Part shown: one piece after another, positions 1 through 64,000 of the stretch | How positions within the stretch are numbered: position 1 is the stretch's first letter | Layout: each line of letters opens with the position of its first letter | Translations under genes and position numbers: made by a program | DNA from: Candidatus Saccharicenans subterraneus | Lineage (GTDB): Bacteria; Acidobacteriota; Aminicenantia; Aminicenantales; Saccharicenantaceae | Reading direction: 5' to 3' | NCBI GenBank assembly: GCA_003426165.1 | Contig: QUAH01000001.1 | Span: forward strand, 186,001 to 250,000 | DNA length: 64,000 nucleotides | Notes under the pieces: generated by a model | Seen by the model: only the letters and a program-made list of their open reading frames with translations | Databases searched by the model: none | What the model was told of the DNA's origin: nothing

Positions 1-371
1 ACGGATTCTTTGACGGCCTGGATTTTATCGTACCGGTTCCCCTCCACCGGAAAAGAGAAAAGCAGCGAGGCTTCAACCAGGCTGAGCTGCTGGGGCGTGC
101 CCTTTCCGACCTGAGCGGAGTCCCCTTGCTGCCGGGAATCCTCATCAAGGTCAGGAATACCCCGGCCCAGGTTTCCCTGGAGGCGGCCGAGAGGGAAATG
201 AATCTCAGGACGGCGTTTACCGTCAGCAAGGCCGGAAAGATAAACGGCCGGACCGCCCTGCTGGTCGACGATGTTTTTACCACCGGCTCGACCCTCAGAG
301 AATGTGCCGCCGAACTTCGCCGGGCCGGGGCCAGGGAAGTCAGGGCCCTGACTCTGGCCAGGGCAGTTTAA
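1..371 (+). CDS. ComF family phosphoribosyltransferase, 5' truncated by window edge
   Basis: Frame open from base 3: GFFDGLDFIVPVPLHRKREKQRGFNQAELLGRAL...; PRPP motif LLVDDVFTTGSTL; ORF track 126..371 covers only the 3' part. Confidence 0.9.
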   Translation, partial: GFFDGLDFIVPVPLHRKREKQRGFNQAELLGRALSDLSGVPLLPGILIKVRNTPAQVSLEAAEREMNLRTAFTVSKAGKINGRTALLVDDVFTTGSTLRECAAELRRAGAREVRALTLARAV

Positions 372-400
372 AAATAAAAACCCCCGTCCGAAGACGGGGG
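370..400 (-). terminator. Rho-independent terminator of hsp20
   Basis: CCCCCGTC-CGAA-GACGGGGG stem, preceded on + by AAAAATAAAAA (T-tract on - strand). Confidence 0.85.
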
Positions 401-416
401 CAGTTGCCAGCAATAG

Positions 417-902
417 TTATTTGGTTGCTTTTTCGCCGGATTTTTCGGCTGTCTGAGGTTTCACTATCTTGACCTTGCGGGGTTTGACTTCCGGTTTCTT
501 GGGCATGTGGACCTTGAGCAGGCCGTTTTCGTACTCAGCGCTGATCTTCTCCTGGTCAACATAGTTCGGCAGGCTGAAGGACCGGTAGAAGGAACCATAG
601 GCCCGCTCTATGCGGTGGTAATTCTCCTCCCTGGTCTCCTTTTCAAATTTTCTCTCGCCCCGCAGGCTCAGGGTGTTGTCTTCGACCTTGATCTCGACAT
701 CCTTCTCCTCCACACCCGGAAGCTCGGCCGTCAGCACCAGCTCGTTCTCGGTTTCGTAGATATCCACGGCTGGAGACCAGGTGCTCTGGATGATGTCCGA
801 CTCTTCAAATTTAGGAGAAGAAACCAGATCCTCAAACAGCCGATTCATCCTGTCGCGAAGTACCATGATGTCCCGGAAAGGATCCCATTTAGTGATAGCC
901 AT
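417..902 (-). CDS. Hsp20/alpha-crystallin small heat shock protein
   Basis: 161 aa; alpha-crystallin domain, ELVLTAELPGVEEKDVEIKVEDNTLSLRGERK and GLLKVHMPK. Confidence 0.95.
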   Translation of the reverse strand: MAITKWDPFRDIMVLRDRMNRLFEDLVSSPKFEESDIIQSTWSPAVDIYETENELVLTAELPGVEEKDVEIKVEDNTLSLRGERKFEKETREENYHRIERAYGSFYRSFSLPNYVDQEKISAEYENGLLKVHMPKKPEVKPRKVKIVKPQTAEKSGEKATK

Positions 903-983
903 GGTCTCACCTCCTTATTAATTGTTTAGTGCAATATTAATATATATTTTGAGTATGTTTTTGTCAAGTCTTTTTAAAAAAAA

Positions 984-1661
984 TTATTTCCCCCTTATAA
1001 GGAGGGTGGCTTCCCCCTTTATCCTATCGTCTGATATAGCTTCGCCCAGGGTGGTTACTGTTCCCCTGATAAATTCTTCGTGGATCTTGGTCAATTCTCT
1101 GGCCAGGACAGCCTCTCTTGGTCCCAGGACTTCTCCTGCTATTTCAAGAAATTGCTTCAACTTACGCATGGGCAGGAAAAAGACCAGGGTTCCCTCGGCC
1201 TCTGATAGCCTGGCCAGAAAATTCTTAAGGCTGCCCTTCTTGGGCGGGGGAAACCCGGCAAAGACGACCCGATGGGTGGGCAGGCCGGAGGCCGAAAGGG
1301 CTGCAGTCAGGGCGCTCGGCCCGGGTATCGGGATTACCCTTATATTTCTCCTTATTGCCTCCCTGATAAGAGGAAAACCAGGGTCAGATACCCCGGGTGT
1401 CCCGGCATCGGACACCAGGGCCACGTCCCGGCCCGCTTCCAGCCAGGACAGGATTTCGGGCAGTTTCTGGTTCTCCCTGGGGTGGAAGTATGAAATCAGC
1501 CGTTTCTTGATTCCATAAGCGTTGAGCAGCTTTATCGTCTGCCTGGTATCCTCGCAGGCAATGATTTCGACTTCTTTAAGAACTCTTAGAGCCCGAAGGG
1601 TAATGTCCTCCAGGTTGCCGATGGGGGTGCCGACCACGTACAGCGAACCTTTCTTGTCCAT
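984..1661 (-). CDS. rsmI: 16S rRNA (cytidine(1402)-2'-O)-methyltransferase
   Basis: LYVVGTPIGNLEDITLRALRVLKEVEIIACEDTRQT; VSDAGTPGVSDPG. Confidence 0.95.
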   Translation of the reverse strand: MDKKGSLYVVGTPIGNLEDITLRALRVLKEVEIIACEDTRQTIKLLNAYGIKKRLISYFHPRENQKLPEILSWLEAGRDVALVSDAGTPGVSDPGFPLIREAIRRNIRVIPIPGPSALTAALSASGLPTHRVVFAGFPPPKKGSLKNFLARLSEAEGTLVFFLPMRKLKQFLEIAGEVLGPREAVLARELTKIHEEFIRGTVTTLGEAISDDRIKGEATLLIRGK

Positions 1662-1695
1662 ATTTTATTTCCGTATCAAGCCTGCTGCGGCCGGC

Positions 1696-2508
1696 CTATT
1701 TTCCCCAATCATATGGATAAAGAAAATCATGGCCGACCGTCCGGCTGGAAATCTTGGCGATGGGCGGCATTTTTCGCTTGAATTCTGATCTCTTGATCAT
1801 CTCCACTATCCGCCTGACCTTTTTTCTCTCGAAACCGGCCGCTACCACCTCGTCCGGTTTCTGGCGGCGGTCAACCAGGAGATAGAGGATCCGGTCCAGC
1901 TCCTCGTAGGATAGTCCGATTTCTCCTTCGTCGGTCTGACCGGGCCACAGCCCGGCGGTTGGCTTTTTAACCAGTATCTCTTTCGGAATTTTTAAGTGAC
2001 GGCCCAGCTCCCGGACCTGGGTTTTGTACAGGTCGCCCATGGGATTGATACCGCAGGCCATGTCCCCGTGAATGGTGCCATAACCGATTAGCAATTCGGT
2101 CTTGTTGCTGGTCCCCAGGATCAGGGCCTTCTCCCGGGCTGAAAAGTCGTAAAGGATGGACATTCTTTCCCTGGCCATCTTGTTGCCCCTGAGGACCGGA
2201 TTGTCGGTTGGGAAGGCGGCAAAATAGGCATCTACTTGCGGGGAAATATCGATTTCACGGAATCTGATCTTGAGCAGGCGGGCCACCTTACGGGCGTGAT
2301 TTACCCCTTCGCTGTCTAGGTCTCGGTATGGCATAATCAGGGCCAGCACCTTTTTGGGCCCGAGAGCCCGGACGGCCAGGTAGGCGCAGACGGTTGAGTC
2401 CAGCCCGCCGGACAGCCCGAGGATAACCCGGTCGAAACCGGCTTTCCTGGTCTCTTCCCTGATAAAACCGGTCAGGGTCTTAACCACCAGCGGGAGGTTA
2501 ATCTTCAT
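1696..2508 (-). CDS. nadE: NAD+ synthase (synthetase domain only)
   Basis: SGGLDSTVCAYLA P-loop, GTSNKTELLIGYGTIHGDMACGINPMGDLYKTQVREL. Confidence 0.93.
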   Translation of the reverse strand: MKINLPLVVKTLTGFIREETRKAGFDRVILGLSGGLDSTVCAYLAVRALGPKKVLALIMPYRDLDSEGVNHARKVARLLKIRFREIDISPQVDAYFAAFPTDNPVLRGNKMARERMSILYDFSAREKALILGTSNKTELLIGYGTIHGDMACGINPMGDLYKTQVRELGRHLKIPKEILVKKPTAGLWPGQTDEGEIGLSYEELDRILYLLVDRRQKPDEVVAAGFERKKVRRIVEMIKRSEFKRKMPPIAKISSRTVGHDFLYPYDWGK

Positions 2509-3361
2509 GGTTTTCTCTTATGATTTTCTCCAGGGACTGCCAGATCACTTCCGGCCGTTCGTCGCGCCTGAAGGGCCAGCTTTTCCTGGCCCGGCCGATT
2601 TCTTTCAGGTCGACCTCGACCACCTCAAACTTTTCGTCCAGGTAGGGCAGTTGGGCTATCGGTTTACCAAAGGGAGAATAGATGAAAGAGCCGCCGGCAA
2701 AGACCGCCCCGTCTTCGTAGCCCACCCGGTTACAGTAGACCACCACCGCGCTGGAGAAAAACGATATGGCCTCGCCCATCAACTCCCACATCCGGCTGGT
2801 CTGAAAGCCCGGGCTCCGGGGCTCATCGACTCCCCGTCCAGGAGCGGCGGAGATGGTGATGATCAACCCGGCCCCGCCGGCAAAATGGCAGTAGCTCGAA
2901 CCGTAATGCAGGAAGTCCCGGCAGACCAGCAGCCCCGTCCTTACCTGCCCGGTGTCAAAAGGCCTGAATTGCCGGCCGGCGGCAAAAAATCGTCCCTCTT
3001 CAAACATGCCCGATGTTGGCAGGAAGACCTTCCGATGTATGTGAAGAATCCGCCCCCGGGACAGATAGGCAGCGGCGTTGTAGACCAGGCCCGGGTCATC
3101 GGCGGCCTCTTCCACGAAGCCAAAAACCAGGTCTATTTCCCGGGAGGCTTCAAGCAATTTTTTGAAGGCCGGGGATTTTCTGGGATTTACGGCCAGCTCG
3201 GCAGCCAGGTCTTTAAGCGTATAACCGGTCAGGCTGAGCTCGGGAAAGACCACCAGGTTGGCCTTTCTGGACACGGCCTTCCTGATATAGTCCAGGTGAA
3301 GCTTCAGGTTCTGTTCCGGGTTGCCAAGAACGGGTGAAATCTGGGCCAGGGCTATTTTCAT
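2498..3361 (-). CDS. Nitrilase/carbon-nitrogen hydrolase, likely glutaminase partner of NadE
   Basis: MKIALAQISPVLGN...; E (VVFPELSLTGY), K (HRKVFLPTSGMFEEGRFF), C (LLVCRDFLHYG); overlaps nadE start by 11 bp. Confidence 0.88.
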   Translation of the reverse strand: MKIALAQISPVLGNPEQNLKLHLDYIRKAVSRKANLVVFPELSLTGYTLKDLAAELAVNPRKSPAFKKLLEASREIDLVFGFVEEAADDPGLVYNAAAYLSRGRILHIHRKVFLPTSGMFEEGRFFAAGRQFRPFDTGQVRTGLLVCRDFLHYGSSYCHFAGGAGLIITISAAPGRGVDEPRSPGFQTSRMWELMGEAISFFSSAVVVYCNRVGYEDGAVFAGGSFIYSPFGKPIAQLPYLDEKFEVVEVDLKEIGRARKSWPFRRDERPEVIWQSLEKIIRENHED

Positions 3362-3480
3362 AAGTTGAAAATAGCACAAATCAGGATACTCTGTCCAATG
3401 CCCGGCTGACCGCAGGTCGGGGTTGAAAAATCGCTGCCGATTATATAAAGTATTACGAGAAAGTCTGAAAGGGCCTGATT

Positions 3481-4938
3481 GTGACATCGCTGAACCATAT
3501 TGGCGCTTTTCTGAAGGAAATTTTTTTCAACAGCCGGACCGGTCGCCTGTCCTTCAAGCGCCAGGAAATTGAAAAGTATTTTTTCTTCGTCAAGGGCAAG
3601 CCCATCCAGGTTAAGACCAACGTCAGGTCGGAGAGGCTGGGTGAAATCCTGTTCAAGCTTCAGAAGATACAGGACCAGACCTATAACAACATTGAAGACT
3701 TCATCCAGCCCAACCAGCCCCTGGGGGAATCTTTGAAACGGGGCGGGGTTATCAAGGAGGGCGACCTGCGGGAGGCCCTGGGCTTTCAGATTCGCGAGTC
3801 GTTGCTGGGCATCTTCCCGTATTTTGACGGCGAGCTTAATTTTCAGGAGAAAGAAGTCCAGCCGCCGACCGAAGAAATGCCGGCGGTCGACGTTCCCTTC
3901 ATCATAGATTACGGCCTGCGGCGGATGAAATATGATTCCAGCCTGCAGAAGTTTTTTGCCGGCCGGAAGGTGGCCCTGAAGAATATCCGCTATGCCTATT
4001 TTCTGACCGAGGAGGAGAAGGCACTGCTGGAGAGGTTTTCCACCACCCAGGTCATCGACCGGATGGCCGTGCCGGCCCGCTTCAGCAACGAGAATTTCTT
4101 CCGCTGCCTGTACCTGTTCTATTGCCTGGACATGATAGAAGTCTCGACGGCCGACACCAGTTTCAGGAAAGATGATTATGCCAGCGAGAGCCGCAAGAAG
4201 CTGGAGCTGGATGAACTCGAAGCCCGGATTGAGGAACTCAAGGAAATCAAATCCCAGTTGAAGACCCGCAATTACTACGAGCTGCTGGGTGTTTCCAGGG
4301 TGGCCAACGAGGAAGAAATTAAAAAAGCCTATTTCAACCTGGCCAGGAAATACCACCCGGACCGGTTCAATTCTGCCCTGACTGACCACAGCCTGGTCAA
4401 CGAGGTCTTCAACGCCATAACCACCGCCTACCGGACCCTGAGCGAACCGGATAAGAGAAAGCAGTATGACCAGCAGCTGATGGCTCCAGCCCAGGAGACG
4501 GCTGACGACCTGGCCAAGAAGGCCGAGATCAAGTACCGGCAGGGCAAGACCCTCTACAACCAGGGCATGTATGAAGAGGCCATCATTTTTCTGGAGGAAG
4601 CCATCCGCCTGAAAAGGGCCAAGGCCGATTATTTCCTGCTGCTGGCCATGGCCGAGTCCAAGCTCCCGGCCTATAAGAAGAAAGCCGAGGAAGATTTCCT
4701 GAGAGCCATTGAGATGGAGCCCTGGAACGCCGAAGGCTATGTCGGGCTGGGCCTGCTCTACCTGGGAGAGGGGTTGAAGGTCAGGGCCAGGAAACAACTC
4801 CAGAAGGCCCTGGAAATCGACCCCGACCACCACCAGGCCCGGTCAGCCCTGGAGGAGCTGGAAAAAGGGGAGAAAAAAACCGGCCTCAAGGGCCTGATGG
4901 AACTGGACCTGTCAAAGATTTTCAAAAAAAAGAAATAA
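3481..4938 (+). CDS. DUF4388-like N-terminal + DnaJ domain + TPR protein
   Basis: GTG start; J-domain NYYELLGVSRVANEEEIKKAYFNLARKYHPDRF (HPD); C-terminal TPRs. Confidence 0.85.
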   Translation: MTSLNHIGAFLKEIFFNSRTGRLSFKRQEIEKYFFFVKGKPIQVKTNVRSERLGEILFKLQKIQDQTYNNIEDFIQPNQPLGESLKRGGVIKEGDLREALGFQIRESLLGIFPYFDGELNFQEKEVQPPTEEMPAVDVPFIIDYGLRRMKYDSSLQKFFAGRKVALKNIRYAYFLTEEEKALLERFSTTQVIDRMAVPARFSNENFFRCLYLFYCLDMIEVSTADTSFRKDDYASESRKKLELDELEARIEELKEIKSQLKTRNYYELLGVSRVANEEEIKKAYFNLARKYHPDRFNSALTDHSLVNEVFNAITTAYRTLSEPDKRKQYDQQLMAPAQETADDLAKKAEIKYRQGKTLYNQGMYEEAIIFLEEAIRLKRAKADYFLLLAMAESKLPAYKKKAEEDFLRAIEMEPWNAEGYVGLGLLYLGEGLKVRARKQLQKALEIDPDHHQARSALEELEKGEKKTGLKGLMELDLSKIFKKKK

Positions 4939-4939
4939 C

Positions 4940-6976
<2,037 letters not shown>

Positions 6977-7053
6977 CTATTTTAAGAGAAAAAGCCAGGG
7001 GTGTGAAGTACGGTTCCGGCCCCCGGGCCGGATGGCAGTTGAGAGTAAGCGGA

Positions 7054-8229
7054 TTATTTCCCCAGCCGGCGCTTGGTTTCTTCCATCAGCTGGTTGAACT
7101 TGGTGATGGCCGCTTCCTGCTGCTTTTTGAGCTTGTCGATTTCAGCCTGGACGGCGTCGATGTCAGCCTGGAATTCCTGCATTTTTTTCTTGTCCTTGTC
7201 GGTCAGCTCGTCCTCGCTTTTCCCGCCGAAGCGCTCGTTAAAGATCTTGGTCAGCTCTTCCAGTTCCTTGACCTTGTTCTGGATGGCCAGCACGGTCTCG
7301 TTGTATTTTAAGTCCTTGTTCATGGTGAAGAACATGCCCTCGGCCATCTTCAGGGCCTGCTCGGAATTGGGGTTGGGCAGGAAGGCCGCTTCCAGGGAAT
7401 AGCGAACGGCTTCGTTGACCACGCTCGGGTCGGTCTTGGCCTTGTTGGCCAGGATGACGGCGATGGAGAAAGCCACCTCGCCGGTTTTCTTCTTGCCGTA
7501 AGCTTCTTTCAGCAGGGCCAGGGCCTCGTCGTTCTTTCCGGCCCGGTTCAGCAGCTGCCCCAGGGCGATGGCATCATTGGGGTCCTTGGTCTGGTTGTAG
7601 ATGGCCCGGTAAACCTTTTCAGCCTCGGCGTAATTCTTGGCGTCGAGGTAGGCCTTGCCCATCTTGCGGACCGAGGCCATGATGCTCTTGTCTTTGCTCA
7701 TTGAATAGGCATTGAGATATGCCTCCACCGCGGCGGCCGTGTCCTTTGATTTTTCAGCCGCGCTGCCCAGGATGTAGTATCCGGCGGCGATGATTTTATT
7801 CCACTTGTCGGGATTGGCCCCTTCCTTGGCTTTTTCCGCCTTGCCGATGTCCATAAGCTGATTGGCATAGTTCTTGGCCTTGTCCAGGTTCTGCCCCTGG
7901 CTGACATAATTGTTGGCCAGGAAAATCATCAACGAAACTTTTACGTCGGTATCCAGCCCGCCCGCGGCCAGGGCTTTTTCCCCGTAGTTTAGGGATTCCT
8001 GAAGGCTCTTGCTGGGGCAGGGGATCAAGCAGAGATAGGCATAGGCATAATTTTCGTACTGGGAGCCCTTGCCGGCATACTGGTTGATGAATTCCTTGAG
8101 CAGCTTGACCTTCTCGCAATTATCCTGGACGGTCATGGCCTTGATATAGGCATCGTCCGCCGGGTTCTGGGCCCAGACCGTTCCGGCTGCCAGCAGTATT
8201 AATAGCGATAACAGTAAAGTTCTTTTCAT
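7054..8229 (-). CDS. Secreted TPR protein
   Basis: Signal peptide MKRTLLLSLLILLAAGTVWAQ; helical TPR-like repeats; C-terminal coiled coil. Confidence 0.7.
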   Translation of the reverse strand: MKRTLLLSLLILLAAGTVWAQNPADDAYIKAMTVQDNCEKVKLLKEFINQYAGKGSQYENYAYAYLCLIPCPSKSLQESLNYGEKALAAGGLDTDVKVSLMIFLANNYVSQGQNLDKAKNYANQLMDIGKAEKAKEGANPDKWNKIIAAGYYILGSAAEKSKDTAAAVEAYLNAYSMSKDKSIMASVRKMGKAYLDAKNYAEAEKVYRAIYNQTKDPNDAIALGQLLNRAGKNDEALALLKEAYGKKKTGEVAFSIAVILANKAKTDPSVVNEAVRYSLEAAFLPNPNSEQALKMAEGMFFTMNKDLKYNETVLAIQNKVKELEELTKIFNERFGGKSEDELTDKDKKKMQEFQADIDAVQAEIDKLKKQQEAAITKFNQLMEETKRRLGK

Positions 8230-8388
8230 TTCTAACCTCACTCCAAAAATTAATTTGCTGAATATCTTGCCCATTAACATTAAAAATGTCAATAGCAGAT
8301 TTTTTTCCAGTGCCTCCGTCCAGAACTACTGCAATTTATATGCCAGAAAGCCCATTAGACTTCATTTTGCCCATTCAATATAATAAAT

Positions 8389-9342
8389 ATGATAAATATG
8401 AAAGAGTTTCAAGATTTCAGCCAAGCTTTTTTCGAGGAGACGGGGCTGTCCCTGATTTCTAAGGTGCCCCTGGCCGAATATTCCAGCTTCCGGATAGGCG
8501 GGCCGGCCGATTATTTTCTTGAGGTTTACAGGCTGTCGGACCTGGCCACGGCCGTTAAAGCAGCCCGAAAATTCGGGTTTCCTTTTTACGTAATAGGCGG
8601 AGGTTACAATCTTCTTTTTGACGATGCTGGCTATCGCGGATTGGTGATCAGGAATTCGGCTGCTGGCCTGGAATACCTGCCGGAAAAGGGCAGTCTGGAA
8701 GCAGCCAGCGGAACCCATCTTTCTGACCTGGTCGGCCTGACGCTGAAAGAAGGCCTGACCGGTCTGGAATTCCTGGCCGGGATTCCGGGAACAGTGGGCG
8801 GGGCCGTTTTTGGCAATGCCGGGGCCTTTGGACAGGCCATAGGGGACCTGGTGGCCGAGGTGACCGTGCTCACCGGGGACGGACAAGAACGGGCCTTAAG
8901 CCCGGAGGAACTGAATTTTGGTTACCGTTATTCCTCCCTTAAAAAGGACCATAAAATCATCCTGAAAGCTGCCCTGAAAGTCGAACCCGGGTCCAGGCTG
9001 GAAATGCTGAAGAAGGTGGAGGATTACTTAAATCAACGGGCCAGGAAACATCCTCCGGGAGAGATCCCCTGCGCCGGTAGCTACTTCAAGAACCCCGTGC
9101 TGCCGGGAGGGCGCAAGATTCCTGCCGGACAGCTTCTGGAACAGGCCGGAGCCCGGGGAATGAGGGTGGGACAGGCGGCCGTTTATCAGGGTCACTGCAA
9201 CTTCATAATTAACCTGGGCGGGGCCACTGCCAGCCAGGTGCTGACCCTGGCCGCCGAGCTCAAGGAAAAGGTCTGGCAGACTTCAGGAATCCGCCTGGAA
9301 GAAGAAGTTATCTTTGTGCCAGCAGACGCTTCAATGCTTTGA
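8389..9342 (+). CDS. murB: UDP-N-acetylmuramate dehydrogenase
   Basis: SSFRIGGPADYF; GIPGTVGGAVFGNAGAFG; AGSYFKNP. Confidence 0.96.
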   Translation: MINMKEFQDFSQAFFEETGLSLISKVPLAEYSSFRIGGPADYFLEVYRLSDLATAVKAARKFGFPFYVIGGGYNLLFDDAGYRGLVIRNSAAGLEYLPEKGSLEAASGTHLSDLVGLTLKEGLTGLEFLAGIPGTVGGAVFGNAGAFGQAIGDLVAEVTVLTGDGQERALSPEELNFGYRYSSLKKDHKIILKAALKVEPGSRLEMLKKVEDYLNQRARKHPPGEIPCAGSYFKNPVLPGGRKIPAGQLLEQAGARGMRVGQAAVYQGHCNFIINLGGATASQVLTLAAELKEKVWQTSGIRLEEEVIFVPADASML

Positions 9343-10168
9343 TTTTGGCCCGGCTCAAACCTCTTTTCTCGGCCAGCCGCAGGGCTTCGAGAGCCATGGC
9401 CCTGTAGACCCTGTCCAGGCCGGGCTTTCCGGCTGTTATTGACAGGTGCTTTTCCACCGTTTTCAGGTCACCCCGGACCACCGGTCCGGTCAGGCTGGAG
9501 TCGATACCAAGGTTTTTTACGTTCTGTAAAGTTTTGTTAAGAAGGGGGGCCAGGATTTCCAGAACCACTTTCTCCTCCAGCCCGGCGGTCTTAAGGAGCT
9601 CTTTAACATCGTGGAGAAGGATTATGAGAAAGTTGGAGGAAATAGACAGGGCCAGGTGGTAGAGCGATTTTTCTGCGGCCGAGAGCAACAGGGTCTGGGC
9701 TCCCAGCCGGGCAGCCAGCATCTTGCCGAGTTCAACGGCTTCGGGCTGCCCTTCTAAGCCAATGTAGATGCCTTTGAAAATTCCGGGTTCACTCACCGAT
9801 TCGGCGAAGGTCTGAACGGGGTGGAAGGAGGCCACCCTGGCTCCTTTCCGGGCCAGGGGCTGGAGCAGTTCTGAAGTGAAGGCCCCGCTGGTATGGAAGA
9901 CAAACTTGCCACTCAGCTCAACGGACAATATTGCCTTCACCACTTCCGGTATCAGGTCATCCGGAACGCAGATAAAGATCAGCCCGGCTGACCCGGCCGC
10001 CAGGCGGTTATCACCGGTGGCCCGCCCCTGCCCTACCAGTTTCCTGGCCTTCCTGGCCCGGGCGGGAGAACTATCGGCCAGGTATTTCAACTCCAGCCCT
10101 TTACGGCAGAGGGCCAGGGCCAGGGCTGTGCCCACCCTGCCCGCGCCGATGACCGAAAAGGTTTTCAT
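9308..10168 (-). CDS. Rossmann-like/DUF2520-type NAD(P)-binding protein
   Basis: MKTFSVIGAGRVGTALALAL; FHPVQTF; C-terminal helical domain. Confidence 0.85.
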   Translation of the reverse strand: MKTFSVIGAGRVGTALALALCRKGLELKYLADSSPARARKARKLVGQGRATGDNRLAAGSAGLIFICVPDDLIPEVVKAILSVELSGKFVFHTSGAFTSELLQPLARKGARVASFHPVQTFAESVSEPGIFKGIYIGLEGQPEAVELGKMLAARLGAQTLLLSAAEKSLYHLALSISSNFLIILLHDVKELLKTAGLEEKVVLEILAPLLNKTLQNVKNLGIDSSLTGPVVRGDLKTVEKHLSITAGKPGLDRVYRAMALEALRLAEKRGLSRAKIKALKRLLAQR

Positions 10169-10638
10169 TTTTTTCCAAACAGTTCTTTCCACAGGGATAT
10201 TTCCAGCGGAGTGGAATCCTCGTCCTGTTTTTCCAGGTCCCGCTCCTCCCGGTGATCTTTCAGGGTCTGCTTGAGCTGCTTGAGAAAGTCGACCGTGCCC
10301 ATCGACCTGGCCCCGTGGGCCCGGGCAATTTCTCTGAGGCCACGGTCGGAGCTTACCACCAGGAAATAGCGCCGGTCCTTTTTTCCGGACAGCAACTCTT
10401 CGATCAGGCTGTCGGCCGGCTGTCCGGGCTCCGGGAACAGCACGGTGAATTTAGGGTTGAGTTTTATTTCGCGTTCTTCGAGTGGTGGTCGGCCGTCGAA
10501 CACCAGGAAGATCCGGGACCGGGTTATCTTCTGGAAAAGGAGCAGCCGGGCCACCAGCCGGTTGCGGCTGGCCGGGTCATACTTGAAATAGGGGTCGGCC
10601 TGCCCCATCAGGTTGTTGCCGTCGATCAAATAGGCCAT
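10165..10638 (-). CDS. NYN domain (YacP-like) putative RNase
   Basis: MAYLIDGNNLMGQ; IFLVFDGRPP; LVVSSDRGLREIARAHGA. Confidence 0.85.
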   Translation of the reverse strand: MAYLIDGNNLMGQADPYFKYDPASRNRLVARLLLFQKITRSRIFLVFDGRPPLEEREIKLNPKFTVLFPEPGQPADSLIEELLSGKKDRRYFLVVSSDRGLREIARAHGARSMGTVDFLKQLKQTLKDHREERDLEKQDEDSTPLEISLWKELFGKK

Positions 10639-10686
10639 GCCGGAAAATGCCTTTCGCGCCGGAATTATAAATTCCGGAAGCGTCGC

Positions 10687-11031
10687 TTAACCGGGCGGCC
10701 AGCCCAGACGCCTTCCACCCAGGAGATGGAAATGGATGTGAAAGACTTCCTGGCCCGAGTCGGGGCCGGTGTTGACCACCACCCGGTAACCACTGTGGTC
10801 GATGCCCTTGAGCCTGGCGATTTCAGCCGCCCTGATCAGGATCCGGCCCAGAAGGCCGGCTTCATCCGGACCGGCTTCTTTCAGGCTGGCCAGGTGTTTC
10901 CTGAGAATGATCAGGGTGTGGACCGGAGCCTGCGGCCTGATGTCGTCGAAGGCCAGGAACTCGTCGTCCTCGTAGACTATCCTGGCCGGTATTTCCTTCC
11001 GGGCAATTTTACAGAAGATGCAATCGCTCAT
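10687..11031 (-). CDS. HIT family nucleotide hydrolase
   Basis: CIFCKIARKEIPARIVYEDDEFLAFDDI; HIHFHLLGGRRLGWPPG. Confidence 0.95.
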   Translation of the reverse strand: MSDCIFCKIARKEIPARIVYEDDEFLAFDDIRPQAPVHTLIILRKHLASLKEAGPDEAGLLGRILIRAAEIARLKGIDHSGYRVVVNTGPDSGQEVFHIHFHLLGGRRLGWPPG

Positions 11032-12320
11032 GTCTTACCCCCCGTCCTGTGGTTATTGTTGTTCTTAAGACGTTCAATCTTAACGCCGAGCTTGACCAGC
11101 TTGTCTTCGATTTTCTCGTAGCCGCGGTCCAGGTGCTCGATGTCGTTGATTGTGGTCTGGCCGGTGGCCACCAGGCCGGCCAGCACCAGGCAGGCCGAAG
11201 CCCTCAAATCGGTGGCCATCACCTCGGCGCCCGAGAGAGGTGTGGGCCCCCGGACGATGGCCTTGTCTCCCTGGATTTCGATACTGGCACCCAGCCTGGT
11301 CAGCTCGTTGGCGTGGGCAAAGCGCCGGTCGAAGATGGTCTCGGTGATGATGGAAGTGCCGCTGGCCTGGGTCATCAGGACCATGAACTGGGCCTGCATG
11401 TCGGTGGGAAAACCTGGATAGGGAGCCGTGGTTACGTCCTGTGGTTTTATTTCCTGGCTGCCGATAACCCTGATTGACCTTCTTCCGCTTTTTTCTATTC
11501 TGGCACCGGAGATGGTCAGCTTGTCGGTCAGGGCCTGGAGATGGGCCGGCTCCACCTCTCGCAGGACAAGGTCGCCCCCGGTCAGGGCCGCGGCTACCAT
11601 GAAGGTCCCGGCTTCAATCCGGTCTGGAATAATCTGATGGCTGGCCGGGCCCAGGTCATCCACTCCTTTGATCCGGAGCGTTTCTTCTCCTATGCCGTCA
11701 ATCCTGGCTCCCATCTTGACCAGCAGTTCGCACAGGCTGCTGACCTCCGGTTCCAGGGCACAATTTTTGAGGATGGTTTCACCCCGGGCCAGGGCCGCGG
11801 CCATCACCAGGTTTTCGGTGCCGGTGACCGTCTTTTTTTCGAACTCGAACTCCGCTCCCTTGAGCCTCCTGGCCTCGGCCACGATGTAGCCGTGCTCTAT
11901 TTTTATTTCGGCGCCGAGCTTTTGCAGTCCGGTAATATGCAGGTCGACAGGCCGGGTGCCGATGGCACAGCCCCCGGGCAGGGCCACCACGGCCCGGCCC
12001 TTCCTGGCCAGCAGAGGACCCAGCACCAGGATGGAAGCTCTCATGGCCCGGACCAGCTGGTAAGGGGCCTGGTCGGAGAGTATTTTTTTGGCGGTGATGG
12101 TCAGGGATTTCTTTTTAAGCTCGTATTCTGCCCCCAGCTCGGCCAGGAGGGTCAGCATGGTCTGAACATCCTTGACCAGGGGGATATTGGTCAGGCGAAC
12201 TTCTTCGGCGGTCAGGAGGGAAGCGGCCAGGGCCGGGAGGACAGCGTTCTTGGCCCCGCTGATGGTTACCTCGCCCCGGAGCTGGTACGGTTTTTGGGTA
12301 AAAATTCTCAGAGCTTCCAT
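11028..12320 (-). CDS. murA: UDP-N-acetylglucosamine 1-carboxyvinyltransferase
   Basis: LRGEVTISGAKNAVLPALAASLL; LPGGCAIGTRPVDLHITGLQKLGAEI; GFPTDMQAQFM. Confidence 0.98.
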   Translation of the reverse strand: MEALRIFTQKPYQLRGEVTISGAKNAVLPALAASLLTAEEVRLTNIPLVKDVQTMLTLLAELGAEYELKKKSLTITAKKILSDQAPYQLVRAMRASILVLGPLLARKGRAVVALPGGCAIGTRPVDLHITGLQKLGAEIKIEHGYIVAEARRLKGAEFEFEKKTVTGTENLVMAAALARGETILKNCALEPEVSSLCELLVKMGARIDGIGEETLRIKGVDDLGPASHQIIPDRIEAGTFMVAAALTGGDLVLREVEPAHLQALTDKLTISGARIEKSGRRSIRVIGSQEIKPQDVTTAPYPGFPTDMQAQFMVLMTQASGTSIITETIFDRRFAHANELTRLGASIEIQGDKAIVRGPTPLSGAEVMATDLRASACLVLAGLVATGQTTINDIEHLDRGYEKIEDKLVKLGVKIERLKNNNNHRTGGKT

Positions 12321-12370
12321 GCCCTGATTTTAGTCGAGCCGGTGGCAAAATTCAAACCCGGCCGTATCGC

Positions 12371-13777
12371 TCAGAGGGAATTGAGGGCCTGGTTGAGGTC
12401 TTCAATTATATCGTCCGGGTTTTCTGCCCCCACGCAGAGCCTGATGAGCTGGGGCGGGATGTCAGCCATCCTCCGGGCCTCTTCCCCCTGCTGCTGGTGG
12501 GTGGAGATGGCCGGGATGGTGGCCACGCTCTTGATGCGTCCCAGGTCGGTGGCCCGGAAGATGATCTTGAACCGGTCGAAAACCTTCCTGGCATTTTCCG
12601 GCGGGCCGTCCACCCGGAAGCTCATCAGGTGTCCGTAGCGGTTCACTTCCTGACCACTGCCGTCATCGGAATCAACCAGTTTCATATATTTTTTGGCCAG
12701 CGGATGGAGCTTGTAGCTGGGCAGTCCCAGGTAGTCCACCTGGTAGACGCGGGGATGTTTTTCCAGGAATTCGGCCACCTTCTGGCAGTTCTGGCTGACG
12801 ATGTCCATTCTCAGGCGCAGGGTGCGCAGGTCGTTGATGGCCATCAGGGCGTTAAAGGGAGAGGCGGCGGGGCCATTGTCGCGGTAGGGCCAGAACTTGA
12901 CGTATTCGGCGAAACTGGCCTTGAAGTTGGGGTCATCGTTCTTGACCTTGGTGACGATGGGCTTCTTGCTGATCAGGGCTCCGCCGATGGCCAGGCCCCC
13001 GGTGGTTATGGACTTGGTGAGCGAGTGAACCACGATATCCACCCCGTAGGCTATCGGCCGCATCAGGGCCGGGGTGGCGCAGGTGGCGTCAAAGATCAGC
13101 GGGATTTCCCAGGAATGGGCCAGGTCGGCCAGGGCCTTGACGTCGCAGAATGATTGTTGCGGGTTGCTCGGCGCTTCCACGTACAGGAAGCGGGTGTTGT
13201 CATCGATCTTGGCCTTCCACTCTTCGATATCTTCCGGGTGCAGGACCCAGCGCACCTCTATGTCCCTTTCTTTCATCTTTCTCACCGAAAAATGCTGGAA
13301 GGTCCCGCCGTAGAGCTGGATGGAGGAAACGAAGTTTATCTTTTCGGGGCCTTCTTTTTGCTTGACCAGGAAGGGGTCAACGGCCATCATGATGGCGGAC
13401 ATCCCCGAAGAGGTGACCACACAGGAGGTCTCGTAACCCGTCCTGTAGCCTTCCAGCAGGGCCAGCACGTATTCCAGGTAATAGGTGGTGGGGTTGGCAA
13501 TTCTGGTGTAACACCAGGTGGGGATTAAGTAGGCCAGGGCGGCTTCCAGCTCGTCGGAATCTCGGTAGCCCTGGGAAGTGGCCAGATAGAGTGGTTCTAT
13601 GATTGCTCCCTGGTTGCGGTCCAGGGCTTCTTCCAGGGAGTAAAGCCCGTGGACGGCTATGGTGTCGAACTTCATCCTCTGCATCCGGGCTCTGACTTCT
13701 TCCTGCCGGGCCAGGAAAGCTTTGGCTTCCCGGATGTACTTTTCAACTCCCGGGGAATATTTCTTTTCTTCGGACAT
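12371..13777 (-). CDS. Cys/Met metabolism PLP-dependent enzyme (cystathionine gamma-synthase/sulfhydrylase type)
   Basis: TRIANPTTYYLE, SSGMSAIMMAV, VHSLTKSITTGG (PLP Lys), substrate unresolved. Confidence 0.85.
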   Translation of the reverse strand: MSEEKKYSPGVEKYIREAKAFLARQEEVRARMQRMKFDTIAVHGLYSLEEALDRNQGAIIEPLYLATSQGYRDSDELEAALAYLIPTWCYTRIANPTTYYLEYVLALLEGYRTGYETSCVVTSSGMSAIMMAVDPFLVKQKEGPEKINFVSSIQLYGGTFQHFSVRKMKERDIEVRWVLHPEDIEEWKAKIDDNTRFLYVEAPSNPQQSFCDVKALADLAHSWEIPLIFDATCATPALMRPIAYGVDIVVHSLTKSITTGGLAIGGALISKKPIVTKVKNDDPNFKASFAEYVKFWPYRDNGPAASPFNALMAINDLRTLRLRMDIVSQNCQKVAEFLEKHPRVYQVDYLGLPSYKLHPLAKKYMKLVDSDDGSGQEVNRYGHLMSFRVDGPPENARKVFDRFKIIFRATDLGRIKSVATIPAISTHQQQGEEARRMADIPPQLIRLCVGAENPDDIIEDLNQALNSL

Positions 13778-14178
13778 GATGCCTCCCTATCTTAAAGATT
13801 TATTGTGTTCGTTTGGCTTAGTTGGGTGGGCAGGGTGGTGGCGGCCGGCGGCCGCATCAGGCACTCTAAACAGGAACTCATGAAGATAACAAAATACCAC
13901 ACAGCCGGTGGGGGTAGTCAAGCTGAAATTCTTTTCGCCTGAAGGCCCCGGTGTGGTGAGGTTTCAGGCCTTCCTGGTTCGGGGACATTACCTTCATGGA
14001 GATAGCAGCTCTTAATTGGCGATGTTTATGGTTAACCTGGCAGTGGTCAATGGTAAAGAGCCGGTCCTCAGACTTAAATTTATAAGGGCTGAATGGTTTA
14101 TTTTTCTGTTTTTTATTCTTCGGGCAATAAGGATCCTTACCTTTCAGGTGGGCAGCCAGTTGTCTTAATTATTAACAA

Positions 14179-14724
14179 TTACCAGGCGGGGCCGCGCCTC
14201 CGTCCCTGGCCGCGGCTCCAGGTCGGGAAACCCCGGCGGTCTCTCAGGGTAATGGTCTGATTGCCAATTCTCAGTTCCCTGGCGATGACCAGTTTCCGGC
14301 CGTCTTTACCTTCTTCGGTCACAGAACCTACCAGCCGGATTTTTTCTCCTTTGTGAAGGTCGGTGCGGAAGAACCAGGCCGGGGCCGTTTCCACCTCCAC
14401 CAGCTCACCGCCGCTCTTTTCCTTGACCAGGAGAACCAGGAAATTCCCCTTGCCCTCGTACCTGTTTTCAAACCGCAGGTCTTCGATCTGACCTTCGATG
14501 GTCACCTCCCGGTCGACATCGTAAAAATGGGGGCGGGTTTGAGCCTGCTGGTTAGCCTGGCCTTCCCCGGAAGAAGTCTCCTGGGCTGCGACCGGGCCGG
14601 ACAGAGAGAGCAGAACCATCAGCAGTAACCCCATAAGAATGACGGCCCGGTGCCGCCAGCTCCGCCCGGGGAGCAGCTTCTTTATTCCACCATCCATTTC
14701 TTTCCTGGAATCTTGATTTCTCAT
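14179..14724 (-). CDS. Exported protein, possible OB-fold; unknown function
   Basis: Hydrophobic signal VILMGLLLMVLLSLSGPVAAQ; EVTIEGQIEDLRF...GEKIRLVGSV; terminal TLRDRRGFPTWSRG. Confidence 0.6.
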   Translation of the reverse strand: MRNQDSRKEMDGGIKKLLPGRSWRHRAVILMGLLLMVLLSLSGPVAAQETSSGEGQANQQAQTRPHFYDVDREVTIEGQIEDLRFENRYEGKGNFLVLLVKEKSGGELVEVETAPAWFFRTDLHKGEKIRLVGSVTEEGKDGRKLVIARELRIGNQTITLRDRRGFPTWSRGQGRRRGPAW

Positions 14725-14737
14725 GTCGACACCTCAT

Positions 14738-16090
14738 TTATCGCGACGGGGTGACCTGCAGGTTCCAGGTCAATCCTCCGCTGATAACATTCCCATCCCA
14801 GGTAAACCAGGGGTCGGTCGAGTTATTCTTAATGTAGGCATAGTTGAGGAAGAAGGAAACCCGGCGCAGGTCCAGCTGAAGCCGGGCACTGAACTGGTGC
14901 CTTTTATCTTCCCTCTGGATTCCCAGGCTATTGCCCTCCAGGTCCAGGCTGTCTAACCCGGGGAATTTCCTGGAAAAATAGTCATACTGAAAGGCCCCGT
15001 TCAGGTTCTCGGAGAGCAGGGCCGTCAGCTTGGCCGTCAGCGAATACCCCTCCCAGCTGAACTGGTCATAGGTCGGATTTTCAACCATGAAGAGCTCATC
15101 GCTGGAGGCGAAGGGATTTTCGCCCGCGAGATTCCACTGTTTTAAGGCGCCCAGGCTTAAACCGAGGCGATCCCCCAGTCCCTGGGCCAGCAGACCGCCG
15201 ATGGAGGCAATCTGGATATTCTGGCTGCCGGTGTAATAAATGGTCTGGTAGGGTATGCCCCGGATGCTGTAACTTCCGCCCATCTCATAATTCTGTCCCG
15301 GGCCTCCATGCCCGCCGGGCCCACCCTGCAGGGCGGCTTGGGTCAGAAGGACCGGCCCGCGGTAAGCCAGGGCTCCGAGGCCAGCAGTTGAAGAAACCTG
15401 GGTGGCCAGAAGCGGAGTCTCTTCTCCCGTCGAAGAAATTATACCCGGGTGAAAGTAGAGTTTATAACCATACCCGGCCTCTATTTTCAGAGTGGTTTTG
15501 GAGGGAAAATAATGGTCCAGCGATAAGCTCATGTTTTCCGAGAAGTAATCGAAGATGGAATATTTATAATCTCTCAACTGGCTGAGAGTATCAAGCCTGA
15601 CGATGGTGGCCGCATCCAGGTAACTCTTGAAATTGGCCACGAAGCGGATGGTGCCATGGTTGAAGTAGTCGTACAGGTTTCTGAACAGTACCCCTTCTCC
15701 TTCCAGGGCAAAGTAAAAGGCGCTCCTGGAGCCGGCCGGGACCAGGTAGTCGGCACCGAGCTTGCCGGCGAAGGAGCTCAGGCCGGAGTACTTGTAAAGA
15801 AAACTCAAATTAAAATCTCCGTAGAGGGAGAGGCCCTCGGAATCGCCTCCAAAGTAAAGAGAAGCGCTGGTCAACTGGTCGGACAGCGGCTGGTACGATT
15901 GAAAGATGTTGCTGGTGGCGTTGTGGGCCAGCGTGAACTGAACGGTTGAGGCCGATAGAGAGCCGGCCATGAGCAGCACCAGCAGCCAGGTGGTCAGCCC
16001 CAGGACCGGTTTCTTGGTTCTGGTCATTTTTCTTAGGATTCCTCCCGAGGTGATTATATTATTTTTCAACCTTATTCTAAAACCTGCCAT
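14738..16090 (-). CDS. Putative outer-membrane beta-barrel protein, unknown function
   Basis: Signal-like LGLTTWLLVLLMAGSLSAS; alternating aromatic/polar strands (LSLYGDFNLSFLYKYSG, HQFSARLQLDLRRVSFFLNYAYIKNN). Confidence 0.6.
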   Translation of the reverse strand: MAGFRIRLKNNIITSGGILRKMTRTKKPVLGLTTWLLVLLMAGSLSASTVQFTLAHNATSNIFQSYQPLSDQLTSASLYFGGDSEGLSLYGDFNLSFLYKYSGLSSFAGKLGADYLVPAGSRSAFYFALEGEGVLFRNLYDYFNHGTIRFVANFKSYLDAATIVRLDTLSQLRDYKYSIFDYFSENMSLSLDHYFPSKTTLKIEAGYGYKLYFHPGIISSTGEETPLLATQVSSTAGLGALAYRGPVLLTQAALQGGPGGHGGPGQNYEMGGSYSIRGIPYQTIYYTGSQNIQIASIGGLLAQGLGDRLGLSLGALKQWNLAGENPFASSDELFMVENPTYDQFSWEGYSLTAKLTALLSENLNGAFQYDYFSRKFPGLDSLDLEGNSLGIQREDKRHQFSARLQLDLRRVSFFLNYAYIKNNSTDPWFTWDGNVISGGLTWNLQVTPSR

Positions 16091-16148
16091 TTTTCCCTCC
16101 TGTCTACTTCCGTCTAATTACTGGTCGTAACAACCGAGCGGGATATTT

Positions 16149-16194
16149 AAAACGGGAAAGAACCGGGCCCGTCTTCCCGGTTCCCTCCCGTTTT
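16149..16194. terminator. Long, near-symmetrical hairpin, possible bidirectional terminator/attenuator
   Basis: AAAACGGGA-AAGAACCGGG-loop-CCCGGTTCCC-TCCCGTTTT immediately 3' of the Q/N-rich gene. Confidence 0.7.
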
Positions 16195-16204
16195 CTAACA
16201 CCTG

Positions 16205-17074
16205 TTAACGGTTCCCTTTCCTGGCCACTGCCCCCTTCGGGCCGGTGCCGTCGCAGATCCTGGCCGCCAGGCTGGTCTGCGTTCTGAAGGCCTGCCTGGC
16301 CATGGTCATATTTCTGTTCATGGACTTGGTCATGGCCTGACCGGAACCACTGCCCTCTGGAGAGCCCTTATAGCCGGTGCCGTCCTTGGGAGCTGTCCAG
16401 TCCGGGTCCTGGCAGTTGGGGATTCCGTCCCCGTCATGGTCCCGGTAGAAGTCATTAATTCCGTCTCCGTCTTCATCAACAAAAGGGCCACCCTTTTTCA
16501 CTCTGTTCTTGGGCTGTTCCTTGACCTGGTTCTGAACCCTGTTCCTTTCCTCGTTCCGGATCTGGTTCTTGGTCTGGCTCTTAACCTGGTTTTGCTCCTG
16601 GGCCTTGACCTGGACATTGTGTTCTACCTCGGGTTTGCCGGAACCTTCTTTGTTAATGGAGAGCTGGTTCTCCACGGCCTGGTTCTGAACCTGGTGTTCA
16701 ATCCGCAGCTGGTGCTGGTTTTCAACCTGGCCCTGTTCATTCAGCTGTGTTGCCACCCGGTTCTGGATCTCGTTCCGGACCTGGGTCTGGGACTGAGAAT
16801 TTTCAGCAGCCTGGTTTTCAATGGTCTTCTGGACTTCGGCCCTGACCTGTTCCTGCTCTCTGGTCTGTTCTCTCTGCTGGGTCTGGGGCTTCTCTTCACC
16901 CTTGTTCTGAACCTTGTCCTTAACCTGCACCTGGTTCTTGACCTGTTCCTTCTGCTCGACCTTGGCTTTTTCCTTGGTCTGTTCGGTGTTCTCCTGAGCG
17001 AAGGAATAGGCTGAAACCAGGGCAACCGCTAACATCCCGATGGCCACTGCCATCAACATTTTTTTGAGCCTCAT
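16205..17074 (-). CDS. Exported Q/N-rich low-complexity protein with thrombospondin-3-like Ca repeats
   Basis: ATG 17074 with AAAAGGAGG; signal MLMAVAIGMLAVALVSAYSFAQ; repeated xNQVQxK/NQxxxQ; DEDGDGINDFYRDHDGDGIPNCQDPD. Confidence 0.75.
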   Translation of the reverse strand: MRLKKMLMAVAIGMLAVALVSAYSFAQENTEQTKEKAKVEQKEQVKNQVQVKDKVQNKGEEKPQTQQREQTREQEQVRAEVQKTIENQAAENSQSQTQVRNEIQNRVATQLNEQGQVENQHQLRIEHQVQNQAVENQLSINKEGSGKPEVEHNVQVKAQEQNQVKSQTKNQIRNEERNRVQNQVKEQPKNRVKKGGPFVDEDGDGINDFYRDHDGDGIPNCQDPDWTAPKDGTGYKGSPEGSGSGQAMTKSMNRNMTMARQAFRTQTSLAARICDGTGPKGAVARKGNR

Positions 17075-17111
17075 GGTTAACCTCCTTTTCATGAGTTTCA
17101 CCATTTAATAA

Positions 17112-17127
17112 TGCAAGCCCCGTGCCA
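17112..17127 (-). promoter_or_regulatory. Sigma54 (RpoN) -24/-12 promoter
   Basis: Reverse strand TGGCACG-GGGC-TTGCA, matching TGGCACG-N4-TTGC(A/T); 38 bp upstream of ATG 17074. Confidence 0.85.
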
Positions 17128-17180
17128 GGGTATAAATAGTTCTAAATAAATAACTTATGGTTTTGGCCGGGAGATTTTGG

Positions 17181-17215
17181 CTACAATTTTGGCATTGTTC
17201 CTACAATTTTGTAGG
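17181..17215. promoter_or_regulatory. Candidate enhancer (UAS) pair for a sigma54 activator
   Basis: CTACAATTTT at 17181 and 17201 (20 bp phasing); second lies in palindrome CCTACAATTTTGTAGG (17200-17215). Confidence 0.5.
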
Positions 17216-17541
17216 ACCGGAAAGGGAAAAAGCCTGGCCAGGGTGGCCTGGCGGGCCATTAGGGCTATTACACCTTATGAAATTGGCTTATAGGTCTTGC
17301 CAGAACGAAATCCAGGGGAGCTTGGAAGCTCTTTATATTCGGGGAAAATATTCAGTTTAACTGTGCTCAGGCTTTGGATAAGGGCCCCAAAATTAGGCCG
17401 GACATTAGTACGCCTGGACCACTCTGGTAGGAGTATCAGGGGTATAATCAGCCAGGACTAATATAGGAATTAATCTGAATATTTGTATAAGCCCGGCTGG
17501 ATAAAGCTGCCCGCTTGACCGGAGGGACTATAAGAATCCTT

Positions 17542-18591
17542 TTACTTCTTCTGGCAGCGGCCGATGGCCAGCATGTCAGATAGAATCGAAAAGCCGGTTT
17601 CAATCCGCCCGGCGCCTGCGCCCTGGATGGTCACCTTGCCCATCAGGTCGGTGTCGAAGGTCAGGGCATTCTGGGCCCCCATGACTCCGGCCAGGGGGTC
17701 TGTCAGGGGCAGTTTCTCGGGAGCCACGCTGGCTTCTATTTTCTCACCGTCCTTCTTGACACCGGCAATCAGCTTGTATCTGAGCCCGGCTTCCCTGGCC
17801 TGCTGGATATCTTTCTTTCTAAGGTGAGAGATGCCCTGGCGCCTGACCTCAGCCGGCTTGATTTTTCCGCCCATCAGGGCGTTAGCCAGGATGACCACCT
17901 TGGCCACGGCGTCAAAGCCTTCAACGTCGGCCGTGGGGTCGGCCTCGGCATAACCCAGCTGCTGGGCCAGCTTCAGGGCTTCATCGTATTCCATCCCATC
18001 CAGTTCCATCTTGCTCAGGATGAAATTGGTGGTGCCGTTTAAGATTCCCTTGACCTCCCTGAGTTCATTCCCGGCCAGGCCGTTTTCGAAGAGATGGAAG
18101 ACCGGGGTTCCGCTCATGACCGTGCCCTCGATCCGGAAATGCCGTCGGTTAACCCGGGCCAGCTCCTGCAGTTCGGCATAGTGCAGGGCGGCCGGACCCT
18201 TGTTGGAAGTGACCACGTGCTTGCCGGTACGCAGGGCTTTTTTAATGTAAGAGGTGGCCGGTTCGCCTGTCTTGATATCGGTGTAGGTCATTTCGGCCAT
18301 GATATCCGCTTCCACCCGCTCTATCAGGTCCAGCGGGTCCACGTAGTCTTCGGTCTTTTGTTTTTTCCCGGGATAGTCGTTAAGCTTTTTGCCTGCCTTT
18401 AACGTCTCCAGCAACAGGTCAATCTCCAGGCCCTCCGGGGCGACGACCGTGCCCTTCATCATATCGGTGATGGCCACCACCCTGGGTTCGAAGTCGTGAC
18501 AGTCGCGGAGAAATTCAGCCTTTTTCAGCAGGATTTCCAGTAATCCCTGTCCGACCGTTCCGCAGCCTATCAACATGATTTTATATTCCAT
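17542..18591 (-). CDS. Homoserine dehydrogenase family
   Basis: MEYKIMLIGCGTVGQG; VVTSNKGPAALHY; GILNGTTNFILSKM; YAEADPTADVEGFDAVAK. Confidence 0.9.
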   Translation of the reverse strand: MEYKIMLIGCGTVGQGLLEILLKKAEFLRDCHDFEPRVVAITDMMKGTVVAPEGLEIDLLLETLKAGKKLNDYPGKKQKTEDYVDPLDLIERVEADIMAEMTYTDIKTGEPATSYIKKALRTGKHVVTSNKGPAALHYAELQELARVNRRHFRIEGTVMSGTPVFHLFENGLAGNELREVKGILNGTTNFILSKMELDGMEYDEALKLAQQLGYAEADPTADVEGFDAVAKVVILANALMGGKIKPAEVRRQGISHLRKKDIQQAREAGLRYKLIAGVKKDGEKIEASVAPEKLPLTDPLAGVMGAQNALTFDTDLMGKVTIQGAGAGRIETGFSILSDMLAIGRCQKK

Positions 18592-18894
18592 GATGACCTC
18601 CCATCGTGCTGGAAATGTTATCACAAAAAAGTTTTTCTTAAAAGCGGGAAGCGAGCCCCGTCCCGGTCCATCTTTCCCTGCAAAAAAAATCACCAGACCG
18701 GTGGGCGCCGGCGTTGATGGGCCGGAAAAATAGATGAATATTTCTGTTCCGGCTCAGGACGATGACACCGGCCAGCAGGTTCGGCCAGGCAGGCCCCGGT
18801 ATCAGGGGTGGCGATTACTCCAGCAATGACGTCCGGTGGCCGCTCCTGGCAGTGATGCCTTTCTCTATTCCCGAGCTTCATTTAAAAATAAAAA

Positions 18895-18916
18895 GGGCTG
18901 TCCCGAAGGACAGCCC
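18895..18916 (-). terminator. Rho-independent terminator of citrate synthase
   Basis: GGGCTGTCC-CGAA-GGACAGCCC; flanking A-rich run on + gives TTTTTATTTTT on -. Confidence 0.85.
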
Positions 18917-18939
18917 TGTCCGTTTCAACCGGTTGTTTC

Positions 18940-20262
18940 TCAGGCCTTGGGAGCCTGCTGGGAAGCGATGAACTGCTCGATCCACTCGGTGGTAACGCTC
19001 TTGGGTCTTTCGATCGGCAGTCCGAGGGCCCTGTCCCAGATGAGCTGGGCCAGAACGCCCATGGCCCTGGAAACGCCGAAGAACACGGTGTAGAAATCGT
19101 ACTCGGTCACACCGTAGTGCCAGAGCAGGCAGCCGGAATGGGCGTCAACGTTCGGCCAGGGGTTCTTGGCCTTGCCGTGCTGGGTCAGGATGTCCGGGGC
19201 CACCTCGAACACCTTGCTGACCACCTTGAAGATGGGGTCATCGGGCAGGTGCTTGAGGGCAAATTCTCTCTGGGCGATGAACCGCGGGTCGGTCTTGCGC
19301 AGGACGGCATGGCCGTATCCGGGCACAACCTTTCCGGCGTTCAGGGTATCCCAGATGTACTGGCTGATCTGTTCCTTGGTCGGTTCCTGTCCGATTTTTT
19401 CCATCATTTCCATGATCCAGCGCAGGACTTCCTGGTTGGCCAGTCCGTGCAGGGGGCCAGCCAGCCCGTCCATGGAAGCTGACAGGGAATAATAGGCGTC
19501 AGACAGGGCCGAACCCACCAGGTGGCAGGTGTGGGCGGAGACGTTGCCGCCTTCGTGGTCGCAGTGAAGCACCAGGTAGAGCCTCATCAGGTCCTTGAAG
19601 GCCGGGTCGTCGGTGACGCCGAGCATGTGGGCGAAATTGCCGCCCCAGTCCAGCTTGGGGTCGGCTGGGATGTGCTTCCCGCCCTTGTAGCTGCGGCGGT
19701 AGATGTAGGCGGCGATGGCCGGCAGCTTGGCCAGGATGTTCATCACGTCCTCGTACATCGGGTCCCAGTAATCCAGCTTGTGCATGCCCTGGCGGTACCT
19801 CTCGGCAAAGACGGAGTCCTTCTGCAGCTGCAGAATGGCCAGGGCGAACTGGGTCATGGGATGGGTGTCGACCGGAACGGTGTTCAGAACATCGATCAGG
19901 TACTTGGGCAGGGCGCTTCTCTTGCGCCACTCCTCGGTGATGGCCACGCAATCCTCGTAGGTGGGGATATCACCGGTCAGCAGCAGGTAGAACATGCCCT
20001 CGGGCAGCGGTTCCTCGGTGCCGGGAGCCTTGGGCAGCTTTTCCCGGACTTCGGGGATGGTATAGCCGCGGAAGCGGATACCTTCGTTCGGGTCCAGGGC
20101 CGAACATTCCCACATCATGCACTTGACGCTGCGCATGCCACCATAACACTGGGCTATGGTCACCTCAGAGATTTTCAGTTCCCCATGTTCTTTGAGAATC
20201 TTCTGGATTCTCTCCCGCATGGGCATCATCTTGGAGACAAACTTTTCCTTTAATGTAGCCAT
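18940..20262 (-). CDS. Citrate synthase, eukaryotic-like subtype
   Basis: GYTIPEVREKLPKAPGTEEPLPEGMFYLLLTGDIP; HCDHEGGNVSAHT; GYGHAVLRKTDPRF. Confidence 0.92.
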   Translation of the reverse strand: MATLKEKFVSKMMPMRERIQKILKEHGELKISEVTIAQCYGGMRSVKCMMWECSALDPNEGIRFRGYTIPEVREKLPKAPGTEEPLPEGMFYLLLTGDIPTYEDCVAITEEWRKRSALPKYLIDVLNTVPVDTHPMTQFALAILQLQKDSVFAERYRQGMHKLDYWDPMYEDVMNILAKLPAIAAYIYRRSYKGGKHIPADPKLDWGGNFAHMLGVTDDPAFKDLMRLYLVLHCDHEGGNVSAHTCHLVGSALSDAYYSLSASMDGLAGPLHGLANQEVLRWIMEMMEKIGQEPTKEQISQYIWDTLNAGKVVPGYGHAVLRKTDPRFIAQREFALKHLPDDPIFKVVSKVFEVAPDILTQHGKAKNPWPNVDAHSGCLLWHYGVTEYDFYTVFFGVSRAMGVLAQLIWDRALGLPIERPKSVTTEWIEQFIASQQAPKA

Positions 20263-20385
20263 TCAGAAACCTCCTTTAGGCTTTTAATTGCTTTTTTTAG
20301 ATTTTAAAAAAAGAACAAACTGAGACTGAAATATAACACGTCCTTCGCCGGCAAGTCAATTTATATTTTCTGGGAATAAAAAGGC

Positions 20386-20414
20386 TTGATTTTTGAGGAC
20401 GGGGCTTATATTCT
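20386..20414 (+). promoter_or_regulatory. Sigma70-type promoter for lemA
   Basis: TTGATT-17 bp-TATTCT, 50 bp upstream of ATG 20464. Confidence 0.55.
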
Positions 20415-20463
20415 TTAAGCAAAGTGGTGTCCTGAGAACAGGATATCAAGGAAAGGAGAAAAA

Positions 20464-21018
20464 ATGGGAGCGCTTATTGTTTTGCTGATAATCATAGGTT
20501 TACTGGTCCTGATTGCCATCGGCATCTACAACAGCCTGGTCGTCCTCAGAAACCGCTGCGACAACGCCTGGGCCCAGGTGGATGTCCAGCTGCGCCGCCG
20601 CTATGACCTGATTCCCAACCTGGTGGAAACGGTCAAGGGCTATGCCAAGCACGAGCGGGAAGTCTTCGAGAAAGTGACCGAGGCCCGGACCCGGGCCATC
20701 AATGCCCAGACGGTCAAAGAACAGGGGCAGGCCGAAAACATGCTGACCGGGGCCCTGAAATCGCTATTTGCCGTGGTGGAAAATTACCCCGAATTGAAAG
20801 CCAACCAGAACTTCCTGATGCTGCAGGAGGAGCTGGCCGGGACCGAGAGCAAGATCGCCTTTGCCAGGCAGTTCTACAACGACACGGTCATGAAGTTCAA
20901 CATGAAGCAGCAGGTCTTTCCCTCTAACATAATTGCCAATCTCTTCGGCTTCAAGGAAAGAGACTACTTTGAAATAGAAGAACCGGAGGCCCGGGGACCG
21001 GTCAAAGTTTCCTTCTGA
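20464..21018 (+). CDS. lemA: LemA family protein
   Basis: [43 protein letters not shown]. Confidence 0.95.
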
Positions 21019-21070
21019 TAATTCTTCTGGCAGAACTCACTAAAGCTCGGACTGAGAAGATAGAATCCTC

Positions 21071-21976
21071 ATGTATGAACAGATAACCAGCAACAAGGTC
21101 AAGTCCTTTCTGCTGGTCCTGTTCTTTGTCGCCTTTGTCTTTCTCCTGGTCTGGGTCTTTGAAGAGCTCACCGGCTGGGGCCGGGGCGGCTTTATCCTGG
21201 CCCTGGTCATCTCGGTCGTGATGGCCGTTGGCAGTTATTACTACAGCGACCGGATTGTCCTGGCCATAAGCCGGGCCCGGCCGGTGACCAGGGAAGAATT
21301 CCCCTACCTTTACCATACGGTTGAAGGCCTGGCCATTGCCGCCGGCCTGCCGGCTCCCCGCTGTTATGTGATTGAGGATACCGCTCCCAACGCTTTTGCC
21401 ACCGGCCGCAACCCGAAAAATTCGGTCATCTGTGTGACCACCGGCCTTCTCCAGAAGATGAACCGCCTGGAACTGGAAGGGGTCCTGGCCCACGAGATGA
21501 GCCATATTAAGAATTACGATGTTCTTCTCCAGACGGTGGCCGTGGTCATGGTCGGGGTGGTGGCCCTGCTCAGCGACTGGATGCTGCGCAGCCTGTGGTG
21601 GGGAGGGGGGCGCAGGAAAGGCCGGGAGCGTAGCGGGAATGCCGGGGCCATCTTGCTTCTGGTGGGCATAGTCCTGGCCATATTGTCCCCGCTCGTGGCC
21701 CAGCTGATGCAGCTGGCCATTTCGCGGCGAAGGGAGTACCTGGCTGATGCCAGCGCGGCCATGCTGACCAGGTACCCGGCCGGGCTGGCCTCGGCCCTGC
21801 GCAAGATCGCCGCCGACCCGGAACCGCTGGAAGCGGCCAACAAGGCTACCGCCCATCTTTATATCGTCAACCCGCTGAAGAATATCGGCGGCAAGGTTAA
21901 CAGATTGTTCAGCACCCATCCTCCCATCGAGGCGCGGATTGCCGCCCTGGAAAAGATGTCGTTTGAAAGGACCTGA
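21071..21976 (+). CDS. M48 family metallopeptidase (HtpX-like)
   Basis: VLAHEMSHIKNYD (HExxH), REYLADASAA, multiple TM segments. Confidence 0.95.
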   Translation: MYEQITSNKVKSFLLVLFFVAFVFLLVWVFEELTGWGRGGFILALVISVVMAVGSYYYSDRIVLAISRARPVTREEFPYLYHTVEGLAIAAGLPAPRCYVIEDTAPNAFATGRNPKNSVICVTTGLLQKMNRLELEGVLAHEMSHIKNYDVLLQTVAVVMVGVVALLSDWMLRSLWWGGGRRKGRERSGNAGAILLLVGIVLAILSPLVAQLMQLAISRRREYLADASAAMLTRYPAGLASALRKIAADPEPLEAANKATAHLYIVNPLKNIGGKVNRLFSTHPPIEARIAALEKMSFERT

Positions 21977-22083
21977 GGCCCGAAAATCTTTATCCAGCCT
22001 CGGGGGGCTGGCATCAATTAATGGAGCCGGGTGGCTCTCTTGCAACTTCAGAGTTGTTTGTCTATAATTTAGAAACCCCGGGC

Positions 22084-22160
22084 GGGGTCGTAGTTCAGCT
22101 GGTTAGAACGCCGGCCTGTCACGCCGGAGGTCGCGAGTTCGAGTCTCGTCGGCCCCGCCA
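22084..22160 (+). tRNA. tRNA-Asp (GTC), CCA encoded
   Basis: Cloverleaf by eye: acceptor GGGGTCG/CGGCCCC, D-arm GTTC..GAAC, anticodon stem CCGGC-CTGTCAC-GCCGG, T-arm GCGAG-TTCGAGT-CTCGT, GCCA end. Confidence 0.95.
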
Positions 22161-22351
22161 TTTTTCCCCCAAACAAATGTTAACTGCCCGAAACTTTTTC
22201 CCCGGCAGCGACAATCCATTACCTTTGATGGCTGGCGACCGGGTTGCCCTTCTCCTGATGAAACCGCGAGCCACAACCCGGTCGGCAGAAAACCCTTTCC
22301 CCGCGGCTCGTTGTGTGGTATAAATTAACCTAATACAATCAGGAGGAACCG

Positions 22352-22729
22352 ATGCCCGATAAAACCAAGGTCCTGGTGATAGATGATGACCCGGCCATCT
22401 GCGTTTCAGTTAAGGCCATTCTGGAAGCCAGCGGTTACGAAACGGCTACCGCCCTGAGCGGCAAGGAAGGCCTGGAGCTTTTCCGCCGGCTCAATCCCGA
22501 TATCGTCCTGTGCGACATGATGATGGAAGACATAGATGCCGGAGCCAAGGTGGCTAAAGTCATCAAAGAGGAACGTCCCGAGCTGCCCGTGTTTCTGCTC
22601 AGTACCATAGGCGAGGCCACGGCCAGAACCATCGGCCTGGACGAACTGGGCTTTAACGGAGTTTTTCAGAAGCCCGTTAATTTTGACCTTCTGCTCAGCG
22701 TTCTGGAAAAACACAGAAAAAAAGCCTGA
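22352..22729 (+). CDS. Single-domain response regulator
   Basis: VLVIDDDPAICVSVKAILEASGYE; DIVLCDMMMED; K in FQKPVNFD. Confidence 0.93.
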   Translation: MPDKTKVLVIDDDPAICVSVKAILEASGYETATALSGKEGLELFRRLNPDIVLCDMMMEDIDAGAKVAKVIKEERPELPVFLLSTIGEATARTIGLDELGFNGVFQKPVNFDLLLSVLEKHRKKA

Positions 22730-22759
22730 GCCCGGAAATTTTCCCTGGAAACCCCTAGA

Positions 22760-23272
22760 ATGGATAAGACCCTGGCCGAAATCTTCCGCCTCAAGCCCGA
22801 CCTTCAGGATTTTTTTCTTGAGGTCAGAAGGCTGGAAGGAGACTTCCCTTTTAACCGGGAAGACATGGAAGCCCTGGGCCAGGCTTATTTTGAAAGGTAT
22901 CCAGAAAAATTTGTCCAGAGGAACCTGGAAGAGGTCAGGCTGGGCTACCAGCTGACCAGGTTCTGCCTGCTGGAAAAATCCATGGCTGGAATTAAGGGAG
23001 AACTGAAGGATTTTTTCCGCCAGGCTTTTGCCCAGCCTGATAAAATTACCGGGCTGATGGCCGACCTGACCGGCTCGGGCCTTGGGCCGGAACTGGCCAC
23101 CGGCTTCGGTCAGCTCCAGGCTGTCCTGGACGGTCTTAAGGCTATTGTCGATGAGCTGCCCAAGGGCATGGTCAAGGAAAGATTTCTGGGAGGGCTGTCT
23201 TCCCTGTTTAATGTCTGTTACCTTTTGAAAGTGCTGATTGCCCGGAGCGGCCAGGAGAGTTTACAAGACTGA
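22760..23272 (+). CDS. Hypothetical helical protein
   Basis: 170 aa ORF, same strand between response regulator and molybdopterin gene; no family recognised. Confidence 0.65.
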   Translation: MDKTLAEIFRLKPDLQDFFLEVRRLEGDFPFNREDMEALGQAYFERYPEKFVQRNLEEVRLGYQLTRFCLLEKSMAGIKGELKDFFRQAFAQPDKITGLMADLTGSGLGPELATGFGQLQAVLDGLKAIVDELPKGMVKERFLGGLSSLFNVCYLLKVLIARSGQESLQD

Positions 23273-23353
23273 ATATTTCTGGTATTTTGCCGTCTAAAAG
23301 CCAGGGGAGTATGGGTCAAGTTTCTCCGGGCCCGGCTGCTTGAGGAGAGAGAC

Positions 23354-25372
23354 GTGTCTTATTACCGAGGTATCTGCAATTTCTGCGGCACCGGTTGCGG
23401 GCACCTGCTCCAGGTGGAGGGAAACCGGGTCCGCGGGGTTTATCCCCTGCCCGGCCATCCCCTGAGTCGCGGCCGGTTGTGTGTCCGCGGCTGGCATATT
23501 CATGAACTGTTGCAGACCGAGGAAAGAATAACCAGCCCGCTGATCAGAGAGGGAAATAGCTTTCGCCCGGTTTCTTTCGATGAGGCGGTAGATTTTACGG
23601 CCAGTCGCCTGAAAACTTTTTCCGGGAGAGAGGTGGCCTTCCTGGGCTCTCCCCGGGCTTCCAACGAGGAAAATTATCTATTTGGAAAGTTTGCCCGGGC
23701 GGTTATGAAAAGCAACAATCTCAGCCTGACCTCGGACGCCGGGCTGGAGGAGAGTTCCCGGGTGCTTCTTGAGGGCTGCGGTTTGCCGGCCATGACCGGC
23801 TCCCTGTCGGCTCTGAGGCAGGCCGATTTTATCCTGGTGGTGGGGGGCGACCTGACCAAGCAGAACCCCATAATCGCCAGCGAAATTCATTTTGCCCGCC
23901 GCTCGGGGACCTTTGTGGCCACAATTTCGCCCAGAAAGACCCAGATGGCCAGGCTCAGTCAGAAGCATCTCAGGCCAAACCCGGGTACCATCTGGCTGTT
24001 GCTCGAGGCCCTGGCCCGCGCCCTGCGAACCGAGGGGCTGGTCCGGGGCGATGATCTCGAAGAACGGGTTGAAAATGCCCGGCAATATCTTGAATACCTG
24101 GATTCCCTGGACCTCAAGCAGGCCTCAGAATCGACCGGGGTCGAGGAGCAGGAAATAATTTCCCTGGCCAGAAAGTTTTATGAATCGGAATCAGCTTTCG
24201 CTTTTTATCCCGTCGGCATCCAGAGCCTGGACCGACGCTCGATGTCAGCCCTCCTTAACCTGTTCCTCCTGGCCGGCAAGCTGGACCGCCCCGCCGGAGG
24301 AATGTGCCCGGTCACCGGCATCAGCAACCTGCTGGGAAGCCTGGACATGGGAGTATCACCGGCTTTTCTGCCCGGCTATTTCCCGGTGGAGGCTGAGGAA
24401 AGCTGGCGGAGGTTTGAAGAACTCTGGCAGGTCGGGCTTAACCGGACACCGGGAAAAAGCGCCGCCGCCTGCCTGCAGGAAGATCGGTCAATCAAGGCCC
24501 TGCTGGTCGTGGACCATGACGAGGAAATCATCCGCCATGTCAACCGGATAAAAGAGCTGGAGTTCGTGGTCTATTTCGGAGCCTACCAGAATGCTTTTGC
24601 CAGCCTGGCCACCGTAATTTTCCCCCGTCTGAATTACGTTGAAGGGGACGGGACATACACCAATTCGGAAAGACGGGTGCAACTCAGCCAGAAAAAAGTG
24701 GAGCCACCGGCTGGAATCAAGCCCATGTGGGAAATACTGAGCCGCCTGGCTTCGGCCCTGGGTCAACCCTGGCCTTATAAATCTGCCGAGGAAATCATGA
24801 CTGAAATAAGCAGGGTAGTGCCTCAGTATTCGGGCCTCAGCCATGAAAAATTGAGGGCCAGTCTTGGCCTCAGGTGGCCGGTAGATGACAGGCACCCGGG
24901 TGGCACAGAATTTCCCCTGGCCGAAGAGACCGGGCGCGGGTTCAAGTTTGTATTCGACGGGGCCGCAGACCGGCGGCAGAGCTTGCGTTCGGGAAAGGAA
25001 GGGGTCTTTCCCTTCAAGCTGGTCGTTGGCCGGAGCAATTATTTCTGGCATCAGAACTCGGTCATGAAAAGGACGTTCATTCCAAGGAGAGAATACAATG
25101 CCCTCCTGCTGCTCTATCCCAATGGCTTTGTAGAAGTCTCGGAAGAAGATGCCCGGGCCCTCGGACTTCGGGAAAAACAGCCGGTGAGGATAGTTTCGGA
25201 AGCCGCTGAAATCAGGCTGGCCACCCGTATTTCGCCCGACATCCTGCCCGGCATGCTCTATATTCCTTATTTTATAGAAGAGATGATTTCCGGGTTCCTG
25301 CACCGCCAGGTGTCCGAACTGGAAAAGAACGAAGAGTTTTTCCTGCCCGTCCGGCTGGAGAAGGTGGAGTAG
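23354..25372 (+). CDS. Molybdopterin oxidoreductase/formate dehydrogenase alpha (NuoG)-like subunit
   Basis: CNFCGTGCGHLLQVEGN...GRLCVRG [4Fe-4S]; NEENYLFGKFARAVMKSNN; molybdopterin dinucleotide-binding C-terminal domain; no Cys/Sec at usual ligand position. Confidence 0.88.
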   Translation: MSYYRGICNFCGTGCGHLLQVEGNRVRGVYPLPGHPLSRGRLCVRGWHIHELLQTEERITSPLIREGNSFRPVSFDEAVDFTASRLKTFSGREVAFLGSPRASNEENYLFGKFARAVMKSNNLSLTSDAGLEESSRVLLEGCGLPAMTGSLSALRQADFILVVGGDLTKQNPIIASEIHFARRSGTFVATISPRKTQMARLSQKHLRPNPGTIWLLLEALARALRTEGLVRGDDLEERVENARQYLEYLDSLDLKQASESTGVEEQEIISLARKFYESESAFAFYPVGIQSLDRRSMSALLNLFLLAGKLDRPAGGMCPVTGISNLLGSLDMGVSPAFLPGYFPVEAEESWRRFEELWQVGLNRTPGKSAAACLQEDRSIKALLVVDHDEEIIRHVNRIKELEFVVYFGAYQNAFASLATVIFPRLNYVEGDGTYTNSERRVQLSQKKVEPPAGIKPMWEILSRLASALGQPWPYKSAEEIMTEISRVVPQYSGLSHEKLRASLGLRWPVDDRHPGGTEFPLAEETGRGFKFVFDGAADRRQSLRSGKEGVFPFKLVVGRSNYFWHQNSVMKRTFIPRREYNALLLLYPNGFVEVSEEDARALGLREKQPVRIVSEAAEIRLATRISPDILPGMLYIPYFIEEMISGFLHRQVSELEKNEEFFLPVRLEKVE

Positions 25373-25375
25373 GTC

Positions 25376-26434
25376 ATGTACTGGTTACCCAGGGATCAGG
25401 TCAGGGCGCTGGTCAACAGGCTGGCCGAAAGTTATGCCGTCTACGGACCGCGCCGGGATGAGGTTTCGGGCGAAGTGGTATTTGACCGGCTGGAAGAGCT
25501 GGAGAGGCTGGACCTGCAGGCAGCCATTCCCTACAATCCGCCCAAGCATGCCCTGTTGCCCCAGTATGAAGAAATCTTGAAGTATCTCTACTCGAAGCAA
25601 TCCCAAAAGGTAACGATAGAAAAAATAAGCAAGGTCGAGCCCAAAGCCCTGGTTGGGTTGAGAGCCTGCGACCTGAACGGCATTCTCTGCCTGGACCGGT
25701 TTTTCCTGGGGCAGGAGTTCGTGGATGAGATTTACCTGGAGCACCGAAAGAAGCTGTTCATCATTTCCAACACCTGCGTCAGGCCCTTTCCCCAGTGCTT
25801 TTGCGTTTGCACCGACAGCGGCCCGGCTGCCGGAGAAGGGTTTGACCTGGACCTGACCTGCGCCGGCCAGGGCTACCTGGTTCTGGTCGGTTCTAAGAAG
25901 GGGCAGAGGCTGGTGGAAGAGCTCGGCCTGCGGGAAGCCGGGAGCGAGGCCCAAAACCTCCGCGAAAAGATCGTGGCCGAGTCGGTATCTTCCTTCGATA
26001 ACTTTGCCCTGGAAAATAAGGCCTGGGTATCCCGGGCCACCAACCGCCTGACCACCGGTTTTATTAAACCGGAGGTCTGGGAATACATAGGCAACCAGTG
26101 CTTTGAGTGCGGGGCCTGTTCTTTTGTCTGTCCCACCTGTTCCTGTTTCAACGTGGAAGATGTCAACCGGGTGGACGGGCCGACCGACCGGGTCCGCACC
26201 TGGGATTCCTGTTCGTTCGAAGGCTATACCAAGATGGCCGGCGACCATAATCCCCGAAAGCCGGTGGAAGACCGGCGCAACAAGAGGTTTTTCTGCAAGC
26301 TGTCATATTCCCAGTCCAAGAAATACCTGCGCCCGGGCTGCGTGGGCTGTGGCCGCTGTGCCCGGGTCTGCCCCGGAGATATCGGTTTACCCAACGTGGT
26401 GACCTATATACGGAGAGAGATAACCGGAGAATGA
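25376..26434 (+). CDS. 4Fe-4S dicluster protein, sulfhydrogenase beta (HydB)/AsrA-like
   Basis: CFECGACSFVCPTCSCF and CVGCGRCARVCPGDIGLP. Confidence 0.85.
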   Translation: MYWLPRDQVRALVNRLAESYAVYGPRRDEVSGEVVFDRLEELERLDLQAAIPYNPPKHALLPQYEEILKYLYSKQSQKVTIEKISKVEPKALVGLRACDLNGILCLDRFFLGQEFVDEIYLEHRKKLFIISNTCVRPFPQCFCVCTDSGPAAGEGFDLDLTCAGQGYLVLVGSKKGQRLVEELGLREAGSEAQNLREKIVAESVSSFDNFALENKAWVSRATNRLTTGFIKPEVWEYIGNQCFECGACSFVCPTCSCFNVEDVNRVDGPTDRVRTWDSCSFEGYTKMAGDHNPRKPVEDRRNKRFFCKLSYSQSKKYLRPGCVGCGRCARVCPGDIGLPNVVTYIRREITGE

Positions 26435-27279
26435 GGACCATGGACAACCAGCTGGTGCCGATCGTAACCGTGCCGGAAGTGGCCACCGTGGTGGACATCC
26501 GCGAGGAAATTGCTGACGTCCGGACCTTTTATTTCACCTTTGACCGGCCGGAGATTGAACGGGCCTTCCGGATCCGGTCCGGCCAGTTCATCATGTGCAC
26601 CGTCTTCGGGGCCGGGGAGTTTGCCGTTTCTCTGCCGTTCAGCCCGGAGAACGACCGGAAGCATATCTCGGTCAGGAAGGTGGGCAAGGTGACCGCGGCC
26701 CTGCATGAGCTTCAACCCGGGGATAAAATCGGCATCCGGGGCCCGTTCGGCAACGGCTTTCCTTTTGAAGAAATAAAAGGAAAGAATGTCATTTACGTGG
26801 CCGGCGGGATCGGCTTGATTCCGCTCCGGTCCTCCATTGTCCATGTTCTTCAGCATCGGCCTGATTTTGGCCGGATGATCCTGGTCTACGGGGCCAGGAG
26901 CTCCAGGGACCTGATGTACAAGGATTCCATCAGGGAGTGGCAGGCCACCCGGGATTTTGAAACCCACTTCACCATCGACCGGCCGGAACCCGGCTGGACC
27001 GGCCAGGTTGGTTTTGTCAACCAGCTGGTGGCCGGGCTCAACCTGCCGGCCGAGAACACCGTGGCCTTTGTCTGCGGCCCGCCGGTAATGTTCAACGCCG
27101 TTATCAAGGAACTGAAGCTAAAGGGAATAAAGGAGCAGGACATTTATTCCACGCTGGAAAGGCACATGAAGTGCGGCATCGGGAAATGCCAGCACTGCGC
27201 CATCGGGCGAACCCTGGTCTGCGTCGACGGCCCGGTCTATACCTACAGGCAGATCAAGACCCTGGGAGAACAGATCTAA
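26431..27279 (+). CDS. FAD/NAD(P)-binding oxidoreductase, sulfhydrogenase gamma (HydG)/AsrB-like
   Basis: GDKIGIRGPFGNGFP; YVAGGIGLIPLRS; CGIGKCQHCAIGRTLVCVDGPVY. Confidence 0.88.
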   Translation: MRTMDNQLVPIVTVPEVATVVDIREEIADVRTFYFTFDRPEIERAFRIRSGQFIMCTVFGAGEFAVSLPFSPENDRKHISVRKVGKVTAALHELQPGDKIGIRGPFGNGFPFEEIKGKNVIYVAGGIGLIPLRSSIVHVLQHRPDFGRMILVYGARSSRDLMYKDSIREWQATRDFETHFTIDRPEPGWTGQVGFVNQLVAGLNLPAENTVAFVCGPPVMFNAVIKELKLKGIKEQDIYSTLERHMKCGIGKCQHCAIGRTLVCVDGPVYTYRQIKTLGEQI

Positions 27280-27280
27280 G

Positions 27281-27826
27281 ATGGAATCGCTGGAGCTGCT
27301 GCGGGAAGTCCTGACCGGGAAGACCTGCCTGGTCGGCATCGGCAATAGCCTGCGCGGTGACGACGGCTTCGGTCCTTACTTCATAGAGAAACTCAGGGAG
27401 AAGGCCCTCCTCCCGGAGGCCAACCTGATGACGGTTGAGGATGTGCCGGAAAACTATGCCTTCCCCATCTCCAGGATGGAGGTGACCACGGTGGTCTTTG
27501 TGGATGCCGTGATTCTCGAAGCTCCGCCGGGCACGGTCGTTTTAGGGCCACTGGAAGAGCTGGAGGAAATCGGCCAGATAGCTTCCACCCACAAGCTGGC
27601 CTTGCGGCTGACGGCCAGGGTTATCGAGGAGACCGGAAAAAAGGTCTACCTGCTGGGGGTGGTCCCGGAGTCCACCGAGTTCGGCCGGGAGCTGTCGCCG
27701 GCGGTCAGGCAGGCGGCGGTTGAACTGGTTTCTCTGGCAGAAAAACTTATCCGGGAAAATGAGGACGGGCTAACGGAATCAGAAAAAAAGAAGAAAACAG
27801 GGAGAAAAGCTAATGACCGGAACTGA
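27281..27826 (+). CDS. Hydrogenase maturation protease (HycI-type)
   Basis: CLVGIGNSLRGDDGFGPYFIEKL; VFVDAVI; STHKLALRL. Confidence 0.92.
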   Translation: MESLELLREVLTGKTCLVGIGNSLRGDDGFGPYFIEKLREKALLPEANLMTVEDVPENYAFPISRMEVTTVVFVDAVILEAPPGTVVLGPLEELEEIGQIASTHKLALRLTARVIEETGKKVYLLGVVPESTEFGRELSPAVRQAAVELVSLAEKLIRENEDGLTESEKKKKTGRKANDRN

Positions 27827-29696
27827 GGCTCTCTGGCTCAGTCTCGCCAGCCTGCTGCTGTCTTTTCTGGCGGCCTTTTTACTTGGCAAAAAGGTTCGTC
27901 TTGTCCGCCTGACCGGAACCATCCTGATCTCCCTGGCCTGCTTTTTCCTGGCCTGGCAGGGAGTGATGATTCTGGGCGCGGGGCAGCCGGTCGAACTGGA
28001 GTTAAAGCTGGCCGGGATTCATATTCCGGTCTTGATTGACGGCCTTTCGGCCCTGTTTCTGCTGCTTCTTTCCGTCCTGGCCCTTGGCTCCACCCTTTTT
28101 GCTTACGGTTATTATGAAACTACCGAAACGAAAATAGTTCAGAAAGTTTACCTGGCCCTGCCCGTTTTCATTGCCGGCCTGGTTGGTCTTCTGACTGTTG
28201 ACGACCTCGGTCCCGGTTTTACCCTGGCCTGGCAGTTGATGGCCATTTCCTCATACCTTCTAATCAGGTGGGGCAGGCCGCTGAAGCTTTCAGGCAGGCC
28301 GGCCCTGGTCTACCTGGTTTTCATGGAAATGGCCTGGGTGCTGATAACCGGCTCCGCTTTCCTGGCTAAAGGTTATCATTTCGGGGATTCACTCGCGGCC
28401 GTCGGGCAAAAATTGTCCGGCTCGGGGCCGGTGGCCACCGCCATTTTCCTGGTCATGCTTCTTTTAGGCTTCGGTCTCAAGACCGGGATTTTCCCGCTCG
28501 GACAGCTCTGGATACCCGGGGCTTACTCGACCGCCTCCCCACCGGTTTCAGCCCTGCTGGCCGGCATCCTGGAAAAAACCGGGGTATTCGGGCTGATCAG
28601 AATCTTCTTCTTCGTGGCCCGTGGAGCCGGGGCCGGCTTTAATCCGGACCTGTGGGGACAGGTACTGGTGGTGGTCGGGACCCTGACTCTCTTCGTCGGG
28701 ACGGTCCAGGCCATCAAGCAGAGCGATTATCTCAGGCTCCTGGCTTATAGCTCCATCGGCCAGGTGGGCTACATCGTCCTGGCCCTGGGCAGCAGCCTGC
28801 TCGCCTGGCATTCTGGTTCGCCCCTGGCCGGGATTATCTTTGCCGGGGCTGTTTACCACAGCCTTAACCACGGAATCTTCAAGAGCCTTCTCTTCCTGAC
28901 CGGCGGCAGCCTGCTCTATGCCACGGGGACCCGGGACCTGAACCGCCTGGGCGGGCTCCTGGCCGTTATGCCAGTAACCGGCCTTCTGGCCGCCCTGGCG
29001 TCCTATTCCATCTCCGGCATGCCGGCCTCCAGTGGGTTTGTCAGCAAGTGGTTGATGATTGCCGGGAATTTCCTGGCCGGAAAAGATAGCCTGCTTTTAA
29101 CCATGGCCGGGATAGTGGCCCTGTTCACGGCGGCCTTTACCCTGGCCTGCTACGTGAAGTTTTTCGGGCTGGCTTTCACCTCGGCCGGGGCCGGCTGGAA
29201 ATTGAAGAGGGAAATCAGGGAAGTGCCGGGCTCCCTGCTGGTGCCAAAAATTTTCCTGGCCGCGATCTGCCTGAGCCAGGCTTTCCTGCCGGCGGTTTAT
29301 GTCCGGCTCATCGGCCGCAGCCTGGCCACAACCGAGGGGTTTCTTCTGACCGGAGTGGGGGCCGAGGGTCTTAAGACAAACCCAATCGGCCTTCAGATTT
29401 TTGAGGGGCCGGCCTTGCTGGCCGCAGTTGCCCCGCTGGCCATGCTGGCTCTGCTCCTGGTTCTGGCTTTCCTGGCCCGCTGGTTAAGGCAGTCGGCCGG
29501 AGCTCAGGAAGCCAGGGTCCCGGCCTGGCTGTGCGGTTACCAGGACCTTAATAAGAATAATGTCTATGCCGACCGCAACATGTTTTCCGACCTGAAGAAA
29601 TTTTTCCGGTGGACGGGGGCCAATAAAAATGTGGTGATTGATGATGATGAGTTGTCTGAATCTGTGGGCCGGGAAGAAAAAGGGGTAATTTCATGA
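27813..29696 (+). CDS. Proton-conducting antiporter-like subunit (HyfB/NuoL-like)
   Basis: Polytopic; FAYGYYETTETK, LLAYSSIGQVGYIVLALG, HSLNHGIFKSLLFLTGGSLLYATGTRDLNRLGGL. Confidence 0.9.
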   Translation: MTGTEALWLSLASLLLSFLAAFLLGKKVRLVRLTGTILISLACFFLAWQGVMILGAGQPVELELKLAGIHIPVLIDGLSALFLLLLSVLALGSTLFAYGYYETTETKIVQKVYLALPVFIAGLVGLLTVDDLGPGFTLAWQLMAISSYLLIRWGRPLKLSGRPALVYLVFMEMAWVLITGSAFLAKGYHFGDSLAAVGQKLSGSGPVATAIFLVMLLLGFGLKTGIFPLGQLWIPGAYSTASPPVSALLAGILEKTGVFGLIRIFFFVARGAGAGFNPDLWGQVLVVVGTLTLFVGTVQAIKQSDYLRLLAYSSIGQVGYIVLALGSSLLAWHSGSPLAGIIFAGAVYHSLNHGIFKSLLFLTGGSLLYATGTRDLNRLGGLLAVMPVTGLLAALASYSISGMPASSGFVSKWLMIAGNFLAGKDSLLLTMAGIVALFTAAFTLACYVKFFGLAFTSAGAGWKLKREIREVPGSLLVPKIFLAAICLSQAFLPAVYVRLIGRSLATTEGFLLTGVGAEGLKTNPIGLQIFEGPALLAAVAPLAMLALLLVLAFLARWLRQSAGAQEARVPAWLCGYQDLNKNNVYADRNMFSDLKKFFRWTGANKNVVIDDDELSESVGREEKGVIS

Positions 29697-31384
29697 GCCG
29701 GAAAGAAGAACTCGTTCGCTGGCTGGAAAAAGAACTGGACGGTAATTTTATTTCTGCGGAAGCGACTATCCCGGGCCGTCTCTTCATCGACCTGAAAAGG
29801 GAGGCGCTGTCCGCGGCCGCAACTGGCCTGATGAACCGCGGTGCCCGTTACCAGGTGGGTGTTGGCTATGACGCCAGAAAGAGCGGCCAGGGATTTGGCC
29901 TGGTACACACCTTTGCCTTTGATAAAGATTCCTTGCTGGTGGCCCTGAGAACCTTTGCTCCCGAGGATGACCCGGAATTCGATTCGTTAACCCCGCTGAT
30001 TCCCGGCGCCGGCTGGTCGGAGAGGGAATACCAGGACCTGCTGGGCCTGAGATTCAGGAACCATCCGAACCCCAGGCGCCTGGTGCTGTCCGACGACTGG
30101 CCCGAGGGTATATATCCGCTGCGCCGTGAAGTTCCCCACGACCTGATGCCACCGGCGGCAGAGGAAGTGGCTTTTCGGCTGGAGGAAGCCCCGCCGGGCA
30201 CTTCCATAGTCCCCCTTGGTCCCTTCCACGCCAGCCTGCATGAACCGGCCCATTTTTCGGTTTACGTGGACGGTGAGGACATAAAAGGTTGCGAATACCG
30301 AGGCTTTATGACCCACCGGGGAATAGAGAAGCTGGCCCAGACCGAGCTGACCTATAACGACGTGCCCTTCGTGGCCGAAAGAATCTGCGGCATCTGCGGT
30401 TCTGTTCATTCGGTCAACTATGCCCAGGCGGTGGAGGCGGCGGCCGGGTTGAGGATTCCCAGGCGGGCCGAGTTCATCCGGATGGTGGCCCTGGAGCTGG
30501 AAAGGCTTCATTCTCACCTGCTGTGGCTGGGGGTGGCCGGGCATTTGATTGGCTTCGACACGGTCTTCATGCAGGCCTGGAGAATCAGGGAAAAAATAAT
30601 GTGGCTGGCGGAAAGGCTGACCGGGAACCGCAAGACCTACGGAATGGTGATAATCGGCGGGGTCCGCCGTGATATCAACCAGGACAGGTCGGAGGACATC
30701 AGGGCCGTTCTGAAGGAAGTTGAAAGAGAAATGCTGGCCCTGGAAAAAGCCATCCTCAAGGACCGGACCATTCATAAAAGAACCAGGGGAGTTGGCTATC
30801 TCTCCCGGGAAGAAGCTGTGAAGTGGAACCTGATAGGACCGGTGGCCCGGGCCCGGGGAGTGGATATGGATGCCCGCCGGGACCATCCCTACGCGGCCTA
30901 CGATGAAGTACAGTTTGAAGTTCCGCTGGCCGACTCCGGCGATGTCTGGGGAACCCTGGTGGTCAGGGTGAAAGAAGTCTACGAGGCCATAAAAATTATC
31001 AACCAGTGCCTGGATAAGCTGGAAAAACTTCCGAAAAACGAACCGCTGTCGGTTGACCTGGAAGGGCCGATTCCGGCCGGCCGGCAGGGGCTGTCGCTGG
31101 TCGAAGCCCCGCGGGGCGAGGCCGTGCATTACGTTCTCACCGGCGAGGAGAACCGGCCGGAACGCTGGCGGGTCAGGGCCCCAACTTATCCCAACCTGCA
31201 GGCGGTTCCCTCCATGCTTTTGAACAACAAGCTGGCCGATTTTCCGATTATCGTCGGCTCCATTGACCCCTGCATTTCCTGCACCGATCGGGTGCTGGTG
31301 GTGGAAAGAAGGTCGGGGAAGGCCAGACTGCTGTCCGGGCAGGAACTGGAAAACCTTTCCCGGGGGAAGAGGTCTAAGAAATGA
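29693..31384 (+). CDS. Group 4-type [NiFe] hydrogenase large subunit, NuoC-NuoD fusion (HycE-like)
   Basis: N-terminal NuoC-like domain; Ni ligands ERICGICGSVHSVNY and DPCISCTDR; processable C-terminal tail. Confidence 0.93.
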   Translation: MSRKEELVRWLEKELDGNFISAEATIPGRLFIDLKREALSAAATGLMNRGARYQVGVGYDARKSGQGFGLVHTFAFDKDSLLVALRTFAPEDDPEFDSLTPLIPGAGWSEREYQDLLGLRFRNHPNPRRLVLSDDWPEGIYPLRREVPHDLMPPAAEEVAFRLEEAPPGTSIVPLGPFHASLHEPAHFSVYVDGEDIKGCEYRGFMTHRGIEKLAQTELTYNDVPFVAERICGICGSVHSVNYAQAVEAAAGLRIPRRAEFIRMVALELERLHSHLLWLGVAGHLIGFDTVFMQAWRIREKIMWLAERLTGNRKTYGMVIIGGVRRDINQDRSEDIRAVLKEVEREMLALEKAILKDRTIHKRTRGVGYLSREEAVKWNLIGPVARARGVDMDARRDHPYAAYDEVQFEVPLADSGDVWGTLVVRVKEVYEAIKIINQCLDKLEKLPKNEPLSVDLEGPIPAGRQGLSLVEAPRGEAVHYVLTGEENRPERWRVRAPTYPNLQAVPSMLLNNKLADFPIIVGSIDPCISCTDRVLVVERRSGKARLLSGQELENLSRGKRSKK

Positions 31385-32280
31385 AAGTGACGGCTGTAAT
31401 TATCAACCTGCTTTACTTCCTGGCCCTGGCTCCCTTTCTGGAAGGGGTGATGAGAAAGGTGACGGCCAGAATTCAATCGAGGCAGGGGCCACCGCTCTAC
31501 CAGCCCTACCTTGACCTCTTAAAGCTCCTGGGAAAAGAGAACCTGAACGCGGCCGGGCACCCGGTTTTCCGGCTGGCCCCGCTGCTGGCCTTTGCTTCCG
31601 TTCTGTCGGCCGTGGCCCTGCTGCCCCTGGCCGGACAGAGCAGTTTCCTGGCCCATTCCTCGGACCTGATGACCCTGATTTATTTCCTCACCCTGAGCGG
31701 TTTTTTCATTCTGATTGGAGCCCTGGCCAGCGGCAATCCTTTTGCCGGGGTCGGCGCCAGCCGCGAAATGATGACTATCATCATGCTGGAACCGGTGCTG
31801 GCCATGACCCTGATCCTGGGCGTTGTCCGGGCGGGAAGCCTGAATCTGTTGGCAGCAACGGGTGGGGTCTCCTCGGCCAGGGGACTTTCTTATTTCCTGA
31901 TGATGGCGGTTTACCTGGTGGCCCTGCAGGCTTTTGTTTCCAGGCAGCCCTTTGATATACCGGAAGCCGAGGTGGAAATTCTGGAAGGGCCCTACATTGA
32001 ATACAGCGGGCCGAATTATGCCCTTTTCCGGTATACCCTTAACCTGAAGCGGATGTTTTACAGCTGGCTGTTCGTGGCCGGCTTCCTTGGCTTCTGGCTG
32101 CCGGGAAGCCCGGTCCTGAACCTGGCCATCCAGACCGTTCTAATCCTGGTTTTATTCGTGTTGATTTCGGTGGTCGGGGCCACCCATCCCCGCTTCCGCA
32201 TGGACCAGGCCCTTAAATTTTATGCGGTGCTGGTGTTGCTGTCGCTGGTGGCCGTTGGCCTGGGGGTCCGAGGATGGTAG
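31381..32280 (+). CDS. NuoH/HycD-like membrane subunit
   Basis: ARIQSRQGPPLYQPYLDLLKLLGKE; QPFDIPEAEVEILEGPYIEYSGPNYALFRY. Confidence 0.92.
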   Translation: MKVTAVIINLLYFLALAPFLEGVMRKVTARIQSRQGPPLYQPYLDLLKLLGKENLNAAGHPVFRLAPLLAFASVLSAVALLPLAGQSSFLAHSSDLMTLIYFLTLSGFFILIGALASGNPFAGVGASREMMTIIMLEPVLAMTLILGVVRAGSLNLLAATGGVSSARGLSYFLMMAVYLVALQAFVSRQPFDIPEAEVEILEGPYIEYSGPNYALFRYTLNLKRMFYSWLFVAGFLGFWLPGSPVLNLAIQTVLILVLFVLISVVGATHPRFRMDQALKFYAVLVLLSLVAVGLGVRGW

Positions 32281-32301
32281 GTACAGGAAAACAAATGAAA
32301 G

Positions 32302-32859
32302 GTGAAGCCTGAGATGTGGCTGTGGAATAAAATCAAGCAACTGGCGATTTCCTTCAGGGCCGGGATGGTTACCCTGCATTATCCATTTGAGCCGCGGCCC
32401 GCACCCGAGGGCTTCCGGGGTCAGCCGGTCTGGGACCACACCAAGTGCATAGGCTGTGCCGGCTGCGCCAGCCACTGCCCGGCCCGGACCATCTTTCTGC
32501 GGGATATCTGCCAGGAGCTGCGGATCCTGCTTTACGATTCTTCCCGCTGCACCTACTGCGGGCGCTGTGCCGACCTCTGCCCGGAAAAGGCCATCACCAT
32601 GAGTGACAAATTTGAACTGGCCACCGATAACCGCCAGGACATCACCCAGAGCCTGGAGCTGTTCATGATGACCTGCCAGCGCTGCGGCCGCTGCTATGAC
32701 CTGGAGATAAAGAATTACATAGACCGGCTGAGTTCTCTCGGTTACCGTTATGACTCCCTGGAAGCCCGCAAGGTAATCCGCCGGAGCACGGCCGATTTCT
32801 CTCCGGAAGAACTGGAAAAGACCGTTACCTACGAAAGGCCCGGGAGGTTGGAGAAATGA
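32302..32859 (+). CDS. 2x[4Fe-4S] ferredoxin-like subunit (NuoI/HycF-like)
   Basis: CIGCAGCASHCPA and CTYCGRCADLCPEKAI; extra CQRCGRC. GTG 32302 or ATG 32314 start. Confidence 0.9.
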   Translation: MKPEMWLWNKIKQLAISFRAGMVTLHYPFEPRPAPEGFRGQPVWDHTKCIGCAGCASHCPARTIFLRDICQELRILLYDSSRCTYCGRCADLCPEKAITMSDKFELATDNRQDITQSLELFMMTCQRCGRCYDLEIKNYIDRLSSLGYRYDSLEARKVIRRSTADFSPEELEKTVTYERPGRLEK

Positions 32860-33422
32860 CCATATTTAAGAAGCTGGCCGGCAGAGCCTTCCGCCGCTCG
32901 GTCTGGGTCTATCACTGCAACAGCGGAGCCTGCAACGGCTGCGACATTGAAATTCTCAACATCCTCACCCCTTACTACGACGTGGAGCGGTTCGGAATAA
33001 GACTGGTGGGCTCACCCCGCCAGGCCGACGCCATCCTGCTGTCGGGAGCGGTGACCCGTCCCACCCTGCCCCTGGTTAAAAAGGCCTACCAGGCGGTGCC
33101 GGCTCCCAAGCTGGTTTTTGCCGTAGGGTCCTGTGCCATCGGTGGCGGCTGCTGGTATGATACTTATAATGTGACCGGCGGCGGGGAGAAAGCCATTCCG
33201 GTTCATTATTTCATACCGGGCTGCCCGCCCCGGCCGGAGGCCATCATCTACGGGGTAGCCCTGGCCCTGGGTCTGGTTGATAAGAAGGTGGCCCCGGTGG
33301 AGCTCAAGCAGATGGAATTCCCGGTGGACATGTACCGTCGGGCCAGGCTTTTTGAAGTCAATAATGTCATCTATAAGTTATTGGGCGAAGAGGATGACCG
33401 CCTGGAATTCGGGAGGAAATGA
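32856..33422 (+). CDS. Hydrogenase small subunit (NuoB/HycG-like)
   Basis: CNSGACNGCDIEIL; VFAVGSCAIGGG; IPGCPPRPEAI. Confidence 0.94.
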   Translation: MTIFKKLAGRAFRRSVWVYHCNSGACNGCDIEILNILTPYYDVERFGIRLVGSPRQADAILLSGAVTRPTLPLVKKAYQAVPAPKLVFAVGSCAIGGGCWYDTYNVTGGGEKAIPVHYFIPGCPPRPEAIIYGVALALGLVDKKVAPVELKQMEFPVDMYRRARLFEVNNVIYKLLGEEDDRLEFGRK

Positions 33423-33423
33423 C

Positions 33424-33834
33424 ATGGCCAGGATTCTTCTGGTGGACGACGACCGCGACCTGACCGACAGCCTGGGCCAGGTCCTTCGTTTCAAGGGTTA
33501 TGAAGTGGAAGTGGCCCACAGCGGCCATGAAGGCTTGAAGAAGATGCTGGAATTCAAGCCCGACCTGGTCATCCTGGATGTCATGATGGAAACCGATACC
33601 GCCGGTTTCGAAGCCGTCTATAAGATCAGGAGCGACCGGCCGGATTCAAAGTACCGGGATTTCAGGGATGTCCCCATCATCATCCTGACCGCCATCAACC
33701 AGGTCACCAACTCCCGGTTTTCTCTCGACCAGGAAGAGAGCTTCCTGCCCGGTCGCAATGAATTCTTGACCAAGCCGGTGGAAGTGGAAGAGCTCCTGGA
33801 AAAAATCTCCAGGAACCTGGAAGGGCAAAAATGA
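33424..33834 (+). CDS. Response regulator receiver protein
   Basis: MARILLVDDDRDLTDSLG; DLVILDVMME; LTKPVEVEEL; true ATG at 33424. Confidence 0.92.
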   Translation: MARILLVDDDRDLTDSLGQVLRFKGYEVEVAHSGHEGLKKMLEFKPDLVILDVMMETDTAGFEAVYKIRSDRPDSKYRDFRDVPIIILTAINQVTNSRFSLDQEESFLPGRNEFLTKPVEVEELLEKISRNLEGQK

Positions 33835-35774
33835 AACTGGAGGATCTGGCCCGGAAGCTTGATGTGTTGAGGTCCAGCCTCCGCTTCAAGCTGATTTTCG
33901 GCCTGCTGACCATCGTCTTCCTGATGGGCGCGCTGTCCATTTATCTTGGCGTTAATTCCATCAACCGCAACGTTATCAGGGAAGCCTACGACAACGTCAG
34001 AAACAGCCTGAAGGCTATCAGCGACCTCTACCAGGAAGAAATCCGGAACCGGGCCGGAATAGTTGAGTACCTGGCCCGGACCTCGGAGATCGTCAGTGCC
34101 ACGGCCTCGGGAAACAGGGAGTACCTGTTTGACAAGCTGGTCCAGATCAAGCAGGAGTTTGGCTTTGATATCGTCAACGTGGTCCGGCCGGACGGGACCA
34201 TCCTGGTCAGGGCCAATAACTTTGAAGCCTACGGCGACAGCGTAAGCCATTACAAGTACATTCACTGGGTCCTGACCAACAGGAAACCGGCGGCCGGAAC
34301 CGGCATCCTCGGTTACGAAAATATCAAGAATGAAGGCCCGGACCTGGCGGCCAGAACCCTGATCAGTGTTGTTCCCACGCCCAGGGCCAGGGCCCAGAAA
34401 CGGGAGATGGAAGAAAGGGCCCTGGTGCTGAAAACAGTTTCGCCCATATTTCAGGGTTCCCGCCTGGTGGGGGTGCTCTATGCGGCCGTCCTGCTCAATA
34501 ACAACGACCGCTTTGTTGACCGGTTTAAGAACCTGATTTTCAAGGAAGAAAAAATAAAGGGCAAGGACGTCGGCACCATCACCATCTTTGTCGACGACGT
34601 CCGGGTGGCCACCAATGTCGTTGACCGCAACGGCCGGCGGGCGGTGGGCACCCTGGTCTCGGAAGAAGTCTTCCGCCAGGTGTACGAACAGGGCCGGGAC
34701 TGGCTGGGCCGGGCTTTCGTGGTTAACGATTATTATCTTTCCGGCTATACCCGGCTGACCGATATCGAAAACAAGCCGGTGGGCATGCTCTACGTGGGTA
34801 TCCTGGAGGGCAAGTTTTCCGGCATCCTGCGGCGGACGACCATCCTTTATTTCCTTCTTATCTTCCTGATGACCGGGATTGCCATCTACATGTCGACCTA
34901 CCTGGTCAACCTTTATACCCGGCCCATCAACCGGATGATCGAGGCCACGGCCGAGATCGCCCGCGGGAATTATCATCTGCTGGAGATCCCTCCAGACGAG
35001 AGTGCCGAAATCCGGGAAGTTGAAGAACATTTCAATGAAATGGTCCGGGCCATCGAGGACCGTGACCGCCGGTTGAAGGAGCTGGCCGAAAAGACCATTC
35101 TGCGCTCGGAAAAGCTGGCCTCGGTCGGTCGCCTGGCCTCGGGCATTGCCCATGAGATTAACAACCCGCTGACCGGCATCCTGACCTACAGCAGCCTGCT
35201 GCTGGAAGAGCTGAAAGGTACTCCTTACGAAGAAGATTTAAGGACCATCAAGGAAGAGACCCTGCGCTGCCGCAAGATTGTCCGCGGCCTGCTGGATTTT
35301 GCCCGGGACTACAAGCCCGAAAGAATGGAGGCCGACCTGAATGACCTGATCGGTGAAGTCCTGGGCCTGCTGGAAAAACATGTCAACTTTCAGAATGTGA
35401 AAATAATAAAGAACCTGGACCCGAACCTACCGGCGGTCAAAGTGGATGCCGACGAATTCCGCTCGGTGATCAACAACCTGGCGGTTAACGCCGCCGACGC
35501 CATGCCCGAGGGCGGGCAGCTGACCATATCGACCTCTTATGACCGGGAAAACAACCTGGTGATAGTCCGGGTGGCCGATACCGGAGTTGGCATAAGCGAG
35601 GAAAACCTGAAGAGAATTTTTGAACCCTTCTTCACCACCAAGGAAAAGGGCAAGGGAACCGGCCTGGGACTGGCCATGGCCTACGGGGTGATTAAAAGGC
35701 ACAATGGAACTATCGAGGTCAGCAGCCGGGTGGGCGAGGGGACAGAATTCACCATAAAGCTGCCGGTGGAATGA
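33831..35774 (+). CDS. Sensor histidine kinase with extracytoplasmic Cache-like domain and HAMP
   Basis: Two TM segments flanking sensory region; H-box [19 protein letters not shown] boxes; [18 protein letters not shown]. Confidence 0.93.
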
Positions 35775-35796
35775 GGACCGGCCGGAGGAAAAGAAA

Positions 35797-36861
35797 ATGA
35801 GCCAACCGCGAATCCTGTTCATCGACGACGAAGAAATCGTCCTGAGAAGCTGCCGCCGGATCTTTGCCGGCTCCGGATACGAAATAGAAACCGCCCTGTC
35901 CGGGGAAGAGGGGCTCAGCAAGGCTCTCAACCAGGATTTTGACCTGGTGGTCACCGACCTCAAGATGCCCGGCATCGGGGGTATGGAGGTCCTGACCCGG
36001 CTGAGGAAATCCAGGCCCGACACCACGGTAATTATCTTTACCGGTTATGCCAGCGTGGATACGGCCAGGGAAGCCCTAAAAAACGGAGCCTTTGATTATA
36101 TCCCCAAGCCCTTCACCCCCGAAGAAATCAGGGAAGTCATTAAGAATGCCCTGGAAGCCAGGGCCGGTAAACAGAGAACCATGCTGGACCTGATGGCCAT
36201 AGTTTCCCACGAGCTCAAGAGCCCGGTCTCGGCCTTGCACACCACGGCTTCCACCCTCTACAAGGGGTACTTCGGGCAGCTCTCACCCGAGCAGATGAAA
36301 ATTCTGGAGACCATCATCCGCAACTGCGAATATCTGGAAGACATCATCCGCAGCTACCTGGACCTGTCGAAGATGGAACTCGACCAGCTGGATTCGTTCA
36401 AGGAACAAATTTATTTTGCCAAGGATGTGGTGGAGGAGGTCCTGACCCTGCCCGAAATCCAGGACAACACCAAGAAGATGACGGTCAGCAAGAATTTTCC
36501 CCAGGACGTAAAGATAAACGGCGACCCGCGGTTGCTAAGAATCCTGGTGCGAAACCTGGTCAGCAACGCCATTAAGTACGGGACCGAAGGTACCGAGGTA
36601 AAGCTGGGTCTGGAAACCAAAGACGGCCAGATGGTTTTTTCTGTCCACAACCTGGGAGTGGGCATCAGGCCGGAAGACGGCCCGCGGCTCTTCCGCAAGT
36701 TTGAAAGGCTCAAGCAGCAGGGGACAGAAGGCGTCAAGGGTTCCGGCCTCGGGCTCTACATCTGCAAGAAAATTGTGGACAGCCACGGGGGCAAAATCTG
36801 GTTTGAATCGGAGCCCGGCCGCTGGGTAACTTTTTATGTCAGCCTGCCCCTGGCTTCCTGA
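35797..36861 (+). CDS. Receiver-histidine kinase hybrid
   Basis: ILFIDDEEIVLRSC, DLVVTDLKMPG; H-box IVSHELKSPVSAL; GSGLGLYICKKIVDSHGG. Confidence 0.93.
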   Translation: MSQPRILFIDDEEIVLRSCRRIFAGSGYEIETALSGEEGLSKALNQDFDLVVTDLKMPGIGGMEVLTRLRKSRPDTTVIIFTGYASVDTAREALKNGAFDYIPKPFTPEEIREVIKNALEARAGKQRTMLDLMAIVSHELKSPVSALHTTASTLYKGYFGQLSPEQMKILETIIRNCEYLEDIIRSYLDLSKMELDQLDSFKEQIYFAKDVVEEVLTLPEIQDNTKKMTVSKNFPQDVKINGDPRLLRILVRNLVSNAIKYGTEGTEVKLGLETKDGQMVFSVHNLGVGIRPEDGPRLFRKFERLKQQGTEGVKGSGLGLYICKKIVDSHGGKIWFESEPGRWVTFYVSLPLAS

Positions 36862-37166
36862 TATCGGGCGGCCAAATTTCCATTCCCTCTTGCCTGAAGG
36901 GGAGGGAGGTTCCCGGATTCTTTATGAACGGATTGACCATGGACGTTGCCGACTTCTGGCCAAACCCGGCTTATCAGCCTTAGCCTGAAACCTGAGTTAG
37001 AAAGTCGCTTTGGACCGGTTGCGGCCAGCGGGCTGCTTGCCCCCGATTGAGATGGGTGGCCGATTTATCCCCATTTGCCGTCCGGACAGAGTCAAATTTC
37101 CGGGCCGCCTTCCTTCCAGGCAACGAATCTCTGCGGGATCGGGTTTTAATCGGCGGGCGGGTTCAA

Positions 37167-37196
37167 TTGACATTCCGCCCTTATCTTCCCTATAAT
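37167..37196 (+). promoter_or_regulatory. Sigma70 promoter of tmRNA
   Basis: TTGACA-18 bp-TATAAT, -10 ends 9 bp before the mature 5' end. Confidence 0.85.
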
Positions 37197-37205
37197 CTAT
37201 GTGTC

Positions 37206-37557
37206 GGGGGCGAAATGGACTCGACGGAGGTAGTGAAGCAGAAGCTGCAGGCCGAGGTCCCATCAACCTCGTTAAACAGGTGGGAAACAATTAACTGCAG
37301 AACCTGTTGCAGTCGCTGCCTGATAGAAAGTGCAGCCGTCTCTTGAGGCCTTTCCTGCGGGCCTGAAGAGACGCCGACCAGCAGGATAGTCTGCCGGGCG
37401 TGCTCAGGGCCCGGCGGATGAAGTACCACTTGGGCTGGTTGAGCGACGCTCTTCCTCTTCGAGAAGCGCTCAACAAGATGTACTGAAGAGGATAAGCCTG
37501 TAGAGGCTGGCTGTGGAATGCCTTCGGACGCGGGTTCGATTCCCGCCGCCTCCACCA
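37206..37557 (+). ncRNA. ssrA: tmRNA (SsrA)
   Basis: 5' GGGGGCGAAATGGACTCGACGG pairs with 3' CGCCTCC-ACCA; T-arm CGGGTTCGATTCCCG; tag reading frame ending GCAGAACCTGTTGCAGTCGCTGCC TGA TAG. Confidence 0.97.
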
Positions 37558-37588
37558 TTTTTTTATACAGTTAAATGAAGAAGACAAG

Positions 37589-38806
37589 ATGCCCAGAACA
37601 GCCAGAGTCATACTAGTCCTGTCGTTGTTATTTGTGGCTTTTTCCAGCCTGGTTTTTTCCCCCGTCCTGGCCCAGAAGAAAAGCCAGCCCGTCCCGGTCA
37701 TCAAAGTCGAGGTGGTTGACTTTACCGGTGGTGCCCGGCTGAAGATCACCGCCGGCTCAAACCTGAATTACAGCCTGAGAAAATCCGGGAATGTGCTGAC
37801 CGTTTCCTTCAGGTCGCTGAGCGGACTGCGCTATGACCGGACGCCCTTTTCCAGCCGCCTGGTCCAGTCCATCGACCTGGCCAAATCGCCCGAGGCTTTC
37901 CTGTTGCTGATCAAGACCTCAACTGCTGATTTTTCCTATACCCAGTCGGCCCGCTGGAATCCCTTCGAGCTGACGATTGAACTAAGAACCGGGGAGGAGA
38001 AGAAAGCCCCGGCCGAGCCCAGGCCGACGGCTCCGGAAAAGCCGGTCACGACCCAGGTTCAGGCTCAACCCACCGCTGCTGCCGAACAGGCCGGGCCCCC
38101 AACCTCCGGCGGCAAGAAGCAGGTTAAAACCATCGTCATCGACCCGGGACATGGCGGCAACGAGACCGGGGCCAAGGGAACATACGGAACCCTGGAAAAG
38201 GATGTAACGCTGGCGGTTTCCAGGAAGCTCAAGGAAGCCATAGAGCGCGGGCTGAAATACCGCGTGGTCATGACCAGGGAGGCCGACCTCTCGGTTCCCC
38301 TGGAGAGGCGGGCGGCCATTGCCAATAACAACAAGGCCGATTTGTTCATCAGCATTCATGTCAACGGTTCCCGGAGGGTGAAGGCCAACGGCTCGGAAAC
38401 ATTTTTCCTCAGCCTGAATGCCACGGACGAAGAATCGCGCCGCCTGGCCTACTTTGAGAACAACTCGGAGGAGCTGGAAAACCGGGTCCCGGAAAAGGAC
38501 TTCGATGACCTGAAGCTCATCCTGTGGGACATGGCCCAGTCGGCCTACCTCAAGCAGAGCAGCCAGCTGGCCGAGTTCGTCCAGCAGGAGCTCAACGAGC
38601 TGCTGAATACCAGGAACCGCGGGGTCAAGCAGGCTCCCTTCAAGGTCCTGACCGGCGCGGCCTGCCCGGCCATACTGGTGGAAGTGGCCTTTATCACCAA
38701 CCCGGAAGAGGAAAAGCAGCTGCAGTCGGAAGATTTCCAGGCCAGGGTGGCCGAGGCCATCTACCGCGGCCTTAACCGGTTCCTGCAGCTTTATGAAAAA
38801 CCATGA
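37589..38806 (+). CDS. N-acetylmuramoyl-L-alanine amidase with AMIN-like N-terminal domain
   Basis: IVIDPGHGGNETGAKGTYGTLEKDV; VMTREAD; FISIHVNGS; VEVAFITNPEEE. Confidence 0.95.
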   Translation: MPRTARVILVLSLLFVAFSSLVFSPVLAQKKSQPVPVIKVEVVDFTGGARLKITAGSNLNYSLRKSGNVLTVSFRSLSGLRYDRTPFSSRLVQSIDLAKSPEAFLLLIKTSTADFSYTQSARWNPFELTIELRTGEEKKAPAEPRPTAPEKPVTTQVQAQPTAAAEQAGPPTSGGKKQVKTIVIDPGHGGNETGAKGTYGTLEKDVTLAVSRKLKEAIERGLKYRVVMTREADLSVPLERRAAIANNNKADLFISIHVNGSRRVKANGSETFFLSLNATDEESRRLAYFENNSEELENRVPEKDFDDLKLILWDMAQSAYLKQSSQLAEFVQQELNELLNTRNRGVKQAPFKVLTGAACPAILVEVAFITNPEEEKQLQSEDFQARVAEAIYRGLNRFLQLYEKP

Positions 38807-39384
38807 AACGCAAAAAGAAAAAACTCACCACCCTTTTCATCCTGCTGGCCGTGCTGGCGGTTGTGGTCCTGGTCTTTTTCTTCGGTGGTCGCCGGGAAAA
38901 AATTAAGCACCAGGCCGGACCGGCCGTTTCCGCTACCGGCAGCGGCCAGGTCCAGGGAGTGAAGACGAAGAGGGTCACCATCTTCTTTCTCTCAGAAAGC
39001 GACAACCTGCTTCACCCGGAAGAGAGGGAAATCCAGGCAGGTACCCTGAACGAAGAAGCCCGGGCGGTGGTGGAAGAAATTATCAAGGGTTCCAGGTCGG
39101 GTCTGCTGAACACGGTGCCTGAGACCACCCGGCTGAGGCAGGTTTTTGTTACCTCCGACGGGACCGCCTACGTTGACCTGAGCCGGCAGATACTGGAAGC
39201 CAGTTATTATGGCTCATCCGGCGAGATGGCCGCGGTCTATTCCATCGTCAACTCGCTTACCTATAACTTTAAGAGCATCAAGAGAGTCAGCCTGCTGGTC
39301 GAGGGCAACGAAAGAGAGACTCTGGGTGGCCATATCGACCTGTCGCGCCCGTTCAACCCGGACTATTCACTGGTCGCCAGGTAA
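38803..39384 (+). CDS. GerMN domain protein
   Basis: TM N-terminus; VTIFFLSESDNLLHPEEREI..., GTAYVDLS, AVYSIVNSLTYNF. Confidence 0.85.
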   Translation: MKRKKKKLTTLFILLAVLAVVVLVFFFGGRREKIKHQAGPAVSATGSGQVQGVKTKRVTIFFLSESDNLLHPEEREIQAGTLNEEARAVVEEIIKGSRSGLLNTVPETTRLRQVFVTSDGTAYVDLSRQILEASYYGSSGEMAAVYSIVNSLTYNFKSIKRVSLLVEGNERETLGGHIDLSRPFNPDYSLVAR

Positions 39385-39404
39385 TTGTCTTTCATAAATT
39401 TCAA

Positions 39405-40736
39405 ATGAAGTATAAAAAATTACCCCGCGTGGTCATTCTCGGTTATCCCAACGCCGGGAAATCCACCCTTTTTAACAGGTTGCTCGGCCAGAAAAAGGCC
39501 CTGGTTCATTCCCTGCCGGGAATGACCCGGGACTTGATAACGGGAGTGGCCAGGATAGACCACCGCGAGTGCCTGCTGGTTGATACCGGCGGTTTTGCCG
39601 ACGGCCGGGTGGACCCGATTTCTTCCAAGGTCAGGGCCAAGGCCCTGGAAGCGGCCCGGTCGGCCGACCTGTTGATTTTTCTGTTTGACAGCAAGCGGGC
39701 CCTGACCGCGGGCGAGGAGGAGCTTTTTCTGGAAATTAAGAAGTTTGGCCGGCCCCTGCTGGCCGTGGTCAACAAGGTCGATACGCCCGAATCGGAGCCC
39801 GACCTGTCCGAGTATTACCGACTGGGGATAAGAGACCTCATAACCATTTCGGCCGAGCACAAGCTCAACCTGGAATACCTGAAGGAAAAAATAGGTGAAC
39901 TTCTGCCGGCCAGGCCCGGAGAAGAACCAGCCCCGGAACCAGCCCAGAAGCCCCTGAAAATTGCCATCGTCGGCCGGATCAACGTCGGCAAGTCGTCGCT
40001 GGTCAACCGCCTCTGTGGAGAGGAAAGGCTCCTGGTTTCTGAAATTCCGGGCACCACCCGGGACAGTGTCGATACCCTCATCACCAGGAATAAAAAGGTC
40101 TACTGCCTGGTCGATACCGCCGGTATCAGGAAATTCAGCGGGACCAGAGATTCCAGGGAAAAGGCCGGGATCATCCGGGCCCAGAGAAATATCGAGGAGG
40201 CCGATGTTATCTGCCTGGTACTCGATATCCAGGAATTTCCCACCCGCCAGGATGCCCACATCGCCAGCCTGGCCCATAAGTCCGGCAAGCCGCTGCTGAT
40301 TGCCCTGAACAAGTGGGACCTGGCGGAAAAGCAGCGGGTTAACCCGAGGGAAGTCCAGGAGCACGTTTTCAGCCGCCTTAATTTTGTGGATTATGCTCCG
40401 CTGGTCTTTGTCTCGGCTTTGACCGGCCAGCGGGTGACCAGAATTCTGGACCTGGCCGAGGAAGTCTACGAGTCGGCCTCCAGGAAGCTGGAGACCTCGC
40501 TCCTTAACAGGTTCTGGGAACGATTTTCGCGGGAATATCCGCCCAAGACCCGGGATGGCTCGACCCTAAAGGTGAAGTACATAGTGCAGAAAGGGGTCAG
40601 GCCACCGGCCTTTGTGCTTTTCGGACACAGCCGGGCCCCGCTGCTTCCGGCCTACGAGAAATTCCTGGCCGACACCTTCCGACGGCAGTTTGGTTTCGTG
40701 GGCACGCCACTCCGGTTTTATTTAAGAAAAAGTTGA
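39405..40736 (+). CDS. der: Ribosome biogenesis GTPase Der
   Basis: Tandem G domains: GYPNAGKSTLFNRL and GRINVGKSSLVNRL; KH-like C-terminus. Confidence 0.97.
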   Translation: MKYKKLPRVVILGYPNAGKSTLFNRLLGQKKALVHSLPGMTRDLITGVARIDHRECLLVDTGGFADGRVDPISSKVRAKALEAARSADLLIFLFDSKRALTAGEEELFLEIKKFGRPLLAVVNKVDTPESEPDLSEYYRLGIRDLITISAEHKLNLEYLKEKIGELLPARPGEEPAPEPAQKPLKIAIVGRINVGKSSLVNRLCGEERLLVSEIPGTTRDSVDTLITRNKKVYCLVDTAGIRKFSGTRDSREKAGIIRAQRNIEEADVICLVLDIQEFPTRQDAHIASLAHKSGKPLLIALNKWDLAEKQRVNPREVQEHVFSRLNFVDYAPLVFVSALTGQRVTRILDLAEEVYESASRKLETSLLNRFWERFSREYPPKTRDGSTLKVKYIVQKGVRPPAFVLFGHSRAPLLPAYEKFLADTFRRQFGFVGTPLRFYLRKS

Positions 40737-40852
40737 GCCACAAATGATAAGCCGGGCCCCCGTTCCTTTGACTGCCGGGAGGCAGCTTTCCGGTTGGTCT
40801 GAATCCATCCCGGAAAGGAGGCCGGGTCGGGTGTCAAATGTTCCATTTTTTC

Positions 40853-40881
40853 TTGACTTTATGGCCTTAATCTTATATAAA
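40853..40881 (+). promoter_or_regulatory. Sigma70-type promoter
   Basis: TTGACT-17 bp-TATAAA upstream of TPR lipoprotein. Confidence 0.75.
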
Positions 40882-40921
40882 ATATTTCTAATTGTCTGAA
40901 GACCAGATGTTTAAGGAGGTC

Positions 40922-41935
40922 ATGATGACTCGTCAGAGGATAAACGGCTTGGCAGTTATCCTTTTAGCCTTGGCTGTTCTTGTGACCGCGACCAGTTGCG
41001 AGAAGCTTAAGGTTAACAATTTACAGGCAAATTATCATTTTAAGAGAGCCAACAACCTGTTCAGAGAAGGCAAATACCGGAACGCGGTGGCCGAGTATGA
41101 ACTGGCCCTGAAATACAGGCCTGACCTGGTTCAGGCTTACCGGTACATCGGCGAAAGCTACAAGCAGCTTTACAAGCCCGGTGTTGAGTCCGCCCTGAAC
41201 AAGGAGCTGGAAAAGAAGGCCCTGGAAGCTTTGAACAAGGCCCTGGAAATCGAGCCCAACAACAAGGACATCATCTACTCCCTGGGTGACATGTACGACA
41301 AGCTGAGAAGGTTTCCCGAGGCCGAAAAGCTCTACCTGAGAATTCTGGAACTCGACCCGCAGAACATGGACAACTTCTACGTGGTGGCTGAGTTCTACAG
41401 CCGCTATGCCGGTGAAATCCCGGATGCGGCCAAGAAAGCTGAAACCATGTACCTGCGCCGCATCGAGGCCGACCCGGAAAACCCGATGGGCTATGCCTAT
41501 GCGGCCAACTACTACGAGCACCTGCCGGTTTCCGAGCAGAACCTGGAAGGGGCCATTGAGAATTTTGACAAGGCCAACATGTTCTGGGAGAAGAGAATCG
41601 CCCTCGACCCGGAAAATCCCCAGGCCTGGCTGGCCAAGGGAGTTAACCGCTGGAGCCGGGCTTACCGTTTCCAGGTTGTGCCCGAGGCCGAAAGACTGGC
41701 CATCGCCCGCGATGCTCTCCAGGCCATTGAAAAGGCCAGGGACCTTGACCCGAACTATCCCGAGCCCTACAGCTGGCTGAGCGTTCTCTACCAGTCAGTC
41801 CTGGCCAAGCTGGAACCCGACAAGGCCGCCAGGTACACCGCCGAAGGCCAGAAGAACATCGAGAAGTTCCAGGAACTGAGAAAGAGAGCGGCCGAGAAAA
41901 AGAAACTTGAGGAAGAACTCAAGGGAGTTAAGTAA
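40922..41935 (+). CDS. TPR repeat lipoprotein
   Basis: AAGGAGG RBS; lipobox VTATSCEKL; repeated TPR motifs. Confidence 0.85.
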   Translation: MMTRQRINGLAVILLALAVLVTATSCEKLKVNNLQANYHFKRANNLFREGKYRNAVAEYELALKYRPDLVQAYRYIGESYKQLYKPGVESALNKELEKKALEALNKALEIEPNNKDIIYSLGDMYDKLRRFPEAEKLYLRILELDPQNMDNFYVVAEFYSRYAGEIPDAAKKAETMYLRRIEADPENPMGYAYAANYYEHLPVSEQNLEGAIENFDKANMFWEKRIALDPENPQAWLAKGVNRWSRAYRFQVVPEAERLAIARDALQAIEKARDLDPNYPEPYSWLSVLYQSVLAKLEPDKAARYTAEGQKNIEKFQELRKRAAEKKKLEEELKGVK

Positions 41936-41949
41936 TAGCCCAAACTTCG

Positions 41950-41988
41950 GGGGGCAGACAGGGTCGACCTTCTGCCCCCTTTTTATTT
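41950..41988 (+). terminator. Rho-independent terminator
   Basis: GGGGGCAGA...TCTGCCCCC followed by TTTTTATTTT. Confidence 0.9.
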
Positions 41989-41995
41989 TGCTTAG

Positions 41996-42667
41996 ATGTT
42001 CATCCCGCTGAAGGACGAGAATCCCACCCTAAGGTTTCCCGTTATCACCATCATCCTGATTGCGGTTAACTGCCTGGTCTTCCTGTACCAGGTTTTTTCG
42101 CCGAACGGTCTTGAGTACCATGTCCTGAAGTTCGGCATCATACCCTATGAAATCACCCACTGGGAGGCCGCGGCGGCCGTGCCCAGGGTTTTCTGGCCGT
42201 TGAGCCTGATCACCGGGATGTTCCTCCACGGCAGCCTGCTGCACCTCCTGGGAAACATGCTCTACCTGTGGATATTCGGCAACAACGTCGAGGATTTCCT
42301 GGGACCGGTAAAATTTGTGCTGTTTTACCTGGCCTGCGGGGTGACCGCTTCCCTTCTCCAGGTGGCCGTTTATCCCAACTCCAGGGTCCCGATGATCGGG
42401 GCCAGCGGGGCTATTGCCGGGCTGCTGGGGGCCTACCTGGTGCTTTTTCCCTCGGCCCGGGTCAAGACCCTGGTTTTCCTGATTTTTTACATCACCATCA
42501 TTTATGTGCCGGCCTGGGTGCTGCTTGGCCTGTGGTTTTTTCTCCAGGTTTCCAACATAGGACTGGGGGGAGGGGTGGCCTGGTTTGCCCATATCGGCGG
42601 TTTTCTGGCCGGCCTGTCCATGGTCCTTCCGGCCGCGCGCCGGCGCCGGAAATTCTACTATGTTTAA
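41996..42667 (+). CDS. Rhomboid family intramembrane serine protease
   Basis: HGSLLHLLGNMLYLWIFGNNVED; GASGAIAGLLGAY; HIGGFLAG. Confidence 0.95.
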   Translation: MFIPLKDENPTLRFPVITIILIAVNCLVFLYQVFSPNGLEYHVLKFGIIPYEITHWEAAAAVPRVFWPLSLITGMFLHGSLLHLLGNMLYLWIFGNNVEDFLGPVKFVLFYLACGVTASLLQVAVYPNSRVPMIGASGAIAGLLGAYLVLFPSARVKTLVFLIFYITIIYVPAWVLLGLWFFLQVSNIGLGGGVAWFAHIGGFLAGLSMVLPAARRRRKFYYV

Positions 42668-42719
42668 TAAAAGCTTGAATTTACAGGGCAAAAAGGCTAC
42701 AATTAATAGCCTCAGTTGG

Positions 42720-42748
42720 TTGACAATTTAAGCGTTATTTAGTATCTT
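42720..42748 (+). promoter_or_regulatory. Sigma70-type promoter for rplM operon
   Basis: TTGACA-17 bp-TATCTT. Confidence 0.65.
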
Positions 42749-42793
42749 TATTCATCAAATTAGCCATATTTTTTCATAAGGCAAGGTTGGAAA

Positions 42794-43222
42794 ATGAAGA
42801 CTTATCATCCAAAAAAAGAAGAAGTTCAACAGAAGTGGTGGCTGATAAACGCCGACGGCCAGATTCTGGGCCGGCTGGCTACCGAAATTGCCGTTCTGTT
42901 GAGAGGCAAGAATAAGCCGCAGTTTGCTCCCAGTGCCGATGTTGGCGATTTCGTGGTCGTGGTTAACGCCGAGAAGATCGCGGTAACGGGCAATAAACTG
43001 GAAGATAAGATGTATTATCATCATTCCCAGTATCCCGGCGGCATCAAGGAGAAAAAGCTCAAAGAAATGCTCGAGACCAAGCCGGAAGAAGTCATCCGGA
43101 AGGCGGTCTGGGGCATGATCCCCAAGAATAAACTGGGCCGGGCCATTATCAAGAAGCTTAAGGTCTATCGCGGTCCCGAACATCCCCACCAGGCCCAGAA
43201 TCCTGAAGAATACAAGTTTTAG
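42794..43222 (+). CDS. rplM: 50S ribosomal protein L13
   Basis: [38 protein letters not shown]. Confidence 0.98.
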
Positions 43223-43230
43223 GAGGCACC

Positions 43231-43635
43231 TTGAGTCTGATTCAGTACTATGGAACAGGCAAAAGAAAAAACGCCATTGCCCGGGTCTTTTTGAGGTCGG
43301 GCAAGGGTGATATCACTCTGGTGGTCAATAAAAAACTCCGCCCCTTCGAGGAATATTTCAAGCTTGATTCCCTGCGCTACACCATACGACAGCCGCTGAT
43401 GGTCACCGAGACCGAGAACAAGTTCGACATTTTCATGAGAGTGGAAGGTGGCGGGCTCCGCGGGCAGGCCGAGGCCGTCCGGCTGGGTATCGCCCGGGCC
43501 CTGGTCGAATTCAACCGGGAATTGAGGCCGGTTCTCCGCAATGCCAGCCTGCTGACCAGAGATTCCAGGATCAAGGAACGGAAAAAGTACGGCCTGCTGG
43601 CTGCCAGGAAGGCACCGCAGTACCATAAGAGATAA
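43231..43635 (+). CDS. rpsI: 30S ribosomal protein S9 (TTG start)
   Basis: [22 protein letters not shown]-terminal [14 protein letters not shown]. Confidence 0.98.
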
Positions 43636-43659
43636 AGTCCGGGAAAGGGAGGAAGTCCT

Positions 43660-44445
43660 TTGGTTTCAGTAACAATGAAAGAGCTCTTGGAAGCTGGCGT
43701 TCACTTCGGTCATCAAACCAGACGCTGGAACCCGAAGATGAAAGAATACATCTTCGGTCAGAGAAACGGAATTTACATCATCGACCTGCAGAAGACCATA
43801 AAAAGCTTTAAGGAAGCCCTGCAGTTTGTCAGAAGCGTGGCCGAGAGCGGCCGGCAGATTCTGTTTGTCGGCACCAAAAAGCAGGCCCAGGATATCATCC
43901 GGGATTACGCCCTGAAGTGCGAATCGAGCTACGTCAACCAGCGCTGGCTGGGCGGGCTGCTGACCAACTTCAAGGTCATCCGCACCAGCGTGGACAAGCT
44001 GGTGGAGATGGAAGAGATGCGGGAGGACGGTCGCTGGGAGCTCCTGTCGAAGAAAGAGCAGTCCCGCAAGGAGAAAGTCTTCCGCAAGCTCCAGAAGAAC
44101 CTGGGCGGTCTGAAGACCCTGACCGAACTGCCCGGGGCCGTTTTCATCATAGATTCTTCCAAGGAAGAAATTGCCATTGCCGAGGCCCGCAAGATGAAGA
44201 TCCCCATCGTGGCCGTGGTCGACACCAACGGCGATCCCGAGGACATCGATTATCCCATCCCCGGCAACGATGACGCGGTCAGGGCCATCGAACTTTTTGC
44301 CTCCAAGGTGGCCGAGGCCATCATTGAAGGCAAGAAGGCCAGGCTGGCCCAGGGGATGATGGAGGAAAAGAAAGAAGAGGCCGCAGGCGAAACCCAGCCC
44401 GTCGAAGCTGAAACTCGAACCGAACCGGGCGGCGAAAACGAATAA
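43660..44445 (+). CDS. rpsB: 30S ribosomal protein S2 (TTG start)
   Basis: [41 protein letters not shown]. Confidence 0.98.
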
Positions 44446-44467
44446 CCGACTGCTAAAGGAGATAGAC

Positions 44468-45067
<600 letters not shown>

Positions 45068-45082
45068 GAAGCGATAAAAAGA

Positions 45083-45802
45083 ATGGACGAGGGCAAGCCA
45101 GCTTACAACCGGGTGCTGCTGAAGCTTTCGGGTGAAGCGCTGCTGGGAGAACTGCCCTACGGAATAGATTTCAAGAGAACCCTGGCCATCGCCCGGGAAA
45201 TCAAGCAGGTTCACGAACTGGGCGTGGATGTGGCCATCATGATCGGCGGCGGGAACATCTTCCGCGGGTCCCGGGGCGTGGCCGAGGGCATGGACCGGGT
45301 GGCGGCCGACCATATCGGGCTGCTGTCCACGGTCATCAACGGCCTGGCCCTCCAGGATGCCCTGGAAAAAGAAGGAATCAACACCCGCCTGATATCGGCC
45401 CTTGAGATCAGGGCCGTGGCCGAGCCCTTCATCCGGCGCCGGGTTCTCCGGCACCTGGAAAAGAGACGGGTGATTATATTTACTGCCGGGCTGGGCAGCC
45501 CGTATTTCACCACCGACACCGCGGCCGTCCTCAGGGCCCTGGAAATCAAGGCCGAAGTCATCCTGAAAGCCACCAAGGTGGACGGCGTTTACAGCGCCGA
45601 CCCCATGGTTGAGGCCGGAGCCACCAGGTTTGATTCCATCAAGTTCCTGGAGGTCATCCAGCAGGAGCTCAAGGTGATGGACAGCACCGCCATCACCCTC
45701 TGCAAGGATAATAACCTGCCGATCATTGTCTTTAACCTGAATGTTCCCGGCAACATCAAGAGAGCCGTTCTGGGCGAGAAGGTCGGGACAAGGGTATCCT
45801 GA
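45083..45802 (+). CDS. pyrH: UMP kinase
   Basis: [39 protein letters not shown]. Confidence 0.98.
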
Positions 45803-45835
45803 AACCCGCCCAAGACTCAATCAAGGAGGAGCTTC

Positions 45836-46393
45836 ATGGTGAAAGATGTCCTGAAAGACCTGGAAAAAAAGATGAAAACTTCCATCGAGCATTTCCGGAA
45901 GGAAATAAGCAAGCTCCGCACCGGACGGGCCAACATCAGCATCTTCGAGGATATCAAGGTCATGTACTACGGGACTCCGACCCCGGTCAACCAGGTGGCC
46001 ACCATCGGGGTGCCCGACCCAACCCTGATCACCGTGCAGCCCTGGGACCCGACCCTGATGGAGGCCGTGGAGAAGGCCATCCGCTCTTCCGATTTCGGCT
46101 TCAATCCCATCAACGACGGCCGGGTGATCAAGGTCCCGATTCCACCCCTGGACGAAGAGAGACGCCGGGAGCTGGCCAAGAAAGTCAGCAAAATGCTGGA
46201 GGAAGAAAAGACCGCCCTCCGCAACATGCGCCGCGAAAGCAAGGAATACATAGAGAAGCTGGAAAAGGACAAGAAGATTACCGAGGACGACAAGTTCCAG
46301 GGCCTGGAAAAATTGCAGGAACTGCTGGACCAGTACATCAAGCAGGCCGAGGAAGTGGCCGCGGCCAAGGAAAAGGAAATAATGCAGGCCTGA
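45836..46393 (+). CDS. frr: Ribosome recycling factor
   Basis: FRKEISKLRTGRANISIFEDIKVMYYGTPTPVNQVA; PPLDEERRRELAKKVSKMLEE. Confidence 0.98.
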   Translation: MVKDVLKDLEKKMKTSIEHFRKEISKLRTGRANISIFEDIKVMYYGTPTPVNQVATIGVPDPTLITVQPWDPTLMEAVEKAIRSSDFGFNPINDGRVIKVPIPPLDEERRRELAKKVSKMLEEEKTALRNMRRESKEYIEKLEKDKKITEDDKFQGLEKLQELLDQYIKQAEEVAAAKEKEIMQA

Positions 46394-46507
46394 TGGCCGG
46401 TTTTCTGCGCCGAAGCTTTCCCTTCCGGCTTGCCTGATTAAACTCGGGCGGGATACCCTCAACCGAACATCATCTTATTGACGCGGCCAATTATCTTTGT
46501 TGCCTTT

Positions 46508-47464
46508 TCACGACCGCTTTCGGGCGAACCAGTTGTCCAGGGTTCCAAACCTGGTTCGGATGGCCACTCCCCAGCCGACCAGGCTGACCACCAGCGAAAA
46601 GATGAAGCCCAGGACCGGGATCAGGCCAAGAAAGGTGACGATGACCAGCCCGATGACCGCAGTCCAGATGATATGCGGCATTCTCTTCACTCCCACCGCC
46701 CTGAGGAATGATTCGCCGAAGAAATAGGAAAAGGCCGTTCCGCCAAAAACCTTGAGTACCAGGCCGGCCAGGATGGCCATGAACAGAAGCGGGATGCCGA
46801 TGATCACCAAGAGCAGCAGGGCAGACAGCAGTATCAGGCCGGCATAGATTATCATGGCCAGAAAACCCGTGCCCAGAATCGGCCAGAAATCGGTGCGGAT
46901 CTTGCCGGCGGCAAAGTAAATCTGCCTGGGGAAGATACCGGCCACGAAAATGGTCAGCAGGATGCCGAAGAACAGGGAGATCAGTTTCAGGGCCAGGAAA
47001 ATCGTTCCCAGCTGGAAGAAAATACCCTTGCGGAAAATTTCCGAGGCAAACTTCCCCCCGGTCGGAATGAAGACCGTGTCCTGGCCGATGGTACAGCCCG
47101 GTTCTTTCTCCAGGGTTCCGCCCAGGACCACCAGGTCTTCCCGTATGATGGCCGTGGACCTGACGGTCACCTTGCTCCCGAAGCCAACCACCGACCGGCC
47201 GACCTCTCCGCTGACCGTAATCTCCCCGCCAAAGACCACGACGCTTTCCTCGACCTTCCCTTCCACCACCACCCGGCTGCCGAAGGCCAGAATATTTTTC
47301 TGGGTTTCACCGGGCGAGATGATGATTTCTTCCTTGAAGGTGGGCTCGGCGGTCCGGTCGAACTTATACCAGGCGGCCGGAGCCGTTTTGGCCAGGATTA
47401 AGGCCATGGTAACTATGGCCACCAGCTTGAGGGTGAAGGTGATATAGTTTTTGCCTTTCTTCAT
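46508..47464 (-). CDS. Membrane protein: bactofilin-like beta-helical N-terminus plus multi-TM C-terminus
   Basis: ILAFGSRVVVEGKVEESVVVFGGEITVSGEVGRSVVGFGSKVTV repeats; hydrophobic C-terminal half. Confidence 0.7.
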   Translation of the reverse strand: MKKGKNYITFTLKLVAIVTMALILAKTAPAAWYKFDRTAEPTFKEEIIISPGETQKNILAFGSRVVVEGKVEESVVVFGGEITVSGEVGRSVVGFGSKVTVRSTAIIREDLVVLGGTLEKEPGCTIGQDTVFIPTGGKFASEIFRKGIFFQLGTIFLALKLISLFFGILLTIFVAGIFPRQIYFAAGKIRTDFWPILGTGFLAMIIYAGLILLSALLLLVIIGIPLLFMAILAGLVLKVFGGTAFSYFFGESFLRAVGVKRMPHIIWTAVIGLVIVTFLGLIPVLGFIFSLVVSLVGWGVAIRTRFGTLDNWFARKRS

Positions 47465-48039
47465 TTCTTGTCTCCTGTCGGATAGTTCGTCGGCCGGAGA
47501 AGCATCCAGAGAAGGGCCAGGCTCATGACTCCCCCCAGGACCAGGGCGGCCAGGCCCAGGCTGCCGGACGGAAAAACATTGGCCAGCAACCTGGCCAGCA
47601 CCCCGGCCAGGATGCGCAGGGCCTTGATGAACCCGTAAGCCTGCTGAATGAGCCTGACGATAAGACTGCTCAGGTCAGCAGCCAGGTTATATAGATTCTT
47701 AAATATTTGCAGGCAGACCGGGAACAGGGCGGTCCTGGTACCCAGGGCCAGGCCGGCCACCACCAGGCTGAACAGCAGGTAAGCTCCCCCGGCCAGCCAC
47801 AGCCAGACCCTGACTGGAGATTTCAGGGGTGGTAGCCAGGCCATCACCCGCTCGGAAAAGTCGGGGGGCAGGTCCGGCTGGGGGAGGCTGGAGCTGGCTT
47901 CCAGGAAGAGGCGGCGGTCGGCCACCAGCTGGCGGCAGCGGGAGCAGGCTTTCAGATGCTCTTCCAGCCGCAGCCGGTCCTCTGCCGTAAGCTCCCCGTC
48001 CAGGTAGGCGTAGATTTGGGTCAGGTCAGGACAGCTCAT
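47461..48039 (-). CDS. Anti-sigma factor, zf-HC2 type
   Basis: MSCPDLTQIYAYLDGELTAEDRLRLEEHLKACSRCRQLV (HxxxCxxC), one clear TM plus second hydrophobic segment. Confidence 0.88.
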   Translation of the reverse strand: MSCPDLTQIYAYLDGELTAEDRLRLEEHLKACSRCRQLVADRRLFLEASSSLPQPDLPPDFSERVMAWLPPLKSPVRVWLWLAGGAYLLFSLVVAGLALGTRTALFPVCLQIFKNLYNLAADLSSLIVRLIQQAYGFIKALRILAGVLARLLANVFPSGSLGLAALVLGGVMSLALLWMLLRPTNYPTGDKK

Positions 48040-48620
48040 CTTTCCTCCAGTCTGGACCGGAGCCATTCCCTGGCCTGGAAGACCCGGTTCTTGACCGTGC
48101 CCACGGGCAGGTGCTTGATGGCCGCGATCTCTTCATATGAAAAATCATTCATATGTCTGAGGACAAACAATTCCCTCAGGAATTCCGGCAGCTGGCCCAG
48201 GGCCTGCTCGATTCGTTCCATCATTTCCTTCTTTTCGTAATTATCGGACACCGACGGCTCGAGGTCCGGAAGTTGCGGCTGCCGGTGTTCGTCGTCTTCG
48301 GGTTCAGCGTCGATCGACACCAGGGGCAACTTCTTCTTGCGCCAGTGGTCGATGAGCAGGTTGGAAGCGATCCGGAAAAGCCAGGTGGAGAACTGGTATT
48401 TCTCCCTGTAAGTATGGAGAGCGGCATAGGCTCTCAGGAAAACTTCCTGGGTGAAATCCAGGCTCATCTCTCTCTCCTGCACCAGCCGGCAGAAATAGTT
48501 GAACAGCGGCTGCTGGTATTTCTTAACCAGAAGCTCGAAGGCCCGCCGGTCGCCTTTAAGACTGCGGCCCACCAGAATTCTGTCCTCATCGGGCACCATC
48601 TTTGGCTTCTGTGTATTCAT
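48036..48620 (-). CDS. ECF RNA polymerase sigma factor
   Basis: RRAFELLVKKYQQPLFNYFCRLV; FTQEVFLRAYAALHTYREKYQFSTWLFRIASNLLIDHWRKKK; region 4 YEEIAAIKHLPVGTVKNRVFQAREWLR. Confidence 0.95.
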   Translation of the reverse strand: MNTQKPKMVPDEDRILVGRSLKGDRRAFELLVKKYQQPLFNYFCRLVQEREMSLDFTQEVFLRAYAALHTYREKYQFSTWLFRIASNLLIDHWRKKKLPLVSIDAEPEDDEHRQPQLPDLEPSVSDNYEKKEMMERIEQALGQLPEFLRELFVLRHMNDFSYEEIAAIKHLPVGTVKNRVFQAREWLRSRLEER

Positions 48621-48658
48621 ACGAAAAACCGGCCGGCGGGTTTAAGGAAAACTGCCGG

Positions 48659-49378
48659 TCACTTAATGGCCCCGGCCTCGATGATTTCACAGTCAGGGGG
48701 GAGGCGGAGGTCAAATATTTCGTCGGGTATTTTTCGTCCGGTAACCATCCGGCTGAAGTGGTATTCAAGCTTGCCGCCAGCCGGGTCAAAAAACACGGCC
48801 TTGGTGATGAGCCAGGTCTGCCGGTCAATTTCCAGGAGGATATAGGAGAACTGGCCTTCCTCCACGGGCTGGAGACGGAGCTGGTAGACATTTTTCCGGT
48901 CGCTGGGAAAAGGGTTGAACTCTATCCGGTAGCGTTCTGACAGGGAAAAATTTCCCGAGAGCAGACCCAGGACTTCCGATTCCAGGACCTCGGACTGGGC
49001 GGCATTTTTTATGAGTTGCTTGTCCTCGGGAAAGTACAGCCAGAAATTATTCTCCTTAAGGAGGAAAATCTGTTTTTCCGGGGTGCTGTATTCCCAGCGC
49101 ATCCGGTTGGGGCGGCGGATAAAAACCTGCCCCTGTCCTGTCATCGGCTCGGGCGAGCTGTTGGAGTAGTAAAACTGCCTGAAGTCAGCCCTGAGGGTGG
49201 TAATGGATTTCAGCCGGTTCTCCAGCCGGCGGGCAACCTCGTCGGCGGTCAGTTCTGCGGCGGCAGCAGCTGTCAGGAACCTAAAACTTAAACAGGTCAG
49301 GAGAGATAAGAGCCAGAGCGATCTGGCCGGGAAAGAACCGAACCTTATTTCTGCCCGGTCCGCTTTCTGGCTTGACAT
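48659..49378 (-). CDS. LolA-like outer membrane lipoprotein carrier
   Basis: LENRLKSITTLRADFRQFYYSNSSPEPMTGQGQVFIRRPNRMRWEYSTPEKQIFLLKENNFWLYFPEDKQ. Confidence 0.85.
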   Translation of the reverse strand: MSSQKADRAEIRFGSFPARSLWLLSLLTCLSFRFLTAAAAAELTADEVARRLENRLKSITTLRADFRQFYYSNSSPEPMTGQGQVFIRRPNRMRWEYSTPEKQIFLLKENNFWLYFPEDKQLIKNAAQSEVLESEVLGLLSGNFSLSERYRIEFNPFPSDRKNVYQLRLQPVEEGQFSYILLEIDRQTWLITKAVFFDPAGGKLEYHFSRMVTGRKIPDEIFDLRLPPDCEIIEAGAIK

Positions 49379-49778
49379 AAAGTGCCTCTCTGATAACTGG
49401 AATTGTCCTTATTTTCCCCGAGCCGGTGTTCGATGTCAATCTGCTTCTGCCTGATTCTGCCTTAAGGGTGGAATCCTCAGGCTCAGTGGCCAGGGGAAAA
49501 AGATTTTTTAGGTTCGGCTTCAGGGGTAGTTACTCTTAAGACCCAGTGTGGGCAGACCAAAAATTTTTTTGGGCAGCTTCCTTTCCCTAACGGAGGTGAT
49601 TCCTTTTTACTGTTCCCGGATCATGAATTTTTATCCCGAGGTGACGATTGGGGTTTCAAGCTGGTGTCCTCTTCCTGAGCACAGGGGAAATCAAAAGCGC
49701 CGGGGCCTGCCCGGTGCCCAGGGGAAGACCGCCAGCCAGGGTCATGAACTGGCGGTCTCCGGCCAGGATGAATTTTCC

Positions 49779-49807
49779 TTGACAAGGAGGGGGAAAGTGG
49801 ATACAAG
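49779..49807 (+). promoter_or_regulatory. Sigma70-type promoter
   Basis: TTGACA-17 bp-TACAAG upstream of TPR gene. Confidence 0.5.
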
Positions 49808-49844
49808 ATTAAAGCACCTTACACAATATTCAAGGAGGGAATGG

Positions 49845-50651
49845 ATGCAAGCCAGAACTCACAGGTTAATTTTTCTGGTGATTCTGGGGCTCAGCCTCCT
49901 GGCTGGACCCGGCCTGAGCCAGACGGCCGAGGAATTCATCAAGAGCGGCGATGAATATTATGCCAAATGGGAAGACCAGAAGGCGCTGGCTGAGTATTTG
50001 AAAGCGCTCGAAGTTGAACCCAAGAATTATGAAGCACTCTGGAAGGCAGCCAGGGGCTACGTGGACGTGGCCGACCTGATGACCGGCACGGGAAAGGAAG
50101 TGGAAAAGCAGAAGTTTGAGATGTACGTCAAGGCCGAGCGCTATGCCAGGCAGGCCATCTCGGTCAACCCCAACGATACCTGGGGGCATTTCTTCCTGTC
50201 GGCAGCTCTGGGCAAAAAAGTCCTGATGCTGGGTAAAAAGGAACAGATTGACGCCTCCAAGCAGGTCAGGGCGGCCGTGGATAAAGCCATTGAGCTCGAC
50301 CCCAATAACGACCTGGCCTACCATGCTCTCGGTCGCTGGCACCGCCGCATGGCCGAGATCGGCGGGGCCAAGAGGGCCCTGGGCAGCCTGATTTATGGCT
50401 CCATACCCAAGGGCTCCATGGAAGAGTCAGAGAAATGGCTGAAAAAGGCAGTGGAGCTCAAACCCGATTACATCAACCATCACCTGGAACTGGGGCGGAC
50501 CTATGTGGCCATGAAAAAGTATGACCTGGCCAGGCAGGAGTTCAACCGGTGCCTGGAACTGCCCGAAGCCTCGGCCAAGGATAAGCAGCTTAAAGAAGAA
50601 GCTAAAGAAGAGCTGGCCAACCTCGGCAAGAAAAGCCCGAAAGAAGATTAA
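49845..50651 (+). CDS. Secreted TPR protein
   Basis: ATG 49845 with AAGGAGGG; signal LIFLVILGLSLLAGPGLSQ; TPR repeats. Confidence 0.82.
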   Translation: MQARTHRLIFLVILGLSLLAGPGLSQTAEEFIKSGDEYYAKWEDQKALAEYLKALEVEPKNYEALWKAARGYVDVADLMTGTGKEVEKQKFEMYVKAERYARQAISVNPNDTWGHFFLSAALGKKVLMLGKKEQIDASKQVRAAVDKAIELDPNNDLAYHALGRWHRRMAEIGGAKRALGSLIYGSIPKGSMEESEKWLKKAVELKPDYINHHLELGRTYVAMKKYDLARQEFNRCLELPEASAKDKQLKEEAKEELANLGKKSPKED

Positions 50652-50690
50652 TCAGAGCTTGATTCCGGGGCCGATCCGGGCCGGACTGAT

Positions 50691-51257
50691 TCAGTCCGCT
50701 TCTTCTTCTGAAAAAACCTGGGCCTCGAAGACCTCAAGGTTGACACCGCGCCGCCACTCGTCGGCCGGCAGGCCGGCCTTGAGGCAGCCGTGGTTGAGGT
50801 AAGTTTCCAGGTCCCAGCCATACTCCAGGGGAACCTGGGGCAGAAGCAAACCCTTGTTAAAACCCTTGCTGACGATGATGCCGTGGCGCCCGACGACCAC
50901 CTCTTCCGGCTTGTTTACTTTCCGGGGCAGGGTCAGGACCGAGATTTCAATCCTGAGATCATTGAGCTCCTCCGGGCGCAGGGGAGGGAAGCGGTAATCT
51001 TCAGTGGCCGCGGCCACGGCCATCTCGATTATCGTCTGGTAAAGGGGTTTATAGGGAAGCGGATAGCCAATGCAGCCCCGCAGCTCACCGTTGACTTTAA
51101 GGGTGACGAAAGCTCCCTGCTTCTGCTTTAGCCTGGGGTTCTCGACCTCCTCTTCCAGCATTTGGTGATTTTTTAGAAAATGGACTATCGAGCGCCGGGC
51201 TAACTGTAAAAGGTATTTCTTCTCCTCTTCCGTCAGGTATTCGGATTTTTCAGCCAT
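50691..51257 (-). CDS. AMMECR1/AmmeMemoRadiSam protein A-like
   Basis: KKYLLQLARRSIVHFL; GAFVTLKVNGELRGCIGYPLPYKPLYQTIIEMAVAAATEDYRFPPLRPEEL. Confidence 0.92.
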   Translation of the reverse strand: MAEKSEYLTEEEKKYLLQLARRSIVHFLKNHQMLEEEVENPRLKQKQGAFVTLKVNGELRGCIGYPLPYKPLYQTIIEMAVAAATEDYRFPPLRPEELNDLRIEISVLTLPRKVNKPEEVVVGRHGIIVSKGFNKGLLLPQVPLEYGWDLETYLNHGCLKAGLPADEWRRGVNLEVFEAQVFSEEEAD

Positions 51258-51651
51258 CTTCGGCCTCCACTTCCAGGATGATCCGGCTCAGGGGCTGGAA
51301 AAAGAATTTTCGGTCAAACTCGATTACCCCGGCCCGGGGTTTGATTTCGCCCCGGGGCCTCGTGGTCAGGGAGAGAAATATCTTACCCGAGAACAGCGGC
51401 CGGAAAAGTCTTTTCCGGCTCTCCGGGCGGGAATTAAGGCTGAACACCCCCAGCACCTCCAGGCCCTGATTCTGCTCCACCATTACCAGGGTTTCCGGTT
51501 TGAGTAGTTCGTTCCAGGTCAGAGGCATAACCTTTTCTACGAACAGTCCCGGCCCGGTCTGCCGGCCCAGCAGGTAGCCCTGTGCCGGGCGGGCGGAACG
51601 GGCCCGCAGCTGCAGCTCTTTCCGGGCTTCCTGGAGAATTACCAGTTCCAT
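51250..51651 (-). CDS. Small protein of unknown function, possible degenerate MPN/JAB-like fold
   Basis: MELVILQEARKELQLRARSARPAQGYLLGRQTGPGLFVEKV; overlaps AMMECR1 gene start. Confidence 0.55.
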   Translation of the reverse strand: MELVILQEARKELQLRARSARPAQGYLLGRQTGPGLFVEKVMPLTWNELLKPETLVMVEQNQGLEVLGVFSLNSRPESRKRLFRPLFSGKIFLSLTTRPRGEIKPRAGVIEFDRKFFFQPLSRIILEVEAEDG

Positions 51652-51754
51652 CGCTCTGGCCAGGATTATAACACAGCTTTTTCCCGGGCTGCAAAAATTA
51701 GCTTGACGCCCGTTCCTGGTTGACATAATATTAGCCCATCGGGGTGGCAGCGGA

Positions 51755-52375
51755 ATGAATTATCAGCTGGTGATCGTCGGGCCGCTGGAAACAAATTGCT
51801 ACATTTATTTTTGCCCCGAAACCAGGGAATGCGCGGTGATCGACCCGGGGGCCGAGGCTGACCAGATCTTTCCCCTGATCACCCACCTTAACCTTAAACC
51901 GGTGATCATCCTGAATACCCACGGCCATGTGGACCACACCGGGGCCAACGTTGAAATCAAGGACAGGTACCGGGCCCCGATTGCCATGCACCAGGACGAC
52001 CTGCCCCTGCTCGAGGAAAGCATCCAGCTGGAGTTCGGGCTGATGCTGGGAGCCAAACCAACCCCGCGGCCGGACCGCTTGCTGATCGATGGGGACGAGG
52101 TCAGGGTCGGCCAGACCAGCCTTAAGGTCATTCATACCCCGGGTCACAGCCCGGGCAGCGTCTGTTTTTATGCTCCAGGAATTCTTTTTTCCGGGGACAC
52201 CCTGTTCTGCGGCGGGGTGGGGCGGACAGACCTGCCGGGGGGGTCCTGGAAGGACCTGATCCGGTCGCTTCGAACCAGGGTTTTGACCTATCCCGAAGAG
52301 ACCGTGGTCCTGCCCGGGCACGGACCGAGAACCACCATCGGAGAAGAAAAAGAAAATAATCCCTTTCTTGAATAA
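51755..52375 (+). CDS. MBL-fold metallo-hydrolase (glyoxalase II-like)
   Basis: LNTHGHVDHTGAN; HTPGHSPGSVCFY; FSGDTLFCGGVGRTDLPGG; LPGHGPRTTIGEEK. Confidence 0.95.
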   Translation: MNYQLVIVGPLETNCYIYFCPETRECAVIDPGAEADQIFPLITHLNLKPVIILNTHGHVDHTGANVEIKDRYRAPIAMHQDDLPLLEESIQLEFGLMLGAKPTPRPDRLLIDGDEVRVGQTSLKVIHTPGHSPGSVCFYAPGILFSGDTLFCGGVGRTDLPGGSWKDLIRSLRTRVLTYPEETVVLPGHGPRTTIGEEKENNPFLE

Positions 52376-52392
52376 GAACAAAGCCATTAACC

Positions 52393-53286
52393 ATGCCCAA
52401 GTACCAGGAAGAGCTGCTGAAGATTTACTGCGACTACCTGGCCGTGGAAAAGGGGCTGTCGGCCAACAGCCTGAGTTCCTATGCCCTGGACATCAGGAAA
52501 CTGTTTGACTTCCTGGACCGGAGGAAAAAGAGCCTGCTCAAGCTGAAAGAGCCGGACCTGGTGGAGTTCATACATCTTCAGGCCCAGTCGGGCCTGTCGC
52601 CGCGTTCGCTGGCCCGGCTGGTGAGTTCCCTGAAATCTTTCTTTCGTTTCCTGTTGCTGGAAAACCATATCAAAAAGAACCCGGCCGAGGGCCTGACTTC
52701 TCCCTCCCTGTGGCTGACTTTGCCCAGGGTTCTGTCGCTGGAAGAGGTGGAAAGCCTGCTGGAAAAACCAGACCTTAAAAAGCCTCAGGGAATAAGGGAC
52801 CGGGCCGTGCTGGAACTGCTCTACGGCTGCGGCCTGCGGGTTTCCGAGCTGGTCTCGCTGGAACTAAAGGATGTGCGACTGGCCCAGGGGTTCCTGGTCT
52901 GCAGGGGGAAAGGCAACAAGGAAAGAATAGTCCCGGTTGGCCGGGCCGCCGCTCGCTGGTTGAAGACTTACCTGAAAGAGGTGCGTCCGCAGTGGGACAG
53001 GCGAGGTTCGTCCGTGATTTTCCTCACCCGCCGCGGGCAGCCCTTCACCAGGCAGGGCATCTGGAAGATTCTCAAGGCCTATGGCCAGGAGGCCGGGCTG
53101 CGGGACAAGATTCATCCCCACGTCCTGCGCCATTCTTTTGCCACCCACCTTCTGGAGAGGGGAGCCGACCTGCGGTCGGTGCAGATGCTGCTGGGTCACA
53201 GCCAGATTACCACCACCCAGATTTACACCCACGTCAGCCGGGACCGGCTCAAGCAGATCTACGACCGGTTCCATCCCCGGGCCTGA
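52393..53286 (+). CDS. Tyrosine recombinase XerC/XerD
   Basis: YGCGLRVSELVSLELKDV; HPHVLRHSFATHLLERGADLRSVQMLLGHSQITTTQIYTHVS (R..HxxR..H..Y). Confidence 0.95.
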   Translation: MPKYQEELLKIYCDYLAVEKGLSANSLSSYALDIRKLFDFLDRRKKSLLKLKEPDLVEFIHLQAQSGLSPRSLARLVSSLKSFFRFLLLENHIKKNPAEGLTSPSLWLTLPRVLSLEEVESLLEKPDLKKPQGIRDRAVLELLYGCGLRVSELVSLELKDVRLAQGFLVCRGKGNKERIVPVGRAAARWLKTYLKEVRPQWDRRGSSVIFLTRRGQPFTRQGIWKILKAYGQEAGLRDKIHPHVLRHSFATHLLERGADLRSVQMLLGHSQITTTQIYTHVSRDRLKQIYDRFHPRA

Positions 53287-53962
53287 GAACCGCTGGCTGC
53301 TGGCACCTGTTCAACTCCAGGAAAATTTTTACCCGGCTTCTCTGGGAGACGGTTAACTGGCTGGAATCCTGGAGGCTGGTTTCTTCAATCCAGTTGAATT
53401 CTTTCCTTATTTCCCTGCCTGCCAGCTGGCTTCTCTGGAGTTCGATGGTCCGCTGGCCGCTGATGGTTTTCCTCTTAAACCAGGGCATCTTTTCCAGGAC
53501 CCGGGACCAGGGCACGTCCGGCAGAACCAGCTTGATCCGGTGTCCGGCCGGGTCTGCCGAACAATCTATAACTTCCGGGTCAAAGCTGTAGTAAAAGTTG
53601 ATTTCCTCTTCCTTCCCTTCCACGTAATCCAGCTTTAATTCGGGTGATGGGATGGGGCCTGGCCAGGGCTGGCCATCAGCGGTCCGGACTTCCCAGCGGA
53701 ATAATTGAGAACCCAGGTGGTAGATGATGAAATCAGGGCCGTCCTCTTCCAGGAAGGCGGACCAGCCGGCCTCCAGTAAATAGACCCCGCTTTTCTCGGT
53801 GGCGGGACCAGTCCGGAAATCACCCTGGACCAGCAGCCTTATGGTCACCTGCCAGAACTGGCCCTGTTCCCGGGCCGGCTGTCCGCCCGAGAACAAAAAG
53901 AGAGCCAGGAGCATTACGGCCACGATGGCCAAGCCTGAAAACCTAAAATACTTGAAACCCAA
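53249..53962 (-). CDS. Hypothetical exported protein
   Basis: Signal-anchor LAIVAVMLLALFLFSGG; no family recognised; 3' end overlaps convergent xer gene by 38 bp. Confidence 0.6.
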   Translation of the reverse strand: MGFKYFRFSGLAIVAVMLLALFLFSGGQPAREQGQFWQVTIRLLVQGDFRTGPATEKSGVYLLEAGWSAFLEEDGPDFIIYHLGSQLFRWEVRTADGQPWPGPIPSPELKLDYVEGKEEEINFYYSFDPEVIDCSADPAGHRIKLVLPDVPWSRVLEKMPWFKRKTISGQRTIELQRSQLAGREIRKEFNWIEETSLQDSSQLTVSQRSRVKIFLELNRCQQPAVLRPGDGTGRRSA

Positions 53963-54005
53963 AGCCCTGGCCTTTCGTATATATTGTAAACACCGGACCG
54001 GTCTA

Positions 54006-54034
54006 TTGACAAGTGACTATTCCAGTGGTAGATT
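54006..54034 (+). promoter_or_regulatory. Sigma70-type promoter of tetR-tolC-RND operon
   Basis: TTGACA-17 bp-TAGATT. Confidence 0.65.
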
Positions 54035-54058
54035 ATATGAACTATTCAGGCTACAAAA

Positions 54059-54074
54059 TAAACTAATCAGTTTA
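54059..54074. promoter_or_regulatory. Candidate TetR operator
   Basis: Inverted repeat TAAACT-AATC-AGTTTA between -10 and tetR start. Confidence 0.5.
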
Positions 54075-54097
54075 AGAACTAAACTCAAAAGTAAATC

Positions 54098-54793
54098 ATG
54101 GAGGTCAGGATGGCCGAGGGCCGTATAAATAAGAAAGAAATAATCCAGGCCGAATACAAGAGGCTGATGCTGCTGGCCGCGGAAAGGGTTATCCTCCGCC
54201 GCGGTTTCAGGTCGGCCACCATGGATGAGATTGCCAGGGAAGCCAATTTTTCCAAGGCGACCCTGTACAAGTACTTCCATAACAAGGGGCAGATTCTCCT
54301 GGAAATCATCCTGCAATACATCGACGAGATAAAGGAGCGCCTGAGAGAAATTCAGCAATCCGAGCGCTCTCCGGATGAGAAACTGAAACAGATGATCCTG
54401 TCGGTGCTGGACATTCAGACCAGAAAAGAAAATATCTCCCGATTGTTTGTCCAGGACAAGAGCCTGCGTGATTTCATCCACCGGATTTTTGCCCCCAGCC
54501 GCAAGGAGGATAACCGGGAATTCCAGCAGGCCCTGAAGCTTTTCAAGGCCAGGCGGGAAGAGATATCTCAATCGGGTTGCCTGGTACTGACCGAGGGCAT
54601 GGAGCGGGGCCTGTTCGTGGCCACCGACCCCGAAAAACTTCTCCGCTACGTCTGGGCCCTGATAGAGGGGCTGATCCATACCCGGTACTGGCAGGAGGAA
54701 AAAGTTTCTCCGGAGGACGAGACCGAACAGATCTTTGAATTCTTGATGACAGGCATTGCCGGAAAGTCTGTTCAGAAAGGAGCGACCGAATGA
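54098..54793 (+). CDS. TetR/AcrR family regulator
   Basis: AAERVILRRGFRSATMDEIAREANFSKATLYKYFHNKGQILLEII. Confidence 0.95.
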   Translation: MEVRMAEGRINKKEIIQAEYKRLMLLAAERVILRRGFRSATMDEIAREANFSKATLYKYFHNKGQILLEIILQYIDEIKERLREIQQSERSPDEKLKQMILSVLDIQTRKENISRLFVQDKSLRDFIHRIFAPSRKEDNREFQQALKLFKARREEISQSGCLVLTEGMERGLFVATDPEKLLRYVWALIEGLIHTRYWQEEKVSPEDETEQIFEFLMTGIAGKSVQKGATE

Positions 54794-56151
54794 AAGCCGC
54801 AAGATTCTGGTTTTTGGCATTAATTGTCTTTCTGGCCGCAGGCTGGATTAACCTGCCGGCCCAGGAAAAAACCGCTAACAAACTGGAACTGACTCTTGAT
54901 GATTGCCTCAAGCTGGCCCTGGAGCAAAATCCTTTTTACCTGGCCAGCCTGGAAAAAGAGAGCGAAGCCAGGGCCCAGGTCCACCGGGCGGTGGCCGGGT
55001 TTCTGCCAACCCTGAATGCCCAGGGCAGCGATATCCTGGATAAGAAGGTCTTCACCGTGGAAATTCCGCCCATGGTCCCCGGGGGACAGCCGCAGAGAGT
55101 CAAGTTTGATTTCACCCGGACCTACCAGATGAGCCTCAATTTTTCCTTTCCCCTTTTCACCGGGGGGCGGCTGACCTCGGCCTACCGCCAGGCCAACTAT
55201 AACTATCAGGCCACCCAGGAGTCCATCAAGCAGTCCCGCCAGGAAACCATCCTGAACGTCAAGCAGGCTTTCTACGGGTACCTTCTGGCCCGCAGGTTCC
55301 TGGAGGTGGCCGAGGAATCGGTCGGCCTGGCCGAAAAGCACCTGAAGAATGTCAGGAACCTGGCCGAGGTGGGCATGGCCACCAAGTTTGACCTGCTCCG
55401 GGCCGAGGTTCAGCTGGCCAACCTGCAGCCCCAGCTGATAAGGGCCAGGAACGGGCTGCAGATGTCGGAGCTGGCCCTCAAGAACCTTCTCGGCCTGGAC
55501 CTCGACCAGCCGGTCGAAATAAAAGGCGAGCTCTCTTTTCAGGAAGTGCAGATAGACCCGGAAGAATCCATTCAGAAAGCCCTGCTCAACCGGCCCGAAA
55601 TTCAACAGCTCGGCTATCAACGGCGGATGGCCGGGGAAATGGTCAAGCTGGCCCGGGCGGCCGACCTGCCGACCGTGGCCATAGGCGGGCAGATCAATTA
55701 CTGGTCCAACTATCTGAATTTTAAGAAAAACAACTGGGAAAATTATTACACCATCAGCCTGGCCCTGAACATCCCAATCTTTAATGGCTTTGCGGCCCAG
55801 GCCCAGGCGGCCCAGGCCAAGGCCCTGGCCCGGCAGCTCGATTATTCGATGAAAGGATTGACCGAGGCTGTCCGGCTGGAAGTGGAGCAGGCCATTCTGA
55901 ATTACCACCAGGCCCGGGAAGCCCTGCTGTCGCAGCAGAAAAACGTGGAACAGGCGGCTGAAGCCGTCCGCCTGGCCGAGCTGAACTTTGCCGAGGGACT
56001 GGCCACCACCCTGGATGTGACCACGGCCCAGGTGGCCCTGAGCCAGGCCAGGACCAATTACGCCCAGGCCCAGTATGAATGCCTGATGGCCCTGGCCCAG
56101 CTGGAGAAGGCTACCGGCGAATCGGTATCCGGATATAAATCCGACAGGTGA
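54790..56151 (+). CDS. TolC family outer membrane efflux protein
   Basis: LTLDDCLKLALEQNP; LRAEVQLANLQPQLIRARN; GLATTLDVTTAQVALSQARTNYAQAQYECL. Confidence 0.95.
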   Translation: MKAARFWFLALIVFLAAGWINLPAQEKTANKLELTLDDCLKLALEQNPFYLASLEKESEARAQVHRAVAGFLPTLNAQGSDILDKKVFTVEIPPMVPGGQPQRVKFDFTRTYQMSLNFSFPLFTGGRLTSAYRQANYNYQATQESIKQSRQETILNVKQAFYGYLLARRFLEVAEESVGLAEKHLKNVRNLAEVGMATKFDLLRAEVQLANLQPQLIRARNGLQMSELALKNLLGLDLDQPVEIKGELSFQEVQIDPEESIQKALLNRPEIQQLGYQRRMAGEMVKLARAADLPTVAIGGQINYWSNYLNFKKNNWENYYTISLALNIPIFNGFAAQAQAAQAKALARQLDYSMKGLTEAVRLEVEQAILNYHQAREALLSQQKNVEQAAEAVRLAELNFAEGLATTLDVTTAQVALSQARTNYAQAQYECLMALAQLEKATGESVSGYKSDR

Positions 56152-56185
56152 GAGTAAATCACTGGCAGTCGAATAGGAGGACAAC

Positions 56186-57295
56186 ATGTTCTTGAGAGGA
56201 AAAGCCAAATACGCGGTTTATGGAGCAATTTTCCTTTTTCTGGTTTCCTGTCAGAAACCGGTGGAGAAAAAGGCAGCGGATGACGGCCTTAAGCCGGCAC
56301 CGGTAAAAGTTTACAAGGTCAAGAAGCAGAGAATATCGGAAAAGTTAACCTATACGGCCACCCTGGAAGCCTGGAAAAGGCAGGCCATCACCCCCGACAT
56401 TTCCGGGAAGGTGGCCAGGATATACGTCAACGAAGGCGAAAGGGTTAAACAGGGGCAGCTGCTGGCCGAGCTTGACACCAGGTCCATACGGTTGCAACTG
56501 GAACAGGCCGAGGCGGCCCTGGCCATGGCCCGGGCCAATTTTGAGGATGCCAGCCGGAACCTGGAAAGAATGGAAAGGCTTTACAAGGAAAAGGCCGTTT
56601 CCGACCAGCAGTACGAAAAGGTCCGGCTGGCCTTTGAAGCGGCCAGGGCCCAGAAAGAACAGGCCGAGGCCGCGGTTAACCTGGCCAGGCATGCCCTGGA
56701 CGTCTCCATCATGCGGGCTCCGTTTGATGGAGTGATAGCTGCCAAGAACCTGGAAGAAGGCGACATCATCAACCCGATGATGGGCGGATTTTCGGCCACC
56801 TCGGGCGTGTTGACCCTGGTCGATTATTCCAGAATCAAGGTCCGCTTCGATGTCTCCCCGGTTGATGCCATAAGAATGGCCAGGGGGCAGAAAGTTTACC
56901 TGGAAAGCTTTGTCCTGCCCGGGCAACAGTTTGAAGGCCAGGTGACGGTGGTCAACACCAGCGCCGACCCCCAGACCAAGAAATTCCGGGCGGAAGCCGT
57001 GGTCAACAATCCGGACCTGGCCCTCAAACCCGGGACTTTCGGGCGGGTGATACTCGAAGTCAGCACCAGGGAGAATTCGCTGGCCGTGCCCCAGAAAGCC
57101 ATCCTGGAAAATTCTTATGTTCTGGTGGTTGAAGGCAACAGGGCGGTGAGGAAGAACGTCACCACCGGCCTGAAGAATACGGATTTGATTGAGATTACTT
57201 CCGGCCTGAACGAGGGCGACCTGGTTATTGTCGAGGGAAACTTCGGGCTCATGGATGGCAGCCCGGTTGAGGTGGAAGGCGAGGTGGTAAGATGA
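56186..57295 (+). CDS. RND efflux periplasmic adaptor
   Basis: Lipobox LFLVSCQKP; GKVARIYVNEGERVKQGQLLAELDTRSI; MRAPFDGVIAAKNLEEGDIINP. Confidence 0.95.
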   Translation: MFLRGKAKYAVYGAIFLFLVSCQKPVEKKAADDGLKPAPVKVYKVKKQRISEKLTYTATLEAWKRQAITPDISGKVARIYVNEGERVKQGQLLAELDTRSIRLQLEQAEAALAMARANFEDASRNLERMERLYKEKAVSDQQYEKVRLAFEAARAQKEQAEAAVNLARHALDVSIMRAPFDGVIAAKNLEEGDIINPMMGGFSATSGVLTLVDYSRIKVRFDVSPVDAIRMARGQKVYLESFVLPGQQFEGQVTVVNTSADPQTKKFRAEAVVNNPDLALKPGTFGRVILEVSTRENSLAVPQKAILENSYVLVVEGNRAVRKNVTTGLKNTDLIEITSGLNEGDLVIVEGNFGLMDGSPVEVEGEVVR

Positions 57296-60200
57296 AGCTG
57301 CCTGAATTTTCGGTCAGAAGAAAAGTTACGGCCTCGATGATCGCCATGATCCTGGTGGTCATCGGGCTGATCGCCTTTTCCCGCCTGGGGCTGGATTTCT
57401 TTCCGGACCTGGAATACCCAACCGTTTCGGTCATAACCACCTACCGCGGGGCTTCCTCCGAGGACATAGAAAAAACCATCACCGAGCCTCTGGAACAGGT
57501 GGTCAGCTCGGTGAGCGGCGTCAAGAAGGTCACCTCCCAGAGCTCGGAAGGAGTTTCCGTGCTGATGGTGGAGTTTGAATGGGGCACCAACCTGGATTTT
57601 GCCGCCCAGGATATCCGCGACCAGATCGGTCTCTACCGCAATTTTCTCCCGACCAACGCTTCCAATCCCCTGGTGGTCAAGTTCAACCTGTCCCAGTTCC
57701 CGGTGGTCTTTTACGGAATCACCGCCGATTCCGGCTATTCCACCTATGACCTGAAAAAAATGATGGAAGACGAGGTCAAGCCCAGGCTGGAAAGGCTGGA
57801 CGGAGTGGCTTCGGCCGCAGTCTTTTCCACGGACGAAAGAGAAATCAGGGTTGAGGTCGATAAGAATGCCCTGATTTCCTACAACCTGTCGCTGGACCGG
57901 GTGCTGATGGCCCTGGCCGCCGAAAATGTCAACGCCCCGGCCGGGGACGTGGTGGAGCGACATGAAGACCTGATAGTCAGAACCCTGGGAGAGTTCCGGA
58001 GCGTGGAAGATGTCAGGAACGTGGTGGTGGGGCTTTCCCAGCGCGGCGAGCCCATTTATGTCAGAGACATAGCCGAGGTTAAAGATACGTTTAAGGAAAC
58101 CAGGAACGTGGCCCGGGTGCAGGAGCAGAAGGGAGTTTACCTGGTAGTGAACAAGCGCTCGGGCGCCAACACGGCCCTGGTTGGTAATGCCGTTAAAAAA
58201 GAAATAAGCAAGATTCAGGCCAGCCTTCCCGGGAACGTCAAGTTTCATATGGCCATGGACCAGGCCGAAATGATTAACATGGTGGCCAGCCGGACTTCAA
58301 ACAACGCCGTGGTCGGGGCTTTCCTGGCCATTGGCCTGATCTTCCTTTTCCTTAGAAACTGGCGGCCGACCATGATTATCGCCATTGCCATTCCCCTGTC
58401 TGTTATCACCACGTTTGTGGCCCTGTACGCTGCCGGTTACACCCTGAACCTGATGACCCTGGGCGGGTTGGCCCTGGGTGTGGGCATGCTGGTGGATAAC
58501 GCCATCGTGGTCATAGAAAACACCTTCAGACATATCGAGGAAGGCAAGCACGTCGAAGAGGCCGCGGTCGTTGGCGCCTCCGAGGTGGGCATGGCCATCA
58601 CCGCCTCCACCCTGACCACCATCATCGTTTTTCTGCCCGTGGTCTTTGCCGGCGGCATCACCGGCAAGCTGACCCAGCCCCTGGCCCTGACCATTGTCTT
58701 CTCCCTGGTCTCTTCGCTGTTTGTGGCCCTGACCCTGGTGCCGTTATTTTCTTCGTTGTTGTTCAAGGCCAGGGCAAAGAAAAGCTCGGCTGATGAAGAG
58801 TGCGTGGTCAAAGAGCCACATTTTGCTGCAGCCAGAGCTTTTTACCGCAAACTGCTGGCTGCGGCTTTAAGGAAGAGAAAGATCGTCCTGGCCGTCACCG
58901 CTGCCCTGTTTGTGATTTCCCTGGTGACCGTTGCCTTTCTCGGGACAGAATTCATGCCCCAGTCCGACCGCAATTTCCTGATGGTCAGGATCAAATTGCC
59001 CGTGGGGACGTCGCTGGATGAAACCAACAGGATTCTTGGCCAGGTCGAAAGAATATTCAGCCAGCAGCCCGAGGTCACCCTGGTTTCGGCCCAGGCTGGA
59101 TCGCGGGCGGAAGAAGACCCGGCCGACATGGCCAGCGGCATGGGCATTACCGGGACCCACGAGGGACTGCTGATGGTCAGGCTGGTAGACAGGTCGGAAA
59201 GAAAATATTCAGACATGGAGATCCTGGAGAGAGTCAGAAAGATGCTGCCGCAGCTGGAGAATTTCAAGTTCGAACAGATCAACATGGAAGCGGCCATGAT
59301 GGGCGGAGCCTCGGCCCCGGTGGAGATAAAGCTATTCGGAAAAGACCTGGAAAAGCTGAGAGAAATTGGAGACACCATAGTCAAGAGAATCAGCGACGTG
59401 GAAGGCCTGCGTGACCTGACTCACAGCCTGGCCCAGGGCAAGCCTGAATACCAGTTCTCACTCGACCGGGAAAGGGCGGCCAGGCTGGGACTGGCCGTGG
59501 CCCAGGTCTCCAGCACCATTCAAACCGCAACCCAGGGAACCGTGGTCAGCCGCTACCGCGACGGTTCGGACGAGGTTAATATCAGGGTAATACTGGCCAA
59601 GCAGTACCGCGATACCCTGGAAGAAATAAGGAAGACCCCGCTGATGTCTGCGGCCGGAAAAATGATTTTCCTGGAACAGATTGCCGATTGGAAACGCGGC
59701 GAGGGCCCGATCCAGATAACCAGGGAAAACCAGATGCGAAAAATTTCGATAACAGCCAATATTGCCGGGCGGGACCTGGGAACCGTCATGCGCGATATCC
59801 GCAGCCGTCTGGGCGATTTTGAAAAGCAATTGCCGCCCGGTTATTTCCTGGAGTATGGCGGCGCTTACGAACAGATGATTGACGCCTTTAAGGTGCTGGC
59901 CGCAGCCCTGGCCCTGGCCGTGCTCCTGGTTTACATGGTCATGGCTTCTCAATTTGAGAACTTTCTCCATCCGTTTGTCATCATGTTCACCATTCCCCTG
60001 GCCATTATCGGCGTCATTTTTGGCCTGTTGATATCCGGAAAGCCGGTCAGCCTGCCGGCCCTGATAGGTGTCATCATCCTGGCTGGAATTGCCGTCAATA
60101 ATGGCATCGTCATGATCGATTACATCAACCAGCTCATCAGGAGAGGACTGGATAAAAGAGAGGCCATTATCAGGGGCGCGGTTACCAGGTTAAGACCGGT

Positions 60201-60420
60201 CCTGCTGACGGCCCTGACCACCATTCTGGGCATGTTGCCCATGGCCGTGGCCGGTGGGTCTGGCGCCGAATTCCGTTCCCCCATGGCCGTGGCCGTGGTC
60301 GGGGGACTGACCGCCACCACCCTGCTGACCCTGTTCATCATTCCGATCGTCTACAGCATTTTCAACCGGGTCTCCTTTAAGGAATACGTGCCCCAGTCTG
60401 AAGAGTTGCCCTGTAAATAA
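57292..60420 (+). CDS. RND efflux transporter permease (AcrB/MdtB-like)
   Basis: 1042 aa; VRRKVTASMIAMILVVIGLIAFSRLGLDFFPDLEYPTVSV; GGLALGVGMLVDNAIVVIENTFRH; GGSGAEFRSPMAVAVVGGL. Confidence 0.97.
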   Translation: MKLPEFSVRRKVTASMIAMILVVIGLIAFSRLGLDFFPDLEYPTVSVITTYRGASSEDIEKTITEPLEQVVSSVSGVKKVTSQSSEGVSVLMVEFEWGTNLDFAAQDIRDQIGLYRNFLPTNASNPLVVKFNLSQFPVVFYGITADSGYSTYDLKKMMEDEVKPRLERLDGVASAAVFSTDEREIRVEVDKNALISYNLSLDRVLMALAAENVNAPAGDVVERHEDLIVRTLGEFRSVEDVRNVVVGLSQRGEPIYVRDIAEVKDTFKETRNVARVQEQKGVYLVVNKRSGANTALVGNAVKKEISKIQASLPGNVKFHMAMDQAEMINMVASRTSNNAVVGAFLAIGLIFLFLRNWRPTMIIAIAIPLSVITTFVALYAAGYTLNLMTLGGLALGVGMLVDNAIVVIENTFRHIEEGKHVEEAAVVGASEVGMAITASTLTTIIVFLPVVFAGGITGKLTQPLALTIVFSLVSSLFVALTLVPLFSSLLFKARAKKSSADEECVVKEPHFAAARAFYRKLLAAALRKRKIVLAVTAALFVISLVTVAFLGTEFMPQSDRNFLMVRIKLPVGTSLDETNRILGQVERIFSQQPEVTLVSAQAGSRAEEDPADMASGMGITGTHEGLLMVRLVDRSERKYSDMEILERVRKMLPQLENFKFEQINMEAAMMGGASAPVEIKLFGKDLEKLREIGDTIVKRISDVEGLRDLTHSLAQGKPEYQFSLDRERAARLGLAVAQVSSTIQTATQGTVVSRYRDGSDEVNIRVILAKQYRDTLEEIRKTPLMSAAGKMIFLEQIADWKRGEGPIQITRENQMRKISITANIAGRDLGTVMRDIRSRLGDFEKQLPPGYFLEYGGAYEQMIDAFKVLAAALALAVLLVYMVMASQFENFLHPFVIMFTIPLAIIGVIFGLLISGKPVSLPALIGVIILAGIAVNNGIVMIDYINQLIRRGLDKREAIIRGAVTRLRPVLLTALTTILGMLPMAVAGGSGAEFRSPMAVAVVGGLTATTLLTLFIIPIVYSIFNRVSFKEYVPQSEELPCK

Positions 60421-60446
60421 TTAGATTTATTAGAGTTAATGGTAAG

Positions 60447-60472
60447 GGGCAGCCGTAAGGCTGCCCTTTTTT
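60447..60472 (+). terminator. Rho-independent terminator of efflux operon
   Basis: GGGCAGCC-GTAA-GGCTGCCC-TTTTTTA. Confidence 0.93.
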
Positions 60473-60594
60473 ATTTGCACCGGTCGAACTTCCCCCGGAC
60501 AACCCGCCTGGACCCGGAGGAAAAATCCTGATTGCCCGAAGCCATGGAATTTTATATCCTATTATGAAGCCAAAACTCACTCAAGGAGGCAGGG

Positions 60595-62820
60595 GTGAAA
60601 AGATTGGCCTCATTCACGCTCGCCTTTCTGGCAATAATCATTTCCATGGGTCCGGGCCTTCTGGCCGCTCCCAGGAAGTTGATCTATCTTGATGCCTCGG
60701 TTCTGCCCGAGGGGCGCCTTTCGAGCTGGCGGAACCTGGGAACACTGGGGGGAAATTTCGTCCCGGTTTTCCGGACGCAGCCAACGGTAGAAATCGTCAA
60801 GAACCAGAAGGCTGTAAACCTGACGGCCGTGGATGTCCTGTTGCGCTCTACTTTTTCCCCGCCGGCCAGCCTGAACGGTCGGCAGCCGTTCACCCTCCTG
60901 GTCAGGGTCTTCATTCCTGAACTGGCCCAGAGAAGGACCATCCTGGCCTGGTCACAGCAGCCAGAGGCAGGAGCCATTTTTGGAATTGGCAAAGGACTTG
61001 ATGCTGCTTTTTCTCATTCGGACCGGGTCAAGCTCGGCTACCGGAATGGTTACCCCGAGCCCGGGGTCTGGCATCTCCTGGCTTTTGTCTATGACGGCAA
61101 ATCAATCCGGGTTTACGTGGACGGCTGGTTGAAGTCCGAAACCCCGGCCACGCTGTCCATCAAGCCGGACAGGTATTTTTATCTCGGGGGAGAAATCGCT
61201 GAGCGCTGGCCGCTCCCGGTGGACCCATTCAACGGTTACCTGGCCACCCTGGAGTTACTGGACGTGGCTTACAGCCCGCTGGAAATCTGGAACCTGGCCG
61301 GGAGAAAGGAGGCCATTCCCGTTTATCCCGAGGAAGGAGAAGTCGTTACCGCTCTGTCCGTTTCCTTGAGATGGCAGCCAGGAGATGAAAAAGCGGCTTC
61401 CTATGCCGTCTATTTCTCCAGCCAGAGAGACGAGGTGGAAAAGGCCAGCAAGAAAGCTCTGAAGGTAACCCTGGCTTCAACCGTTACCAGCTACGAGGTT
61501 TCTGACCTTAAACCGGGTCAGGCCTATTTCTGGCGGGTGGACCAGCTCGACAGCCGGGGACAGTTGCTGCAGGCCGGAATAGTCAGGCGGTTTTCGCTGG
61601 ATAAGGGACAGGCCAGGAATCCCGTTCCCCACCACCAGCATGGCAGCGTCAGCCGGGAGCTGAATCGCCTGAGCTGGACCCCTGGCCCCTGGGCCACTTC
61701 CCAGGATGTTTATTTCGGCCAGGACCCGAAAAAGCTGGAGAAAGCCAAACCGGTGGTCAGGGACCTGAAGCCCGAACTCAATTTCTTTTTTGTCCCGGAA
61801 AAAAACCTTAAGTTCGGGCAGAACTACTACTGGCGGGTTGACACCAGGAATGGCTCGCTGCCGGCTGCGCCGGGTGAGGTCTGGACCTTCCGGGTGCAGG
61901 ACCAGCCCGATGATGAGCAGATAACTTTCCTGGTGGCGGCCGACCTGCACTACGGGGGCTCCATGAACGCCAGGAAGATTAACCGGGAAATGGTCATGGC
62001 CATGAATGCCGTGGCCGGCCAGAACCTGCCGGAAGGACTGGGCCTTAAAGGAAAGGTGAACACGCCCCGCGGGGTGGTTGTTCTCGGTGATATTGTCGAT
62101 GACGGGAATTCTTCGGAAGTTGAGAAATTCTGGCAGGAGTACGTGGCCGATTTCGGGCTGAAGGGCGACCAGCTTCTGGCCTATCCGGTCTATGAGGGCT
62201 TCGGCGAGAACGATGGCTCTTCCGGCGGCCTGGTCAGGGCCAACCTCAGGAGCCGCAACCGTCTCCGGCCGGGGGTGAGAGGCATCTCGGCCGACGGCCA
62301 GCATTATTCCTGGGATTGGGGCAAGGTACACTTTGTTCATCTCAACCTGTATCCGGGAAGCGTGGGAGAAGAATACCTGAACATCTGGCGCCGGCGGGTC
62401 AGCGGGGATGCCCGCTATCCCAAGCACAGCCTGGAGTTCCTGGTTGAAGATTTGAGGAGAAACGTCGGCGGCAGCGGCCGGCCGGTGGTCATTTTCCAGC
62501 ACTACGGTTTCGATTCCTGGAGCGAGGCCTGGTGGACCCAGAAGGAACGAGCAGCTTTTCTCCAGGCTATCCAGCACTACAATGTCATAGCCATATTCTG
62601 GGGCCATGCTCACGTGGCCCAGAGCCTGAGCTGGAATGATATTCGTACCTGGGGTGTCGGGGCCTTTAACAATGACCCGGAGCCCGGGAACTTTCTGGTG
62701 GTCAGCTTAAAGATGGGACGCAGGAACGGACAGATGACAGTGGCCGTGAAGAAAATGAACGACTGGCTCTCGGCAGAAAAGATCACCTTCCCGGTACGCA
62801 AGGTCCCCAAGAGCAAATAG
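60595..62820 (+). CDS. Secreted LamG/Fn3-like metallophosphoesterase
   Basis: GTG start, signal peptide; concanavalin-like region; FWRVDQ repeats; AADLHYGG, VVLGDIVDDGN, FQHYGFD, FWGHAHVA motifs. Confidence 0.82.
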   Translation: MKRLASFTLAFLAIIISMGPGLLAAPRKLIYLDASVLPEGRLSSWRNLGTLGGNFVPVFRTQPTVEIVKNQKAVNLTAVDVLLRSTFSPPASLNGRQPFTLLVRVFIPELAQRRTILAWSQQPEAGAIFGIGKGLDAAFSHSDRVKLGYRNGYPEPGVWHLLAFVYDGKSIRVYVDGWLKSETPATLSIKPDRYFYLGGEIAERWPLPVDPFNGYLATLELLDVAYSPLEIWNLAGRKEAIPVYPEEGEVVTALSVSLRWQPGDEKAASYAVYFSSQRDEVEKASKKALKVTLASTVTSYEVSDLKPGQAYFWRVDQLDSRGQLLQAGIVRRFSLDKGQARNPVPHHQHGSVSRELNRLSWTPGPWATSQDVYFGQDPKKLEKAKPVVRDLKPELNFFFVPEKNLKFGQNYYWRVDTRNGSLPAAPGEVWTFRVQDQPDDEQITFLVAADLHYGGSMNARKINREMVMAMNAVAGQNLPEGLGLKGKVNTPRGVVVLGDIVDDGNSSEVEKFWQEYVADFGLKGDQLLAYPVYEGFGENDGSSGGLVRANLRSRNRLRPGVRGISADGQHYSWDWGKVHFVHLNLYPGSVGEEYLNIWRRRVSGDARYPKHSLEFLVEDLRRNVGGSGRPVVIFQHYGFDSWSEAWWTQKERAAFLQAIQHYNVIAIFWGHAHVAQSLSWNDIRTWGVGAFNNDPEPGNFLVVSLKMGRRNGQMTVAVKKMNDWLSAEKITFPVRKVPKSK

Positions 62821-62885
62821 CCCGCAGGTTTAATTTAGCGCAGGTAAGAAGTTCCGGCCTGGCCTCTTTTTCCGGTGCTGGTCAT

Positions 62886-63995
62886 CTATCTTTGGGTCTT
62901 AAATTTAAGGAAACCTCCAATGTTCCCGTAGTGTTCCAGCCGGGAGGGCGGGTTGACCTGAGTCAGAGGTATATTCTTGTTAAGGGCAATTTCTATGGCT
63001 TCATCCACCACGTCGGCCACGGGCTCGGTCTTGACCTTGCAGGTGGGACAGGTCTCCTCGTTAAGGAACAGGCCGTGACAGCCGGGGCAGACCAGACCCG
63101 GCTTGGAAAAGTTGTGGGTTACGAGCAGGTGCCGGATTTCGTGTGAATTTAACTTCCGGAGAGTATCGGCCAGTCCGGCCACCGCCCGTCCGCCCCGCTC
63201 CAGCTCGGCCACGAAGGCCTTGACCAGGCCGGCTTCCTCTTCCCTCTTGAGCCGATCTTCCAGGTCCAGGCATTCCTGAAGCACCCGGGAGGCTTCCGTG
63301 CCGGGCCGGGATTTAAGCCGGCCCTTGAGTCGGTCTTTAACATAGGTGTGGAACAGGGGTTCAAGCTGGGGGTAGAACTGGTCGTCACAGCCCAGGAACA
63401 GCCAGTCAAAATGATTCTGTTTCAGGATTTCAAAAGTTCTCTGGGCCGCTTTTTTAAAATGCTCCAGCAACAGGGCGTCTATATGGCGTTCGATCCTCTT
63501 GGATTCGTAACCTTCAAAGCCGCCTTTCTTGACCTTCTTGGGAACATCGCTGGTCAAACTATCCAGCAGTTTGATCTCACCCATGCGAATTTCGTACCAG
63601 GAGGCCTCCCGTCGGTTCACCAGGAAGGCGCACAATTTCTTGAATTTTTCCAGGATGGCCGACAGCGGCCTGGTGTAAAAATCAAAGTCCTGGATGAGCC
63701 TGTTTCTCGGTCCGTGAGGCAGTTCCAGCTCCTGCCAGATGCTCCTGGCTGAACAGCAAAAAATGGCCAGCCCGGGCGCTTTCCAGGAGTTCAGCCGGTT
63801 GGTGCAGAACTGGGAGATCTTTTCCAGGTCCTCCAGCAGGGATTTTTTGACTTCACGGGACAGGTCTCTTGTTTCCAATGTCAGCCTGGCCTGATTCAGG
63901 AGCCCCTTGTGGGCGGCATTGATAGCCTTGAGGGGCTGCCGGCTCTTGTCGGTGTCGAGGTAAAAACTGGTGGCCTGGTAAGGATGGGTTTTCAC
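62886..63995 (-). CDS. Bacterial eRF1/aRF1-like protein (baeRF-type), 5' end possibly beyond window
   Basis: SFYLDTDKSR..., GLAIFCC; SLTSDVPKKVKKGGFEGYESKRIERHID; CPGC..CPTC; DVVDEAIEIALNKNIPLTQVNPPSRLEHYGNIGGFLKFK. Confidence 0.75.
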   Translation of the reverse strand: MKTHPYQATSFYLDTDKSRQPLKAINAAHKGLLNQARLTLETRDLSREVKKSLLEDLEKISQFCTNRLNSWKAPGLAIFCCSARSIWQELELPHGPRNRLIQDFDFYTRPLSAILEKFKKLCAFLVNRREASWYEIRMGEIKLLDSLTSDVPKKVKKGGFEGYESKRIERHIDALLLEHFKKAAQRTFEILKQNHFDWLFLGCDDQFYPQLEPLFHTYVKDRLKGRLKSRPGTEASRVLQECLDLEDRLKREEEAGLVKAFVAELERGGRAVAGLADTLRKLNSHEIRHLLVTHNFSKPGLVCPGCHGLFLNEETCPTCKVKTEPVADVVDEAIEIALNKNIPLTQVNPPSRLEHYGNIGGFLKFKTQR

Positions 63996-64000
63996 CTGGG

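Follow-up and report, generated by a model that had tools for sequence, protein, structure and literature searches.

Several described systems resemble the operon studied here. Formate hydrogenlyase-1 (FHL) of E. coli (Hyd-3, HycBCDEFG plus FdhF) shares with it the equivalents of HycE, HycD, HycC/HyfB, HycF and HycG, a large subunit in which NuoC and NuoD are fused, one antiporter-like subunit and the HycI protease. Complex I (Nuo) has in common with it an NAD(P)H module, a noncatalytic molybdopterin-fold subunit (NuoG), NuoI, NuoB, NuoCD, NuoH and an antiporter-like subunit. The Pyrococcus sulfhydrogenase pair HydBG / ShyBC and the anaerobic sulfite reductase AsrAB contain homologous HydB and HydG/AsrB subunits, and the HydBG/AsrAB-type pair serves in sulfhydrogenase and sulfite reductase as the NAD(P)H diaphorase module.

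Within the window (the whole 64-kb stretch of Candidatus Saccharicenans subterraneus DNA that was analysed), nine ORFs occupy the + strand from 23354 to 33422, exactly at the coordinates of the original prediction, with intergenic distances of 3, -4, 1, -14, -4, -4, 21 and -4 bp. Pfam and NCBIfam agree with the earlier assignments of all nine. Past 33422, the co-oriented run goes on via three two-component genes, up to 36861. The features are as follows.

22352..22729, + strand: upstream response-regulator receiver protein (PF00072)
23354..25372, + strand: FdhA-like subunit, molybdopterin oxidoreductase fold (PF04879/PF00384/PF01568; TIGR01591; FDH fold); catalytic Cys/Sec-His and Arg absent, predicted inactive
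25376..26434, + strand: HydB/AsrA-like protein, two 4Fe-4S clusters (PF17179; NF040833/NF040829/TIGR02910 under cut-offs), cysteines conserved
26431..27279, + strand: HydG/AsrB-like protein, FAD/NAD(P)-binding, [2Fe-2S] (PF00970, PF00175, PF10418); FAD, NAD(P) and 2Fe-2S motifs aligned
27281..27826, + strand: HycI-type hydrogenase maturation protease (PF01750; TIGR00072, 108 bits vs cut-off 47)
27813..29696, + strand: HyfB/HycC-like antiporter-like membrane subunit, TM5 Glu to Gln (PF00361; alignment with NuoL/NuoM/HycC/HyfB)
29693..31384, + strand: HycE-like, NuoC-NuoD fused [NiFe] large subunit (PF00329, PF00346, PF00374; motifs; tree)
31381..32280, + strand: HycD/NuoH-like membrane subunit (PF00146; alignment with HycD and NuoH), EAE...EG...EYSG region conserved
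32302..32859, + strand: HycF/NuoI-like protein, two 4Fe-4S clusters (PF00037/PF12838; NF009053)
32856..33422, + strand: HycG/NuoB-like small subunit (PF01058; NF005012 above cut-off)
33424..33834, + strand: receiver-domain response regulator (PF00072), starting 1 bp past the small-subunit gene
33831..35774, + strand: Cache/HAMP sensor histidine kinase (PF17202, PF00672, PF00512, PF02518)
35797..36861, + strand: receiver plus histidine-kinase hybrid (PF00072, PF00512, PF02518)

The same gene order was found in the host's genus, family and order, in 20/20 Spirochaetota operons inspected, and in Verrucomicrobia and Terriglobia genomes. As this order is conserved in many genomes of several bacterial phyla, the nine-gene run is not due to chance. 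In two deltaproteobacterial members hycD has been relocated to the operon front, and some sister operons (L041 and L043-L045, for example) showed no gene for the HycI-type protease. The signaling genes are conserved as well: the hybrid kinase gene is kept downstream of the operon across the family and order, the Cache/HAMP kinase gene also adjoins it in other genera and in Spirochaetota, and the receiver gene at 22352..22729 is kept about 0.6-1 kb upstream in relatives, a position suggesting that its product belongs with the operon. Close to the start of the operon, a promoter scan found no more than a weak match. No paper on Saccharicenans and hydrogenase was found in the open literature.

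The product of the operon is probably a complex-I-like, membrane-anchored NAD(P)H:H+ oxidoreductase, in which an inactive Fdh-like subunit would serve as a NuoG-like electron bridge. The central observation concerns this subunit. The catalytic Cys/Sec-His and Arg are absent in all 45 hydrogenase-linked copies examined (22/22, then 23/23 more), and are kept in unlinked FdhA relatives and in FdhF of FHL. The linked copies have lost 31 near-invariant FDH positions while retaining the four Fe-S cysteines, and the one [4Fe-4S] motif of the host copy is intact (C8, C11, C15, C43). The score against TIGR01591 is 390 bits, below the cut-off of 666. Arg in place of Lys44 (FdhH) was weighed as a further part of the active-site loss and discarded as not discriminating, since several real FDHs have Arg at that position as well. 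The AlphaFold model (15 sequences; mean pLDDT 78) has the FDH fold, with an Fe-S region (pLDDT below 50) too poor for judging the active site. By its residues, the subunit is not a formate dehydrogenase and is predicted to be catalytically inactive; it seems to persist merely as an electron-passing part.

These results bear directly on whether the operon encodes a formate hydrogenlyase, with the Fdh-like subunit oxidizing formate, the hydrogenase making H2, and HydBG forming a side branch to NAD(P). The FHL clade is the sister group of the hydrogenase core, the closest solved relatives of the FdhA-like subunit are FDHs rather than NuoG, and an fdhF plus hyf operon, possibly a different one, was annotated as FHL in a peatland acidobacterial MAG (PMC6018796). 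We nevertheless consider this reading very unlikely, because every linked copy lacks the Cys/Sec, His and Arg on which known FDHs depend, and the former Cys position carries no conserved substitute (Gly, Tyr, Trp and others). Neither an active-site FDH subunit nor a HycB-type 4Fe-4S link subunit is encoded; HydB and HydG stand in place of a HycB-like ORF. Family searches of the host MAG (about 93% complete, so that absence is not proof) found no FDH above cut-off, and its sole PF02901 protein has GCVE and not the Cys-Cys of PFL. Ten of 30 operon-bearing genomes, nine of these from the Spirochaetia phylum sample, do have true FDHs above cut-off, and the operon is therefore not tied to formate-free genomes. 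Thus, of the composite complex originally predicted, the NAD(P)H-type input module and a group 4 [NiFe] hydrogenase having just one antiporter-like subunit are supported, and the formate part is not.

Another explanation is that the Fdh-like subunit is a working Mo/W enzyme acting on another substrate and passing electrons to NAD(P) and H2. Its overall molybdopterin fold and some family-wide residues are retained, and in the wider superfamily some enzymes function with no protein residue ligating the metal. This is unlikely, as the active-site columns vary among members with no fixed new residue set, many more near-invariant FDH positions are lost too, and the subunit diverges faster than its partners: in Spirochaetota operons, identity to the host copies is 40-49% for the FdhA-like subunit, compared with 65-76% for HydG and 59-64% for HycE.

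The proposed electron input is better conserved. As in a diaphorase module, a HydB-like 4Fe-4S protein and an FAD/NAD/2Fe-2S HydG-like protein are encoded together, and alignments revealed conservation of the HydB-like cysteines and of the HydG-like FAD, NAD(P) and 2Fe-2S motifs. Scores below the curated equivalog cut-offs mark the pair as a homologous module, not the named enzymes. One related Spirochaetota operon combines HydB-HydG and a group 4 hydrogenase without any Fdh; HydBG is therefore the common input module. NAD(P)H would be the donor, judging from the protein family. Ferredoxin is used by many group 4 hydrogenases, and HydB-type subunits bear ferredoxin-like clusters; HydBG might thus mediate exchange among ferredoxin, NAD(P)H and H2 in an energy-converting, multi-donor hydrogenase, with coupling possible through the membrane arm, whose subunits are kept. 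We regard this as quite unlikely, given that the strongly conserved FAD- and NAD-binding domains indicate NAD(P), that the operon encodes no second flavin subunit of the bifurcating type, and that another group 4 hydrogenase, equipped with several antiporter-like subunits, is already encoded separately in the host genome.

FdhA-HydB-HydG sets also occur alone, without a hydrogenase and with an active-site-intact FDH (e.g. L081, L084, L088, L096). This might suggest that the operon specifies two enzymes, with FdhA-like, HydB and HydG forming a soluble electron-transfer protein and the membrane hydrogenase working independently of it. Such an arrangement is extremely unlikely, since loss of the FDH site tracks hydrogenase linkage exactly, and since the linked proteins go together in the trees: the FdhA copies have a single origin, forming one clade (support 100/99) apart from FHL FdhF, the HydG copies form one group (85/86), and the hydrogenases form a single group. 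Under the preferred reading of one NAD(P)H-linked complex, the FdhA-like subunit would have descended from a real formate dehydrogenase accompanying a HydB-HydG pair, and the formate site would have been lost once, prior to the spread of the hydrogenase-linked family.

Both CxxC motifs of the large subunit, ERICGICG (C232, C235) and DPCISC (C527, C530), are intact as predicted and are present in orthologs as well; together with homologs of NuoB, NuoI, NuoC and NuoH and an antiporter-like subunit, they identify a group 4 [NiFe] hydrogenase. The large subunit has a C-terminal extension beyond the DPCISCTDR motif. Its best solved match is HycE of E. coli FHL (7z0s, 417 bits; archaeal Mbh, 263 bits), and in the tree its group is sister to, not nested inside, HycE/HyfG (E. 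coli Hyd-3/Hyd-4) plus Bacillota FHL. HydDB group 4f was rejected as its identity, the Desulfitobacterium description being that of an Ech-type complex, unlike the present operon. As originally noted, no hyp genes are in the window; this absence merely reflects where they lie, since another contig of the genome carries hypD.

In a related deltaproteobacterial clade, in-frame TGA codons were seen at the N-terminal nickel-ligand cysteines, probably encoding selenocysteine; tRNA-Sec was not found in the selB loci, a result of little weight as these loci are short.

In the membrane arm, the NuoH-like subunit keeps its acidic loop and the antiporter-like subunit keeps the TM7, TM8 and TM12 lysines. 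The full proton-pump residue set (TM5 Glu, TM7 Lys, TM8 Lys, TM12 Lys/Glu) is broken at TM5, which is Gln in 40/40 of the clade and Glu in 17/17 relatives. With this change fixed in the clade, proton pumping by the antiporter-like subunit is doubtful, translocation by the complex is uncertain despite the presence of both subunits, and the earlier labels "respiratory" and "pump-like" are weakened.

From these data we infer cofactor occupancy, subunit contacts, the donor and the direction of the complex. Electrons would enter from NAD(P)H at the FAD and [2Fe-2S] of the HydG-like subunit, and pass first through the pair of [4Fe-4S] clusters in the HydB-like subunit and next through the one [4Fe-4S] cluster of the FdhA-like subunit, then via HycF and HycG to the Ni-Fe site of the HycE-like subunit, where H2 would be made or consumed. 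HydBG would be the electron gate, and the FdhA-like subunit a structural, NuoG-like wire. At standard potentials, electrons would have to run uphill from NAD(P)H to H2, and the direction therefore depends on H2 pressure. A redox valve with weak coupling or none is a possible role: the complex may get rid of NAD(P)H by forming H2 when H2 pressure is low, or regain NAD(P)H from H2.

More tentatively, with the odds slightly against so broad a statement, these operons might represent a class of NAD(P)H-linked, complex-I-like hydrogenases that is widespread and seemingly undescribed. In this class an FDH would have become a noncatalytic NuoG-like bridge, and the antiporter-like subunit's loss of its TM5 glutamate would leave the membrane hydrogenase working as a redox valve with weak coupling or none. 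If so, complex-I-like machines would offer a second case of an active molybdo-enzyme turned into a structural conduit for electrons, paralleling events in complex I, and a natural test of the need for the TM5 glutamate in coupling. In environmental genomes these operons are easy to misread as formate hydrogenlyases, and models of fermenters, Aminicenantota and Spirochaetota among them, would then contain formate that may not be there.

Compared with E. coli formate hydrogenlyase-1, HydB and HydG here replace HycB, an inactive Fdh-like protein of another FDH lineage replaces the active FdhF, and the antiporter-like subunit has Gln for Glu in TM5 and Lys for Glu in TM12. The hydrogenase-free FdhA-HydB-HydG operons share the three-gene order and homologous subunits, but their FdhA keeps Cys/Sec, His and Arg, and no such hydrogenase genes follow. 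In the case of Pyrococcus HydBG / ShyBC and AsrAB, the homologous module passes its electrons to a soluble group 3 hydrogenase or a sulfite reductase. Relative to complex I, the operon specifies a Ni-Fe site instead of a quinone site, HydBG instead of NuoEF, one antiporter-like subunit, and an inactive molybdo-subunit nearest to FDHs rather than to NuoG.

The nine ORFs of the operon (23354..33422, forward strand) are present as originally predicted, with spacings, in order, of 3, -4, 1, -14, -4, -4, 21 and -4 bases. Pfam and NCBIfam assigned them to a molybdopterin oxidoreductase (the Fdh-like subunit), HydB/AsrA-like and HydG/AsrB-like proteins, a HycI-like protease, an antiporter-like subunit, a NuoC-NuoD-NiFe protein (the HycE-like large subunit), and NuoH, NuoI and NuoB. 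One base pair past the NuoB-like gene, a response regulator starts in the same orientation, followed by a histidine kinase with Cache and HAMP domains and then a receiver-kinase hybrid, and the co-oriented run ends at 36861. The histidine kinase gene is found downstream of the operon in many Spirochaetota as well. Just downstream of the operon, ahead of the gene at 37589, lies a perfect sigma-70 consensus match (37167-37196, TTGACA-18-TATAAT).

Known formate dehydrogenases (FDHs) require Cys or Sec followed by His, plus the Arg of the PLRGQNN loop (Sec140, His141 and Arg333 in E. coli FdhH). These residues are absent from all 22 hydrogenase-linked Fdh-like copies of a first set and from 23 more linked copies (16 from Spirochaetota, two deltaproteobacterial ones of the nine-gene type and five of a related deltaproteobacterial clade). 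In the FdhF proteins aligned with the latter 23, one from E. coli and three of formate hydrogenlyase (FHL), they are retained. Across 72 comparison FDHs, the Cys/Sec and Arg positions are kept at 95% or more, and the His is kept too in the alignment rows shown. The linked set has lost 31 positions that are near-invariant in FDHs, and it retains the four [4Fe-4S] cysteines. The subunit retains the FDH fold and has diverged faster than its operon partners. The linked copies form a single clade among FDHs (17 rows, support 100/99), apart from FHL FdhF, with positions inside the clade being uncertain due to long branches on some rows. Judged by these residues, the subunit is no formate dehydrogenase, and the formate part of the original prediction is not borne out. 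The window's own genome (2.9 Mb, 93% complete) held no FDH over the curated cut-off, and its sole PF02901 protein carries SSGCVE at the active site, without the adjacent Cys pair that pyruvate formate-lyase has there. An FDH over the cut-off was found in 10 of the 30 operon-bearing genomes and none over it in the other 20.

HydB-HydG homologs follow an intact FdhA in operons without hydrogenase (L081, L084, L088, L094 and L096), which suggests where this module originated. A related Spirochaetota operon, L281, combines HydB-HydG with a group 4 hydrogenase and a HycB-like protein, without Fdh and without an antiporter subunit in the operon. As HydB-HydG occurs both with intact FdhA and with an Fdh-free hydrogenase, it would be the common electron gate; bridging by the Fdh-like protein would be one of the ways to connect it to the hydrogenase. 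HydG of the Fdh-free Spirochaetota operons forms a branch of its own. Across the Spirochaetota and Verrucomicrobia samples, Fdh-free, HydB-HydG-linked group 4 hydrogenases were seen in L281, where the HycB-like protein replaces the Fdh-like one, and in L278 and L283. Another FdhA-HydB-HydG operon, from a Methanothrix sp. MAG (L073), encodes an FdhA with Cys-His and Arg but an altered loop, PLREHQN rather than PLRGQNN.

The best solved-structure match of the large subunit is HycE of E. coli FHL (417 bits, against 263 bits for Mbh). A tree of 57 large subunits places it inside a 27-row clade (100/100) nested in a 39-row group (94/88). The sister of this larger group is the FHL group (100/100), which includes HycE, HyfG and enzymes from Bacillota; both groups are joined at 100/99. 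Both nickel motifs are intact, as had been claimed, and a C-terminal extension beyond DPCISCTDR is compatible with proteolytic maturation, for which HycI is the protease. In the antiporter-like subunit, the lysines of TM7, TM8 and TM12 are present. The position equivalent to NuoL/NuoM Glu144, a residue important for the activity of complex I, is Gln in all 40 members with data and Glu in each of the 17 relatives that lie outside this clade, among them HycC and HyfB of E. coli, which makes proton pumping by the complex doubtful.

Most likely, the complex is a membrane [NiFe] hydrogenase linked to NAD(P)H, in which a formate dehydrogenase has been converted to an electron bridge, a variant of the FHL/complex I kind. 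No description of such a complex was found in a limited full-text search of open-access literature. Elsewhere in the genome, hypD is on a different contig, and a second group 4 hydrogenase cluster (L056, G000:C9:51000-69000) precedes the window on its contig, with several antiporter-like subunits, NuoC and NuoD split, and its own HycI-like protease; further [NiFe] large-subunit matches are on contigs C12 and C9.

The synteny search proposed earlier recovered the nine-gene order across the genus, family and order of the window's organism. The closest named match among the collected genomes is Candidatus Saccharicenans sp. SKW99 (L064), which NCBI places in the phylum Candidatus Aminicenantota. 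It carries the entire operon, its Fdh-like protein being 83% identical to that of the window; L064 and locus L037 probably represent one genome and hence are not independent. HycI was not found in some operons of relatives (L041, L043-L045). The order also occurs in one Spirochaetia MAG (L066), two Verrucomicrobia MAGs (L067 and L069) and one Terriglobia MAG (L068). In the phylum of the Spirochaetia MAG, 32 of 247 sampled genomes carry a large subunit of the window's type (E 5e-286 or better). Surroundings were inspected for 20 of these, and in all 20 the genes found keep this order up to the contig limits. With hycD shifted to its front, the operon also occurs in two genomes (L264 and L271) sampled from the phylum to which a deltaproteobacterial MAG belongs. 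In the phylum of a Moorellales MAG, the sampled relatives have FHL-type operons instead, with active FdhF, HycB or both, and additional antiporter subunits.

Selenium [NiFe] large subunits are listed with one Sec, as UxxC, in a 2026 review (PMC13188914). In six deltaproteobacterial-sample genomes, the HycE-like gene of a related operon, which encodes a group 4 [NiFe] large subunit, has an in-frame TGA where the first of the two N-terminal nickel-ligand cysteines (window 232) would be encoded. Five of the six have TGA for the second one (window 235) as well, L266 having the first only:

L265-L270 (genomes G1425, G1252, G1292, G1403, G1328 and G1254): TGA-bearing HycE-like loci, motif RIUGIUG at window-equivalent 232 and 235

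Neighbouring genes in the loci checked use TGA as a stop too, and therefore this is no plain code change. An identical hairpin sequence, CACAGTACGTGTTACTGTG, starts 9 bases past the second codon in all six loci. Four of these genomes have a selB match over the cut-off, and one has a partial match. These N-terminal nickel ligands are probably selenocysteine, double where both codons are TGA. Known [NiFeSe] enzymes have one Sec, located in the C-terminal motif, whereas the TGA-bearing HycE-like subunits would carry theirs at the N-terminal motif and, mostly, two of them.
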